In this document: one piece after another, positions 1-64,000 of the stretch
Position numbering within the stretch: the first letter of the stretch is position 1
How the letters are laid out: each line of letters opens with the position of its first letter
Assembly (NCBI GenBank): GCA_029007985.1
Contig: JAQXIW010000022.1
Span: 1 to 64,000, forward strand
DNA from: Oscillospiraceae bacterium
Lineage (GTDB): Bacteria; Bacillota; Clostridia; Oscillospirales; Ruminococcaceae
Direction of reading: 5' to 3'
Length of the DNA stretch: 64,000 bases
The notes under the pieces: generated by a model
The model's input: the letters and a program-made list of their open reading frames with translations, nothing else
What the model was told of the DNA's origin: nothing
Database searches by the model: none
Translations under genes and position numbers: made by a program

Positions 1-39
1 CAAAGCCCCGTTTTATATATCTTTATTTTTTCGTTTTAA

Positions 40-903
40 CTATTCCTTTCCGGAATCCATCGCGGTAAGAACACCGGCGATGACAACCGCCGCGCAGCCG
101 CACATCGCTTTTGCGGATATTATGTCGCCGTAAACAATTACGCCGGATATCAGGCTGATAATCGGCTCTAAAAGGTTAATCATTGCCGCATTTGACGCGC
201 CTAAAACTCGTATTCCGTATGTGAGCAGAGCCAGGGCGGCAACGGTGCAGAACAGCCCGATAAAAGCCAGCAAAAGCCACGATTTCAGAGTCGGGCAAAA
301 GGCAAACTCACCGCCGACGACATTTTTTACACCGAAAAATACCGTGTTGATTGCGCTGATGTAAAAGACCACCACAAAGTTGTCAATATTCCGCAACTCG
401 CTCTTTTTATTCGCTATGACATATACCGCATAAGTCACACCTGAGAGCATAGCGTATACAACGCCGAGAAAATCCAAACGGGAAAAATCCGCCATCAAAA
501 ACAGACCTAACATAGCGACAACCGTCGATATTATTTTGAATTTCGTAGGTTTGTCTTTGAAAATCACAATCATCGCAACGGTGATTATCATCGGGTTTGT
601 AAAGTGAAACATCGTGGCGAGCCCGACCGGGATTCTCGTGTAAGATATTGTCAAAAACATACCGGTCAAGCCGTAGCCGATAATACCGATTACCGTCATC
701 TGTAAAAACCGGGCCGGGCTGACTTTCATATTTCTTTTTGTTATTATACACAGCAGCAATGAAAAGACAGCCGCCATAAAAAATCTGTTAAAGACATACG
801 CGCTGTTGCTCAGCCCCTCCCGCAATGCCATTTTTGCGAATATCGGCATAATTCCGTACAGGAAGCTGGCTAAAACTACAGATAAAACACCATTGGTTTT
901 CAT
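40..903 (-). CDS. EamA/DMT-family transporter (start taken at MKTNGVLS, not the longer ORF)
   Basis: Hydrophobic protein with repeated TM segments and an EamA-like pattern (VLASFLYGIMPIFAK...; MINLLEPIISLISGVIVYGD). Confidence 0.85.
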   Translation of the reverse strand: MKTNGVLSVVLASFLYGIMPIFAKMALREGLSNSAYVFNRFFMAAVFSLLLCIITKRNMKVSPARFLQMTVIGIIGYGLTGMFLTISYTRIPVGLATMFHFTNPMIITVAMIVIFKDKPTKFKIISTVVAMLGLFLMADFSRLDFLGVVYAMLSGVTYAVYVIANKKSELRNIDNFVVVFYISAINTVFFGVKNVVGGEFAFCPTLKSWLLLAFIGLFCTVAALALLTYGIRVLGASNAAMINLLEPIISLISGVIVYGDIISAKAMCGCAAVVIAGVLTAMDSGKE

Positions 904-1021
904 ATTTTTCTCCATCAAAAATAATATAGATATATTACATATTTTGCGTTGATATTTCAATACAAAAAATTGACAAAATATGTTATTATTAAACTATAAA
1001 ATACTATGAGGTTGCACATAT

Positions 1022-2386
1022 ATGAATTTGCCGAGTGAATTTCGGGATAAAATGAAAAGACTTTTAGGGGATGAATATGAGGATTTCCTAAAAGGATATG
1101 AAAATGAAAATTACTATTCTTTGAGAGTTAATACGCTTAAAGCGGACAGGGATAAATTTTTTGAGCAAAATTTGTTCAATCTGTCGCCGGTTCGGTGGTG
1201 CGACAGCGGATTTTATTACGATAACGAAACCCGACCGGGCAGACATCCTTATCATCACGCCGGGGTTTACTACATACAGGAGGCGTCGGCGATGGCTCCC
1301 CGGGCGTCAGCCGACATTCAAAAAGGGCAAAGAGTTTTGGATTTGTGCGCCGCACCGGGCGGCAAAAGCACACAGGCGGCGTGCTTGTTACAGGGCGAAG
1401 GCTTGCTTGTTTCCAACGAAATAGTGCCCTCCAGGGCAAAGATTCTTTCTCAAAACATTGAGAGAACAGGCGTTAAAAACTGCATAGTGACAAACGAAAA
1501 TCCAAAGGATTTGGAAAATCGCTTTCCGTATTTCTTTGACAGAATCATAGTGGACGCGCCTTGCTCAGGCGAGGGAATGTTCCGAAAGGATTCGGCGGCT
1601 GTTTCGGAATGGAGCCCGGCACAAGTGGAAATATGCGCCGCAAGGCAGTCTCATATTTTGGAATCCGCCCACAAAATGCTGGCGCCGAACGGCAAAATAG
1701 TTTATTCCACCTGTACTTTTTCGCCGGAGGAGAACGAATGCGTCATTGCTTATTTTCTTTCACGCCATCCGGAGTACACGGCGGAAAAACCGACGACATA
1801 CGGCTTTTTCACACCCGGCAATCCACGGTGGGCAAATGGCGAGCGGCGGCTTGAAAACACCGTTCATCTGTTTCCTCACAGGCTGAAAGGCGAGGGGCAT
1901 TTTGTCGCCCTGTTGCAAAAACACGGCGGCGACAGCGCAAAAATAAAATACGAAAAACCGTCCGCCGACAAAAAGGCATTGGCAGAATGGCAAAAATTTG
2001 AAAAAGAAACGCTTAAAGACATTCATTTTGAAAACATCACCCGGTACGGCAATTTCCTTTATTCTTTGCCGAAAGACGCCCCGAGCCTTGATAAAATTAA
2101 GGTCTTGAGAGCCGGTTTACAGCTGGGCGAAATAAAGAAAAACCGCTTTGAGCCGTCTCATTCGTTGGCAATGGCTCTGAAAAAAGAAAATGTTCGATGT
2201 GTTGAAGATATGCCGCTTTCCGACGAAAGAGTTATAAAATATCTGTGCGGAGAGGAAATCCCGACCGAAAACGCCGAAAAGGGCTACAGGCTGATCTGTG
2301 TGGACGGCTACGGTTTAGGCTGGGGCAAATGCGACGGAAACACAATAAAAAACCATTATCCAAAGGGATTGAGGATAATGAAATAA
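1022..2386 (+). CDS. NOL1/NOP2/Sun-family rRNA cytosine-C5 methyltransferase (RsmF-like)
   Basis: VLDLCAAPGGKSTQ, VDAPCSGEGMFRKD and STCTFSPEENE motifs. Confidence 0.92.
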   Translation: MNLPSEFRDKMKRLLGDEYEDFLKGYENENYYSLRVNTLKADRDKFFEQNLFNLSPVRWCDSGFYYDNETRPGRHPYHHAGVYYIQEASAMAPRASADIQKGQRVLDLCAAPGGKSTQAACLLQGEGLLVSNEIVPSRAKILSQNIERTGVKNCIVTNENPKDLENRFPYFFDRIIVDAPCSGEGMFRKDSAAVSEWSPAQVEICAARQSHILESAHKMLAPNGKIVYSTCTFSPEENECVIAYFLSRHPEYTAEKPTTYGFFTPGNPRWANGERRLENTVHLFPHRLKGEGHFVALLQKHGGDSAKIKYEKPSADKKALAEWQKFEKETLKDIHFENITRYGNFLYSLPKDAPSLDKIKVLRAGLQLGEIKKNRFEPSHSLAMALKKENVRCVEDMPLSDERVIKYLCGEEIPTENAEKGYRLICVDGYGLGWGKCDGNTIKNHYPKGLRIMK

Positions 2387-2404
2387 AATATAAGGAGAAC
2401 CGCA

Positions 2405-3040
2405 ATGAAAAATGTAAAAATCACTTGGCTCGGTCACGCCTGTTTTGAAATATCCGGGGGTGGATATACGGTCGTTACAGACCCGTTTGAAGACGGCTCA
2501 GTAAACGGAATAGGCAATGTCAGAACAGAGGCAAATGCCGTCTATTGCTCGCATTCACACCACGACCACAACGCCGTAGACTGCGTTACCTTAAAACAGA
2601 CGGACGCACAGCCGCCGATTGTCAGCGAAATCTCCACCTTCCACGACGGCGAAAACGGCGCAAAAAGAGGCGCAAACACCGTGAGAGTATTTGACTTTGA
2701 CGGGGTGAGAGTGGGACATTTCGGCGATTTGGGACATGCTCTGTCGGAGGAACAAATAAAAGAAATAGGCAAATTGGACGCTGCTCTCATGCCGGTAGGC
2801 GGCTTTTACACAATCGACGCAGAGACGGCAAAAACCGTATTTGATAAACTCGGCGCGAAAATAATGATACCTATGCACTACCGCACAGACGATTTCGGAT
2901 TCCCGGTTATTGCCCATATTGACGATGTTGTAAAGGCGCTCGGCGATGTGACTGTCACAAATACAAGCGAACTGACCGTCGGCGAGGACACCCGGCCGGG
3001 CATATATGTTCTGACTCCGAAGCTTATGCAAAAAAAGTAA
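2405..3040 (+). CDS. Metallo-beta-lactamase-fold hydrolase (UlaG/UPF0173-like)
   Basis: ITWLGHACFEI and SHSHHDHNA metal-binding motif. Confidence 0.85.
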   Translation: MKNVKITWLGHACFEISGGGYTVVTDPFEDGSVNGIGNVRTEANAVYCSHSHHDHNAVDCVTLKQTDAQPPIVSEISTFHDGENGAKRGANTVRVFDFDGVRVGHFGDLGHALSEEQIKEIGKLDAALMPVGGFYTIDAETAKTVFDKLGAKIMIPMHYRTDDFGFPVIAHIDDVVKALGDVTVTNTSELTVGEDTRPGIYVLTPKLMQKK

Positions 3041-3045
3041 AATAA

Positions 3046-3095
3046 AAAATCCGACACGCGCCTCAAGTCCTTTCTTTCGGGCGCGTATCGGAAGC
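3046..3095 (-). terminator. Rho-independent terminator of the minus-strand small ORF
   Basis: tccgacacgcgcc...ggcgcgtatcgga arms; read on the minus strand the one mismatch becomes G.U and a T-run follows (tcggattttttatttt). Confidence 0.65.
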
Positions 3096-3101
3096 TTCTG
3101 T

Positions 3102-3395
3102 TTATTTGAATTCTTCCCGGTCGTATGTGTATTCGCTGCGCTTTTTTTCAATCAGTCTTGCCGTCTCTTCGGCATCCGCCGCTTTCTTTTCTTTCAAAAG
3201 TTTGTTTGACATGTAAATGCAAGGTATGACGATGGCGATAAGTACGGCGCCGACGACGGCGAGCATCCAGTTAATTGCCGCCCATTGAGAAAACGGAGCC
3301 AATCTGAAGGCTTTTCTGACATTGTTGACGCCTAAATAAAGCCGGCAAAGCCCTACAAAAGCAAATCTCAGATATCCGGGGTCTTTTTTGTTCAT
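3102..3395 (-). CDS. Small uncharacterised membrane protein
   Basis: 97 aa from MNKKDPGYLRF; one strong TM (MLAVVGAVLIAIVIPCIYM) followed by a charged tail; own terminator. Confidence 0.6.
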   Translation of the reverse strand: MNKKDPGYLRFAFVGLCRLYLGVNNVRKAFRLAPFSQWAAINWMLAVVGAVLIAIVIPCIYMSNKLLKEKKAADAEETARLIEKKRSEYTYDREEFK

Positions 3396-3461
3396 AGCAC
3401 ACCTCTCAAATAAGCGATAAAACAATTATATACCAAAAATGGCAATAATTAAAGCATTGTA

Positions 3462-3490
3462 TTGAAAAAATACCGAAAAAAGAATATACT
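3462..3490 (+). promoter_or_regulatory. sigmaA-type promoter for the phosphoribosyltransferase gene
   Basis: TTGAAA (3462-3467) - 17 nt - TATACT (3485-3490). Confidence 0.7.
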
Positions 3491-3534
3491 TATTTACGGA
3501 TAAAAGCCTTTCGGGCTGTTAAAAGGAGTAAAAT

Positions 3535-4110
3535 ATGGAAATTAAGTACACAGGTCAGGAATATTACGATATTGATCTCGCCGGCAGAAAAGAGCGCCTT
3601 GTCATTGCGCCTATCACGCCGTCATTCCACATTGCCAGCTTTGTTTTGCTGGGCAACACAGAACTTACTAACTACTGTGCGGACATTCTTGCCGAAAAAA
3701 TAAAGGATGTAGACTGCGATTACATCGTGTGCCCGGAGGCAAAGGTCTTGCCGCTTGCACAGGCTATTTGCACTAAACTCGGCAACAAGGAATTTGTTGT
3801 TTTCAGAAAGGGAGCAAAAGCTTATATGCTGGACCCTATCGAAACACAGGTAAAGTCAATAACGACTCTTCAAGTTCAAAAAATGGTAGTCGACGGTGTC
3901 GACGCAAAGAAAATCAGAGGCAAAAAAGTGCTCTTGCTTGATGATGTTGTTTCAACAGGCGGCACTTTCCACGCAATGAAAACTCTCACCGACAAGCTTG
4001 AATGTGAGATAGTCGGCTATGCGGCGGCTCTCAGAGAGGGTACGGATTTCCCGTCTGACAATCTCTACTACATTCGGGATCTGCCTGTATTCGTAGGCGA
4101 AAAAGAATGA
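3535..4110 (+). CDS. Phosphoribosyltransferase family protein (APRT-like)
   Basis: PRPP-binding motif VLLLDDVVSTGGT. Confidence 0.85.
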   Translation: MEIKYTGQEYYDIDLAGRKERLVIAPITPSFHIASFVLLGNTELTNYCADILAEKIKDVDCDYIVCPEAKVLPLAQAICTKLGNKEFVVFRKGAKAYMLDPIETQVKSITTLQVQKMVVDGVDAKKIRGKKVLLLDDVVSTGGTFHAMKTLTDKLECEIVGYAAALREGTDFPSDNLYYIRDLPVFVGEKE

Positions 4111-4120
4111 CATAAAATCA

Positions 4121-4148
4121 GGGTATCCGCAAGGATACCCTTTTTTGT
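4121..4148. terminator. Bidirectional terminator between convergent genes
   Basis: GGGTATCC-GCAA-GGATACCC followed by TTTTTT. Confidence 0.9.
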
Positions 4149-4783
4149 TATTCGCCCCGATGCAACACTCTGTATGAAAGAGACATCAAATTGTCTCTTA
4201 AATGGACATTTTCCACTATCAAACTGCTGTCCAAAACCGAGAAATTAAAGTGAGAATAATTCCATATACCTTTAACGCCGGAGTTTATAATGTGCTCCGA
4301 GATAGCCTTTGCTTTTTCTCTGCCGGTGCATACGACTATTATGTCGACATTGTTCTCTTTGCAGAAACTTTCCAAATCTTCTATAGGCTTTACCGTAATG
4401 CCCAAGTGTTCTTCGCCCACCTTTTCATCCTCGGTGTCGAACAGACCTATCAGCTCGATTGCGGTGTGTTCCCGCCGGATAAACTGAGCGACAGGCAGAC
4501 CCATATTGTCTACGCCCACCAAAACCGCATGAAGTTTATTTTCCGGAAAAAGAAGATGCTCAATCTGTTCGAGCAAAAGTTCTGTTGAATAGCCGACGCC
4601 CTGCTGACCGAAACCGCCGAAGCAGTTAAAATCCTGTCTGACCTGGCTTGAAGTTGAGCCCAAAATTTTAGCCAGCTGACTTGATGAAATGTGTTTAACC
4701 CCGTTTGCGTTGAGTTCCGATAAATATCTGTAATAGCGCGGAAGACGGCGTATTACAGGTAACGATGCTTTATTGTTTGACAT
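4148..4783 (-). CDS. rex: Redox-sensing transcriptional repressor Rex
   Basis: VIRRLPRYYRYLSEL...ISSSQLAKILGSTSSQVRQDFNCFGGFGQQGVGY, Rossmann domain VLVGVDNMG. Confidence 0.95.
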   Translation of the reverse strand: MSNNKASLPVIRRLPRYYRYLSELNANGVKHISSSQLAKILGSTSSQVRQDFNCFGGFGQQGVGYSTELLLEQIEHLLFPENKLHAVLVGVDNMGLPVAQFIRREHTAIELIGLFDTEDEKVGEEHLGITVKPIEDLESFCKENNVDIIVVCTGREKAKAISEHIINSGVKGIWNYSHFNFSVLDSSLIVENVHLRDNLMSLSYRVLHRGE

Positions 4784-4818
4784 ATGCGTAACCTTGCCTT
4801 TGTGTATCATATGATAAT

Positions 4819-4858
4819 ATTATACTTATTTCGTATAAGTTTGTCAAATTTTAGACAA
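4819..4858 (-). promoter_or_regulatory. rex promoter with overlapping Rex-like operator
   Basis: Minus strand TTGACA-17-TATAAT; TTGTCAAATTTTAGACAA (4841-4858) resembles TTGTnAAnnnnTTnACAA and overlaps the -35. Confidence 0.75.
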
Positions 4859-5048
4859 ACTTTTTTATGAAAGGTTTATTATGCCGTATAACACAACTAT
4901 GCTCAAAAGAAACGACAACCTCCGACACGCCGCACACTGAGCCAACGCATAAAATATTGTTTCAAAAACTTGTGTTTTGTGGTATTATATTATACAAGGG
5001 AATTTATGCAAAACTCAGTTATCATATATATTATTTAGAGGGAAATAA

Positions 5049-7790
5049 ATGGCAAATAAAACCGCAAAAAAACAGGCCGCCAAAAAACCGGCGGCAAAAA
5101 ATAAACAGTCAAAACCGTCGACGGCAAAAAGAGGCAGACCGTCAAAACAGGCTAAAAGAAAAGCCGAGATTGACCGCCTTTGGAGCATCGTTATGTTCGC
5201 AGCCGGCGCGCTTATAACAGCCATGACTTTAATACCGGGCGACAATTTGTGGGCGGTGCTGCGCTCTCAACTGTTCGGCGTATTCGGCACCACCGCATAC
5301 ATAGTCGGCCCTGTCATAATATACATAGGCTGTCTGACATTCAACGAAAAGCCGGTCAGAATTAAATTTCTCTGGGCATTTCGGTTTGTTTTGCTTGCGT
5401 CTAATTTGATACACATTATGTTTGTCGGCGAAACCGCGGCGGAAAACGCCGTCCGGGCTATGAAATTATTACACAGTCACGGCATGAATAATAAAATCAG
5501 CGGCGGAGCGCTATCGTGGCTTATCGCATACCCTATGGGCAAACACTTCGGCTTGTTGCCGGCAAGAATAACGATACTCATTCTCACAATTACATTCTTT
5601 ATGCTTTTGACGGATACGACTCCGTTTGAAATATATAAGAGAGCACAGCAAAAAGCCAAGGAAGAGGCTGAGAAACTCCGCGTTGAAAACGAAAAAATCA
5701 AGGCTGAAAAAGAGCGGCGCAGACTTGAAAAAGAGAAAAAGAAATTAGAGGCCGAAAGAGAGGCGGAGATTCTTGAGCTGACAAAGCCGAAGGCCAAACC
5801 GAGAATTGATTTTGATTTGGACAGCCCGAAAAATACCGAGCCGGAAAAATCGGTTGAAGTTTTACCGAAAGAGAATACCGAAAACAATCCTGACGCCGAC
5901 GATGAGTTCAAAACTATTTTTGACTCAATCCAGGCTAAAAAGCACAGCGCATCACCCGATATTGTGACCGCCGAAACGGCAGTCGAGACAAAGGAAAACA
6001 CGGATTTGGACGATGTGCTGTCGGTGTTGGACGAAAAGAAACCGGAAATAAAGAAAAATCCTTATATGTCCGTTTCAACGGACGGCGATACAGCACCGCA
6101 GAGAGATATAAAGGCGGAAAAAAAGGCAAACACACTGACACAGGCTGAAAAAGACGCTATTTTGCCGCTGAGTGAAACGGCGGACACCGAGAGAAAACAG
6201 GTCTACAAAAATCCGCCGATAGAGCTGTTTGACGAGCCGAAAGCCAAGACCGGCGACGGTGACGATTCGATAGTCGAAAACGCCCGCATACTTGTTGACA
6301 CGCTGAAAAGCTTCGGCGTAGAGACGGAAATCACGGATTATTCCAGAGGCCCTGCTGTCACAAGATACGAGTTAAGGCCGAAAACAGGCGTGAAAATCAG
6401 CCGAATCACCTCCTTGGCGGACGATATTGCTCTGAATTTGGCTACATCCGGCGTTCGTATAGAGGCGCCTATACCGGGCAAGGCGGCTGTGGGGATAGAA
6501 GTCCCTAACCGCGCAGGCAACTCGGTATTCATCAGGTCGATTCTCAAATCGTCGGAATTCCGTAACGCCAAAAACAGCCCTCTGACCATTGCGCTGGGCG
6601 AGGGCATAGACGGCATGCCTGTGGTGACGGACTTAACAAAAATGCCACACTTGCTGATTGCCGGCTCCACCGGCAGCGGTAAATCAGTGTGCATAAACTC
6701 AATAATAATGAGTTTTATTTACAAGTCCACGCCGGACGAGGTCAAACTCATTCTCATTGACCCAAAGGTTGTCGAACTCGCCGAATACAACGGCATACCG
6801 CATTTGCTTATGCCGGTGGTCACCGAGCCGAAAAAGGCCGCCGGAGCTCTTGGCGGAGCTGTCGCCGAAATGGAAAAAAGATATCTCCAATTTGCCCAGA
6901 GCCGTGTTAGAGATATAAAGAGCTATAATGTATTTGCCGAAAATTACGAAAAGGCGAAACGGGAAAACCCGTCTCTGTTTGAAGAATACACACAGCAAAG
7001 ACTCAATCAAATGTCGAGTGCGGAGCTTGAGGAATTGGAGGCGGAATACCCGGATTTATACATTTATTTCGGCAAAGAGATACAAAAAATGCCGTATATT
7101 GCGGTTGTGATAGACGAGCTGGCGGACTTGATGATGGTATGCGGTAAAGAGGTCGAAGACTATATTTGCCGTCTTGCCCAAAAAGCCCGTGCTGCCGGTA
7201 TCCACCTTGTCGTCGCCACACAGAGACCGTCGGTCGATGTTATCACAGGTCTTATCAAAGCCAACATTCCTGCCAGAATTGCCTTTGCCGTATCCAGTGC
7301 AATAGACAGCCGCACGATTTTGGATTCAGCCGGCGCGGAAAAGCTGTTGGGCAACGGCGATATGCTGTTTTTGCCTATCGGCGCGGCTAAACCTGTCAGA
7401 GTACAGGGCACTTGGGTAAAAGACGCGGAAATTTCGCGAGTAATCTCCTATGTAAAGAAAGAGCAGAAAGCCGATTACAGCGATGAAATGATAGAAAATA
7501 TGAACAAGTTTATCCCAAAGGGGAAAACCGGTGACATGAGTGCGTCCGGCGACGGCGAGAGCGAAAACGACGAAATGTTTGACGCGGCGTGTGAAACCGT
7601 CATTGAGGCAGGTCAGGCTTCCACTTCGCTTTTGCAGAGAAAGTTAAAGCTCGGTTATGCGCGAGCGGCTCGTATTATGGACCAGATGGAACGGGCGGGC
7701 ATAGTCGGCGCCTACGAGGGCTCAAAGCCGCGACAGGTAAAAATCACCCCGGAACAGTGGATGGAAATGAAGATAACAAAAAATGACTGA
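5049..7790 (+). CDS. FtsK/SpoIIIE-family DNA translocase
   Basis: Four N-terminal TMs, coiled-coil linker, PHLLIAGSTGSGKS Walker A, gamma winged-helix domain at the C-terminus. Confidence 0.95.
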   Translation: MANKTAKKQAAKKPAAKNKQSKPSTAKRGRPSKQAKRKAEIDRLWSIVMFAAGALITAMTLIPGDNLWAVLRSQLFGVFGTTAYIVGPVIIYIGCLTFNEKPVRIKFLWAFRFVLLASNLIHIMFVGETAAENAVRAMKLLHSHGMNNKISGGALSWLIAYPMGKHFGLLPARITILILTITFFMLLTDTTPFEIYKRAQQKAKEEAEKLRVENEKIKAEKERRRLEKEKKKLEAEREAEILELTKPKAKPRIDFDLDSPKNTEPEKSVEVLPKENTENNPDADDEFKTIFDSIQAKKHSASPDIVTAETAVETKENTDLDDVLSVLDEKKPEIKKNPYMSVSTDGDTAPQRDIKAEKKANTLTQAEKDAILPLSETADTERKQVYKNPPIELFDEPKAKTGDGDDSIVENARILVDTLKSFGVETEITDYSRGPAVTRYELRPKTGVKISRITSLADDIALNLATSGVRIEAPIPGKAAVGIEVPNRAGNSVFIRSILKSSEFRNAKNSPLTIALGEGIDGMPVVTDLTKMPHLLIAGSTGSGKSVCINSIIMSFIYKSTPDEVKLILIDPKVVELAEYNGIPHLLMPVVTEPKKAAGALGGAVAEMEKRYLQFAQSRVRDIKSYNVFAENYEKAKRENPSLFEEYTQQRLNQMSSAELEELEAEYPDLYIYFGKEIQKMPYIAVVIDELADLMMVCGKEVEDYICRLAQKARAAGIHLVVATQRPSVDVITGLIKANIPARIAFAVSSAIDSRTILDSAGAEKLLGNGDMLFLPIGAAKPVRVQGTWVKDAEISRVISYVKKEQKADYSDEMIENMNKFIPKGKTGDMSASGDGESENDEMFDAACETVIEAGQASTSLLQRKLKLGYARAARIMDQMERAGIVGAYEGSKPRQVKITPEQWMEMKITKND

Positions 7791-8724
7791 GCGCAAAAAC
7801 ACTTCACGAACAATTAAAATTTTGACTGCCGCAATCGGATTATGCTGTGTTTTGCTGTGCGGATTTTTCGCCGTATATCTTCTCAAAGACAACGGCACGG
7901 TCGATTTGAACGGCGACACTCTGACAATTCTTAATGTGGGTCAGGCAAAGTGCGCCGTCATACAATCCGACGGCAGATATGCCGTAATAGACGCAGGTCA
8001 AGACGGTAACGCCGGTGATATACTGACTTATCTTGAAAGCAAAAATGTTACAAGGATTGATGTTTTGGCGATTACTCACTTTCACACCGACCACACCTCC
8101 GCCGTGAAGGCTCTGCTGGATAAGTACGAGGTCGGCGTTTTGCTGATACCTAATTTGTCGGCGGAAAACACCCCGGCTACCAAATTTTTTGAAATGCTGA
8201 TTGAAATGTCGGAAGACGGAAAATTGAGCATCGAGACCGCGCAAAAGGGCGAAGAATACAATGTGGGAAACGGCAAGATAAAAGTATTGGCGGATACGGT
8301 TAATTCGACTGAGGCGGAATGTCCCGAAAGCGACAAAAGAATAAACAACACCTCGATTTGTCTGTCCTTTACACAGGGAGATTTTGTGTATGTGGAAACA
8401 GGAGACGCGGAAAGCGATGTCGAAAAGCGGATATTAAATGATATACCGAAAAATGTCACGGTATTCAACGCGTCGCATCACGGCTCGGGCGACTCAAACT
8501 GCAAAGAGTTTTTAGACAGGCTGAACCCCGAAAATATTACAATTTCCTGCGGCAAGGACAACAAATACAATCACCCGTCGGAAAGTTTTCTCAAACTGCT
8601 CAACGACGAACACCGCAGATACTATATCACTTGGCAATGCGGCGACATAACATTCTCGATAAATCAAAAAACTTTACTCAAAACAGACGAAAATGAAAAT
8701 CAAAAAACAATCCATATTGCATAA
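7783..8724 (+). CDS. ComEC/Rec2-like metallo-beta-lactamase hydrolase, single N-terminal TM
   Basis: LTILNVGQAKCAVIQSDGRYAVIDAG, THFHTDHTSAV, NASHHGSGDSN. Confidence 0.88.
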   Translation: MTERKNTSRTIKILTAAIGLCCVLLCGFFAVYLLKDNGTVDLNGDTLTILNVGQAKCAVIQSDGRYAVIDAGQDGNAGDILTYLESKNVTRIDVLAITHFHTDHTSAVKALLDKYEVGVLLIPNLSAENTPATKFFEMLIEMSEDGKLSIETAQKGEEYNVGNGKIKVLADTVNSTEAECPESDKRINNTSICLSFTQGDFVYVETGDAESDVEKRILNDIPKNVTVFNASHHGSGDSNCKEFLDRLNPENITISCGKDNKYNHPSESFLKLLNDEHRRYYITWQCGDITFSINQKTLLKTDENENQKTIHIA

Positions 8725-8863
8725 GCTGTTCAAAACAAACGCGGTAAAAAACAGCACACAGGACGAAAAAGTGATAGAAATGAACGCCGAGACCCCTGAA
8801 AAAACGGCGGAAAAAAGAAAAAATCTGCACGACAGATTGCAGAACACAAAAAAGAATAAATAA
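8693..8863 (+). CDS. Possible 56-aa basic protein overlapping the end of the ComEC-like gene (below the ORF-track cutoff)
   Basis: Translation MKIKKQSILHKLFKTNAVKNSTQDEKVIEMNAETPEKTAEKRKNLHDRLQNTKKNK; fills the gap up to the terminator. Confidence 0.4.
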   Translation: MKIKKQSILHKLFKTNAVKNSTQDEKVIEMNAETPEKTAEKRKNLHDRLQNTKKNK

Positions 8864-8867
8864 AAAT

Positions 8868-8918
8868 AATTCCGATAACCTCCCCAAGCCGAAAGGCAGC
8901 GTGGTGATAATCGGAATT
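8868..8918. terminator. Long structured inverted repeat between convergent genes
   Basis: AATTCCGAT ... ATCGGAATT 9-bp arms with internal GCC-GAAA-GGC hairpin, T-rich flanks both sides. Confidence 0.7.
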
Positions 8919-8921
8919 CTT

Positions 8922-9827
8922 TTATTGCGGAAATATAAATTTTATTGCGGACGGCAATATTTCGTAGCAGGCCTCGGTAATGTATTTGCCGTCGCCGTCG
9001 TTTACCATTGCAAACGGCTTCGGCGCTTTCACATACACTTTTTTGCACTTTTTATAGTGAATGTATTGCATGGCGTCCTCGTGTTCAAGCTGCGTGCCTT
9101 CTTTATAGTAGCCCACAAATTTGAACACTTTTTTCTTTTCAGGCGGAGACACGGCGGACACGTCGATAAAACCGTCGTCGATTTTTGCGGCCGGGGTCAC
9201 ATAAAAACCGCCGCCGCAGGAAATACCGTTGCCCACGGCGCACATCATTGTGTCGCCTTTATAGAGCAATTCTCCGTCGGCGTATACTTCCATATACCTG
9301 CCCCATTTTTTCAAAAAATTATAGAGCAGAGACAGATAGTAGGCGAGATGATTTGACACAAACGGCAGTTTTCTGAATTTCGGCATATCCATAGCCGTGT
9401 TGGCGTCAAAGCCCATATTGCATATATTCACACAGATTTCGCCGTTGTATTTTATCAAATCTATGGGCGCGGCTTTTCCGTTTATCTGCTTTTCGATATC
9501 CATATAGTTTTCCGCCGAAATCCCGGTTGCCTTGATAAAATCGTTGCCGGTGCCGACGGGGAACACGCCTATTTCAATATTGCCGTAACCGTAGCTGCCG
9601 TTGACAACCCGGTTGAGAGTGCCGTCGCCGCCCAGGGCGTATATTCTGTGATTTTCTCCCGTTTCGCCGCGGCTCTTACAGGCGGATATTATATTCTCGG
9701 TACTTTTTGAAATTATAATTTCCCGGTCGATGCCGAGCTTTTCCGCCGACTGTTTCAGCCGGCTTTCCATTTTCAGAGCCCGGCTGTCTTTTCCGGCTAC
9801 GGGATTAAGGATAAAAACATATCTCAT
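8922..9827 (-). CDS. Diacylglycerol/lipid kinase (DagK/YegS family)
   Basis: FILNPVAGKDSR, ALGGDGTLNRVVNG, GVFPVGTGNDFIKA. Confidence 0.93.
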   Translation of the reverse strand: MRYVFILNPVAGKDSRALKMESRLKQSAEKLGIDREIIISKSTENIISACKSRGETGENHRIYALGGDGTLNRVVNGSYGYGNIEIGVFPVGTGNDFIKATGISAENYMDIEKQINGKAAPIDLIKYNGEICVNICNMGFDANTAMDMPKFRKLPFVSNHLAYYLSLLYNFLKKWGRYMEVYADGELLYKGDTMMCAVGNGISCGGGFYVTPAAKIDDGFIDVSAVSPPEKKKVFKFVGYYKEGTQLEHEDAMQYIHYKKCKKVYVKAPKPFAMVNDGDGKYITEACYEILPSAIKFIFPQ

Positions 9828-9976
9828 GGGATAATCCTTTATAATAATTATTTTTGCATAAGTGTGTTTAACAAACAATACTCTGTGATCGCTTTTGAAA
9901 AAAATTTACGTTTTTATTGTCTATATTAACAATGGTATTAAATATATAATAATGCTATACTTAAATAAAGTAAAGT

Positions 9977-9994
9977 GTATTTCTGCGGAAATAC
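9977..9994 (+). promoter_or_regulatory. 5'-UTR hairpin before the D-cysteine desulfhydrase-like gene
   Basis: GTATTTC-TGCG-GAAATAC immediately upstream of ggaaaggg RBS. Confidence 0.5.
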
Positions 9995-10009
9995 GGAAAG
10001 GGAACGTTT

Positions 10010-11050
10010 ATGAAAGTTGAAGAACTCAAAAAAGTTAGTTTAGGCCATTACCCAACGCCTATCGAAAAGCTTGAAAACATCACAAAATTGCTTGGCAAAG
10101 GCGATGTCTACATCAAGAGAGACGACACGACAGGCCCGGCATTCGGCGGCAACAAGACCAGAAAGCTGGAATATCTGCTCAAAGAGGCTCAGGATCAGGG
10201 CGCGACAGCTGTTATCACATACGGCGGTACACAGACAAACCACGGCCGTACAACAGTCGGCGCGGCGGTAAAGCTGGGCATGAAACCGATTTTGATTCTT
10301 TCGGGCGGGGACACAGGCTATCTGTCCGGCAACTTGAACCTCGACGCAATGATGGGTACGGACATCTACTTTGCAAAGGAAAAATCTCCTGTTGAAATCA
10401 CAAAGGAAGTCGTTGCAAAGTACGAGGCACAGGGCGACAAGGTTTACATAGTCCCGGTCGGCGGCTCAAACACTCTCGGCGCAGTCGGTTACATTATGGC
10501 TGTAAAGGAAATAGTCGACCAGATTAAAGAGCAGAACCTCAAAATTGACCATCTTGTATGCACTGTGGGCTCAATGGGTACATTTGCCGGCTCGATTCTC
10601 GGCGCAAAATATTTTAACGCACCGTTTGATGTCATAGCCGTGCCGGTTTCTCCGCGGCCAAAAGGCGCAAAAGAGGCAGATGTAGTTAAGTTCGCCAACG
10701 AAGTATCAAAGACTTACGATATGGGTATAGAGGTAACTCTTGACGATGTCAAGATTGCATACGGCCCGGATGAATGTCCGTATTCCGGCGAGGCATACAA
10801 CAAGCCTGACCCGGTTACAAGAGATTCAATTATTCTTTTGGCAAAGAACGAGGGCATTTTCCTTGACCCTACATACACCGGTAAAACTTTCCGCGGTCTT
10901 GTAGATATGGTCAAGAACGAAGAATACATCAAAGCGGGCGAGAGCGTAATGTTTGTGCACACCGGCGGCGCAATGGCTCTGTGGACGAAAGAGCATCTCG
11001 ACGATATGCAGACACAGCTCCGTGAAAATTGCCATACCACACAGCTGTAA
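10010..11050 (+). CDS. D-cysteine desulfhydrase / ACC deaminase-family PLP enzyme
   Basis: GDVYIKRDDTTGPAFGGNKTRKLEYLL; TYGGTQTNHGRTT. Confidence 0.88.
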   Translation: MKVEELKKVSLGHYPTPIEKLENITKLLGKGDVYIKRDDTTGPAFGGNKTRKLEYLLKEAQDQGATAVITYGGTQTNHGRTTVGAAVKLGMKPILILSGGDTGYLSGNLNLDAMMGTDIYFAKEKSPVEITKEVVAKYEAQGDKVYIVPVGGSNTLGAVGYIMAVKEIVDQIKEQNLKIDHLVCTVGSMGTFAGSILGAKYFNAPFDVIAVPVSPRPKGAKEADVVKFANEVSKTYDMGIEVTLDDVKIAYGPDECPYSGEAYNKPDPVTRDSIILLAKNEGIFLDPTYTGKTFRGLVDMVKNEEYIKAGESVMFVHTGGAMALWTKEHLDDMQTQLRENCHTTQL

Positions 11051-11079
11051 TTTGTTGTAACTGCATTTTTATTAAATAA

Positions 11080-11118
11080 ATCTTACGGCGGCAGGCTCGG
11101 TCTGCCGCCTTTTTATGT
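11080..11118 (+). terminator. Rho-independent terminator
   Basis: GGCGGCAG-gctcggt-CTGCCGCC-TTTTT. Confidence 0.9.
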
Positions 11119-11127
11119 GAAACAAAC

Positions 11128-11156
11128 AACCGGCTCAACTTTTCATTGAGCCGGAT
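11128..11156 (-). terminator. Terminator of the padR-DUF2812 transcript
   Basis: CCGGCTCAA-cttttca-TTGAGCCGG with T-rich minus-strand 3' end. Confidence 0.75.
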
Positions 11157-11163
11157 TACAGGT

Positions 11164-11688
11164 TTATTCGTAATATTTTCTGATTCTTTTTAACTCGTCG
11201 ATTTTGCCGTGTATTCTGCCGCAGCAGTAGAACAAAAGACAGGCACAGGCGCAGTTTACAACGCCGACAGTCATACCGTTGATTATATTGACGGTGCCGA
11301 TACCGAGATTGACATAGCCGACTGCGCTCAACATCTTGCCAACTGAATATAGCATGCGTATTCTTGAGTCCGTATCGGAATTGAGCTCAAAGTTGCCGTA
11401 TTCGGATTTTCTTCTGAAAAATGCCCATTTGAGAAAATTGCCGATATATTCGCCGCCGCTCTCTCTTACCAGACTGATGTAGTCCTCTGTGGAGCCGTCT
11501 ACAAATGCAAGTCTGATGATGTATTCTCCCGGCTCGCTTCTTTCAAACACATATTTGCAAAAACAAAAACCGATTTCAACCAAAACCCAGCCTTGCATAG
11601 CCATATCGTTGAGCCATTCTTCCTCTTTGTCAAAGTCATAGACTAGAAATACTTTGTGTTTTACCATTCTCTCTTTCATTTTGAACAT
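11164..11688 (-). CDS. DUF2812 domain membrane protein
   Basis: KHKVFLVYDFDKEEEWLNDMAMQGWVLVEIGFCFCKYVFERSEPGEYIIRL pattern; overlaps padR. Confidence 0.8.
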   Translation of the reverse strand: MFKMKERMVKHKVFLVYDFDKEEEWLNDMAMQGWVLVEIGFCFCKYVFERSEPGEYIIRLAFVDGSTEDYISLVRESGGEYIGNFLKWAFFRRKSEYGNFELNSDTDSRIRMLYSVGKMLSAVGYVNLGIGTVNIINGMTVGVVNCACACLLFYCCGRIHGKIDELKRIRKYYE

Positions 11689-11996
11689 TCCTCCAATATT
11701 TTTTCTCCGTTTGCCGCCAATTCTTTAAGTCTGTTTATTTCCGATTTTAGTACCGCTACGCCTGTTTGCGTAATCAGGTATTCCTTTTTTCGTGAGCCGT
11801 CCTCGACGGGCATAAGCCTTATCCAGCCCTTTTCCGTCAGGTTTGTCAGCGCGCCGTACAATGTGCCCGCCCGCAGTCTCACTCTGCCGCCGGACAGTGC
11901 CTCTACCGTCTGCATTATTCCGTAGCCGTGCTGTTGTTTGCAAAGCGCGAGCAAAATGTAATAGGTCGCCTCTGTCAATACAATACCGTCTGCCAT
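11676..11996 (-). CDS. PadR-family transcriptional regulator
   Basis: EATYYILLALCKQQHGYGIMQTVEALSGGRVRLRAGTLYGALTNLTEKGWI. Confidence 0.93.
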   Translation of the reverse strand: MADGIVLTEATYYILLALCKQQHGYGIMQTVEALSGGRVRLRAGTLYGALTNLTEKGWIRLMPVEDGSRKKEYLITQTGVAVLKSEINRLKELAANGEKILEECSK

Positions 11997-12017
11997 ATTG
12001 TCACCTCATTCTGTACG

Positions 12018-12092
12018 ACGATATATCGTGTTTCTATATATCGTCTAACGATATATCGTTTGTTGATATAACTATATCGCGTCCCGATATAT
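12018..12092 (-). promoter_or_regulatory. Cluster of ATATCG-containing palindromes upstream of padR (likely operators)
   Basis: ACGATATATCGT at 12018-12029 and 12048-12059, TATATATCGT at 12035-12044, further ATATCG/CGATAT near 12074-12092. Confidence 0.75.
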
Positions 12093-12173
12093 TTGTCAAG
12101 GCTTTTTTTCAAAAAAAATATGCGCTTTCAAAAATTTCTTTTCAAAAGCACATTAAGTTTATTGTATTGTGAT

Positions 12174-12650
12174 TTAAGACTGCAAATTTTCCTTTTTTAC
12201 CTCTATCTCAAAATAGTAGAGAATGTTGCCGTCCTCAAAATCCGCCTCGACCTTGTAGTAGTATTTGCCCTCTTCCTTAGGGGTTACCCACTCTGAAATC
12301 TGTCTGAATTCCGGCTCGGCCTGAACAGGGGATTCGTACAGTCTGACGGCTTTCTCCGGGGCAGTCAGCAAAATTACTATGTTGGTCTCCGGGTATGCGT
12401 CGGTGACCATAAGAGCCGCGTCGGATACGTCGACATACGGGCTCATAACGGTTTTGTTGCCGAATTTCCAGGTGTAGCCGGCTCTTACCACATACGGCGG
12501 ATTATAGCCGACGGATACGGAAATAATCGGCAAGGACTTTTCCGGGTCCTTTGAGTCTATTGTATTTTTTATGTTTACGGTTATGTATGCGGTGATTATG
12601 AGCAAAATCGTCGCTATTACCGCCCTGCGAAGTTTCAGTTTGGATTGCAT
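12174..12650 (-). CDS. Uncharacterised single-TM extracytoplasmic protein
   Basis: N-terminal TM (AVIATILLIITAYITVNI); start overlaps the stop of the AI-2E-family gene (TGATG). Confidence 0.65.
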   Translation of the reverse strand: MQSKLKLRRAVIATILLIITAYITVNIKNTIDSKDPEKSLPIISVSVGYNPPYVVRAGYTWKFGNKTVMSPYVDVSDAALMVTDAYPETNIVILLTAPEKAVRLYESPVQAEPEFRQISEWVTPKEEGKYYYKVEADFEDGNILYYFEIEVKKENLQS

Positions 12651-13822
12651 CAGTCTTTTTCCTTGTGATTGGTTGTATCAATTATGTGGTTTTTTCTGTC
12701 CACTGCAATATTTTTTTCATTGAGGATTCTGTCCACATTTTCGGCGACTATACTGTATATTACCGCAAAGGTAGGTACGCCGATAAGCATACCGGCGACG
12801 CCCATAAGTTTACCGCCAACGGTGATTGCAAACAGTATCCACAGCGCAGACAGCCCCAGAGAGTTGCCCATGATTTTCGGGCCGATAATATTGCCGTCTA
12901 TCTGCTGTAAAATGATTATGAAAATTGTCAGCTCTACAGCTTTCATAGGGCTGATCATGAGCATAATGAAAACAGACGGTATTGCACCAATAAACGGGCC
13001 GAAAACAGGTATCATGTTGGTAATACCGATTATCACGGCAATAAGCATGCTGTATTCCGGATAGATAAACATCATGCTTATGAATGTTATGACGGCTATT
13101 ATAAGAGAGTCCAAGGCCTTGCTCGTCATAAATTCCGAAAATATCTTATCGCTGCGCCTTGTTACAACACATATTCTGTCAGCCACCGGCACGGTGAACA
13201 GGGAGTATGTGATTCTCTTAACCTGAAAGCACAGCGTGTCTTTTTCAATCAGCATATATATGGTGGCAATGACAATCATGAGAATTTTTACCAATCCGTT
13301 GCCGACATTAAAAGTGAACGAAACCAGGCTCGGCACGGCAGAGGATAGAAATTCAATAACCTGTTTTGAGTACCGGTCCCACAGCTTTGTCAACTGCTCG
13401 GTAGTGGTCACATCAAAGTGATTTTCAGTGAAAAATTTGTTTGCCAACACCGAGACCTGTTTGGTAAAAGCAGGCAAAGCATCAATGATGACATTTACGC
13501 TTTGGCCTATCTGCGGCAAAATGGCGGTAATAAGGCTGTACAAAATGAAAATGACCACTATCATCACAGAGAAAACAGAGAGGGCTCTCTTTGATTTCCT
13601 GTTGTTAAAAACCTTTTCTTCAAACCAATTTACCGGGCGCGCTAATATGAAAGCAAGCACAAAGGCGTATATAAAAGGCGAGACCGTATTTATACAGGCG
13701 CCGACAAAGTTTTTAATCGGGGCAATATTTGATAACAAAAGATAAAACCGTATTGCAATACACAGAGAAACCGCATTGCTGATTGATTCTTTTGTGAAAA
13801 ATACCTTTAATTTTTTCAGCAT
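12650..13822 (-). CDS. AI-2E/PerM-family transporter-like membrane protein
   Basis: Multiple TMs with FIGAIPSVFIMLMISPMKAVELTIFIIILQQIDGNIIGPKIMGNSLGLSALWILFAITVGGKLMGVAGMLIGVP. Confidence 0.92.
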   Translation of the reverse strand: MLKKLKVFFTKESISNAVSLCIAIRFYLLLSNIAPIKNFVGACINTVSPFIYAFVLAFILARPVNWFEEKVFNNRKSKRALSVFSVMIVVIFILYSLITAILPQIGQSVNVIIDALPAFTKQVSVLANKFFTENHFDVTTTEQLTKLWDRYSKQVIEFLSSAVPSLVSFTFNVGNGLVKILMIVIATIYMLIEKDTLCFQVKRITYSLFTVPVADRICVVTRRSDKIFSEFMTSKALDSLIIAVITFISMMFIYPEYSMLIAVIIGITNMIPVFGPFIGAIPSVFIMLMISPMKAVELTIFIIILQQIDGNIIGPKIMGNSLGLSALWILFAITVGGKLMGVAGMLIGVPTFAVIYSIVAENVDRILNEKNIAVDRKNHIIDTTNHKEKD

Positions 13823-13943
13823 AATCTCATCCCTTACAAAATAATTTGCATATCTTTCTATGATATAGTATACTATTAAATAATATTAATTACAACAAAC
13901 AAAAGTTAATATTGTGTGAAATTAACATTGTGAGGTCTTTTAA

Positions 13944-15188
13944 TTGGATATTACTACCGTTTTATTTTTAATATGCTTGCTCTGTCTTTCGGCGCTGTTT
14001 TCCGCGTCGGAAACGGCATTGACTGCGGCAAATAAAATACGATTAAAAAATCAAGCCGAGGACGGCAACAAAAAAGCCCGGGGTGCGTTAAAGCTGGTGT
14101 CAAAATACGACGACACCCTCTCGGCTCTGCTTATTACAAACAACATTGTCAACATTCTCACCGCCTCATTGACTACGGTGCTTTTCACGGCGCTCGTGGG
14201 GGCGTCCGGCGTGGGAATCGCCACGGCGGTCACAACCGTATTCGTTATAATTTTCGGCGAAGTTTTGCCGAAAACCTACGCCAACGACAACGCCGACGAA
14301 TTGCTGAAAAGCGTACAGGGCTTTCTGCGTATTCTTATAGTGGTATTAAAGCCGCTTATCGTCATTTTGTCCGTCATAAAAAAATCCATTATCAGAAAAG
14401 GCGACAGCCCGGAAAACCCGACCGTCACCGAACAGGAGCTCATATCAATTATAGACGAAATCGAGGACGAGGGCGTGCTGAAAGAGGAAGAGGCGGATTT
14501 GGTACAAAACGCCATCGAATTTAACGACATACAGGCCGGCGAGATAATCACCCCGCGCGTAGACATTGTCGCCATCGACAAAAACATGGCGGAAAGACAG
14601 ATACTCGATTTGTTTTTGGAATACAATTACAGCCGTATGCCTGTCTACGACGGCACGATTGACAACATAATCGGTTTTATAAGCCAAAAGGATTTTTCCG
14701 CTTTGATTATCCGAGGCGACGAGTACAGCATAGAGGGCGTTATGAAGCCGTGTATGTATGTGCCGCACACAAACAAAATCATTGATGTCATGAAGCTCAT
14801 GCAAAAAGATAAGGTACACATGGTTGTCGTTACCGACGAATACGGCGGCACTATGGGCATAATCACACTTGAAGACATTTTGGAAGAGCTGGTAGGCGAA
14901 ATTTGGGACGAACACGACGAGGAAAAACAGCTTATCACTAAAATAGACGATACGACTTACGATGTTTTGGGCGATACCCCGATGGACGACATATACGAAA
15001 CTTTGCTCGGCACTCAAAACAGAGAGGACAGCGACGCAATAACCGTCGCCGGCTATCTTATGGACAAGCTCAACAGAATACCGGGGCCGGGCGATGTTTT
15101 CGGCGATGAAGATATGTACTATACCGTGACAAGAGTGGGCGAGAACAGAATCAAAAAAGTCAGAATCAAAGTTTTGACAAGAGATTAA
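13944..15188 (+). CDS. CNNM/HlyC-CorC family protein (DUF21 + CBS pair + CorC_HlyC domain)
   Basis: LSALFSASETALTAANKIRLK; CBS region VVTDEYGGTMGIITLEDILEELVGEIWDEHD. Confidence 0.93.
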   Translation: MDITTVLFLICLLCLSALFSASETALTAANKIRLKNQAEDGNKKARGALKLVSKYDDTLSALLITNNIVNILTASLTTVLFTALVGASGVGIATAVTTVFVIIFGEVLPKTYANDNADELLKSVQGFLRILIVVLKPLIVILSVIKKSIIRKGDSPENPTVTEQELISIIDEIEDEGVLKEEEADLVQNAIEFNDIQAGEIITPRVDIVAIDKNMAERQILDLFLEYNYSRMPVYDGTIDNIIGFISQKDFSALIIRGDEYSIEGVMKPCMYVPHTNKIIDVMKLMQKDKVHMVVVTDEYGGTMGIITLEDILEELVGEIWDEHDEEKQLITKIDDTTYDVLGDTPMDDIYETLLGTQNREDSDAITVAGYLMDKLNRIPGPGDVFGDEDMYYTVTRVGENRIKKVRIKVLTRD

Positions 15189-15237
15189 AAACAAAGGCGG
15201 CAGACCTTACGGCTTGCCGTCTTAATGTTTTAATGTG

Positions 15238-16440
15238 TTATCTCTCGTCGCATACCTGGAAAATATAAAACTTCAAATAGTAGGATTCGTCCGCCGCCCA
15301 AAGAATAGGGTGATCCGGGGCCTGAGTCGAAAACAGCACTTGGCGCAGCTTTTTGCGGGCGCCTCGCCGGGCTTCTTTTATGGTTTTTGCAAACAAATCC
15401 GGGTCCATAAAATGAGAACAGGAGCAGGTGACGAGAAAACCTCTGTCCTTGACGAGCTTCATACCTCTGAGATTTATCTCTCTGTATCCCTTTACGGCGT
15501 TTTTAATTGAACTTCTCGATTTTGTGAATGCCGGCGGGTCGAGAATGACCACATCGTATTTTTCGCCCCGCGCCTCAAGAGAAGGCAACAGGTCAAAAAC
15601 ATCCCGAACTGTAAACTGTACTCTGTCCTGTAAATTGTTGAGCTTTGCGTTTTCTCTTGCCCGTTCTATTGCAAGCTCCGACGCGTCTACGCCGAGCACG
15701 GATTTTGCCCCGGCGAGACCGGCGTTGAGAGCAAATGAGCCGGTGTGGGTAAAGCAGTCCAAAACTTTTTTGCCCTTTGCGATTTTGTGAATCGCCGCCC
15801 TGTTGTTTTTCTGGTCGAGGAAAAACCCGGTCTTTTGTCCGTCCTGCACATCAACTATATAGCGCACGCCGTTTTCGACTATTTCAACCTTTGTGTCAAA
15901 CGGCTCGCCGATAAAGCCCTTGAATCTCTCCATGCCCTCCCGTTCTCTGACAGGGGCGTCGCTTCTCTCGTAAACGCCTCTTACTTCTATTCCGTCTTCG
16001 GACAGCACTTTTTTGAGCTTTTCGATTATTACGGGCTTTAATTTGTCGATGCCCAGGGCGAGAGATTCCACCACCAGCACATCGGAAAACTTGTCTATTA
16101 CTATGCCAGGCAAAAAATCCCGCTCGCCGAATATCACGCGGCAGCTCGATGTGTCGATTGTGGATTTTCTGTATTCCCAGGCGTCTCTCACTCTTTTTTC
16201 TATAAAATCACCGTCGATAACCGCGCTTGCGTCTCTTGTGAGCATTCTCACCGTTATTTTGGATTTTGTGTTGATAAAGCCGACGCCCATTTCGTAGCCG
16301 TCAAAATCCCGAACGGACACAATGTCTCCGTTTTCAAAATTGCCGTCTATTCTGGCAATTTCATTGTCATATATCCACAGACCGCCGGATTTCAGCTGTC
16401 TGCCTTCGCCTTTTTTCAAAGTTACAACCGTGCTGTACAT
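15238..16440 (-). CDS. Class I rRNA methyltransferase (RlmI-like, PUA + MTase)
   Basis: SGGLWIYDNEIARI; DGQKTGFFLDQKNNR; VLDCFTHTGSFALNA; ILDPPAF. Confidence 0.92.
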   Translation of the reverse strand: MYSTVVTLKKGEGRQLKSGGLWIYDNEIARIDGNFENGDIVSVRDFDGYEMGVGFINTKSKITVRMLTRDASAVIDGDFIEKRVRDAWEYRKSTIDTSSCRVIFGERDFLPGIVIDKFSDVLVVESLALGIDKLKPVIIEKLKKVLSEDGIEVRGVYERSDAPVREREGMERFKGFIGEPFDTKVEIVENGVRYIVDVQDGQKTGFFLDQKNNRAAIHKIAKGKKVLDCFTHTGSFALNAGLAGAKSVLGVDASELAIERARENAKLNNLQDRVQFTVRDVFDLLPSLEARGEKYDVVILDPPAFTKSRSSIKNAVKGYREINLRGMKLVKDRGFLVTCSCSHFMDPDLFAKTIKEARRGARKKLRQVLFSTQAPDHPILWAADESYYLKFYIFQVCDER

Positions 16441-16487
16441 AGAATGTTCCTTTCAAAATAATGTAACAATTTATTTTATCACATCGG

Positions 16488-16535
16488 CGGAAAAAATAAA
16501 ACAGCATTCCGCAAGAAATGCCGTTTTAATATTAT
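16488..16535 (-). terminator. Terminator of the tsaE-tsaB-rpiB operon
   Basis: Minus strand AAAACGGCATT...AATGCTGTTTT followed by ATTTTTT. Confidence 0.75.
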
Positions 16536-16975
16536 CTGTTTTCTTCAATGGCGGTGATTTTGTCGACTCTTCTCTGATGTCTGCCGCCCTCAAACTCGGT
16601 GGAAAGGAAAATATCGACCATTTCAAAGGCAATGCCTTCGCCGACAATTTTGCCGCCCATGGCAAGCACATTCGCGTTGTTGTGCAGTCTTGTGTACTTT
16701 GCGGAATATGTTTCTGACGCACAGCAGCATCTGATACCCGGCACTTTGTTTGCGGCTATGGAAATACCCACGCCGGTGGAACAGAAAAGCAGACCGAATT
16801 CACATTCGCCGTCTGTTATTTTTTTGCAAGCCGCCCGCGCGTAATCCGGATAATCCACGCTGTCTGTAGAATATGTGCCGCAGTCGATATATTCTATCCC
16901 TTTTTCTTCGAGATGTTTTTTTACGGCCTCTTTCAGAGCAAAACCGCCGTGGTCACAGCCTAACGATACTTTCAT
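16532..16975 (-). CDS. rpiB: Ribose-5-phosphate isomerase B
   Basis: VSLGCDHGGFALKEAVKKHL; GLLFCSTGVGISIAANKVPGIRCCC. Confidence 0.94.
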   Translation of the reverse strand: MKVSLGCDHGGFALKEAVKKHLEEKGIEYIDCGTYSTDSVDYPDYARAACKKITDGECEFGLLFCSTGVGISIAANKVPGIRCCCASETYSAKYTRLHNNANVLAMGGKIVGEGIAFEMVDIFLSTEFEGGRHQRRVDKITAIEENR

Positions 16976-17658
16976 TTTTTAGCCTCCGTTTTTTCTTTTA
17001 GTTCTCTTTCAGCCTGAGACAGTCTCAAATAGCTCGGGCTCAAATCAAAGTGCTTTACAGCACCGTTTTTTTCGTATTCCTTTTTTGCGAGCTTGCAGGC
17101 GCCCATGGCTATGCAAGGCATGTCGAATTTATCGCAGATTACATTTTCATATTGTGAAAATGCTCTTTCTGCTACTGTCTTGCCGTCGCCGACAAAACAG
17201 ATTTTCTTTTGACAATTATTTACATATTCCGTCAAAATATGTATGTCCTCGCAAAAATCGTCTTTTACGGTTTGCTCGCCGTCGATTACCGCGCCGTAAA
17301 TCTGGTTTCTCCTTGCGTCAAAGCAAGGCACGATAACGCCGTCAAAATCGACGCACTCCGCCAAGGCTTTTAGAGAGGACACGCCGATACAGTCTTTGTT
17401 TTCGGCGGCAGCCATACCCTTGACCGCCCGCAGACCAATTCTCAGCCCGGTAAAAGAGCCCGGCCCCAATGTGACGGCGAATAAATCGACCTCTTTTATT
17501 GTCAAGTCGACGGTTTTTAACGCATAGTCTACCATCGGCATAAGGTTTTGAGAATGGGTGATATTCGTCGACTGTACGGCGGTGTATATCACTTTTTCGT
17601 CCTGCATTATACATACACTCGACTGTTTTGAGGAACAGTCAAGACCTAAAATAATCAA
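16972..17658 (-). CDS. tsaB: tRNA threonylcarbamoyladenosine biosynthesis protein TsaB
   Basis: ILGLDCSSKQSSVCI; LGPGSFTGLRIGLRAVKGMA. Confidence 0.94.
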   Translation of the reverse strand: MIILGLDCSSKQSSVCIMQDEKVIYTAVQSTNITHSQNLMPMVDYALKTVDLTIKEVDLFAVTLGPGSFTGLRIGLRAVKGMAAAENKDCIGVSSLKALAECVDFDGVIVPCFDARRNQIYGAVIDGEQTVKDDFCEDIHILTEYVNNCQKKICFVGDGKTVAERAFSQYENVICDKFDMPCIAMGACKLAKKEYEKNGAVKHFDLSPSYLRLSQAERELKEKTEAKK

Positions 17659-18083
17659 TTTATGTCAACTCCCGATATTGTGATTTTTCTTTTTGTCTCG
17701 CCGAGTTTTTCAAATTCCACCAGCACGGTGTATTCGTCAAAAAACGGCTCGATGTTTTCACTCCACTCTATTGCCAAAACTCCGTTGTAATCCAAATAGT
17801 CGTAAAAGCCTATGTTGTACAGCCGGTCTTCGCTCTCGATGCGGTACATATCAAAGTGATAAAGACTGATATTTTTGCTCTCGTAAGGATTTACAATGGA
17901 AAATGTCGGGCTGACGACCTCGGCGTCTATACCCAGACCGTCGCACAGCCCCTGTGTGAATGCGGTTTTGCCCATTCCCAAACCGCCTCTGTAAAAAATT
18001 ACGTCGCCGGAAGACAGCTTTTTCCGCACTCTTTTCGCCAGAGCAACGGTTTCTTCTTTGGAATTAGTGATAAAAGTATTCAA
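17655..18083 (-). CDS. tsaE: TsaE ATPase (likely TTG start; the ORF-track start is upstream of the RBS)
   Basis: FYRGGLGMGKTAFTQGLCDGLG; HFDMYRIES; aaagaggt-N8-TTG. Confidence 0.93.
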   Translation of the reverse strand: MNTFITNSKEETVALAKRVRKKLSSGDVIFYRGGLGMGKTAFTQGLCDGLGIDAEVVSPTFSIVNPYESKNISLYHFDMYRIESEDRLYNIGFYDYLDYNGVLAIEWSENIEPFFDEYTVLVEFEKLGETKRKITISGVDIN

Positions 18084-18224
18084 AAAACTAACCTCTTTGT
18101 GTAATATAGTATATAATATCACATTTTAATGAATCATTAAAGTCAATTATTTGTACTTTACGCGTTTTTTTGTGGTATACTTATTAAATAACAGCCGAAA
18201 CATAAATAACGAAACGAGAAATAT

Positions 18225-19334
18225 ATGAACAGTCTTAAACAAAAAATTAAAGAGACGGATTTGACCGTACTTTTGATATGTATGGGTCTGAGCTTTTTTT
18301 CCGTCATATCAATATATTCGATTTACGCCAAAATGACAATTCTCAACAATATCCGCGTGGTTATCGTACAGGCCGGGGCGTCCGCTGTCGGCGTCGTCGC
18401 GGCGTTTCTGATTTCGCTCATCGACTACAAGGAAATGTGCGAAATGTGGAAATTACATTCCGCTTTTGCTTACGCCCTCATGGTTTTGACCGCCGTCATA
18501 GGATTTGCGCCGGAGGGCACTACCAACAAGGCATGGATAGCTTTGCCGTTCGGTTTGTCGATTCAGCCGTCGGAAATATTAAAGCTCAGTATGATACTGA
18601 CATTGGCCTTCTTTTTTGAAAAGAATAAAAACACCGTAAACGAAATAAAAACCTTTACAAGATTGGTGTTTGCGGCTCTCGTTCCGCTGGCATTTGTTGC
18701 CTATCAAAAGGACGACGGCACTCTTTTGATTTTCTGCGTAATAGTCGCCTGTATTTTCTTTGCCCGGGGCGTCAGCTATAAAGTGGTTGCCGCCGGGGTT
18801 GTGGGTTTGGCGGCGATGAGCCCTATACTTTGGTTTAAGGTGCTGGATGACTATCAGAAAAACAGAATACTCGCCCTTTTTCACCCGGACGAATTTTCAA
18901 ACATCATGTGGCAGCAAAACCAGGGCAGAATAGCGATAGGCTCCGGCATGATAACCGGCAAGGGCTTTTTGGTGGACAATCACAACGCCACGCCTTTGGC
19001 TTACAACGACTCGATTTTTTCCTTTTTTGCCGAAAGCACCGGTTTTGTGGGTACAGTCTTGCTGTTGGCGGCAATATTGTTTTTGTGGATGAAAATACTT
19101 TCAATCGCAAGGCGCAGCAACGATTTACGGGGCTCTCTGATTTGCGTGGGCGTGTTTGCCATGCTCATGGCGCAGACGGCGATAAACATAGGTATGAACC
19201 TGTCTCTTTTGCCGGTTATAGGCGTTACCTTGCCGCTGTTTTCCGCCGGCGGTACAAGTGTTATAGTGACCTATGCTGCAATAGGCCTTGTGCTGAGCGT
19301 GGCGCGACACAACCCTAAAACTCTGTTTAACTGA
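18225..19334 (+). CDS. FtsW/RodA/SpoVE SEDS-family glycosyltransferase (RodA-like)
   Basis: QPSEILKLSMILTLAFFF; INIGMNLSLLPVIGVTLPLFSAGGTSVI. Confidence 0.94.
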   Translation: MNSLKQKIKETDLTVLLICMGLSFFSVISIYSIYAKMTILNNIRVVIVQAGASAVGVVAAFLISLIDYKEMCEMWKLHSAFAYALMVLTAVIGFAPEGTTNKAWIALPFGLSIQPSEILKLSMILTLAFFFEKNKNTVNEIKTFTRLVFAALVPLAFVAYQKDDGTLLIFCVIVACIFFARGVSYKVVAAGVVGLAAMSPILWFKVLDDYQKNRILALFHPDEFSNIMWQQNQGRIAIGSGMITGKGFLVDNHNATPLAYNDSIFSFFAESTGFVGTVLLLAAILFLWMKILSIARRSNDLRGSLICVGVFAMLMAQTAINIGMNLSLLPVIGVTLPLFSAGGTSVIVTYAAIGLVLSVARHNPKTLFN

Positions 19335-19342
19335 GGTGTATT

Positions 19343-20575
19343 ATGTCAACAAAAAGAGAAATTCTTAAAAAATACGGCGAGACATTCAATATTATCAAGT
19401 ATGTCGAGAGAGAAATGCGCACCTTTGCGGAAAAGCCTTTTTCCGACGAGGATTCTCTTGTCTTGGCGCAGGCATGCTATATGGAATTTGACAACGCCGT
19501 TCCGTCGGTGGAAATAAAAATGGGCGGCAAAAGCTTTGCTGAAATATACAAAGCCGAGCTTTTCCCGGGCATTTTCGATAACATTCAGATGAAAGAAAAC
19601 AATTTTGCTCTGTTTTCGGCTCTCTGCCGGAGCCCCCGCTTCAGAGATGTTAAAATAAACCACCCGGTCGAAATTACAAACAGCAAAATCGAAGAGCAAT
19701 TTTCTGCCACCGCATTCGTTCTGCCGGGCGGAGACATATATATAGGATACAGAGGCACCGACGCCTCGGTTGTAGGCTGGAAAGAGGATTTTTATATGCT
19801 GATTGAGCCGGCCATACAAAGTCAGTACACGGCTTTGGAATATTTAGAGAGCATCGCCGCCATTTCCGACGGCGAGATTATGCTGGGCGGCCATTCAAAA
19901 GGCGGCACGCTGGCTCTCTATCGGGCGTCCTGCTGCTGTGAAAAAACAAGGCGGCGAATAACCGCCGTCTACAATCACGACGGCCCGGGGCTCACCCGTA
20001 CAATTAGGGAAAGCAGCGAATACGACGCCGTAAAACCGCTTGTGAAAACAACAATTCCTCAGCAGTCGCTTATAGGCATCATTATGAATGACGGCGATTA
20101 CAGCGTGGTCTATTCCGATGCAAAGGGTATTTTTCAGCACGACCCGTACACATGGCAAATGTCCGACGACGGATTTGTGTGGGCGGATAAAATTTCCAAG
20201 ACATCGGATAAAATGGAAAGCGCCCTCGACGAAATGCTGTCGGAACTCTCGGAGGACGAGAAAAAACTTGCTGTCGAGACGGTATTTAGGGTTATTGAGT
20301 CCACGGGGGAGACGAATTTCCCGGATTGGCCTCAATCGGCGCTGAAAGAGTACGAAAAAATAATTGCCACGATTAAAGAAATCGACAGCGATACCGTGAA
20401 AAAAATATCAAATACGGTTATGACAATGATAAAAATCGTATTCAGAAATATGATAGATGTGGAGATGCCGTCGCCGGCCGCCACTCTTGAAAACGCATTT
20501 GCAAATATAAAGAATCAATTTTCAAAAATAGGCAAATCGGAAAACGGCGAAGAAAATTCGGATAATTGCCGATAA
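19343..20575 (+). CDS. Mbeg1-like/DUF2974 alpha/beta-hydrolase
   Basis: YIGYRGTDASVVGWKEDF; nucleophile elbow LGGHSKGGTLALY. Confidence 0.8.
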   Translation: MSTKREILKKYGETFNIIKYVEREMRTFAEKPFSDEDSLVLAQACYMEFDNAVPSVEIKMGGKSFAEIYKAELFPGIFDNIQMKENNFALFSALCRSPRFRDVKINHPVEITNSKIEEQFSATAFVLPGGDIYIGYRGTDASVVGWKEDFYMLIEPAIQSQYTALEYLESIAAISDGEIMLGGHSKGGTLALYRASCCCEKTRRRITAVYNHDGPGLTRTIRESSEYDAVKPLVKTTIPQQSLIGIIMNDGDYSVVYSDAKGIFQHDPYTWQMSDDGFVWADKISKTSDKMESALDEMLSELSEDEKKLAVETVFRVIESTGETNFPDWPQSALKEYEKIIATIKEIDSDTVKKISNTVMTMIKIVFRNMIDVEMPSPAATLENAFANIKNQFSKIGKSENGEENSDNCR

Positions 20576-20599
20576 TAAAATAATGTTTGTACATATAAA

Positions 20600-20628
20600 T
20601 TGACACAATTATCACAATTATATATAAT
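20600..20628 (+). promoter_or_regulatory. secA promoter
   Basis: TTGACA (20600-20605) - 17 nt - TATAAT (20623-20628). Confidence 0.85.
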
Positions 20629-20679
20629 AATAAATTGACGGTTAAAAAATAAACGGATTACATATATTTAGGAGATAAC

Positions 20680-23442
20680 ATGTCTTTAATTACTAAAATT
20701 TTCGGCAGTTATGAAACAAAAGAGCTGAAAAAAATAGAGCCGGTGAAAAATTCCGTGCTTTCACTTGAACCAAAATATCGGGCAATGTCCGACAGCGAGC
20801 TGCAGTCACAGACCCGGGTTTTGAAAGACAGACTCGCCGGCGGCGAAACCCTTGACGACATATTGCCGGACGCATTTGCGGTTTGCCGCGAGGCGTCTTG
20901 GCGTGTTTTGGAAATGAAACACTTCCCTGTACAGATTGCCGGCGGTATTGCTTTACACAGAAACAATATAGCGGAAATGAAAACGGGCGAAGGTAAAACT
21001 CTCGTCGCCACATTGCCGGCATATCTCAACGCTCTCACCGGCAAAGGCGTTCATGTCATTACGGTCAACGATTATCTTGCACGCCGCGACTCTCAGTGGA
21101 TGGGCAAGCTCTATAACTTCCTCGGTCTTACGGTCGGACTTGTCGTACACGGTATGACGAGCGAAGAAAAAAAGCGGGCTTATAATGCCGACATCACATA
21201 CGGTACAAACAACGAATTCGGCTTTGACTATCTGCGTGACAACATGGCTCTCTACGCCAAGGATATGGTGCAGAGGGGATTTAACTATGCCATTGTGGAC
21301 GAGGTTGACTCCATTCTCATAGACGAGGCGAGAACACCTCTTATTATTTCCGGCCAGGGCGACAAGTCCACCGATTTGTACAAGGTGGCAAATACCTTTG
21401 CAAAAACTCTTTCATATTTCAGAGTTGCCGAGACCGATTCAAAAGAAGAGCTCGATGTGGTAAAAGAGGATGTAATAGTAGACGAAAAGGCAAGACAGGC
21501 CACTCTCACGAAAAACGGCATCGAAAAGGTCGAAAGGTATTTCAATCTCGAAAACTATTCCGACCCGGAAAATATGACATTACAGCACCATATCTCACAG
21601 GCTTTGCAGGCCAATGCGATTATGAAAAGAGATATAGACTATGTTGTAAAAGACGGTCAGATTGTAATTGTCGACGAATTTACAGGTCGTCTTATGGAGG
21701 GCAGACGCTATAATCAGGGTCTGCACCAGGCCATTGAGGCAAAAGAGGGCGTACAGATTCAGCACGAGAGCAAGACTCTGGCGTCAATCACATTCCAGAA
21801 CTATTTCAGAATGTATAAAAAACTGTCCGGCATGACGGGTACGGCTCTGTCGGAACGGGACGAATTTTTACAGATTTACGGTCTTTCCGTTTTGCCTATC
21901 CCTACAAACAAGCCGCTCATCAGAAAAGATATGAACGATGTGGTCTACAAGACCGAGAGAGCAAAGTTCAAAGCCGTTATTGATGAAGCGGTTCGGGCGC
22001 ATCGGAAAGGTCAGCCGGTGCTTATCGGTACGATTTCAATCGAAAAATCCGAAATGCTTTCAAAAATGCTGAAAGCAAGAGGCGTAAAGCACGAAGTCCT
22101 CAACGCCAAGTATCACGAAAAAGAGGCTGAAATAGTAGCCCAGGCCGGCAGACTCAACGCCGTCACTATCGCTACAAACATGGCGGGCAGAGGTACCGAC
22201 ATCATACTCGGCGGCAATGCGGAGTTTATGGCTAAAAACGAGATGCGCCGCCTCGGATACGACGAAGAAATGATAGAAAACGCCACCGCGTTTTTCCATA
22301 CGGAAGACCGGGATATTCTGCGGGCGAGAAAAGTATTTTCCGAGCTCAACGACAAATATAAGCGGGAACTTGCCCCTGAGGCACAAAAGGTCAGAGAAGC
22401 CGGCGGCTTGCTGATTCTCGGCACAGAAAGACACGAATCACGCCGTATTGACAACCAGCTCAGAGGCCGTGCCGGCCGTCAGGGCGACCCGGGCGCAACG
22501 AGATTTTATGTCTCTCTCGAAGACGACCTTATGCGTCTTTTCGGCGGCGACAAAACCGCTCGGCTCATGGATAAAATGGGTCTCGAGGAAGACATGCCTA
22601 TCGAAAACAAGATGGTAACAAACACAATCGAATCTGCACAGAAAAAGATTGAGGGCAGAAACTTCGACATCAGAAAGAGCGTTCTTCAGTACGACGATGT
22701 TCTTAACAATCAGAGGGAGCTCATCTACAAACAGAGGGGCGAGGTTTTACAGGGCAACGACGTGTCCCGGTCTATTCACGAGATGGTCACACGCTCAATC
22801 AGGGACAATGTGGAAATGTTCTGTCAGGGCGAGAGCGCGCATCGGTGGAATTTGCAGTCGCTTAAAAACACATATTTGGGCTGGCTGCTTTCCGACAGCG
22901 ATTTGGATTATTCAGACAGCGAACTCGACGCTCTCACGATAGACGATGTGGTTAAATTCATCACCGATAAAGCCGAGGCAAACCTTGCTCAAAAACAGGC
23001 TCTGCTGGGCGAGGACAGAATGCGCGAATTTGAGCGCGTCGTTCTTTTGAGAAATGTAGACTCAAAGTGGATGGATCACATCGACGCCATGGAAGAATTG
23101 CGCCGCGGCATGAATTTGAGAAGCTACGGTCAGCACGACCCTTACGCCACATACAGAATGGAAGGCTTTGATATGTTCGACGAAATGGTCGAGTCCATTC
23201 GTCAGGATACGGCAAAGAACATCATTGCCGCACAAATCAGAATAAACCAAGAGCCTATTAAAAGACAGCGGGTTGCCAAAATCACCGGCACAAGCGGCGG
23301 CGGTGAGGAGCCTGTCAAAAAACAGCCTGTCAGAGCGGGCAAGAAAATAGGCAGAAACGAGCCTTGTCCTTGCGGCAGCGGCAAAAAGTATAAGAATTGC
23401 CACGGCAGAACAGGCGCTGCTCCGCTTGAAATCAAGCCATAA
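20680..23442 (+). CDS. secA: Preprotein translocase ATPase SecA
   Basis: [35 protein letters not shown]-terminal [17 protein letters not shown] zinc motif. Confidence 0.98.
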
Positions 23443-23448
23443 CAACAG

Positions 23449-23470
23449 AGGCGGAAACCTCCGCCTTTTG
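23449..23470 (+). terminator. Rho-independent terminator after secA
   Basis: AGGCGGA-AACC-TCCGCCT-TTTG. Confidence 0.85.
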
Positions 23471-23507
23471 TTTTCGATTGGCATTATCTTTTGAAAAGTG
23501 TATGTTT

Positions 23508-23522
23508 TGCGGAATTTCCGCA
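23508..23522 (+). promoter_or_regulatory. Perfect 15-nt palindrome upstream of trkH
   Basis: TGCGGAA-T-TTCCGCA, just after a possible TTGGCA-17-TATGTT promoter. Confidence 0.5.
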
Positions 23523-23539
23523 ATTACACAGAGGTATAG

Positions 23540-24886
23540 ATGAACAAGTTAAAGAAAAAATTCCGCCTCTCTTCTTCACAGGTAATTATCGGCGGTTTTG
23601 CATTGATGATTTTTATAGGGGCCGTGTTGCTTTATATGCCGTTTTCCACGGTTGAAAAGGGCAGCGCTCCTTTCATAGACTGCCTGTTTACATCCGCCAG
23701 CGCGTCCTGCGTTACGGGTCTGGTTGTTCACGACACGGCGACATATTGGACTGCTTTCGGCAAAACGGTTATACTTTTGCTGATTCAGATAGGCGGTATG
23801 GGCGTAGTTACAATGGCTGTGCTTGTAACTATGATGGCAGGTAAAAAAATATCTCTGTCACAGCGCTCGGTTTTACAGGATTCAATATCCGCACACCAGC
23901 TCGGCGGCATAGTAAAAGCCGCAAGGGACATTGTGCTTACATCGCTGGGGATAGAGCTCGCCGGCGCAGTTCTCTTGTATCCGTCATTCGCAAAGGAATT
24001 TGGCTACTTTGACGGCATTATTTACGCAATATGGCATTCAATTTCCGCCTTCTGCAACGCCGGTTTTGACTTGATGGGCGTAAAAGAGCAGTATTCGTCA
24101 CTCACGGCTTTCACGGGCAACCCTACGGTAAACATAACAATTATGCTCTTGATTGTCATAGGCGGTATAGGCTTTTTGACATGGAACGACATAAAACTGT
24201 ATAAATTCAAGTTCAGAAAATACAAACTGCAGAGCAAACTTGCGCTCTGTACGACCCGGGCTCTCATCTTGGGCGGTTTTGCGTATTTCTATATTTTTGA
24301 ATACTCACAGCGGAAATTCGGCGACCTGACGACAGGAGAAAAAATATGGGGCGCGCTGTTCCAATCCATTACAACGAGAACAGCCGGCTTTAACACCACC
24401 GATTTGACAAAACTGTCAGAGGCCGGTCAGCTCATAACCATTATTTTAATGCTTATAGGCGGCACATCGGGCTCGACTGCAGGCGGTATGAAAACGACAA
24501 CTTTTGCCGTTCTGATTATTACTTGTATTGCGGTATTCCGCAAAAAAGACGATGTCACGGCGTTTAACAGGCGTATATCCTCAGATACAGTCCGCACAGC
24601 GTCGACAATATTTACAATGTATATTTTGCTGTTTGTTCTGTCGGGCATTGCCATAAGCATAAGCGAAGGCCTGCCTTTGCTCACATGTCTTTTTGAAACG
24701 GCGTCCGCAATAGGTACGGTCGGTCTGACATTGGGTATTACACCGTCTTTGCACTTCTTTTCAAAATGCGTGATTATTATGCTCATGTATTTCGGCAGAG
24801 TCGGCGCATTGACAATAATATATGCCACGCTTAAAAATTCAGATAATCTCTACCGTTACCCTGAAGAAAAAGTTACGGTAGGCTAA
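23540..24886 (+). CDS. TrkH/KtrB-family potassium uptake channel subunit
   Basis: Selectivity-filter-like segments TSASASCVTGL, FCNAGFDLMG, TTRTAGFNTTDL, ETASAIGTVGLTLG. Confidence 0.95.
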   Translation: MNKLKKKFRLSSSQVIIGGFALMIFIGAVLLYMPFSTVEKGSAPFIDCLFTSASASCVTGLVVHDTATYWTAFGKTVILLLIQIGGMGVVTMAVLVTMMAGKKISLSQRSVLQDSISAHQLGGIVKAARDIVLTSLGIELAGAVLLYPSFAKEFGYFDGIIYAIWHSISAFCNAGFDLMGVKEQYSSLTAFTGNPTVNITIMLLIVIGGIGFLTWNDIKLYKFKFRKYKLQSKLALCTTRALILGGFAYFYIFEYSQRKFGDLTTGEKIWGALFQSITTRTAGFNTTDLTKLSEAGQLITIILMLIGGTSGSTAGGMKTTTFAVLIITCIAVFRKKDDVTAFNRRISSDTVRTASTIFTMYILLFVLSGIAISISEGLPLLTCLFETASAIGTVGLTLGITPSLHFFSKCVIIMLMYFGRVGALTIIYATLKNSDNLYRYPEEKVTVG

Positions 24887-24896
24887 GGAGCAGAAA

Positions 24897-25544
24897 ATGA
24901 AAACATTATTACTTATAGGTGCCGGCAGATTCGGCAGACATATCGCAAGAAAAATGAGCGAGCTTGGCCACGAGATAATGGTGGTCGACAGGGATGAAAA
25001 GCATATACAGGACATTATGCCCTATGTCACCAATGCCGTAATCGGCGATTCCACCGACGAAAAATTTTTGCAGTCGCTGGGCGTGTCAAATTACGATGTG
25101 TGCATTTGCGCGATAGGAAACAATTTCCAGGCGTCCCTTGAAACCACTTCTCTTTTGAAAGAGCTGGGCGGCAAGCTCGTCATTGCCAGGTCGTCCAGAG
25201 ACGTACACGAAAAATTCCTTTTGAGAAACGGCGCGGACGAGGTCGTCTACCCTGAAAAACAGATGGGTGAATGGACAGCCATAAGATATTCATCGGACAA
25301 AATCAAGGGCTACACAAACCTGGACGGCGAATTTGCGCTCTATGAAATGCGGGTGCCGGCCGAATGGTACGGCAAGACGGTTTTGGATGTGGATGTCCGC
25401 AAACAGTACAATATCAACATTCTCGCAATTAAGAAAGACCGGAAAATCCAGGAAATCGCCATGCCTAATACGGTTTTTCACAAGGACGAAATCGTTTTGG
25501 TCTTGGGTAGGAATGAAGACATAGTCAAATGCTTTAAGCTGTAA
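24897..25544 (+). CDS. TrkA/KtrA-family RCK (TrkA-N/TrkA-C) protein
   Basis: LIGAGRFGRHIARKMSELGHEIMVVDRD; TrkA-C-like C-terminus. Confidence 0.95.
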   Translation: MKTLLLIGAGRFGRHIARKMSELGHEIMVVDRDEKHIQDIMPYVTNAVIGDSTDEKFLQSLGVSNYDVCICAIGNNFQASLETTSLLKELGGKLVIARSSRDVHEKFLLRNGADEVVYPEKQMGEWTAIRYSSDKIKGYTNLDGEFALYEMRVPAEWYGKTVLDVDVRKQYNINILAIKKDRKIQEIAMPNTVFHKDEIVLVLGRNEDIVKCFKL

Positions 25545-25545
25545 T

Positions 25546-25567
25546 AAAAGCCCTGCGGGGCTTTTTT
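25546..25567 (+). terminator. Rho-independent terminator
   Basis: AAAAGCCC-TGC-GGGGCTTTTTT. Confidence 0.9.
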
Positions 25568-25618
25568 GTTTGTTCAAAGTGTGGTATGATATATAAAAAC
25601 GATGTATCAGAGACGAAA

Positions 25619-26749
25619 ATGAAAAAGATAATCATTATGCCCGATTCTTTTAAGGGCAGCCTTTCGGCACGGGATTTTTCCAAAATCACAAAAGAAGTGC
25701 TGAATAAATATTTCCCCGACTGTGAAATAAAAACTTTTCCGATTGCCGACGGCGGCGAGGGCACAACAGACTGCTTTTTGAGCATAGGCGGCTTTGAAAG
25801 AATACCCGTACGGGTAAAAAACGCCTTTATGGAAAATACCGAGACTTACTATGCATTCAACGGCGAAACCCGGGTAATTGAAACGGCGGCCTGCGCTTCG
25901 TTGCCGTCCGCAAAGGGCAGAGAAAACCCGGTGACGACCACGACTTACGGCGTGGGGCAGATGATGAGACACGCCGCAGCTATCGGGGCAAAGCGCATTT
26001 TGCTCGGGCTCGGCGGCTCGTGTACAAACGATGCGGGCGCGGGTATGGCTCGGGGCGCCGGGGTTAAATTTTTTGACAGGGCAGGGAAAGAATTTATACC
26101 CGTCGGCGGCACTCTGGACTTAATAGCAAATTTTGATGACGGCCTGTACAAAAAAGAGTTTGCCGACATAGAAATAACGGCGATGTGCGACATTGACAAT
26201 GTATTGTACGGCGAGAGCGGAGCGGCGTTTGTATTTGCTCCTCAAAAGGGTGCGGACGAAAAAACAGTCAAATTATTGGACGGAAAACTTAAAGCCGTTG
26301 CAGATTTTATCCATGGGAAAACCGGTAAATCATATCACTCGGTAAAAGGCGCCGGGGCAGCAGGCGGAATGGGATTCGGCGTTTGCGCATTTTTGGGCGG
26401 CAAACTAAAATCCGGTACAGACGCGGTCCTCGACGCAATCGAATTTGAAAAAGAGGCGGAGAGCGCAGACCTGATAATAACCGGCGAGGGCAAACTCGAC
26501 CGGCAGTCTCTTTCCGGCAAGGCGGTGGTGGGCATTTGCCGCAGGGCAAAAAAGCTCGGCGTCCCGGTCATTGCACTAACGGGCGCATACACCCAAGACT
26601 ACAAAAAGGCTTATTGCGAGGGATTGACAGCTGTTTTTTCCACAAATACTGCCCCTATGTCCCTGCGGCAGGCAATGGCGGATATTGAAAAAAATCTATC
26701 GGCAACGATTGAAAATATAGCAAAAATTTTACTTATAAAGAAAGGATAG
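25619..26749 (+). CDS. Glycerate kinase (GlxK family)
   Basis: IIMPDSFKGSLSARDF; IADGGEGTTDCF; GLGGSCTNDAGAGMARGAG. Confidence 0.95.
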   Translation: MKKIIIMPDSFKGSLSARDFSKITKEVLNKYFPDCEIKTFPIADGGEGTTDCFLSIGGFERIPVRVKNAFMENTETYYAFNGETRVIETAACASLPSAKGRENPVTTTTYGVGQMMRHAAAIGAKRILLGLGGSCTNDAGAGMARGAGVKFFDRAGKEFIPVGGTLDLIANFDDGLYKKEFADIEITAMCDIDNVLYGESGAAFVFAPQKGADEKTVKLLDGKLKAVADFIHGKTGKSYHSVKGAGAAGGMGFGVCAFLGGKLKSGTDAVLDAIEFEKEAESADLIITGEGKLDRQSLSGKAVVGICRRAKKLGVPVIALTGAYTQDYKKAYCEGLTAVFSTNTAPMSLRQAMADIEKNLSATIENIAKILLIKKG

Positions 26750-26753
26750 TATT

Positions 26754-27407
26754 ATGACAGACAGAGAAATACTTTCAAAAGTCGACCACACACTCTTAAA
26801 AGCCGACGCAAAACAGCGGGACATCAAGCGCATTTGCGAAGAGGCTCTGCGCTATGAGACGGCGTCCGTGTGTATCAATCCGGGGTACATTGAGTACGCA
26901 AAGGGAATACTCGGCGACAAAATCCCGGTTTGTACGGTTATAGGTTTCCCTCTCGGTGCGATGACAACACGGGCAAAGGTGTTTGAGGCAAAGGACGCCG
27001 TCGAAAAAGGCGCTGCGGAAGTTGATATGGTGATAAACATATCAAAGGCAAAAGACGGTGAATTTGATTACATTACCGAAGAAATTCGCCTGATCAAAGA
27101 GGCGGTCGGCGACAGGGTGCTGAAAGTCATTATTGAAACCTGTCTTTTGACAGACGAAGAAAAGGTTAGACTTTGCAAATGCGTAATTGACGGCGGCGCA
27201 GATTTTATTAAAACCAGCACAGGTTTTTCAACCGGCGGCGCAACTTTTCACGATATAAAGCTTTTCAGCGAAAACTGCAAAGGCAAATGTAAAATTAAGG
27301 CGGCGGGCGGCATACGCACAAGAGAAGATATGGAAAAATTCATTGAACTCGGCGCGGACAGACTCGGCACTTCCTCGGCTGTCAAAATAATGTACGGCAA
27401 CAAATAA
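26754..27407 (+). CDS. deoC: Deoxyribose-phosphate aldolase
   Basis: KVDHTLLKADA; TVIGFPLGAMTTRAKVFEA; DFIKTSTGFSTGGAT. Confidence 0.96.
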   Translation: MTDREILSKVDHTLLKADAKQRDIKRICEEALRYETASVCINPGYIEYAKGILGDKIPVCTVIGFPLGAMTTRAKVFEAKDAVEKGAAEVDMVINISKAKDGEFDYITEEIRLIKEAVGDRVLKVIIETCLLTDEEKVRLCKCVIDGGADFIKTSTGFSTGGATFHDIKLFSENCKGKCKIKAAGGIRTREDMEKFIELGADRLGTSSAVKIMYGNK

Positions 27408-27411
27408 ATAT

Positions 27412-27437
27412 AAGCTCTCTATGAGAGCTTTTATTTT
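27412..27437 (+). terminator. Rho-independent terminator after deoC
   Basis: AAGCTCTC-TAT-GAGAGCTT-TTATTTTTT. Confidence 0.9.
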
Positions 27438-27510
27438 TTACAAAATAACCATAAATAAAATCGGTTTTTGTGTTATAATATGATATATAACTATGCAAAA
27501 CGGACGGTTT

Positions 27511-28767
27511 ATGAAAAAACTATTTTCTTTGTTATTTTTATTTATGGCGCTGAGCGGCTGTAAAAGCCTCACCACTCAGGACAATATTATAAATTTTCTA
27601 TCTGCGCCTAAACTCAATCAAAACGAGAGCGAAGTCGTACGGGCCATTTCCGAGTACACAAATCGGAATATAAATTTGAAATATCCGAAAAGCGGCGGCA
27701 ACGCGTCCCCTGTCAATATCGTGGACATAGACAATGACGGCACGAACGAAGCCGTTGTGTTTTACAGCGCACGGAGCATAGGCGGAAATGTTAGAATGGC
27801 GGTCCTCACTCAGACTGAAAAAGGCTGGGTTGTGACCGACGATTCCGAGGGCTTCGGCACGGAAATATACAAGGCGGACTTTGAGAGCTTTTCCGATAAA
27901 AAACAGAAAAACATTGCAGTAGGCTACACTTTCTCCGACAGCTCCGAAAAGCTTTTGTCGGTTTACACGCTCAACGGTAAAACGGTAAAAAAGACGGACA
28001 CATATTCCTGTCAGGATTACACAATTTGCGATGTCACAGGCGACAGGGCGGCGGATATTATCATCGCGGGCAACAATGCCGAAGAACAAGTGGCAAGTAT
28101 CGCGGTGATTTCCCTGATAAACACAAATTTTATTACCATAGCCAAAGCCGAGCTGGACACGACAAACGCCAAGGTGACAAACATCGCCCTGACCAAGACG
28201 GAAAACGGCGGCAATGCCGTGCTTGTGGATTACAGCGACCCGTATAAATTCGTACACACTGAGGTGTTCGAATACACTAAAGGCAAATTAGAGCAAATTA
28301 TGTCCGGCAACACGGTTGTCAAGGAATGGGCGCAAGCCTATAACTTAATCAGCCTTGACACAGATAAGGACGGTTTTTTTGAAACGCCGACTATCATTAC
28401 GGATTCGACTTCGATCGAAAAAACCGCAAAGTTTATGGAATGGACCTGCTTTTATATTGAGAACCCGGAAAGAAAACTTTTCGGCGTCTGTGAGACGGAA
28501 AAAGGTATTTTTATTCCGATACCGGACGAGTGGCAAAATTATATCACCGTCTCAAAGAATGAGGACGGCAGTTATATATTTTCAAGCGTTCTCGATTCAT
28601 CGGCACTTTTAACTATGACTGTTTACACATCGAGAGTGCCGCCGGACATCGACAGCGGTGCGGTATTGGTCTCGATAGGTACAATGCAGATTGCTTTTAC
28701 ATTCGGCGAAAATACATCACCGGAACAGATAAAATACATCACGGAAAACATTATTTACTTGAAATAG
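27511..28767 (+). CDS. Lipoprotein with FG-GAP/EF-hand-like DxDxDG loops
   Basis: Lipobox LSGC; VNIVDIDNDGTNEAVVFY and LISLDTDKDGFFET. Confidence 0.75.
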   Translation: MKKLFSLLFLFMALSGCKSLTTQDNIINFLSAPKLNQNESEVVRAISEYTNRNINLKYPKSGGNASPVNIVDIDNDGTNEAVVFYSARSIGGNVRMAVLTQTEKGWVVTDDSEGFGTEIYKADFESFSDKKQKNIAVGYTFSDSSEKLLSVYTLNGKTVKKTDTYSCQDYTICDVTGDRAADIIIAGNNAEEQVASIAVISLINTNFITIAKAELDTTNAKVTNIALTKTENGGNAVLVDYSDPYKFVHTEVFEYTKGKLEQIMSGNTVVKEWAQAYNLISLDTDKDGFFETPTIITDSTSIEKTAKFMEWTCFYIENPERKLFGVCETEKGIFIPIPDEWQNYITVSKNEDGSYIFSSVLDSSALLTMTVYTSRVPPDIDSGAVLVSIGTMQIAFTFGENTSPEQIKYITENIIYLK

Positions 28768-28777
28768 GAGAAATAAA

Positions 28778-29476
28778 ATGGCGAAAATACTTGTAGTTGA
28801 AGACGAAGAGGGCATCGGCGAAGTAATCGAGCTGAATTTCTCTCTTTCGGGTCACAAAGTGACAAGATTTACATCGGCTGAGCAGGCAAAATCCGTGTAC
28901 GAAAACGGGACTGCGGATTTTGACATAGCCATTCTCGATATAATGCTGCCGGGTATGGACGGTATTTCTCTGTGCGAATATATCAGAAAAAAAGACGATT
29001 CGATAGGTATAATTATGCTCTCGGCAAAAAGTCAGGAACAGGACAAAGTCCTTTCGCTTTCTGTCGGCGCAGACGACTATGTGCAAAAGCCTTTCGGCGT
29101 ACGGGAACTTTTAGCCAGAGCTTCCGCGCTCTTGCGACGAATCGGCAAACACGACAAACCGACGGTGTCGGACGATGTTTTGACCTCCGGCCCGTTTACT
29201 CTCGATTTGAAGAGCAGAATACTGCACAAGGACAACACCCGGATTGACTTGACAAGCGTTGAGTTTTCAATTATGGAATTGTTTTTTCGCAATGAGGGCG
29301 TTGCAATGGTGAGAGAAAAAATACTCGAGGGCGTATGGGGTGAAAACTACTACGGCGATATAAAAATTGTCGATGTCAACATACGCAGACTTCGTATGAA
29401 AATTGAGGACGATCCGTCAAATCCACAGTACATAGTTACCGTGTGGGGCTACGGTTACAGATGGGATGTGCAGTAA
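28778..29476 (+). CDS. OmpR/PhoB-family response regulator
   Basis: ILVVEDEEGIG, AILDIMLPGMDG, winged-helix C-terminus VDVNIRRLRMKIEDDPSNPQYIVTVWGYGYRW. Confidence 0.95.
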   Translation: MAKILVVEDEEGIGEVIELNFSLSGHKVTRFTSAEQAKSVYENGTADFDIAILDIMLPGMDGISLCEYIRKKDDSIGIIMLSAKSQEQDKVLSLSVGADDYVQKPFGVRELLARASALLRRIGKHDKPTVSDDVLTSGPFTLDLKSRILHKDNTRIDLTSVEFSIMELFFRNEGVAMVREKILEGVWGENYYGDIKIVDVNIRRLRMKIEDDPSNPQYIVTVWGYGYRWDVQ

Positions 29477-29485
29477 GTCAGCCGT

Positions 29486-30907
29486 ATGAATTCAAGCAGC
29501 ATTACGAAAAGGTGGATAAAAACAAACCTTGTTTTCCAAATTATTGCAATCATCATAGCCGAAATAGTGGTTGTGCTTTCGATAAGAAATTCCTACTATT
29601 CGCGGGCTCAGAACCTTATTTTGACCAGAATAAACACGGTTAACGCGACTCTGTCGGCGTCTGCGACACTGTCGGATTCCGAGAGAACGCAGCTCATATA
29701 CCGAATGAGCGAGGAATTTTCCGAAAAGGACAAATTTGAATTTATGGTTATCGGCACAAACAGCCGAGTGCTTGCCACATCGTCCGGCTTTTTGCCAAGC
29801 GACGATATGCACCTTGAGGACATTCGTCTTGCTCAGCAGTCGGAGGACGGCATTGCCACCGAAATATACCGCACAAAAATGGGCGAGAAGGTTTTGTCCG
29901 CCACATGTATTATCACACCGGGCAACAAGACGGTGTACGCGGTCAGGCTTGTGACCTCAATGACAAAAATAGACACGCAAATGGAGCTGATAATTTCATT
30001 CGCTCTGATTATTCTGTTGGTTTTGGTCGTGTTTATGATAATGTCCGGTACATTTTTCATCAGGGGCATAGTCAAGCCGATTCGAGAGATAGAGGCTACG
30101 GCGGCAAAAATCAGCAAGGGCGAGTTTGAAATACGCATAAACAACAACTACCATGACGAAATCGGCGAACTGTGCAATGCCATAAACAATATGGCGGAGG
30201 ATTTGGGCAGAAGCGAAGAAATTAAAAACGAGTTTATATCGTCCGTATCTCACGAACTGCGCACGCCTTTAACGGCTATCAAAGGCTGGGCTGAGACAAT
30301 GGACGGCAACCCCGGTGATGCCGATACGGTGAAAAAGGGGACGGGTGTCATACTGACCGAGACCGGCAGACTTTACTCCATGGTGGAAAACCTGTTGGAC
30401 TTTTCCCGTCTGCAACAGCGGGACATGAAGCTGACAAAAGAAAAGCTGGATATATCCGCGGAAGTCGAGGACGCGGTAATTATGTTTGCACCCCGCTGTA
30501 AACAAAACGGTATAGAGTTGGAATACGATATGCCGGACGATATAATAGCCGTATGGGGCGACCGCAACAGGCTCAGGCAGGTCATGGTGAATTTGTTGGA
30601 CAACGCAATAAAATATACCGGCGTCGGCGGCAAAATATCCATAAACATAGATTACGACAAGCGCAAAAGCCTGGTGACCGTTTCCGTCACGGATAACGGC
30701 ACGGGCATACACCCGGACGACATCGAAAAAGTTACGCAAAAGTTCTATAAGGGCAAGGGCTCAAAAAGAGGCTCAGGCATAGGACTTGCGCTGGTTAAAG
30801 AAATTATAAATGTGCACGACGGCACATTCAATGTGGAAAGCGAATACGGCAAATACACTAAGATGACATTCACACTGCCGACAATTCGCACTTTGAGAGG
30901 AAAATAA
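29486..30907 (+). CDS. Sensor histidine kinase (HAMP + HisKA + HATPase)
   Basis: SSVSHELRTPLTAIKGWAETM; NLLDNAIKYT; VTDNGTGIHPDD; GSGIGLALVKEI. Confidence 0.95.
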   Translation: MNSSSITKRWIKTNLVFQIIAIIIAEIVVVLSIRNSYYSRAQNLILTRINTVNATLSASATLSDSERTQLIYRMSEEFSEKDKFEFMVIGTNSRVLATSSGFLPSDDMHLEDIRLAQQSEDGIATEIYRTKMGEKVLSATCIITPGNKTVYAVRLVTSMTKIDTQMELIISFALIILLVLVVFMIMSGTFFIRGIVKPIREIEATAAKISKGEFEIRINNNYHDEIGELCNAINNMAEDLGRSEEIKNEFISSVSHELRTPLTAIKGWAETMDGNPGDADTVKKGTGVILTETGRLYSMVENLLDFSRLQQRDMKLTKEKLDISAEVEDAVIMFAPRCKQNGIELEYDMPDDIIAVWGDRNRLRQVMVNLLDNAIKYTGVGGKISINIDYDKRKSLVTVSVTDNGTGIHPDDIEKVTQKFYKGKGSKRGSGIGLALVKEIINVHDGTFNVESEYGKYTKMTFTLPTIRTLRGK

Positions 30908-31827
30908 TGGCAGACTGTAAAATATCCATCGGCGGACAGGCGCTGATGGAGGGTATAATGATGAAGGGCAAGGATAAATATTCCGTTGCCGTCAGAAAAC
31001 CGGACGGCGAAATAAGCATTGAGACGCACGCCGTCAAGCCTTCGCCGGTGGGCAAAATCCCTTTTGTAAGGGGAATATACAATTTTATCGACAGCTTGGC
31101 GACAGGCTACAAATGTCTTATGCGCTCGGCTGAAATTTCAATGGGCACGGATTACGAAGAGGACAAATTTGAAATTTGGCTTAAAGAAAAATTCGGCGAA
31201 AAGGCTACGGGGATTCTCACAACGATTGCCGGTATAGGCGGCACGGTTTTGGCTCTTGTGCTGTTTATGGTGCTGCCGACCGCCGTAACGGGCTTTATTA
31301 ACGGCTTTTTCCCTCTCGGAAACTTCAAACGGGTTGTCGAGGGTCTGACAAAACTTGCGATTTTCTTTTGCTATCTGCTTGCGATTTCGCAGATGAGAGA
31401 TATTCGGCGAGTGTTCCAATACCACGGCGCAGAGCACAAGACTATTTTTTGCTATGAAAAGGGTTTGCCTTTGACGGTGGAGAATGTAAAAAAACAATCC
31501 AGATTTCACCCGAGATGCGGCACATCGCTTTTGTTTATCGTGCTGTTTGTCAGCATTGCAGTGTTTTCATTTGTGCCGTGGAAAGGCACTTTTCAAAGGG
31601 CTGTGCTGAAAGTTCTGTTTTTGCCGGTTGTCGTGTCAATAGCATACGAAATATTGAAATTCACCGGCACGCACGAAAATGCGCTCACAAAAATAATGGT
31701 AAAGCCTGGTCTGTGGTGCCAAAGGCTGACCACAAAAGAGCCGGACGATAAGATGATAGAGGTGGCAATAGCCTCGGTAAACGCCATATTACCGGAAACC
31801 GTGATTTCAAACGGCAATGAGGAATGA
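30907..31827 (+). CDS. DUF1385 membrane protein (YqhQ-like)
   Basis: ISIGGQALMEGIMMKGKDKYSVAVRKPDGEI; YHGAEHKTIFCYE; HPRCGTSLLFIV. Confidence 0.93.
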   Translation: MADCKISIGGQALMEGIMMKGKDKYSVAVRKPDGEISIETHAVKPSPVGKIPFVRGIYNFIDSLATGYKCLMRSAEISMGTDYEEDKFEIWLKEKFGEKATGILTTIAGIGGTVLALVLFMVLPTAVTGFINGFFPLGNFKRVVEGLTKLAIFFCYLLAISQMRDIRRVFQYHGAEHKTIFCYEKGLPLTVENVKKQSRFHPRCGTSLLFIVLFVSIAVFSFVPWKGTFQRAVLKVLFLPVVVSIAYEILKFTGTHENALTKIMVKPGLWCQRLTTKEPDDKMIEVAIASVNAILPETVISNGNEE

Positions 31828-32701
31828 CAAAGTGACAAAACTTACAGATGTTTTCAAAAATATGCAGGAGATAATGTCAGCCAACGAATACAGCGACGCA
31901 AGATTTGAGGCTGACTGCTTGATAGAATATGTGCTTGGCCGTCCAAGACCGTTTTATGGGACAGATTATTTGGTATCATCGGAACGGGAAGATAAATTGT
32001 ACTCCCTGTGCGAAAAGAGAAAAAACGGCTATCCCTTACAGTATATATTGGGGAAATGGCAATTTTTCGATATGGAACTTTCGGTGGGCGAGGGTGTTTT
32101 AATTCCGAGACAGGACACCGAGGATGTCTGTCTGCGGGCGTTTGACTATATAAAAAAGTTTAACAGTCCAAATGTTTTGGATTTGTGCTCCGGCACGGGC
32201 GCAATAGCTCTGGCAATAAAAAAGTATTGCCCGGCGGCAAATGTTGTCGCCTTGGAAAAATACGACGACGCCTATCGGTATCTCGAAAAAAACATAAAGG
32301 ACACGGGGCTCTCGATCTTGCCTATAAAGGCGGATGTATTTAGATTTGACTATGTGATAGAGCCGCAGACATTCGATGTTATTATTTCAAATCCGCCATA
32401 CATAGACGAAAAGCTGAAAGGCAAATTGCAGACAGAGGTTTCCTTTGAACCGGATACCGCGCTTTTTGCCGGTCAAAACGGTCTGTGGTTTTACAAATTT
32501 ATCGCTAAATATTACTATAAAACGATAAAAGACGACGGATATCTGATTTTTGAATACGGCTATGACCAAGCCGATGATGTCAGATATATTGTGGAGTCAA
32601 ATCAATATGCAGTCGAAAAGGAAATAGTTGATACCCGGGGCAACCCGAGAGGGATAATTGCCCGCAAATTTCGGGATATTTCGTCAAAAATACTTGATTA
32701 A
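31817..32701 (+). CDS. prmC: Release factor glutamine N5-methyltransferase
   Basis: [53 protein letters not shown]. Confidence 0.95.
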
Positions 32702-32765
32702 ACCGCTTCAGTATGCTATTATAATTATAACAACTAAAAGTTGTAAAAGATGTGAGGAAATATAT

Positions 32766-33926
32766 ATGGCTATAGTTACACCTGAAACAGACAAGGAAAA
32801 AGCATTGCGGACAGCTATTGCAAATATTGAAAAACAGTTCGGCAAGGGCGCGGTAATGCGTCTGGGCGACAATGTCACAATGAATGTGGACAAAATCTCC
32901 ACCGGCTCGCTTTCGCTCGACTTAGCGCTGGGTATAGGCGGTTTGCCGAGAGGCAGAATTGTTGAAATATACGGGCCGGAATCCTCCGGTAAAACAACAT
33001 TGGCTCTGCACTGCGTCGCCGAGGCACAAAAAGCCGGCGGCAATGCGGCATTTATCGATGTAGAGCACGCTCTCGACCCTGTTTACGCCGGAAATCTCGG
33101 CGTAGATATAGATTCTTTGCTTGTTTCACAGCCGGACACCGGCGAACAGGCCATGGAAATATGTGAAGCTCTCGTGCGCTCAGGCGCCATTGATGTTGTG
33201 GTAGTCGACTCTGTCGCCGCCATGACCACAAAGGCGGAAATCGAGGGCGACATGGGCGACTCCCATGTCGGCTTACAGGCCCGACTTATGTCACAGGCGA
33301 TGAGAAAGCTGACAGCCGCCATCGGCAAAACAAATACAATCGTTATATTCATAAACCAGCTCCGCGAAAAAATCGGCGTTATGTACGGCAATCCGGAGAC
33401 TACCACCGGCGGCAGGGCTCTCAAATACTACGCCTCGGTGCGCATTGATGTGCGCCGCGTAGAAGCCCTTAAATCCGGCACCGAGATAATAGGCAACAGA
33501 ACAAGGGCAAAGGTTGTTAAAAATAAGGTTGCTCCTCCTTTCAAAGAGGCGGAATTTGACATTATGTTCGGCCAGGGTATTTCAAAAACGGGCGAAATCG
33601 TAGACATTGCCGCAAAGCTGGGTATCGTCAATAAATCCGGCGCATGGTACAGCTACGGCGAGGTAAGACTTGGCCAGGGCAGAGACAACACAAAAGAGTA
33701 CCTTGAACGGAATCCGACTCTTGCAAAAGAAATTGAGGATAAAGTTTTTGCCGCCGTCAAAAAAGGTCAGGAAGAGGGCATAAACGTACTTTCTCCTAAC
33801 GCAAAGAAAAATGCCCGCCCGATTGTTGCTTCCACAGCCAAACCGGAGGAAGTCAAAGAGGATGCGCCGACCGAAAAGCCTGTCACAAAGCGCAGAAGCG
33901 CAAATATAGACATAGATGTTGAATGA
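32766..33926 (+). CDS. recA: Recombinase RecA (start at [13 protein letters not shown])
   Basis: [47 protein letters not shown]. Confidence 0.98.
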
Positions 33927-34539
33927 TGTTTATATAACCGACATAAAGAAAACAAAACGGGGATACAATGCAATTTTTTCACAAAACGGTTTTGAAGTGT
34001 CGGTGGACGATGTCATCGTCGAACAATACAATATAGAAATAGGCTCCTGCCTTTCGCGGCGGGAGTTTGTTTGCATTAAACAGCAATCCGCAAATCAAAA
34101 GCGGGAGGACAAATGCTTCACTCTGCTTTCCTACCGTATGCATTCGGAAAAAGAATTGCGCGATAAGCTGCTCAAATATTTCGACTCCTACACGGCAGAC
34201 TGTGCCGTTGAAAGAATGAGGGAGCTGGGTTATCTCGACGATGAAAAATTCGCTTTTTCAAAACGGGATTACTTAATAAATGTAAAAAAACACTCGTTGA
34301 AGGACACGGCAATGAGACTGTCGGCTCTCGGTGTTGACAAAAATACGATAGATAATGTAATATTAAATTTTGACACCGGCAGTGAATCGGATGTCATCAA
34401 AGAATTGATATACAAAAAATATATGTCCCGTTTATCCCGGCCGGAAAAGGTCATCGCATCGCTGGTGCGCAAGGGCTTTCCGCTGGGGGAAGTAAAAAAA
34501 GCGGTATACGGAATTTTGGAAAATATACAGGAGGAATAA
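33916..34539 (+). CDS. recX: Regulatory protein RecX
   Basis: [38 protein letters not shown]; follows recA. Confidence 0.9.
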
Positions 34540-34540
34540 A

Positions 34541-35860
34541 ATGAAAGTAACGCTTGTTTCTCTCGGCTGTCCTAAAAACCAGGTGGACAGCGACATTATA
34601 GCAAGAAATCTTATCGAAAACGGCTTTGAAACGACTGCCGATATGACCCGGGCCGATGTCTGTGTCATCAACACATGCGGCTTTATCCAGTCGGCAAAGG
34701 AAGAAGCCATTGAAAATATTTTCAATGCGGTAGAGGCCAGGGCGGTCAATCCGGACTTAAAAATAGTTGTCACCGGCTGCCTCGCGGAAAGATATAAGGA
34801 CGAAATCCTCGAGGATATACCGGAGGTAGACGCCGTAATAGGCATCGGCTCTCACGACAAAATAGTCGAAACGGTAAAAAATGTCACCAAGGGCGGCAAA
34901 TATTCATTCTTCGGGCCAAAGACCAATCTGTCGCTCACCTCAAAGAGAATTATTTCCACACCGAGTCACTATGCCTATTTGAAAATTGCCGAAGGCTGTT
35001 CAAACGGCTGTTACTACTGTGCCATTCCTATGATTCGCGGCAGACATCGCTCTCGCCCGATGGAAAGCTGTATCGAAGAGGCTAAATGGCTTGCCGACCA
35101 GGGCGTTAAAGAGCTGATAGTCGTCGCCCAGGATATAACAAGATACGGCGAAGACCTCTATAAAGAAAACAAACTTGCCGAGCTTGTTTCTAAACTTTCC
35201 GAAGTTGACGGTATCCGCTGGATAAGACTTATGTATGCCTATCCGGAAAGACTCGGCGACGATGTGATTGAGGTCATGGCGACAAATCCAAAGGTATTGC
35301 ACTATCTCGATTTGCCTATGCAGCACATAAACGACAGAGTACTCAAAAGCATGAACAGACCGGGCGGAAAAGACATCATCATATCCGCCATAAAAAGACT
35401 GAGAGAGAGAATCCCGGACATCACCATCAGAACAAGCATTATCACCGGCTATCCGGGGGAAACGCTCGAGGAATTTGACGAGCTGTGCGAGTTTGTAAAA
35501 TCACGGAGAATTGAAAGACTGGGCTGTTTTGCCTATTCCGAGGAAGAGGGCACAGTAGCTGCAAAAATGGAGCAGATGCCTGTGGAGGAGAGAGAGCGCC
35601 GCGCGGAAATTGTCATGAACATTCAGTCGGGAATTATGGCTGAAAATCAGGCCGAGACAGTGGGCAAGACTCTCGAGGTCATCGTCGACGAGTACGACGA
35701 TGTCAACGATTTGTTTGTATGCCGCTCGGTTTACGACGCCCCTGAAATAGACGGCGAGGTATATGTGTCCGGCGAATACGATATGCAGGTCGGCGAAATT
35801 TACAAAGTGAAAATAACCGAAAGCGATGTATATGACCTTTACGGCGAATTGCGGGAATAA
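34541..35860 (+). CDS. rimO: Ribosomal protein S12 methylthiotransferase RimO
   Basis: VSLGCPKNQVDSDI; IAEGCSNGCYYCAIPMIRGRHRSR. Confidence 0.96.
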   Translation: MKVTLVSLGCPKNQVDSDIIARNLIENGFETTADMTRADVCVINTCGFIQSAKEEAIENIFNAVEARAVNPDLKIVVTGCLAERYKDEILEDIPEVDAVIGIGSHDKIVETVKNVTKGGKYSFFGPKTNLSLTSKRIISTPSHYAYLKIAEGCSNGCYYCAIPMIRGRHRSRPMESCIEEAKWLADQGVKELIVVAQDITRYGEDLYKENKLAELVSKLSEVDGIRWIRLMYAYPERLGDDVIEVMATNPKVLHYLDLPMQHINDRVLKSMNRPGGKDIIISAIKRLRERIPDITIRTSIITGYPGETLEEFDELCEFVKSRRIERLGCFAYSEEEGTVAAKMEQMPVEERERRAEIVMNIQSGIMAENQAETVGKTLEVIVDEYDDVNDLFVCRSVYDAPEIDGEVYVSGEYDMQVGEIYKVKITESDVYDLYGELRE

Positions 35861-35871
35861 GAGGTGCTGTT

Positions 35872-36450
35872 ATGAATTTACCTAATAAGCTGACAACATT
35901 GAGAGTACTTTTGGTACCTGTTTTTATGATTTTTATGTACACAAAGTCAAAATACAGCTTTTTGATTGCACTCATTGTTTTTGCCGTTGCCTCCTTTACG
36001 GATATGCTCGACGGCAAAATTGCCAGAAAGAATAATCTTGTTACTGATTTCGGCAAGTTTATGGACCCTCTGGCAGACAAAGTTCTCACGACAGTAGCTA
36101 TCATTTATTTAGTCAAGCTCGGATTTTGTCACGAGATTGTGCTCTGCCTCGTCCTCATCAGAGAGTTTGCCGTCAGCGGTATCCGCATGGTTGCGGCTTC
36201 CCGGCCGGGCGGCGGCAAAGTAATTGCGGCAGGTCTAATGGGCAAGGCAAAAACCGTATTCCAGATGATTGCAATTATTGTGGCGTATTCGGATTTGGCC
36301 CTGTTTTCGCTGGGTTTGATAAATCAAACATTTTTCGGTGCGGTTTGCACGGCTGTAAACTTCCTTATGTGGATTATGGCGGCTTTGACGGTTGTGTCGG
36401 GTATGCAGTACATTTTGCCGAACATCGACCTTGTCAAAAACGCAAAATAA
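35872..36450 (+). CDS. pgsA: CDP-diacylglycerol-glycerol-3-phosphate 3-phosphatidyltransferase
   Basis: LPNKLTTLRVLLVPVF; DMLDGKIARKNNLVTDFGKFMDPLADK. Confidence 0.95.
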   Translation: MNLPNKLTTLRVLLVPVFMIFMYTKSKYSFLIALIVFAVASFTDMLDGKIARKNNLVTDFGKFMDPLADKVLTTVAIIYLVKLGFCHEIVLCLVLIREFAVSGIRMVAASRPGGGKVIAAGLMGKAKTVFQMIAIIVAYSDLALFSLGLINQTFFGAVCTAVNFLMWIMAALTVVSGMQYILPNIDLVKNAK

Positions 36451-36453
36451 AAC

Positions 36454-36482
36454 TTGACAAAATCAATTTAATTTTATATCAT
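36454..36482 (+). promoter_or_regulatory. Promoter for the T-box/cysS transcript
   Basis: TTGACA-17-TATCAT. Confidence 0.7.
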
Positions 36483-36488
36483 ACATCT

Positions 36489-36735
36489 ATAAGTATAATG
36501 CGCTTGTATCAGGAATAGTAATCAGAGTAAAATTCTTACAGAGAATGGGTGTGACCCGCTGAAAGCACCCAAGAAACAATAATTTGACGAATGCACCTGA
36601 GAGCAGGCACGGCGAAATAACAGTAGCTGTGCACGGGTGTCACCGTTATATGACTCACAAGAGATAAATCGAAGTGGAACCGCGGTATATAGCCGCCTTC
36701 GTATGCGTTTGCATACGGGGGCGGATTTTTATTTC
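36489..36735 (+). ncRNA. T-box leader (tRNA-Cys responsive) upstream of cysS
   Basis: GTGGAACCGCGG T-box core (36674-36685), GAA-TGC-ACCTGAGAG specifier region (TGC at 36592-36594), terminator ccgccttcgtatgc-gttt-gcatacgggggcgg-attttt. Confidence 0.93.
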
Positions 36736-36778
36736 GGTCTTCGGTTGTCAATACTTGGAAAAAGAAAGGAAATTTGCT

Positions 36779-38170
36779 ATGGAACACATGCAGATATTTA
36801 ACACACTCACAAGAAAGAAAGAAGAATTTATACCTATTAAAGAGGGCGAGTACAAAATTTATGTTTGCGGCCCTACTGTTTACAACTACATTCATATAGG
36901 TAATGCCAGACCGGCCGTTGTTTTTGATACGCTTCGCCGCTATCTCGAATACAGGGGCAACAAGGTAAAATACGTATCAAACATAACAGATATTGACGAT
37001 AAAATCATAAAGAGAAGCAACGAAGAGGGGATACCTTTCGAGGCTGTCGCAAGAAAATACGAGGACGAATACTACAAGGATTTACAGGGCTTGAATGTCC
37101 GCTTTGCAGATGTCAGACCGAGAGTTTCGGACCACATCCCTGAAATCATCGACATTGTCGAAACACTTATTGAAAAAGGTCACGCATACAAGACAGAGAA
37201 CGGCGATGTATACTATCGTGTAAAATCTTTCCCTGAGTACGGTAAACTATCTCATCAGTCACTTGAAGACCTGGAAAGCGGCGCAAGAATTGCCGTTGAT
37301 GAAATAAAGGAAGACCCGGCTGACTTTGCGCTGTGGAAAGCCGCAAAGCCGGGCGAGCCTGAATGGGATTCACCGTTCTCCGAAGGCAGACCGGGCTGGC
37401 ACATCGAGTGCTCGGCAATGAGCAAAAAGCATCTCGGTGAGACGATTGACCTTCACGCCGGCGGCGAAGATTTGGTTTTCCCTCACCACGAAAACGAAAT
37501 CGCACAGAGCGAAGGAGCGTCAGGCAAGGAATTTGCACACTACTGGATGCACAATGCTTTTATCAATGTCGACAACCAGAAAATGTCAAAATCTCTCAAT
37601 AATTTTTTCACCGTCAGAGAAATTGCCGAGGTTTACGGCTATGAGCCTATTCGCTACTTCCTGCTCACAGCAAGATACAGAATGCCGCTCAACTACACGA
37701 CGGATATTATCGCACAGTGCAAAGCTTCTCTCACATCGCTTTACACCGCACGCGACCAAATGGATTTCCTTATCGCCAACTCCACAGGCACGGACGATTC
37801 GATAAAGAAGGTCGCCGACGATGCCAAGAAGGGCTTTATAGAGGTCATGGACGACGACCTCGGCACACCGGACGCTCTTTCAAAGCTGTTTGAAATCACA
37901 ACAGCCGTCAACAAGACGGGTGCTCGGCAGTCACCGGAGGCTCTCAAATACGCCACGGCTATATTCGACGAGCTCTGCGGTGTACTCGGATTGCTCTACA
38001 ACAGAAAGACAAGCGAAATACCGCAGAATGTTCTTGATTTGGTTGCCGAGAGAACAGAAGTCAGAAAAGCTAAAAACTGGGCTCGTGCAGACGAAATCAG
38101 AGACGAACTCGACAAGCTGGGATATATCGTAAAAGATACTCCACAGGGCCCGCAGATTCTTGTAAAATAA
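36779..38170 (+). CDS. cysS: Cysteinyl-tRNA synthetase (start at MEHMQIFN; the ORF track extends into the T-box)
   Basis: YVCGPTVYNYIHIGNARP; HIECSAMSKKHLG; KMSKSLNNF. Confidence 0.97.
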   Translation: MEHMQIFNTLTRKKEEFIPIKEGEYKIYVCGPTVYNYIHIGNARPAVVFDTLRRYLEYRGNKVKYVSNITDIDDKIIKRSNEEGIPFEAVARKYEDEYYKDLQGLNVRFADVRPRVSDHIPEIIDIVETLIEKGHAYKTENGDVYYRVKSFPEYGKLSHQSLEDLESGARIAVDEIKEDPADFALWKAAKPGEPEWDSPFSEGRPGWHIECSAMSKKHLGETIDLHAGGEDLVFPHHENEIAQSEGASGKEFAHYWMHNAFINVDNQKMSKSLNNFFTVREIAEVYGYEPIRYFLLTARYRMPLNYTTDIIAQCKASLTSLYTARDQMDFLIANSTGTDDSIKKVADDAKKGFIEVMDDDLGTPDALSKLFEITTAVNKTGARQSPEALKYATAIFDELCGVLGLLYNRKTSEIPQNVLDLVAERTEVRKAKNWARADEIRDELDKLGYIVKDTPQGPQILVK

Positions 38171-38200
38171 TCAAAACTTGTAAAAAGTTTCCCCTTTTTG

Positions 38201-38232
38201 AAATACGCATGGTCTCATGCGTATTTTTTTTG
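38201..38232 (+). terminator. Rho-independent terminator after cysS
   Basis: AAATACGCATG-GTCT-CATGCGTATTTTTTTT. Confidence 0.92.
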
Positions 38233-38249
38233 CAAAAAAATAAAATAAA

Positions 38250-38292
38250 CAGTATATAACACTTGACAACTGTTATATACTGTTATATACTG
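38250..38292 (+). promoter_or_regulatory. GntR/ABC operon promoter with three operator half-sites
   Basis: TTGACA (38263-38268)-17-TATACT (38286-38291); CAGTATATAACA (38250-38261) is the exact reverse complement of TGTTATATACTG (38271-38282), which recurs at 38281-38292. Confidence 0.88.
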
Positions 38293-38313
38293 TTTACAAA
38301 AGAGGTGGTAATT

Positions 38314-38697
38314 CTGGATATAATATTAAACAACAACTCTATGGTGCCCATCTACGAACAGGTGGCAGAGCAGATAAAAAAGAATATCATCAGCGGTAAA
38401 CTGAAAGCCGACGATGTTTTGCCGTCGGTGCGCACGCTGTCAAACGATTTGAAAATCAGCGCGCTGACCGTCAAAAAAGCCTATGACTATTTGGAGGAAC
38501 AGGGCTTTGTTGTCACCGTTCACGGCAAGGGCACATATATCGCGCGGACAGACACGGCTCTTGCACGGGAGGCAAGGTTGCGCAGGTGCGAGACAGAGTT
38601 AAAAAAGCTTGTGGATTTTGCAAAGGATACGGGCATATCAAAAAAGGACTTAATTGATTTATTTGAATTAGAGATGGAGGAATGGACAGATGATTGA
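38314..38697 (+). CDS. GntR-family (YtrA subfamily) regulator, apparent CTG start
   Basis: (L/M)DIILNNNSMVPIYEQVAEQIKKNIISGKLKADDVLPSVRTLSNDLKIS; RBS gaggtgg upstream. Confidence 0.88.
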   Translation: MDIILNNNSMVPIYEQVAEQIKKNIISGKLKADDVLPSVRTLSNDLKISALTVKKAYDYLEEQGFVVTVHGKGTYIARTDTALAREARLRRCETELKKLVDFAKDTGISKKDLIDLFELEMEEWTDD

Positions 38698-39535
38698 ACT
38701 CAATTCATTCAAAAAGATTTATTCGGATTTTGAGACCGATATAACGCTTTCGGTAAAAAAGGGCGGAGTTACGGGTATCGTCGGCAGAAACGGCGCCGGC
38801 AAATCCACAACCATAAAAGCAATTCTGGGGCTTATCGAAACAGACGGCGGCGATGTAAAAATATTCGGTAAAAACCCTAAAAAGTTGACGGCAAAAGACA
38901 AAATGAAAATAGGCGTTACAATGCCGGATTCCTTTTTCACCACCGAGCTGAACATTAAAGACATTGTCGACATTATGGCGGCGGGATATGAGGATTTTGA
39001 CAAAGCAAAGTTTTTGGAAAAATGCAAAAAGAACAACCTTCCTATTGACAAGAAGGTGGCGCAGTTTTCAACCGGTATGACGGCAAAATTGAAAATGCTG
39101 ATGGCTCTTTCACACAACGCGGATTTACTTATTCTTGACGAGCCTACATCCGGTCTTGATGTAGTCGCAAGAGGCGAAATGTTGGATGAAATCAGAGATT
39201 ATCTCGGTCAAAAACCGGACAGAACCGTTCTGATCTCCTCACATATTTCGTCGGATTTAGAGGACTTTTGCGACGATATCTATATGATTCACAACGGCAA
39301 GATCATCATTCACGAGGACACCGACAAGCTGAAAGGCGAATACGGAGTTCTGAAACTGAGCGACGAAATGTACGACAAAATCGACAAACAGTATATTCTG
39401 AAAAAGAAAAAAGAAAACTTCGGCTGGTCGTGTTTCACCAACGAGAGAAAATACTATGCTGAAAACTACCCGGACATAATAATTGAAAAGGGCAGCATAG
39501 ACGATATGATTATTCTTATGTCGGAGGCAAAGTAA
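38690..39535 (+). CDS. ABC transporter ATP-binding protein
   Basis: GIVGRNGAGKSTTIKAILG; FSTGMTAKLKMLMAL; LLILDEPTSGLD. Confidence 0.95.
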   Translation: MIELNSFKKIYSDFETDITLSVKKGGVTGIVGRNGAGKSTTIKAILGLIETDGGDVKIFGKNPKKLTAKDKMKIGVTMPDSFFTTELNIKDIVDIMAAGYEDFDKAKFLEKCKKNNLPIDKKVAQFSTGMTAKLKMLMALSHNADLLILDEPTSGLDVVARGEMLDEIRDYLGQKPDRTVLISSHISSDLEDFCDDIYMIHNGKIIIHEDTDKLKGEYGVLKLSDEMYDKIDKQYILKKKKENFGWSCFTNERKYYAENYPDIIIEKGSIDDMIILMSEAK

Positions 39536-39536
39536 A

Positions 39537-40178
39537 ATGAAGGGCTTGATTGTAAAGGATATAAAAATAATATCAAAAAGAGCGAAGTTTATTCTGTTAT
39601 TCACTCTTATCGGCGTATATATGGCTTATACCGCCTCTGCTGAATTCGGCGTTGGATATATAAGTATGCTGGGTGTTATGATGTCATTGGGCACAATCAC
39701 CTATGACGAATACAATAACGGCTATCCGTTTTTGATGACATTCCCATGTACGATAGAGGAATATGTCAGAGAGAAGTATATACTCTGTATTGCATCAAAT
39801 GCTGTTTTTGTTCTTATCGGAACGGTGGCAATATCGGCGGTAAAAACGGTTACGGGCAACGGCTCGGAACTCGGCGAAATTCCGCTTGCGGCATTGGTAG
39901 TATTTATAGCAGTCTGCTTTGTGGCGTTTATTTCAATACCGGTAGAAATTAAATTCGGCGGCGAAAAGAGTAAAACCGCACTCTTGGTACTCTACGGAAT
40001 AGTTGTGATTGCCGTGGCAGCGGTAGGATATGTAATACCGAAAAGCTTAGACATTGCGGCTTTGATAGACAGTATACCGATATCGGCGGGAATAATAGCC
40101 GGTATTGTACTCGGCACAGCCGTGACGGCTATATCATACATTATCTCGGTAAAAGAGATGTATAAAAAATTCGTATAA
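39537..40178 (+). CDS. ABC-2 type permease subunit
   Basis: MKGLIVKDIKIISKRAKF, six TM-like segments; follows the ATPase. Confidence 0.85.
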   Translation: MKGLIVKDIKIISKRAKFILLFTLIGVYMAYTASAEFGVGYISMLGVMMSLGTITYDEYNNGYPFLMTFPCTIEEYVREKYILCIASNAVFVLIGTVAISAVKTVTGNGSELGEIPLAALVVFIAVCFVAFISIPVEIKFGGEKSKTALLVLYGIVVIAVAAVGYVIPKSLDIAALIDSIPISAGIIAGIVLGTAVTAISYIISVKEMYKKFV

Positions 40179-40180
40179 AA

Positions 40181-40210
40181 ATAAGCGGGTGCACAACCCG
40201 CTTTATTTAT
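40181..40210. terminator. Bidirectional terminator
   Basis: AAGCGGGT-GCACA-ACCCGCTT flanked by A-run and T-run. Confidence 0.88.
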
Positions 40211-40860
40211 TGTTTTAATATGAACTCTTTAACTTCAAACAGGGAACAGAGCACCAGACCGGCTAATGACTTCATCTCGTCGGTGACGGGCATTAAATCC
40301 GGCACCATTATCGAAAATATACCCGCCCGGCTTGCCGCGCGGATACCGTTGTGAGAGTCTTCGATAATTATTGCCTCGCTAACGCTTACGCCCAATCCTT
40401 CTGCGGCTTTTAGAAAAATATCCGGGTTCGGTTTGGACTTTTTCACCTTATCGCCGCCTATGATAAAGTCAAAATAATCTATTAAACCGGTTTGCGACAG
40501 CTCGGATTTTACCGTGTCCGTCGCTGTGGAGGATGCGAGAGCCGTCTTGTACCCCTTGGCTTTGAGCCGCAAAAGCAACTCTTTGACGCCCGGTTTCAAA
40601 GGTATACCATCGGTGCGCAGAATTTCAAAAAATCTCTCACGGGTAACATTCAAAAATTCGGCGACTTTTTCTGCGTCTTTGTACTCGTTTATCATTATCC
40701 GTCTCGTGTCGGCGGAATTTGTGCCGATGATTTTCGGATAGACTTCTTTTATGTTGTAAAACCCGAAACTGTCCCCGTACTCAAACCACCGCCTTTGAGA
40801 GACGGCCTCGGTGTCAAAGATAACGCCGTCCATATCAAAAATTACAGCTTTTATATCCAT
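40207..40860 (-). CDS. HAD-superfamily phosphatase (beta-phosphoglucomutase-like)
   Basis: AVIFDMDGVIFDTEAVS; IIEDSHNGIRAASRAG. Confidence 0.93.
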   Translation of the reverse strand: MDIKAVIFDMDGVIFDTEAVSQRRWFEYGDSFGFYNIKEVYPKIIGTNSADTRRIMINEYKDAEKVAEFLNVTRERFFEILRTDGIPLKPGVKELLLRLKAKGYKTALASSTATDTVKSELSQTGLIDYFDFIIGGDKVKKSKPNPDIFLKAAEGLGVSVSEAIIIEDSHNGIRAASRAGIFSIMVPDLMPVTDEMKSLAGLVLCSLFEVKEFILKQ

Positions 40861-40876
40861 AGCAACTCCTAAAACA

Positions 40877-40901
40877 AAAGACCGTAAAAAATACGGTCTT
40901 T
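40877..40901 (-). terminator. Terminator after typA
   Basis: AAAGACCGTA-aaaaa-TACGGTCTTT; minus-strand T-run. Confidence 0.85.
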
Positions 40902-40908
40902 ATTTACA

Positions 40909-42738
40909 TTAACCTTTTTTGGCTTTTGATACGAGTCTTGCTCTCTCTGAATGGTCAAGAATAGCCTTTCTGATTCTGAGGCTCTTCGGAGTGACCTCCA
41001 AAAGCTCGTCAGGGGCAAGAAATTCAAGTGATTCTTCCAACGACATCTGCTTCGGCGGAATTAATCTGAGAGCGTCGTCCGAGCCGGAGGCACGGGTGTT
41101 TGTCAGGTGTTTTGCTTTGCAGATATTTACTACAATGTCGTCGCCCTTTGGGTTAGAGCCGACAACCATACCGGCGTATACAGGTGTTGCCGGGCCGATA
41201 AAGAGCACGCCTCTTTCCTGGGCGTTGTACAAACCGTAGGTGAGAGAGGTACCTGTTTCAAAGCATACAAGCGAGCCGGAGGCGCGCACAGGCAAATCGC
41301 CCTTGTACGGCTTGTAGCCTTCAAAAATCGTGTTAATTACGCCCTCGCCCTTTGTGTCCGTCAAAAATTCGCTTCTGTAGCCGAAAAGACCTCTTGACGG
41401 CATCGAATACTCGATTCTGATACGGCTGTCGCCCTGCGGAGTCATTGCAATCAAATCGCCTTTTCTGCCGGAGAGTTTTTCGATAACTGCGCCCTGCGAT
41501 TCGACAGGCACATCGATTACAACATGGTCAAACGGCTCTAAAGTCTGACCGTTTTCCTGTTTGAGAAGGACTCTCGGCGGTGAAACCTGGAATTCATAGC
41601 CCTCTCTTCTCATAGTCTCAATGAGAATCGAAAGGTGCATTTCACCTCTGCCCATTACTTTGAAGCTCTCGCTTGTAGCAGAGTCCTCAACTTTGAGAGC
41701 CACATCTCTGAGAAGCTCTCTGTGCAGTCTGTCGCGAATCTGACGGCTCGTAACGAATTTGCCCTCTCTGCCTGCGAAAGGAGAGTCGTTGACGGCAAAT
41801 GTCATTTCAACTGTCGGGTCGTCGATTTTTACAAAGTGAAGCGGCTGCACATTCTGTGTGCTGCAAAGCGTGTTGCCGATTGTGACATCGCCGATACCGG
41901 ATACAACCACGATTTCACCGGCGCTTGCCTCCTGCACAGGCACTTTGTTTGTGCCCTCAAAAGTATAAATTGCGGTGACTTTGCCTTTTCTGTTTACCGA
42001 CGAATCGTGCCAGTCGCATACAGTGACTTCCTGACCGACCTTGAGAGTGCCTTTTTCGATTCTGCCGATGGCTGTTCTGCCGACAAAGTTGTCATAGTCG
42101 ATGTTTGATACCAGCATTGCCAGCGGCTCGTCCGGCTCTACATCCGGGCCCGGAATGTACTCGAGGATAGTGTCGAAAATCGGCTTGAAGTCCGTGCCTC
42201 TGATCTCGGGCGAATAATTTGCAATGCCCTCTCTGCCGGAGCAGAAGAGCATAGGGCTGTCGAGCTGCTCGTCGGAAGCGCCCAAATCCATAAGGAGAAG
42301 TAAAATTTCATCTATGATTTCTTTTATTCTTGCGTCCGGACGGTCGATTTTGTTTACAATAATTACGATTGAAAGATTCTGTGCAAGAGCTTTTTCAAGA
42401 ACGAATCTTGTTTGAGGCATAGGGCCTTCTGCGGCGTCAACCAGCAAAAGAACACCGTCTACCATTTTAAGTACACGCTCTACTTCGCCGCCGAAGTCCG
42501 CGTGACCCGGTGTGTCAACAATGTTGACTTTAACACCGTTGTAACGGAAAGAAGCGTTTTTTGCAAGAATTGTAATGCCTCTTTCTCTCTCTATATCGCC
42601 TGAGTCCATGACTCTTTCGTTTACAACCTGGTTTTCTCTGAACGTACCGCTTTGCTTGAGCATTCCGTCGACAAGAGTGGTCTTGCCGTGGTCAACGTGG
42701 GCAATGATAGCGATATTTCTCATATCTTCTCTAATCAT
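40909..42738 (-). CDS. typA: Translational GTPase TypA/BipA
   Basis: IIAHVDHGKTTLVDGMLKQSGTFRENQ; VDTPGHADFGGEVERVL. Confidence 0.97.
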   Translation of the reverse strand: MIREDMRNIAIIAHVDHGKTTLVDGMLKQSGTFRENQVVNERVMDSGDIERERGITILAKNASFRYNGVKVNIVDTPGHADFGGEVERVLKMVDGVLLLVDAAEGPMPQTRFVLEKALAQNLSIVIIVNKIDRPDARIKEIIDEILLLLMDLGASDEQLDSPMLFCSGREGIANYSPEIRGTDFKPIFDTILEYIPGPDVEPDEPLAMLVSNIDYDNFVGRTAIGRIEKGTLKVGQEVTVCDWHDSSVNRKGKVTAIYTFEGTNKVPVQEASAGEIVVVSGIGDVTIGNTLCSTQNVQPLHFVKIDDPTVEMTFAVNDSPFAGREGKFVTSRQIRDRLHRELLRDVALKVEDSATSESFKVMGRGEMHLSILIETMRREGYEFQVSPPRVLLKQENGQTLEPFDHVVIDVPVESQGAVIEKLSGRKGDLIAMTPQGDSRIRIEYSMPSRGLFGYRSEFLTDTKGEGVINTIFEGYKPYKGDLPVRASGSLVCFETGTSLTYGLYNAQERGVLFIGPATPVYAGMVVGSNPKGDDIVVNICKAKHLTNTRASGSDDALRLIPPKQMSLEESLEFLAPDELLEVTPKSLRIRKAILDHSERARLVSKAKKG

Positions 42739-43016
42739 TTTTCCTCCGGATAATAAATAACCTGATAATACTAAAAAATTACACTATATTTTACTACTAA
42801 ATGACGATATAATCAAGATTTTTTTGTAATATCCGTAGATTTTTGAAAAATGCTATTGACACAGAAATCATATTCTGTATTTTGTAAACTGACAGAGAAG
42901 CCGTTTTTTGTTGAAAAACCGGCTCTTAAAATGAAACATACGCACATATTGAATATACAAAATTATTATGATATAATTTATTAGTTAAAAAGTATGTTTT
43001 GATAGGCGGTGTGAAA

Positions 43017-43520
43017 ATGAGAGTAATCGGTATCGACCCGGGCTATGCCATTGTCGGTTACGGCGTTCTGGAATACGAAAAAGGCAAATTTTACCCTGTT
43101 GAATACGGCGCGGTTACCACGGACGCACACACCGACTTTCAGATGAGAATTAAAGAAATTTTTTTAGAGGTCGACCGGATAATAAAGAGAACGAGACCTG
43201 AGGCGCTCGCCATCGAAAAGCTTTTTTACACGACAAATCAAAAGACTGTCATGCAGGTTGCACAGGCGAGAGGAGTTATTCTTTTAGCGGCGTCGCTGAA
43301 CGATTTGCCGGTGTACGAGTACACGCCGCTGCAGGTCAAACAGTCGGTCACCGGTTACGGCAAAGCAGTAAAAAAACAGGTTCAGGAGATGACAAAAAAC
43401 ATACTTCGACTCGACAGTATTCCAAAGCCGGACGATACAGCCGACGCTCTCGCTATGGCAATTTGTCACGGATATTCATATAAATCTAAATTGTTTACAC
43501 AGATAGGAACTACGAAATGA
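43017..43520 (+). CDS. ruvC: Holliday junction resolvase RuvC
   Basis: VIGIDPGYAIVGYGVLE; PEALAIEKLFYTTNQKT; upstream of ruvAB. Confidence 0.96.
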   Translation: MRVIGIDPGYAIVGYGVLEYEKGKFYPVEYGAVTTDAHTDFQMRIKEIFLEVDRIIKRTRPEALAIEKLFYTTNQKTVMQVAQARGVILLAASLNDLPVYEYTPLQVKQSVTGYGKAVKKQVQEMTKNILRLDSIPKPDDTADALAMAICHGYSYKSKLFTQIGTTK

Positions 43521-44122
43521 TATACAGCTTAACAGGAACGGTGGCGGAAAAATCACCGGATACGGTGGTATTGGATGTTTACGGCATAGCTTTTGCGGTA
43601 TCCGTGCCGATGAACGTATGCGGCGCATTGCCGGAAATCGGCAAAACCGCAAAACTATACACATATCTGTCCGTCAAAGAGGACGCCATGGATTTGTACG
43701 GTTTTGCAACATACGAGGAGCAAAAGTGCTTCAAAACTCTTATTTCGGTATCAGGCGTAGGGCCGAAAGCCGGGCTGTCAATTTTGTCCGTGCTGTCACC
43801 GGCTCAAATAGCCGTGGCGGTGGCGTCCGGCGATTACAAATCTCTCACGGCGGCACAGGGCGTCGGCCCAAAGGTTGCCCAGAGGATAGTGCTTGAACTT
43901 AAAGGCAAATTGGACAGCGCATCATTTGCACGGTCTGACACGCGGCGGTTGGCCTCGGCTGCGTCGTCGGGCGGCAATGTGGGTACGGCAATCCGGGGTC
44001 TTGTAGCTTTGGGTTACACACAGAGCCGGGCGGCTTTGGCTGTGTCAAAACTCGACAAGGATTTGTCCGTACAGGATATGATTAAACAGGCTCTCAGATT
44101 GATAGCGGGAGGTAAAGTCTAA
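43517..44122 (+). CDS. ruvA: Holliday junction DNA helicase subunit RuvA
   Basis: [42 protein letters not shown]. Confidence 0.96.
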
Positions 44123-45186
44123 TGAACAACATCGGTTTTCAAGACCCGGACAGATTGGTTTCTCCGAAAGCGGTAGATGAAGAGGAAGAACAGGATTTAT
44201 CTCTTCGCCCTAAATATCTGAAAGATTACATCGGTCAAGAAAAATTAAAAGAAAATCTCTCAATATATCTGAAAGCGGCTAAAATGAGGGGAGAGCCGAT
44301 GGACCATCTGCTATTCTACGGCCCTCCGGGCTTGGGCAAAACCACTCTCGCCGGTGTTATTGCCAACGAGATGGGCGTTAATATGCGCACCACTTCCGGC
44401 CCTGCCATTGAAAAGCCGGGCGATTTGGCGGCGCTTCTGACAAATTTACAGGAAGACGATGTTCTTTTTATAGACGAAATTCACCGTCTGCCGCGACAGA
44501 CCGAGGAGGTTTTGTATTCCGCTATGGAGGACTATGTTCTCGACATAGTAATCGGAAAAGGCCCGTCGGCTCAGACGATAAGAATGGAATTGCCGAAATT
44601 CACTCTCATAGGCGCGACAACAAGAGCCGGCGCTCTGTCAGCCCCACTGAGAGACAGATTCGGCGTTGTACTGAAGCTCGAGCCGTATTCCCACGAGGAG
44701 CTGGCTAAAATCATAAGCCGCTCCGCCGGCATTCTCGGAGTTCACTGTACCGAGGACGGCGCACTTGCGCTGGCTAAATGTTCAAGGGGCACGCCTCGTG
44801 TGGCAAACAGACTTCTCAAAAGGGCGAGAGATTTTGCCCAGGTCAGAGGCAACGGCATAATAGACGAAGAAATAGCGAACGACGCTTTGCACAGAATGGA
44901 TATAGACTACCTTGGTCTTGATTCCCTGGACAGAAACTTTATGAGAACCATTATAAACCTTTACGGCGGCGGCCCGGTGGGCATAGAGACCCTTGCCGCA
45001 ACGATAGGCGAGGAAAGCGTTACGCTTGAGGATGTGTGCGAGCCGTATCTTATGCAGCTCGGTTTTGTATCGAGAACGCCTAAGGGCAGAATCGTTACGG
45101 ATTTGGCATACAGACATTTATCAATAAAAAATCCAAAACTCGACGACAGCATTTATCAGCAGAGTTTTGATGAATATAAGGAGTAA
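44122..45186 (+). CDS. ruvB: Holliday junction branch migration ATPase RuvB
   Basis: [37 protein letters not shown]. Confidence 0.97.
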
Positions 45187-45188
45187 TT

Positions 45189-46541
45189 ATGGGTAGACTT
45201 TTCGGCACAGACGGCGTCAGAGGCATTGCGGGCAGCGAGCTGACAGCCGAGCTGGCAACAAATATAGGCAGAGCGGCGGCAATCGTTCTGACAAAACACA
45301 CACATCACAAGCCGGTGTTTTTAATCGGCAAAGACACGAGAATTTCCGGCGATATGCTTGAGAGCGCGCTTGCGGCCGGTCTTTGCAGCGTGGGCGCGGA
45401 TGTAAAAACGGCCGGAGTGGTACCTACACCTGCCATTGCCTATCTTGTGGGCAAATACGGCTGCGATGCCGGAGTGGTAATTTCGGCGTCTCACAATCCT
45501 ATGGAGTTTAACGGAATTAAAATATTCAGCGGCGAAGGCTATAAATTGCCGGATGCCGTCGAGGAGGAAATCGAAGCCCTCATTCTCGACACACCGGAAA
45601 AACTGGTAAATGTCACAGGCGACGAAATGGGCAGAGTTTCTCATATAGACACCCGGGCAAGAGACTATGTCGAGCATCTCAAAACAGCTTGCGACGCGGA
45701 TTTGAGGGGAATGAAAGTCTTGTTTGACTGCGCAAACGGCGCTTCGTCTGTCACCGCACCGTCGCTTTTCACCGAGCTGGGAATAAAAGCCGACTTTATC
45801 GGCTGTGAGCCGGACGGCACAAACATCAACAGAAACTGCGGCTCAACACATCTGGGCAATCTTGCCCGGCTTGTAAAAGAGGGCGACTACGACTGCGGAT
45901 TTGCCTTTGACGGCGACGCCGACAGATGCCTTGCCGTCGACGAAAACGGCGACGAAATAGACGGCGACAAAATCATTGCCATACTTGCCACCAGAATGAA
46001 AAAAGAGAGCAGACTGAAAAACGATACGGCAGTCGCTACGGTTATGTCTAATCTCGGCTTTATGAAACACATGACAAAAAGGGGTATAAATGTCGTCACA
46101 ACAGCCGTCGGCGACAGATATGTTCTGGAAGAGATGAGAGCCAAAGGCTACAACCTCGGCGGCGAACAGTCCGGCCATGTCATACTTTCGGATTTTGCCA
46201 CAACCGGCGACGGCGAATTGACCGCTCTTTCGCTGCTTAATTACTTTGCTAAAGAAACGGATAAAAAGGTCAGCGGTTTTAACGGCTGCTACTCGAAATT
46301 CCCTCAGGTGCTAATAAACATAAAAACCACGGCCGAGGGCAAACGGGCGTTCAAGACCGACGAATACATCGAAGGCTTCATAGAGTCCAAACAGCAGCAG
46401 CTCATGGGCATGGGCCGCGTACTCGTCAGACTTTCCGGCACGGAGCCTCTCATCAGAGTAATGGTCGAGGGCGAGGACGAAGACATGATTACAAATGTGG
46501 CAAACGAGATTCGGGACAAGATAAGAGACAGACTTTGCTGA
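45189..46541 (+). CDS. glmM: Phosphoglucosamine mutase
   Basis: MGRLFGTDGVRGIAGSELTAELA; VISASHNPMEFNGIKIF. Confidence 0.96.
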   Translation: MGRLFGTDGVRGIAGSELTAELATNIGRAAAIVLTKHTHHKPVFLIGKDTRISGDMLESALAAGLCSVGADVKTAGVVPTPAIAYLVGKYGCDAGVVISASHNPMEFNGIKIFSGEGYKLPDAVEEEIEALILDTPEKLVNVTGDEMGRVSHIDTRARDYVEHLKTACDADLRGMKVLFDCANGASSVTAPSLFTELGIKADFIGCEPDGTNINRNCGSTHLGNLARLVKEGDYDCGFAFDGDADRCLAVDENGDEIDGDKIIAILATRMKKESRLKNDTAVATVMSNLGFMKHMTKRGINVVTTAVGDRYVLEEMRAKGYNLGGEQSGHVILSDFATTGDGELTALSLLNYFAKETDKKVSGFNGCYSKFPQVLINIKTTAEGKRAFKTDEYIEGFIESKQQQLMGMGRVLVRLSGTEPLIRVMVEGEDEDMITNVANEIRDKIRDRLC

Positions 46542-46556
46542 TTTGCAGGAGAATAT

Positions 46557-47432
46557 ATGAGAGCAGACAACAACTGGCAGGATTACAGACTGCTTGACGC
46601 CACGGACGGATACAGGCTCGAAAGCTGGAGCGGCGTAATATTGGTGCGCCCGGACCCGCAGGTGGTTTGGAAATTTGACAAAAAGAGTCCCCTTTGGGAA
46701 AAGGCTCACGCCGTGTATCACCGTTCGTCCTCCGGCGGCGGACATTGGGAATACAAAAAGAAGTTCCCTGACAGCTGGACAATAGATTACAACAATATGA
46801 CCTTCAAGGTCTCGCCTACCGGCTTTAAGCACACCGGTATTTTTCCGGAGCAGGCTACAAACTGGGACGAATATAAGAAAATGATAGAGCGGGAGGACAG
46901 AGAAATCAATGTTCTCAATCTTTTCGGTTACACCGGCGGCGCGACCTTGGCTTGCGCCGAAGCCGGTTCAAGAGTGTGCCATGTGGACTCGTCAAAGGGC
47001 ATGGTCGCCTGGGGCAAAGAAAACGCCCGGCTTTCCAATCTCTCCGACAGACCTATAAGATGGATTGTCGACGACTGTATTAAGTTTGTCCAAAGAGAAA
47101 TCCGCCGCGGCAACAAATACGACGGCATCATCATGGACCCGCCGTCCTACGGCAGAGGCCCTAACGGCGAAATTTGGAAACTCGAGGATAACATCTACGA
47201 ATTGATGGAGCTTTGTACTCATGTTTTGAGCGACGACCCGCTGTTTGTGGCGGTCAACAGCTACACGACAGGCGTTTCGCCGTCTGTCATGAACTATATG
47301 CTGGGCACACTTATGAATAAAAAATACAAGGGCAGCGTTTCCGCAGAGGAAATCGGCCTTGTGGTGGAAAGCACGGGTATGGCTCTGCCTTGCGGCAGCA
47401 CGGCTTTCTGGAAAAAAGAGGGATACAGATAA
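46557..47432 (+). CDS. Class I SAM-dependent methyltransferase (COG1092-like, no PUA domain)
   Basis: VLNLFGYTGGATLACAEAGS; IIMDPPSYGRGPNGEIW. Confidence 0.88.
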   Translation: MRADNNWQDYRLLDATDGYRLESWSGVILVRPDPQVVWKFDKKSPLWEKAHAVYHRSSSGGGHWEYKKKFPDSWTIDYNNMTFKVSPTGFKHTGIFPEQATNWDEYKKMIEREDREINVLNLFGYTGGATLACAEAGSRVCHVDSSKGMVAWGKENARLSNLSDRPIRWIVDDCIKFVQREIRRGNKYDGIIMDPPSYGRGPNGEIWKLEDNIYELMELCTHVLSDDPLFVAVNSYTTGVSPSVMNYMLGTLMNKKYKGSVSAEEIGLVVESTGMALPCGSTAFWKKEGYR

Positions 47433-48269
47433 ATGGATACTATGATAAAGGCAGAGAATATTCTGTACAGATATTCCGAGGACAGCGAGCCTGCGCTCAA
47501 AGGGGTGAGCGTTGAAATAAAAAAAGGCGAATTTGTCGCCGTCCTCGGCTCTAACGGATGCGGCAAATCTACACTTGCAAAGCATTTTAACGCAATTCTT
47601 GTGCCGGACGAGGGCGATGTGATTGTCGACGGCATAAATACAAGAGAAGAAGACAAGCTGTTTGACGTCAGACAGAGAGTCGGTATGGTGTTTCAAAACC
47701 CGGACAACCAAATCGTCGCCACGGTAGTTGAGGAAGACGTGGCTTTCGCCTTGGAAAATCTGGGCGTCCCGACCGATGAAATCCGCCAAAGAATAGACGA
47801 GGCAATGAAACAGGCGGGTGTTTACGAATTCAGAAAAAAAGCCCCGCACAATCTTTCCGGCGGTCAAAAACAGAGAGTTGCGATAGCCGGTATTATTGCA
47901 ATGCGCCCGGACTGCATAGTTTTGGACGAGCCGACGGCTATGCTGGACCCGTCGGGCAGAGCTTCGGTAATGCGGACAATTAAAGAACTTAATCAAAAAT
48001 ACGGCATCACCATCGTACTTATCACTCACTATATGGACGAAGCCGCCCAGGCGGACAGGGTGATAGTCATGAGCAAGGGCAAGGTGGAAAAGACCGGTAC
48101 GCCGAAAGAGATTTTTTCACAGGTAGAATGGATAAAAAGTCTTTCTCTTGATGTGCCGCAGACCAGCGACTTAGCATATGAATTAAACAAGCTGGGATAC
48201 AATCTTTCAACAGAGGCGATTTCCATTGACGAATGCGCCGCACAGCTGTATAAATTTCTGGAGGCGTAA
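47433..48269 (+). CDS. ecfA1: Energy-coupling factor transporter ATPase EcfA1
   Basis: [37 protein letters not shown]; paired with ecfA2/T. Confidence 0.94.
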
Positions 48270-48271
48270 AA

Positions 48272-49144
48272 GTGTCGGTATTAAAAATAGAAAATTTATC
48301 TTATGTTTACAACCCGGGTATGCCGAGTGAAACAAAAGCTCTCGACAACATAAATTTTGAGATTGACGAGGGCACTTTTGTGGGAGTAATCGGTCACACC
48401 GGTTCGGGCAAAAGTACGCTTATCAGCCATTTGAACGGTTTGACAAAACCGCAGACAGGCAGAATTCTCTTGGACGGCAAGGATATTTGGAAAGACTATG
48501 AAAACATCAGAGATGTCAGGTTTTCGGTAGGTCTTGTTTTTCAATACCCGGAATACCAGCTTTTTGAGGAGACTTGTTATCGGGATATCGCTTTCGGCCC
48601 GAAAAATATGGGCCTTTCCGAAGAAGAAATCGACAAAAGGGTGAAAATGGCGGCAAAATTTTGCGGCGTGACAGATGAAATGCTCGCCGGCTCGCCGTTT
48701 GACCTTTCGGGCGGACAAAAAAGAAGAGCCGCCATAGCCGGCATAATCGCAATGATGCCGCGCGTACTTGTACTTGACGAGCCGTGCGCAGGTCTTGACC
48801 CGGAGGGCAGAGAGCTCATACTTTCACAGGTCAAAAGATACCACGACGAGACCGGCGGCACAGTGATTCTTGTCTCTCACTCAATGGAGGACATTGCAAA
48901 TTACGCCGATAAAGTCGTTGTTATGCAAAACGGCGCCGTCTATAAATATGCGCCGACAGAGGAGATATTTCGGGATGCCGAAACTCTGGCAAAAATGGGT
49001 CTGGGTATACCGGATGTCACAAAGGTGTTTATCAAATTGCGCGAAATGGGCGTAGATATCGGCACGGATGTTTATACCATACCGTATGCTGTAAAAACGC
49101 TGTTGAAATACAAGGCAAAAAAGGAGGCTGAAAAGAATGCTTAA
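48272..49144 (+). CDS. ecfA2: Energy-coupling factor transporter ATPase EcfA2
   Basis: [36 protein letters not shown]. Confidence 0.94.
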   Translation: MSVLKIENLSYVYNPGMPSETKALDNINFEIDEGTFVGVIGHTGSGKSTLISHLNGLTKPQTGRILLDGKDIWKDYENIRDVRFSVGLVFQYPEYQLFEETCYRDIAFGPKNMGLSEEEIDKRVKMAAKFCGVTDEMLAGSPFDLSGGQKRRAAIAGIIAMMPRVLVLDEPCAGLDPEGRELILSQVKRYHDETGGTVILVSHSMEDIANYADKVVVMQNGAVYKYAPTEEIFRDAETLAKMGLGIPDVTKVFIKLREMGVDIGTDVYTIPYAVKTLLKYKAKKEAEKNA

Positions 49145-49955
49145 AGACATTACTATCGGTCAGTATTTCCCGGGAGAATCCCGAGTACACGAATTGGATG
49201 CCCGTATTAAAATAGTCGCCATCGTGGCTTACATTGTCGTGCTGTTTATGAGCACAAATGTACCGGGTCTGGCTTTGTGCGGCGCGCTGGTTTTAGCTGT
49301 GTATAAAATGGCGAATATTCCGCTTAAACTGCTGAAAAAAAGCTTAAAACCCATTGCGCCCCTCATTGTGTTTACGGTGGTACTCAACCTATTCTTCATC
49401 AGCGGCGAAGGCGACCCTCTGCTCACATTTTGGAAACTAAAAATATACAAAGAGGGCATTGTTTTTTGCTGTGTTATGGTGTGCAGAATTCTCTTTCTCA
49501 TTTCGGGTACATCTTTGCTCACATATACAACAAGCACGCTTGCGCTCACGGACGGTCTCGAATCCCTGCTTAAACCGCTGAACAAAATTCATTTTCCTGT
49601 GCATGAAATGTCCATGATGATGACGATTGCTCTGCGCTTTATCCCGACGCTTATCGAAGAGACGGACAAAATAATGTCGGCTCAGAAATCGAGGGGCGCA
49701 ATGCTTGATTCCGGCTCATTCAAGGATAAAATCAAAGCAATGGTGCCTATTCTTGTGCCGCTGTTTATTTCTGCTTTCAGAAGGGCGGAAGAGCTTGCGA
49801 CTGCAATGGAATGTCGCTGTTACAGGGGCGGCGAAGGCCGCACACGCTTAAAGCGGATGACAATAACAAAAAAGGATATATCTTCTACAATTATCATCTC
49901 ATTGATTTATGTCTGCATTTTTTCTTTGAGATTTGTATTCCCTCAGGTGATTTAG
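49137..49955 (+). CDS. ecfT: Energy-coupling factor transmembrane protein EcfT
   Basis: ITIGQYFPGESRVHELDARIKI; RSAEELATAMECRCYRGGEGRTR-like C-terminal motif. Confidence 0.94.
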   Translation: MLKDITIGQYFPGESRVHELDARIKIVAIVAYIVVLFMSTNVPGLALCGALVLAVYKMANIPLKLLKKSLKPIAPLIVFTVVLNLFFISGEGDPLLTFWKLKIYKEGIVFCCVMVCRILFLISGTSLLTYTTSTLALTDGLESLLKPLNKIHFPVHEMSMMMTIALRFIPTLIEETDKIMSAQKSRGAMLDSGSFKDKIKAMVPILVPLFISAFRRAEELATAMECRCYRGGEGRTRLKRMTITKKDISSTIIISLIYVCIFSLRFVFPQVI

Positions 49956-49956
49956 A

Positions 49957-50688
49957 GTGAATGTACTTGTAAATATCACATTTGACGGCACAAACTATCA
50001 CGGCACACAGATACAGTCTAACGCCGACACTGTGTTCAGCCGGTTTCAAAATGCGCTTGTAAAGGTGTTGGGCAAGCCTACGGACATAAAGGCGTGTTCA
50101 AGGCTGGACAGCGGCGTGCACGCAAATTGCTTTTATTTGAGCTTCTATGCCGACGACGGTCTCGATGTACGGCATCTGCATTTTGCGCTGAATTATCATC
50201 TTCCGCCGGACATCAGAGCGTTAGGCGCTGAGGTTGTGCCGGACGGTTTCCACCGGAGATATTCCTGTAAAGGCAAAGAATATACATACTATATGTGGAA
50301 TTCCCACACGGACAATCCTTTTTTGGAAAAATACTATTACCGAGTACCGCAAAAGCTGAATGTGGATTTAATGAACGAAGCGGCTCAGCATTTTGTCGGC
50401 ACTCACGATTTTACATCCTTTATGGCCTCGAACTCCAAAATAACCGACTGCGTCCGCACTGTCAGCTACGCCAAAGTCGAAAGAGACGGCGATATGGTAA
50501 AATTTATTGTCTGTGCAGACGGTTTTCTCTACAACATGGTCAGAATTATGGCGGGCACTTTAATAAGAGTGGGCAGAGGATATATTGCCGTAAATGATGT
50601 AAAAACTATTATTGAATCGAAAGACAGACAAAAAGCCGGCGTAACCGTTCCGGCTAAGGGACTGTTTCTTTCAAAAGTCATATATTGA
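49957..50688 (+). CDS. truA: tRNA pseudouridine synthase A
   Basis: FDGTNYHGTQIQ; CSRLDSGVHA; FLYNMVRIMAGTLIRVG. Confidence 0.95.
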   Translation: MNVLVNITFDGTNYHGTQIQSNADTVFSRFQNALVKVLGKPTDIKACSRLDSGVHANCFYLSFYADDGLDVRHLHFALNYHLPPDIRALGAEVVPDGFHRRYSCKGKEYTYYMWNSHTDNPFLEKYYYRVPQKLNVDLMNEAAQHFVGTHDFTSFMASNSKITDCVRTVSYAKVERDGDMVKFIVCADGFLYNMVRIMAGTLIRVGRGYIAVNDVKTIIESKDRQKAGVTVPAKGLFLSKVIY

Positions 50689-50703
50689 TTATCGGTATTT
50701 CGG

Positions 50704-51879
50704 ATGGGTGAAATAAACACTTCACGCAAGGATTTGCGTTCAAAAAATCAAAAGACAAAAAGAACACGCTCAATAATCAGAACGATTATCATAATCGGTT
50801 TGACGGCGGTGTTTGCCCGGATAACCGGTATTTTCGGTACCTCTTTGGCATACCTGGGGGATTTTCTCTCGCAGGGCTTGTCATATATTCACATCGGCAA
50901 AGGCTGGCCGAAAAGCGGCGACTATACCGATATGCTTCAGGCTGAAAAAATGGGGTCGGCTCTTTGCGTACTCGACAAGGATAATCTTACTCTCTATTCG
51001 CCGACCGGCGGGGAAATACAGATTTATTCTCACTCGATGCAAAATCCGATTATTTCAGCGTCGGGCTCAAGGGCCGTTTTGTACGACTTGAACTCCACAA
51101 GCCTTAAAGTTTTGAATGCAAGCACCGTGGTTTTCTCGCGGGAGCTTTCAAACAGCATAGTACACGCCGATATTTGCAAATCAAACAAAGTCGCGGTCAC
51201 GACTAAAAGCTCCGGCTACAGCGGTGAAGTAACGGTCTATTCTTACAGCATGGAGCCGAAAATGACATGGTACTGCGCGTCGGGATATCCGATTTACTCA
51301 AAACTTTCGGACAACGGCAATTATTTGGCTTCTCTTGCGGTAAGCACCGAGGGCGGTTTTTTGAAAAACTCAATATATATAATTGATGTAAAAAACGGCA
51401 AAGAAATGTATAAAATAGATTGCGACGACTATCCGCTTGACATTTTGTTTACATCGTCATCCGAATTTTTGGTAATATACCCGGACAAACTGACCCGTTA
51501 CAGCGTCGAGTCCGGCGGTGAAATATCAAGTTACGGCTTTGACAGCGGGTATCTGAAAACCTACACCGAAAAAAACGGATACATAGCGTTGTCATACGGT
51601 TCAACCGTATTTTTTGACAGCTCCAAGGTGGTTTTACTGACCGACGGGCTGGAAGAAAAATTTTCCGCCGATGTTGACGATAATGTGTCAAGCCTTTCGC
51701 TTTCACAGTCCAGATTATTTGCACTCGGGTCGGAAAATTTGTATGAATTCAATTACGACGGTCTTTTGACAAACACGGAAAATGTCTCCGCGTTTTCAAA
51801 AATGCTTGTAAACTACAACGGCACCAAGCTTATCACTTCCGTTGAAATTGAAAATATTAAAAAGGCAAAAAACAAATAA
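50704..51879 (+). CDS. DUF5711-like membrane-anchored protein with repeated beta-propeller-like blades
   Basis: Basic N-terminus, one TM (IIRTIIIIGLTAVFARITGIFG), beta-rich repeats. Confidence 0.65.
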   Translation: MGEINTSRKDLRSKNQKTKRTRSIIRTIIIIGLTAVFARITGIFGTSLAYLGDFLSQGLSYIHIGKGWPKSGDYTDMLQAEKMGSALCVLDKDNLTLYSPTGGEIQIYSHSMQNPIISASGSRAVLYDLNSTSLKVLNASTVVFSRELSNSIVHADICKSNKVAVTTKSSGYSGEVTVYSYSMEPKMTWYCASGYPIYSKLSDNGNYLASLAVSTEGGFLKNSIYIIDVKNGKEMYKIDCDDYPLDILFTSSSEFLVIYPDKLTRYSVESGGEISSYGFDSGYLKTYTEKNGYIALSYGSTVFFDSSKVVLLTDGLEEKFSADVDDNVSSLSLSQSRLFALGSENLYEFNYDGLLTNTENVSAFSKMLVNYNGTKLITSVEIENIKKAKNK

Positions 51880-51888
51880 AGGAGTAAT

Positions 51889-52587
51889 ATGGAATATAAT
51901 TCATCTTTGATTCTTGACGGTATTCTGCTGGCTCTTTTGCTCATTTGTGCAATAAGGGGCTATCTCAATGGCTTTTTGACGTCAATTATCAATTTGGTCG
52001 GCTCATTTGCGGCTTTTATAGCCGCATGGTATGTGAGCTCACATTATTCGCAGACTGTTTTTGATTCTTATTTAAGAGAAACATTTGTCGAAAGATGCTA
52101 CAACTATTTTGTCGGGGTGTCTCAGAATGTCTCTGTCGAAGAGGCACTTTCAAATGTGCTGGGAAAATTTCCTCAGCCTTTTGTCGACACAGTAATTTCA
52201 AAAACCGAATTTGCCCTTTCAACAATGCTGTCTCCGACCAGAGAATCGGCGGAAATATTCATTGATTCCGTTGTTTCGCCTATTGTGGTCTCTATAATAA
52301 GCATAGTGTTGCTCATTACGGTTTTCGCCGTTTTGTCGCTGATTTGTCACATTGTTGCCAAAATTTTGAAAAATGTCAACGATGTGCCGATAATAGGCAC
52401 ACCGAATAAAATCGGCGGATTTTTTGTCGGAGTCATAAACGGCGCGATAAATATCATAATATTATCATTTATTTTGAGTATAATTGTTATCATAACCAAG
52501 GACTCGCTGACTTATCTCAATTCGGCGATAATTGGACAAAGTAAAATTTTGACATTGACGGCTGTCATAAATCCGTTTATGTCATAG
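51889..52587 (+). CDS. CvpA-family membrane protein
   Basis: ILDGILLALLLICAIRGYLNGFLTSIINLVGSFAAFIAAWYVS pattern. Confidence 0.88.
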   Translation: MEYNSSLILDGILLALLLICAIRGYLNGFLTSIINLVGSFAAFIAAWYVSSHYSQTVFDSYLRETFVERCYNYFVGVSQNVSVEEALSNVLGKFPQPFVDTVISKTEFALSTMLSPTRESAEIFIDSVVSPIVVSIISIVLLITVFAVLSLICHIVAKILKNVNDVPIIGTPNKIGGFFVGVINGAINIIILSFILSIIVIITKDSLTYLNSAIIGQSKILTLTAVINPFMS

Positions 52588-52600
52588 CGAGGTGGAGAAC

Positions 52601-54871
52601 ATGTTGTGCGACAGATGCAAAAAACGCCCTGCGATGATTTTTATGCAGATCAACGAAGACGGCGTAATGAAGAAAAAAGGCTATTGCCTTAAATGCGCGC
52701 GCGAATTGAAAATAGGCCCTATCGACGATATGATTAAACAGATGGGCATAACCGATGAAATGCTCGACAATATGGAAGAACAGATGGAGGGAATGCTCGA
52801 CGGCGGCAATCCTGACGGCTCATTCCCGATAGGAAATATCTTTGATATGGCAAATGATATGGACGACGGTTATTCCGAAGACGGCGATTTTGAGCCGGGC
52901 GGCTCTCGGACCATGCCTTATTCACAAGACGGCGAGCAAGGCAAAAGAGAGAGAACAAAAAAGAATACAAGAAAATTCCTTGACCAATATTGTGAAAATC
53001 TGACCGCAAAGGCGAGAGAAGGTAAAATAGACAACATTATCGGCAGGGACAACGAAATATACCGCACTATTCAAATACTGTCACGCAGACAGAAAAACAA
53101 TCCATGTCTTATCGGTGAGGCGGGCGTAGGTAAAACTGCTATCGCCGAGGGTATAGCTTTGAGAATCGCAAGGGGTGAAGTCCCTCAGCATCTCAAAAAC
53201 AAAGAGATTTATCTCGTCAATATGACAAATCTTGTGGCGGGTACCCAGTTCAGGGGTCAGTTTGAGCGGAGAGTAAAGAGCCTGATAAGCGAAGTCAAGA
53301 AAAACGGAAATATTATTCTGTTTATCGACGAGCTGCACACCATCACCGGTGCAGGCGACTCGGAAGGCGCAATGAACGCCGGCAATATTCTGAAACCGGC
53401 CCTGTCGAGAGGTGAAATTCAGGTAATAGGCGCGACCACATTCAATGAGTACAGAAAATACATTGAAAAAGACGCTGCCCTTGAAAGAAGATTCCAGCCT
53501 GTTACGGTTGAAGAGCCGTCAATTTCCGACACAATTGACATTATCTCGGGCGTAAAACAGTATTACGAGGCATATCACCATGTAAAAGTGCCTCAGGCAA
53601 TCGTTGATATGACTGTTCGTATGAGCGAAAAGTACATAACGGACAGATTCCTGCCGGACAAGGCCATCGACCTTTTGGACGAATCCTGCGCCTGTTGTTC
53701 GCTGAGACATGCCGAGATTTCCGATTGGCTCGGTACGGCCGACGAGCTGAAAGAGTTGAACGAAAAACTCGATGCCCTGCAAAGCGAAGAGGCATTGGAT
53801 TATGAGCGGATAGCAAATGTAAGACAGTCGATTTTGTCGGTGGAGAGCAAAGAGAAAACACTTGCCGAAGCTGTCGATAAAATCGAGGTAACGCTTGACG
53901 ACATTGCCAGGGTTATTCAGCTTTGGACGGGAATAAGCGCGGTAAAAGTAAAAGAGAGCGAATTTAACAAAGTCGCGAATCTCGAAAATGCTCTGAAAGC
54001 CAAAATAAAAGGTCAGGATGAGGCTGTTTCGCTGGTCGCAAAGGCTATAAAGAGAAACAGAGCCGCAATTTCAGGCAGAAACCGCCCGGCGTCATTCCTG
54101 TTTGTCGGTCCAACCGGCGTCGGCAAAACAGAGCTTGTAAAGCAGCTTGCAAACGAACTTTTTGACACGGCAGACCCGCTTATCAGATTCGATATGTCCG
54201 AATTCATGGAAAAGCACGCCGTGTCCAGACTCATCGGTTCGCCTCCAGGCTATGTGGGCTACGACGAGGCAGGCCAGTTGACAGAAAAGGTCAGAAGAAA
54301 ACCGTATTCGGTTGTACTGTTTGACGAAATCGAAAAAGCTCATCCGGATGTAATGAATATTTTGCTACAAATTCTGGACGAGGGCAAGATTAATGATGCA
54401 CAGGGCAGAACGGTGAATTTTGAAAACACCGTCATTTGCATGACTTCAAACGCCGGCTCGTCGGATAAGAGAGCCGAGCTCGGATTTAACAAAACAGAGG
54501 CACAGATGTCAAAGGACAAGACAATGAGAGCGCTTAACTCATTCCTCAGACCTGAATTCTTGAGCAGAATTGACGAAATAGTATGTTTCGAGCCTCTCAC
54601 TCATGATGTTCTGTGCGACATAGCCGATTTGATGCTTTCGGAATATGTAAAGCCGATGGAACAAAAAGGCATTACATTCACATGGGATAAATCCGTGTGT
54701 GAGGAGATTGTCAAAAAGGCACAGGGCGGCAAATTCGGCGCAAGAGATATACGCAGAATAATCCGCAAAGAGATTGAAGACGCAGTTGCGGAAATTATAG
54801 TGGGAAACAACGCAATTACCGCCGTAAACGCCTTTATCGACGGCGGAGACATAAAAATTAAATGGTCTTGA
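52601..54871 (+). CDS. ClpE-like AAA+ ATPase with N-terminal CxxC zinc finger (start at MLCDRC)
   Basis: CDRC...CLKC; two Walker A ([18 protein letters not shown]); RBS aggtgg before ATG 52601. Confidence 0.92.
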
Positions 54872-54901
54872 CAAATTAAAGACAGTATAGTAAAATAAAG
54901 T

Positions 54902-54923
54902 CTGCCGATGAAAATCGGCAGAT
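54902..54923 (+). terminator. Hairpin after the clp gene
   Basis: TCTGCCGAT-GAAA-ATCGGCAGA. Confidence 0.6.
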
Positions 54924-54928
54924 TATAT

Positions 54929-55002
54929 GCAGGTGTAGTTTAGTGGTAGAACTCCAGCCTTCCAAGCTGGTCGTGTGGGTTCGATTCCCATCACCTGCTC
55001 CA
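54929..55002 (+). tRNA. tRNA-Gly (anticodon TCC, encoded CCA)
   Basis: GCAGGTG...CACCTGC acceptor, ccagc-CTTCCAA-gctgg anticodon arm, GGTTCGATTCC T-arm, 3' TCCA. Confidence 0.97.
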
Positions 55003-55159
55003 AGATTCCGCTCGACAGGGCGGATTTTTTATATATATATTTATATTATACTTTTTTAATATATGTAAGTATTGTTACATAATATTGTTATACATAATAT
55101 TTAGTAAATAAATGGATTTTCAATCGAAATTAAAAATACACTAATATCGTATAATTTTA

Positions 55160-55207
55160 TTGACATTAGGCTTATAAAGATATATAATGACTAAGTTAAT
55201 AACTTAG
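55160..55207 (+). promoter_or_regulatory. MFS gene promoter with palindrome at the probable start site
   Basis: TTGACA-17-TATAAT (55160-55188) then CTAAGTT-AAT-AACTTAG (55191-55207). Confidence 0.8.
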
Positions 55208-55234
55208 GTTTATTTATTACGGAGGGAAATAAAA

Positions 55235-56536
55235 ATGGAAAATGAAAACAAAAACTCTCTCCTGAACATTCCTGCTTTCTGGATGAAGCAGCGTCAGGAC
55301 TGGAGAATTACTGTTTATCGTACATCAATGGAACGTCTTGCTTACAAGATGATTCTCCCGTATTTGTCATTGTTCATCATTTTGCTCGGTGCTACAAAGA
55401 CACAGTACGGTTACATCACATCTGCCGGTCTTATTGTAGGCGGCATTATGGGCCCGTTTATCGGTCAGTCTATTGACCGCTTTGGACCTAAAAAAGTTTA
55501 TCTTGTCGGTATTTATATCCTTATCGGCGGTTATTTGGCTTTCTCATGCGCCAAGGTTTGGCAGGTAGCGGCTCTCGGTCTGTTTATGCACTCCGTCGGC
55601 GGCGGTATTTCCGGTCAGTGCTGCGGTAACATTTGCGGCAACTGTCTTGAAAACTGCGACAGAGCCAAGGGTATGCTTATTTGCGAATCCCTTGCCGCAG
55701 GCCTTCTCGGTATGGTCGGCCCTATGATTTCCGGTTGGATTCTCGTAAATCTTATGGGTGTTGTCGGCAAACCGACAGACCCGAATCAGATCAGACCTCT
55801 GTTCTACGTCTGTACCGTTATCGCTATTCTTTCTTTGATTATGATTTACACAAAGATGTCATTTGCTTCTGTGGGCTCTTCACATTCAAAGAAAAAGACA
55901 AATGTTATCAAAGACGGTATCAAAATTCTAAAGGCTGATAAAAACTGTCGCAAGTGGGTTATCATCGGCGCCATCGGCGGTATGCCAATGTCACTTGTTA
56001 CACCTTATGTTTCACTCTTTGCAACGGAGGCAAAAGGCGCGTCTGCCGGCACACTTGCTCTTATGACATCCGCAACAGCTCTCACATCCGTTTTGCTCGG
56101 TTATGCTTTCGGTATCATCTCCGACAAATTCGGCAGAAAGCCAATTTTGTTCGTAACAATAGGTCTTTACATTGCCGGTATATCTCTTCTTCTTATTACA
56201 AAGAACCCTACAATGCTTATTCTTGTAGGTATTCTTCAGGGCTTCCAGGAAATCGGCGCCACACTTTCCGCATCTATCGGTCAGGAAATCATCACAGACG
56301 AGCTCCGCGGTCGCTTTATGGGTATCACCCGTTTGACAACGGCATTCTGTTCGGCTATCCTTGCTGCACTTTCAGGTAACATTTGGGACAAGATCGGTCC
56401 TCAGTGGGTTTTCATCATTTACATCGTATGCGAAATCTGCATCCGTGTTCCGCTTCTTATGTCTATGCCTGATACACTTCACTACGAAATCGACAGAGCC
56501 AAATTTGACGCTATCGACGCAGAGCTTGAAGGCTGA
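55235..56536 (+). CDS. Major facilitator superfamily transporter
   Basis: 12-TM pattern with GQSIDRFGPKKVYLVG and GIISDKFGRKPILFV MFS loops. Confidence 0.92.
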   Translation: MENENKNSLLNIPAFWMKQRQDWRITVYRTSMERLAYKMILPYLSLFIILLGATKTQYGYITSAGLIVGGIMGPFIGQSIDRFGPKKVYLVGIYILIGGYLAFSCAKVWQVAALGLFMHSVGGGISGQCCGNICGNCLENCDRAKGMLICESLAAGLLGMVGPMISGWILVNLMGVVGKPTDPNQIRPLFYVCTVIAILSLIMIYTKMSFASVGSSHSKKKTNVIKDGIKILKADKNCRKWVIIGAIGGMPMSLVTPYVSLFATEAKGASAGTLALMTSATALTSVLLGYAFGIISDKFGRKPILFVTIGLYIAGISLLLITKNPTMLILVGILQGFQEIGATLSASIGQEIITDELRGRFMGITRLTTAFCSAILAALSGNIWDKIGPQWVFIIYIVCEICIRVPLLMSMPDTLHYEIDRAKFDAIDAELEG

Positions 56537-56549
56537 TATTAACAGTATA

Positions 56550-56577
56550 AAGTCCGCTTTTCGCGGACTTTTATTTT
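56550..56577 (+). terminator. Rho-independent terminator
   Basis: AAAGTCCGC-TTTTC-GCGGACTTTTATTTT. Confidence 0.9.
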
Positions 56578-56759
56578 GCCGTTAATTATGTTAAACTGTA
56601 AGAAGAAAACGAATGTTTTTTGAATATTTCTGCCGTAAGACTGCGGTGAACATAGCATATAACGATATAATTTTTCGCAAAGAACGGCAATATTTTTTCT
56701 TTATTTATCGGTTTTTATGTTATATAATAATATATTATATCCACAACAGAGGTGCGAGT

Positions 56760-57467
56760 ATGTCCTATAATTGTATATTGCTTGATTTTGACGAAACTTT
56801 GGTTTCTTTTTCACAGAGTGAACACGAGTGTATTGCAAAATTATATAACAAGTACAGTATACCGAGTACAGAAGAGAATATACGGTATTATCACACAATC
56901 AATGAAGAATGTTGGAGCGAATACGAAAAAGGCAATCTCAAGAAAAAAGATTTGCACAAAAAGCGCTTTCAAAAAGTCATTGATAAATTCGGTATAAAAG
57001 GTGTGTCGGGCGAGGCTTTGAACAGGGAGTACGAACACTATTTAAAATTCAGCGCCCATGTAATTGACGGAGCAATCGAGTTTTTACAGGATATTGAGGA
57101 TTACGCCACCGTTGCCATTGTGACAAACGGCGACGAAGAGACGCAGCAAAACAGGCTGAGATTGTCCGGCATCATCGAATATGTCGACGGCGTGTTTACA
57201 TCCGATTCGGTCGGATACAACAAACCCGACAAGAGAATTTACACGACAACGCTTAAAAAACTCGGGGTAGAGAACACAAAAAGCGTACTCGTTGTAGGCG
57301 ACAGCCTGTATTCCGATATCAAGGGCGGAATCAACGCCGGGTTGGATACCTGCTGGGTGAATTTCAACGACAAAGAAAACACGACCGACATAAAGCCTAA
57401 GTATACCGTCCGCGATTATACCGAGCTCAAAAGAATTATTCTCGGAGATAAATGGGAGGAAAAATAA
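56760..57467 (+). CDS. YjjG-type HAD hydrolase (start at MSYNCILLDFDETL)
   Basis: LLDFDETLVSFSQSE; IVTNGDEETQQNRL; VVGDSLYSDIKGGINAGLDT. Confidence 0.92.
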   Translation: MSYNCILLDFDETLVSFSQSEHECIAKLYNKYSIPSTEENIRYYHTINEECWSEYEKGNLKKKDLHKKRFQKVIDKFGIKGVSGEALNREYEHYLKFSAHVIDGAIEFLQDIEDYATVAIVTNGDEETQQNRLRLSGIIEYVDGVFTSDSVGYNKPDKRIYTTTLKKLGVENTKSVLVVGDSLYSDIKGGINAGLDTCWVNFNDKENTTDIKPKYTVRDYTELKRIILGDKWEEK

Positions 57468-58403
57468 ATGAGTATTGTAAAGACGGAATTTTCATTTTTA
57501 TCTTCAAACGGAACAAATACGATCGGCGGCATAAAGATATACAACAGCGAGGTTACGCCGAAGGCGACATTTGTTATATCTCACGGCATGGTGGAGCATT
57601 ATGAAAGATATATTGACTTTATGACCTACCTTGCCAACATGGGCTTTGTGACCTATTGCCACGACCATCTCGGCCACAAGCACAGCGTACAGACGACGGA
57701 CGATTTGGGCTATATGGCGGCAGAATACGGATATACTTATGTGCTGAAAGACTTGCTGCACACGCGGGAAACTGCTAAATCCGAGTACCCGGATTTGAAG
57801 CTTTTCCTTTTCGGACATTCCATGGGCTCTTTCTACGCCAGAGTGTTTATATCTAAATTTCCGGGCATAGCCGATGGGGCAATCATTTCCGGCACAGGCT
57901 ACTCAAACAGCGCAGCCGGCTTGGGACTAAGTCTGAACAAAGTTTTGACAAAACTAAAAGGTGACAGATACCGCTCGCCTATGTTCAAAAATTTGGTCTT
58001 GGGCTCATTTAATAAAAAGATTAAAAACCCGAAAACCGAAAACGATTGGCTGACAAGGGATGAGAGCGTTGTTGAAAAATACAATGCCGATGAATTCTGT
58101 ACGTTTAATTTCACTCTTTCGGGCTATAAGGATTTGCTGACTGTAAATGGCCTCAGCAACGAAAAAGAGACATTTGAAAACACACCGGATATGCCGATTT
58201 TTATATTCTCCGGCTCTATGGACCCGGTCGGCGACTACGGAACGGGCGTTTACAAAGTGTTTGAAGCTTACAAATCCACCGGTCACAACAATGTTCGGAT
58301 TAAGCTGTACGACGGCGGCAGACACGAGATGCTAAACGAAATCAACAGGTGCGAAGTTTATAACGATATTTACAATTGGTGCAAAAAAGTTCTGGAGGCA
58401 TAA
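57468..58403 (+). CDS. Alpha/beta hydrolase (monoacylglycerol lipase-like)
   Basis: VISHGMVEHYERY; LFGHSMGSFYARVF; LYDGGRHEMLNE. Confidence 0.93.
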   Translation: MSIVKTEFSFLSSNGTNTIGGIKIYNSEVTPKATFVISHGMVEHYERYIDFMTYLANMGFVTYCHDHLGHKHSVQTTDDLGYMAAEYGYTYVLKDLLHTRETAKSEYPDLKLFLFGHSMGSFYARVFISKFPGIADGAIISGTGYSNSAAGLGLSLNKVLTKLKGDRYRSPMFKNLVLGSFNKKIKNPKTENDWLTRDESVVEKYNADEFCTFNFTLSGYKDLLTVNGLSNEKETFENTPDMPIFIFSGSMDPVGDYGTGVYKVFEAYKSTGHNNVRIKLYDGGRHEMLNEINRCEVYNDIYNWCKKVLEA

Positions 58404-60121
58404 TGTTCAAAGCAGACACATTATACTTTAACGGGTATATTTATTTTACAGCGTTCAAAAAGTTTGTTTACGGATATTTTTCGGTAAAAGGGGACAGGAT
58501 TTTACATTTGGGAGCAGGCGAAGTGCCTGATGATGTAAAATATGAAAACAAAACGGACTTGGGCGGCAAATATGTCATCCCGGGGCTGATAGATTGTCAT
58601 ATGCACATTGAGAGCAGTATGATAACCCCGAAAACCTTTGCAAGAGTCATGGTCGAAAATGGCGTAACTACCGTAGTCAGCGAGCCGCATGAAATCGCAA
58701 ATGTTAAAGGACTGTCGGGAGTTCTTGCGATGATAGAGGCCGGCAGAGGCGCGGACATGGATATATTTTACGCCATTCCGAGCTCTGTTCCGTCCACCGA
58801 CGCAGAGCACGAAACCACCGGTGACATTATAGATCTTGATGCCGTAAAAGAACTGATAAAGCATAAAGAAGTGATCTGTCTTGGGGAGGTCATGAACACA
58901 AACGGAGTGCTTAACAATCCGCGGGACAGACAGCTTGAATTTGTAAATTATCTCAAAGAAAACCGCCCGGATATGCCGCTTGAGGGACATGTGCCGAGAA
59001 TCAGCGGCACGGACTTGAATCATTATGTCTATACGGGCATAAATTCCGACCACACCGACCACGGCTACGATGAATTTATGCACAGAATGATGAACGGCGT
59101 ATTTTATCAAATACAGTACATCACCGCAAAAGAGGAAATAGCAAAGGCGATAGAAGAATACAGCCTGTACGAAAATGTAGCCATTGTGACTGACGACACT
59201 CCGCCGTCCACACTTATGGAAAAAGGACATCTCAACCGAGTAATAATGTATATGACCGAGCTGGGAATGAAGTTTGAAAACGCCCTGTACTGCGCCACGG
59301 CTACCCCGGCAAAGCGAATGCACCTATATGACCGAGGTCGGCTCACGCCGGGTATGCTCGCGGATTTCTGCATATTGGAAAACACAGACGGCATAAAACC
59401 GCTTCAGACCTATAAAAACGGCAAAATAGTGTATGACCGTGCGGAAGTCAATTCCTATGCCGATTGCAAGGGCGCGTTCCCAAAAGATTTTTACGAGACA
59501 ATGAAGCTCGGTAAATTGAGCGAGAGTGACTTTGATTTTAAGGAGGATAAGCCGAACGGTACATACACCGTAAACGGTTTGCAAACCGTGTATGAATCCA
59601 CACGCACGCCGAAATTTTCTCAAAAAGCGGAAATAATAAACGGCATTGTTGCTTTGCCGGAAGGCACAAATAAACTTTTTGTGTTTGAAAGACACGGAAA
59701 AAACGGAAATGTCAAGGCGGCTTTGGCGGGCGGCAAATGCGTTGTCAAGGGCGGCGCCGTGGCTACAAGCTATGCCCACGACCACCACAATCTCGTCGTC
59801 TTGGGCGACAACAACAGGGATATGGCTGTTGCCGCAAATACCGTGATAGACAACCGAGGCGGTTTCTGTGTTGTCTCGGGCGGCAAAGTCATCGCTCAAT
59901 GCCGGCTTGAAGTGTGCGGACTTATGAGCGAACGCAGTCCGTTGGAGGTGGCAAAAGATATTGAGGCCGTCGAGGAAGCAATGCGCTCTATCGGGTACGA
60001 AAGCTATGACCCTATCATGAGCATAGGCACAATGTGTCTGCCGGTTTCTATGGAGTGCAAGCTGACGGATATGGGGCTTTTTGATGTCCCTAATTCAAAA
60101 TTCATACCGATTGTTGAATAA
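58403..60121 (+). CDS. ade: Adenine deaminase (start at MFKADTLYF)
   Basis: VIPGLIDCHMHIESSMITPKTFARVMVENGVTTVVSEPHEIANV. Confidence 0.96.
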   Translation: MFKADTLYFNGYIYFTAFKKFVYGYFSVKGDRILHLGAGEVPDDVKYENKTDLGGKYVIPGLIDCHMHIESSMITPKTFARVMVENGVTTVVSEPHEIANVKGLSGVLAMIEAGRGADMDIFYAIPSSVPSTDAEHETTGDIIDLDAVKELIKHKEVICLGEVMNTNGVLNNPRDRQLEFVNYLKENRPDMPLEGHVPRISGTDLNHYVYTGINSDHTDHGYDEFMHRMMNGVFYQIQYITAKEEIAKAIEEYSLYENVAIVTDDTPPSTLMEKGHLNRVIMYMTELGMKFENALYCATATPAKRMHLYDRGRLTPGMLADFCILENTDGIKPLQTYKNGKIVYDRAEVNSYADCKGAFPKDFYETMKLGKLSESDFDFKEDKPNGTYTVNGLQTVYESTRTPKFSQKAEIINGIVALPEGTNKLFVFERHGKNGNVKAALAGGKCVVKGGAVATSYAHDHHNLVVLGDNNRDMAVAANTVIDNRGGFCVVSGGKVIAQCRLEVCGLMSERSPLEVAKDIEAVEEAMRSIGYESYDPIMSIGTMCLPVSMECKLTDMGLFDVPNSKFIPIVE

Positions 60122-60123
60122 TT

Positions 60124-60600
60124 ATGAAAGAACAAAAAACAATAGTAGAAAAATTACTTGACCAAAAGAAAATCAAACATCAAAGCTATACTTTTGATGT
60201 GAGCGAGGCCGTAGACGGCGTGACGGCTGCAAATATGATAAACAAACCTGCCGAGCAGGTGTTCAAAACTCTTGTAACAGTGGGCAACAAAGGCAACTGC
60301 GTCTTTGTTGTACCGGTGGCAGAGGAACTGGATTTGAAAAAACGGGCAAAAGCCAGCGGTCAGAAATATGTGGAAATGATAAAGCAAAAAGACCTTTTGC
60401 GGCTGACGGGTTATGTTCACGGCGGCTGCAGTCCTATTGCGATGAAAAAGCTTTTCCCGACATATTTACATTCCTCTTGCAAGAATTTTGACACAATAAT
60501 TTTTTCCGCCGGCAGAATAGGCAAACAGGTGGAAATGTCGCCGGGGGATTTGGTCAAGTTGACAAATGCAAAAATTGAAGACATTATAAAGGAACACTGA
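60124..60600 (+). CDS. YbaK/EbsC-type Cys-tRNA(Pro) deacylase
   Basis: YVHGGCSPIAMKKLFPTYL; VFVVPVAEELDLKKRAKASG. Confidence 0.92.
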   Translation: MKEQKTIVEKLLDQKKIKHQSYTFDVSEAVDGVTAANMINKPAEQVFKTLVTVGNKGNCVFVVPVAEELDLKKRAKASGQKYVEMIKQKDLLRLTGYVHGGCSPIAMKKLFPTYLHSSCKNFDTIIFSAGRIGKQVEMSPGDLVKLTNAKIEDIIKEH

Positions 60601-62486
60601 TGCTTATAACACTTGAAAATGTCGGCAAAAGCTACGGTGTTGACATCATTTTACAAAGCATTAACGCCACGGTAAACGCCGGCGACAGAATAGGCGTCAT
60701 AGGCGAAAACGGACGGGGCAAGACCACTCTGCTGAACATGCTCATGGGCGTGTATGAAAATGATGAAGGCACCATTATTTTTGACGACAACGCAACCGTA
60801 GGCTATCTCAAACAGATGGACGGTTTAGATTTATCTAACACGGTCTATCGGGAAATGCAGACGGTTTACAAACCGGTATACGATGCGATTCGGCGGTGCA
60901 ACGAAATCGAAAAACAGCTGGCAATCACCCCGGACGATAAGGACTTGATAGAACGACATCACAGTTTACAAAATATCATATATTCAAAAGACGGATACAA
61001 TTCCGATTTCATGATTAAAAAGATGCTCAACGGCATGGGATTTTCGGAAGAGGAATATCAAAAAGAAGTCAAATTTCTGTCGGGCGGCGAGAGAACAAGA
61101 CTTAATCTGGCAAAACTTCTGCTTGAAAACCCGGATATTTTGATTTTGGACGAGCCGACAAACCATTTGGATTTTGACACTCTCGCCTGGCTTGAAGACT
61201 ATCTTTTGACATATAAAGGTGCGATTATCGCCGTATCCCACGACAGATTTTTCCTTGATAAAATCTCTATGAAGATATGGGAGATCGAGGACACCTATCT
61301 TACCGAATACAAAGGCAATTACAGCGCATACGATGTTCAAAAACAGGAAAAACTCGCTTTACAGGCCAAACAATACCAAGCCGATATGGAAAAGGCGGCA
61401 AAACTGCAGGACTACATCGACAGAAACTTAGTGCGTGCGTCTACGACAAAAATGGCGCAGTCCCGCCGCAAGCAGCTTGAAAAAATGGAAATCACCCAAA
61501 AGCCGAAGCCGCCGAGGGTGCCGCTGAATTTCAAATTTGAATTTGATATAAGACCGTATGATGAATTGCTTGTGCTGGACAGGCTGACGGTCGTCGCCGG
61601 CGGCAGAGAGCTTATAAACAACCTGTCGCTGACTGTGCACAGGGGAGAAAGGCTTATTATAGCCGGCTCAAACGGCACCGGGAAAACCACCCTTATAAAT
61701 ACAATAACCGGTAAAATTCCGCCTAAAAGCGGCATGATAAAACTCGGACAAGGGGCTGTTCCGGCTGTTTTTGACCAGCATATTACCGTGGGAAATTCCA
61801 CCGTAATTGATTCGATATGGGCGAAAAGGCCGAAGTGGACGCAGCTTGAAGTCCGCAATTATTTGGCAAAATTCGGTTACAGAGGCGAAGACGTATTCAA
61901 AGAATGTTTTTCGCTGTCCGGCGGTGAGAGGGCAAGGCTTCGTTTTTGCGAAATGAGCCTTGACAGAGCAAACATCATGTTTTTGGACGAGCCCACCAAC
62001 CATCTTGACATATATATGAGACGGGCGGTCACAAACGCGCTGTCAAAGTTTGAGGGCGCTATTATCGTTGTTACCCACGACAGATACCTTATGCAGCAGC
62101 TGAATTGCCCTATAATGAATATTGAGCACGGTGAAGGCGTATTTTATCGGTCTTTTGAGGATTTTCTTGCACATCACAAATCCGACGGATTTAATTCCAA
62201 AGCCACAAACGGCAATGCGGAAGTAAAAACAGAAAAAGTTTCTCAAAACCAAAAACGGCAAAGAAGGCAGGCTGCTTTTGACAGACAGAGACTGCGAGAG
62301 TGCGAGAGAGACATTGACGCTCTGCAAGCCGAAATAGACGGCTACAACGCAGATATGCAAAATCCGGAAATCACCACAAATCCGCAGAAAATGCGGGAAT
62401 TGTGGAGCAAAATGGAAAAGGCAAATAATAAAATGGACCGGCTGTTTGAAGAGTGGTCTGTTTTAAGTGAAAAATTGGAAAATTGA
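60600..62486 (+). CDS. ABC-F family ATPase
   Basis: Two NBDs (GENGRGKTTLLN; GSNGTGKTTLIN), two LDEPTNHLD, no TM. Confidence 0.95.
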   Translation: MLITLENVGKSYGVDIILQSINATVNAGDRIGVIGENGRGKTTLLNMLMGVYENDEGTIIFDDNATVGYLKQMDGLDLSNTVYREMQTVYKPVYDAIRRCNEIEKQLAITPDDKDLIERHHSLQNIIYSKDGYNSDFMIKKMLNGMGFSEEEYQKEVKFLSGGERTRLNLAKLLLENPDILILDEPTNHLDFDTLAWLEDYLLTYKGAIIAVSHDRFFLDKISMKIWEIEDTYLTEYKGNYSAYDVQKQEKLALQAKQYQADMEKAAKLQDYIDRNLVRASTTKMAQSRRKQLEKMEITQKPKPPRVPLNFKFEFDIRPYDELLVLDRLTVVAGGRELINNLSLTVHRGERLIIAGSNGTGKTTLINTITGKIPPKSGMIKLGQGAVPAVFDQHITVGNSTVIDSIWAKRPKWTQLEVRNYLAKFGYRGEDVFKECFSLSGGERARLRFCEMSLDRANIMFLDEPTNHLDIYMRRAVTNALSKFEGAIIVVTHDRYLMQQLNCPIMNIEHGEGVFYRSFEDFLAHHKSDGFNSKATNGNAEVKTEKVSQNQKRQRRQAAFDRQRLRECERDIDALQAEIDGYNADMQNPEITTNPQKMRELWSKMEKANNKMDRLFEEWSVLSEKLEN

Positions 62487-62493
62487 GGGGTAT

Positions 62494-63648
62494 ATGGAAA
62501 TGGCACAAAAATTTTTGGCAAAAAAATACCAAGGCGACTTGGGAGACGACGCTTTCGGCGGCAGCCGGGTGGAATGGGACGATATCATTTATCTGAATAT
62601 CGGCGACCCGGATATCAACACGCCGAAAATATGTCTTGACGAGGCGTTCAAGGACGCCTACGCCGGACACACAAAGTACACGGACACAAGAGGTTACCCG
62701 GAATTGAGACGGGAAATACAGAAATTCTATGCCGATAGATACAATATGAAGCTTGACGACAGCGAAATTTGCGTTACTGCCTCCGGTCAATTTGGCATGT
62801 ACTGCACTTGCCAAGCTGTTCTTGACGAGGGCGACGAGGTGCTTATTCTTGAGCCGTACTTTATGCCTTATACTTCCGCAATAGAAATGGCGGGCGGTGT
62901 GCCTGTGTTTGTCGCCACAAAATTCGAGGAGGGCTTTTCGGTAAATGTGGACAGACTCAAACGGGCTGTCACCGATAAGACAAAGGCCGTTATCGTAAAT
63001 AACCCTAACAATCCTACCGGCGCGGCATATTCCTATGAAACTCTCTGTCGGATTGCGGATTTTGCAAAAGAGTATGATTTGTTGGTCATTGCGGACGATA
63101 TTTACACTTCCTTTGATTACACCAAAAAGTTCATTCCGATTGCGTCTCTGCCGGGAATGTTTGAAAGAACGGTGACGGTTAATTCCGCGTCAAAGAATTT
63201 TGTTATGACGGGTATGAGAATTGGCAATGTGGTAGCCGAGGCCGATATCATCGACGCCGTGAGAACGGTAGTAGAGGCGACAACTTATTCGGCACCGGCA
63301 ATTTCACAGAGAGCCGCAATTCACGCATTCAGACATTTTGACAAATTTGAAGAGGAAGTATCCGGAATTTTCAAAGAGAGAGTGGATTACGCCTATGAAA
63401 GATTGTCAAAAATGCCTTTCATAGATGTGCTGCCGGTAAACGGAACATTCTATATTTTCCCGTCGGTAGAAAAATCGGGAATGGACGGATATGAATTTTC
63501 AAAAAAGCTGTTTGATGAATGTCACATCAAGGTCATACCGGGCGGAGTTTTCGGACCGAGCGGTGTAAACCATTTCAGGATTTCATGCACGGTAAGTATG
63601 GAACAACTCAAAGAAGCCTTTGACAGAATGGAAAAAATGAAATTTTAA
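62494..63648 (+). CDS. PLP-dependent class I/II aminotransferase
   Basis: YLNIGDPDINTP; VNNPNNPTGAAYSYE; SASKNFVMTGMRIG. Confidence 0.93.
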   Translation: MEMAQKFLAKKYQGDLGDDAFGGSRVEWDDIIYLNIGDPDINTPKICLDEAFKDAYAGHTKYTDTRGYPELRREIQKFYADRYNMKLDDSEICVTASGQFGMYCTCQAVLDEGDEVLILEPYFMPYTSAIEMAGGVPVFVATKFEEGFSVNVDRLKRAVTDKTKAVIVNNPNNPTGAAYSYETLCRIADFAKEYDLLVIADDIYTSFDYTKKFIPIASLPGMFERTVTVNSASKNFVMTGMRIGNVVAEADIIDAVRTVVEATTYSAPAISQRAAIHAFRHFDKFEEEVSGIFKERVDYAYERLSKMPFIDVLPVNGTFYIFPSVEKSGMDGYEFSKKLFDECHIKVIPGGVFGPSGVNHFRISCTVSMEQLKEAFDRMEKMKF

Positions 63649-63727
63649 CAAAAAAGCCGGTCCGATTATGCGGGCCGGTAATTTTCTTGAACCTTATTTA
63701 TAAAAGAATAAGAGGCAATACAGCCTC

Positions 63728-64000
63728 TTAGATTAAATCGAATTTCTTTTTTAGGGCGTTAAATGTTTCGTCGCTTATAACATGCTCAATTTTACAGGCG
63801 TCTTCCTCCGCCGTTTCTTCGCACACTCCGATAGATAAAAACAGACGGGTGAGGACTCTGTGTCTTTCGTAAATTGTTTGTGCGTGTTCAAAGCCGACAT
63901 CCGTAAAGTGAATAAAACCGTTTTCGTTTATCACAATATATCCGTTGTTTTCAAGCAGATGCAAGGCACGGCTGACGCTTGGCTTTGAATAGCCGGTCTG
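63728..64000 (-). CDS. DtxR/MntR-family metal-dependent regulator (truncated by the window edge)
   Basis: Minus-strand reading frame QTGYSKPSVSRALHLLENNGYIVINENGFIHFTDVGFEHAQTIYERHRVLTRLFLSIGV. Confidence 0.85.
   Translation of the reverse strand, partial: QTGYSKPSVSRALHLLENNGYIVINENGFIHFTDVGFEHAQTIYERHRVLTRLFLSIGVCEETAEEDACKIEHVISDETFNALKKKFDLI

Follow-up and report, generated by a model that had tools for sequence, protein, structure and literature searches.

PmtR of Staphylococcus aureus binds and represses its own promoter at a 36-bp site that covers the transcription start, and the peptides that its exporter exports cause its release (PMC5080381). The operators of the YtrA subfamily were described by Suvorova et al. 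(2015) as long palindromes with GT and AC approximately 17 bp apart; the regulons of the YtrA groups are mostly a single ABC operon, and extra half-sites at 7-12 nt are found in 6 groups (PMC4494728). YtrASa of Sulfolobus acidocaldarius represses its own operon and recognises a 14-bp core, with secondary half-sites aiding binding (PMC6746942). Self-repression of ABC exporters by YtrA-type proteins is known, and what is new here is another such operon with a fairly ordinary switch. In the 64-kb window (the whole stretch of DNA analysed), we describe a candidate operator that very probably belongs to a self-repressed exporter operon, is bound by the YtrA/PmtR-type protein that the operon encodes and is vacated in response to a signal.

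The candidate operator immediately precedes a conserved operon of three tightly spaced genes: gntR, an ABC ATPase gene and an ABC permease gene. Pfam GntR and NCBIfam matches and an alignment of gene starts define gntR (38314..38697, + strand) as encoding a YtrA-type (PmtR-like) regulator. It is followed by genes for a PmtA-like ABC ATPase (38690..39535, +; profile matches and linkage) and an ABC-2 type permease (ABC2_membrane_5; 39537..40178, +; profile match and linkage), and a terminator scan places a terminator-like hairpin at the operon end (40183..40203, +, with matches on both strands). In 69 of the 70 relatives, the ATPase gene adjoins gntR on its 3' side; a permease was matched in 64 of the 70, several of the others being short contigs. 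The start codon of gntR appears to be CTG (38314-38316), which aligns with ATG (62), GTG (3) or TTG (2) in 67 relatives; the Shine-Dalgarno-like sequence AGAGGTGG (38301..38308, +) sits 5 nt upstream of this codon. A GTG in the same frame, at 38305, is less probable as the start.

The initial annotation had called the first open reading frame a YtrA-type GntR regulator, and this was borne out, as the protein has a GntR fold, is of the YtrA/PmtR type and heads an ABC-transporter operon. Its N-terminal winged helix-turn-helix scores 58.4 bits against PF00392 (cut-off 27). The regulator has 127 residues, approximately 50 of them after the helix-turn-helix, giving the short C-terminal domain that marks the YtrA subfamily, and the gene shares its operon with ABC transporter genes, as is also characteristic of that subfamily; the nearest solved relatives are regulators of 121-134 residues, such as Lmo2241. 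The best NCBIfam models were PmtR for gntR and PmtA for the ATPase, both scoring well under their cut-offs (NF047563, 106.7 vs 200 bits; PmtA, 208.7 vs 350). By these profile scores, the regulator is of the YtrA type and not a PmtR equivalog; PmtR equivalogs control a phenol-soluble modulin exporter.

Upstream of gntR, a near-consensus promoter was identified from the sequence and a promoter scan: a -35 element TTGACA (38263..38268, +), of which TTGA is nearly invariant in 67 operators, and a -10 element TATACT (38286..38291, +), with a 17-bp spacer and a score of 11/12, the top promoter-like match of the region. The 12-bp inverted arms that had been reported around TTGACA are present as described, with arm 1, CAGTATATAACA, at 38250-38261 and arm 2, TGTTATATACTG, at 38271-38282, and the reported third copy, again TGTTATATACTG and overlapping both arm 2 and the -10 element, was found at 38281-38292 (arm 3). 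The complementarity of arms 1 and 2 extends to 14 bp (38248-38261 and 38271-38284). That of arms 1 and 3 extends to 16 bp, giving an outer inverted repeat of TAAACAGTATATAACA (38246..38261, -) and TGTTATATACTGTTTA (38281..38296, +). Further exact copies of the 12-mer were absent from both the 64-kb window and the 1.63-Mb genome.

When the 170-bp region was shuffled with dinucleotide content preserved, any 12-bp inverted repeat arose in 72 of 20,000 shuffles, and a 12-mer in three copies on either strand in 16 of 20,000, a rarity which argues that the repeats did not arise by chance. It could be proposed that chance or slippage in an AT-rich promoter produced them, since the 10-bp direct repeat CTGTTATATA could come from a duplication and the rest of the genome has one-mismatch copies only at background level; we consider this barely credible given the shuffling result and the conservation of the repeats in 66 further operons with regulators approximately 47-64% identical to that of the window.

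These operons were obtained by scanning species genomes for the regulator, which gave 80 loci, including 70 close relatives (approximately 47-64% identical) from Lachnospiraceae, Erysipelotrichaceae, other Firmicutes and one Treponema. Inclusion in the alignment, alongside the window, required a match to at least 28 positions of a 45-bp template, which 66 of the relatives had; relatives were picked by regulator similarity, the template was taken from among them, and genome sampling was uneven. Conservation of the half-sites upstream of related regulators, which had been set as a test of the proposed operator, was seen at 66 of the 70 gntR loci, and the element is almost identical letter for letter, with the 67-operator consensus ACAGT ATATA ACA(C/G)T TGACA ACAGT TATAT ACTGT TATAT ACTGT. 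This 45-bp array is conserved in all 67 operons, window included, and its flanks are unconserved. Within the promoter spacer, CTGTT is invariant (67/67), and the 17-bp spacer has a mean conservation of approximately 1.5 bits per position, compared with approximately 0.3 bits in the ten bases from -15 to -6. Spacer bases of this kind are normally not read by the sigma factor, and a bound protein is therefore the natural cause of their conservation.

The four loci left out of the alignment (L117-L120) carry a rearranged version of the operator. They are near-identical operons of ruminant Lachnospiraceae with a longer leader, in which clusters of ACTGT/GTGTT units lie approximately 100 bp from the gene. 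A rearranged operator was also seen upstream of gntR at L138, where the regulator is 41% identical: two ACTGT units lie 10 bp apart, with an inverted ACAGT 20 bp beyond, so that the 10-bp phase is retained.

The half-sites had been described as spaced by 21 bp and then 10 bp, and this geometry needs revision: the basic unit is the pentamer ACWGT, of which five exact or near matches start at exact 10-bp steps (38249, 38259, 38269, 38279 and 38289), in an array that spans the -35 element, the 17-bp spacer and the -10 element. Half-site 1 is ACAGT (38249..38253, -; positions 0-4 of the conserved 45-bp array). Half-site 2 is an imperfect ACACT (38259..38263, -) that fills the gap between arms 1 and 2, and the relatives have ACAGT or ACACT there in approximately equal numbers (position 13, C:31 G:31). 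Half-site 3, ACTGT in the window (38269..38273, no strand assigned), is the one at which relatives diverge most from the window, most of them having ACAGT (position 22, A:54 T:11). Half-site 4, ACTGT (38279..38283, +), lies inside the promoter spacer, with the invariant CTGTT at alignment positions 31-35, and half-site 5, ACTGT (38289..38293, +), overlaps the -10 element. Under a loose criterion, all five were present in 40 of the 67 operators, the remainder being without the leftmost one or two half-sites or without the rightmost.

Maxima of two-fold symmetry across the 67 operators fall at centre sums of 24, 34, 44, 54 and 64, and this 10-bp phasing backs the earlier proposal that the half-sites occupy one face of the DNA. 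The emphasis that the initial annotation placed on arms 1 and 2 as the key pair was not upheld: they are not the best conserved, and the middle copy is usually altered in relatives, where ACAGT replaces ACTGT and the AT stretch is degenerate, with the outer-right half-sites kept. Between ACAGT at 38249 and ACTGT at 38269, the GT and AC centres are 17 bp apart, which matches the long palindromic operator typical of the YtrA subfamily. Arms 1 and 2 fit this known spacing, and several overlapping pairs with equal spacing can be drawn; positions that mirror each other seldom depart together, and such cases are only partly complementary and too sparse to choose an arm pairing. We suggest, tentatively and with the balance somewhat against it, that several regulator dimers stack cooperatively side by side on the five phased half-sites and coat one face of the promoter. 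Such a stack would switch more sharply than the usual YtrA operator, a single site of two half-sites, and species differences in the number of half-sites would tune its steepness.

Autoregulation, the simple reading offered by the initial annotation, is supported by half-sites in 66 of 70 relatives that, in 40 genomes, occur essentially there alone, and it is the best reading because the half-sites are conserved upstream of gntR and essentially nowhere else. Overall, a five-half-site operator of a single-target, autorepressed exporter operon is well supported, and within this reading we infer that the protein contacts the DNA directly and cooperatively and that it represses instead of activating, as well as what induces the operon. 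The YtrA/PmtR-type protein encoded by the operon would bind, as dimers, the ACWGT half-sites every 10 bp along one DNA face and, lying across the -35 element, spacer and -10 element, would deny RNA polymerase access to the promoter. The repressor would then be freed by a signal, probably an exporter substrate or a membrane-active compound if PmtR is a guide, and regulator and exporter would be switched on together. Conservation and linkage alone do not give the sign of regulation, and the regulator could activate its own operon from this site; this is improbable, as the site covers the -35 element, spacer and -10 element of a near-consensus promoter, a position suited to blocking, and PmtR and YtrASa are both repressors.

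When one mismatch was allowed, matches to the 16-mer grouped at one place, this promoter, in each of the 40 orthologue-bearing genomes, with 4 stray matches in total vs 11 for a reversed-pattern control. Linkage to gntR would be incidental if another, unlinked regulator bound the site, but this is very unlikely, since the motif accompanies this gntR family in many genera, whose genomes hardly contain it at other places. The near-single target of the autoregulatory reading fits reported YtrA regulons, which are mostly one ABC operon. The exact 16-mer was found in 7 of 391 sampled genomes of the class (the window's own included), directly upstream of a gntR homologue in 5 of the 7 and with no gntR nearby in the other two. 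Further targets in the window's own genome were considered and rejected, as the 16 one-mismatch copies are at background (14 in the reversed-pattern control); a pair on contig C8 was likewise discarded as AT-rich sequence without 10-bp phasing. The only other GntR-domain protein of the genome is encoded by a 469-codon frame elsewhere. In IMG/VR, the operator pattern has a single match, which lies in AT-rich sequence containing TAACTGT-type repeats, and a literature text search for the 12-mer returned nothing beyond a paper on an Entamoeba snoRNA and a primer for bceRS deletion.

In a maximum-likelihood tree of a subset of relatives, the window regulator falls inside the operator-bearing clade (support 100/97) and groups with Lachnospiraceae and Erysipelotrichaceae homologues; same-genus homologues fall elsewhere. 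No orthologue of the window gntR was found in same-genus genomes, and the window operon was absent from all 14 same-genus cysS loci searched (cysS plus approximately 1.5 kb of flank). Horizontal acquisition of the operon is likely from these sequence comparisons. Two of these same-genus loci (L181 and L182) carry a different YtrA-type gntR and ABC ATPase, 35% identical, beside cysS, and distinct operons of this type therefore share one neighbourhood. Plasmid homologues with the same operator occur in Roseburia and C. difficile. On the 4.9-kb C. difficile plasmid L187 (1832-2520), the homologous gntR with its conserved operator precedes the beginning of an ABC ATPase gene, seemingly cut off, after which comes an aminoglycoside-resistance gene.

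The array, which dozens of gut bacteria retain, provides a clear candidate operator for a family of small exporter regulators common in gut Firmicutes, and its motif is a marker of this operon family in unannotated genomes. The natural series of three, four and five phased half-sites offers a probe of DNA occupancy by YtrA-type proteins.

Among the described systems, S. aureus PmtR is likewise a small YtrA-type GntR protein (41% identical) encoded by the first gene of an ABC-exporter operon, and the pmt promoter, read from a plasmid record, also has repeated ACTGT/ATTGT units. These lie 9 bp apart, compared with 10 bp in the window, and pmtR-pmtABCD has two ATPase/permease pairs where the window operon has one. 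YtrASa is similarly a repressor of its own operon with secondary half-sites beside a core; it differs in being archaeal, in its 32-bp site with weak outer half-sites, in having a second target gene and in its partner gene, which encodes a membrane protein, whereas the window has a gntR-ABC ATPase-permease set. The approximately 17-bp GT/AC distance of the YtrA operators of Suvorova et al. corresponds to window half-sites 20 bp apart, but most of those operators consist of one site to which weaker boxes are added, whereas in the window five half-sites make up a continuous 45-bp array.
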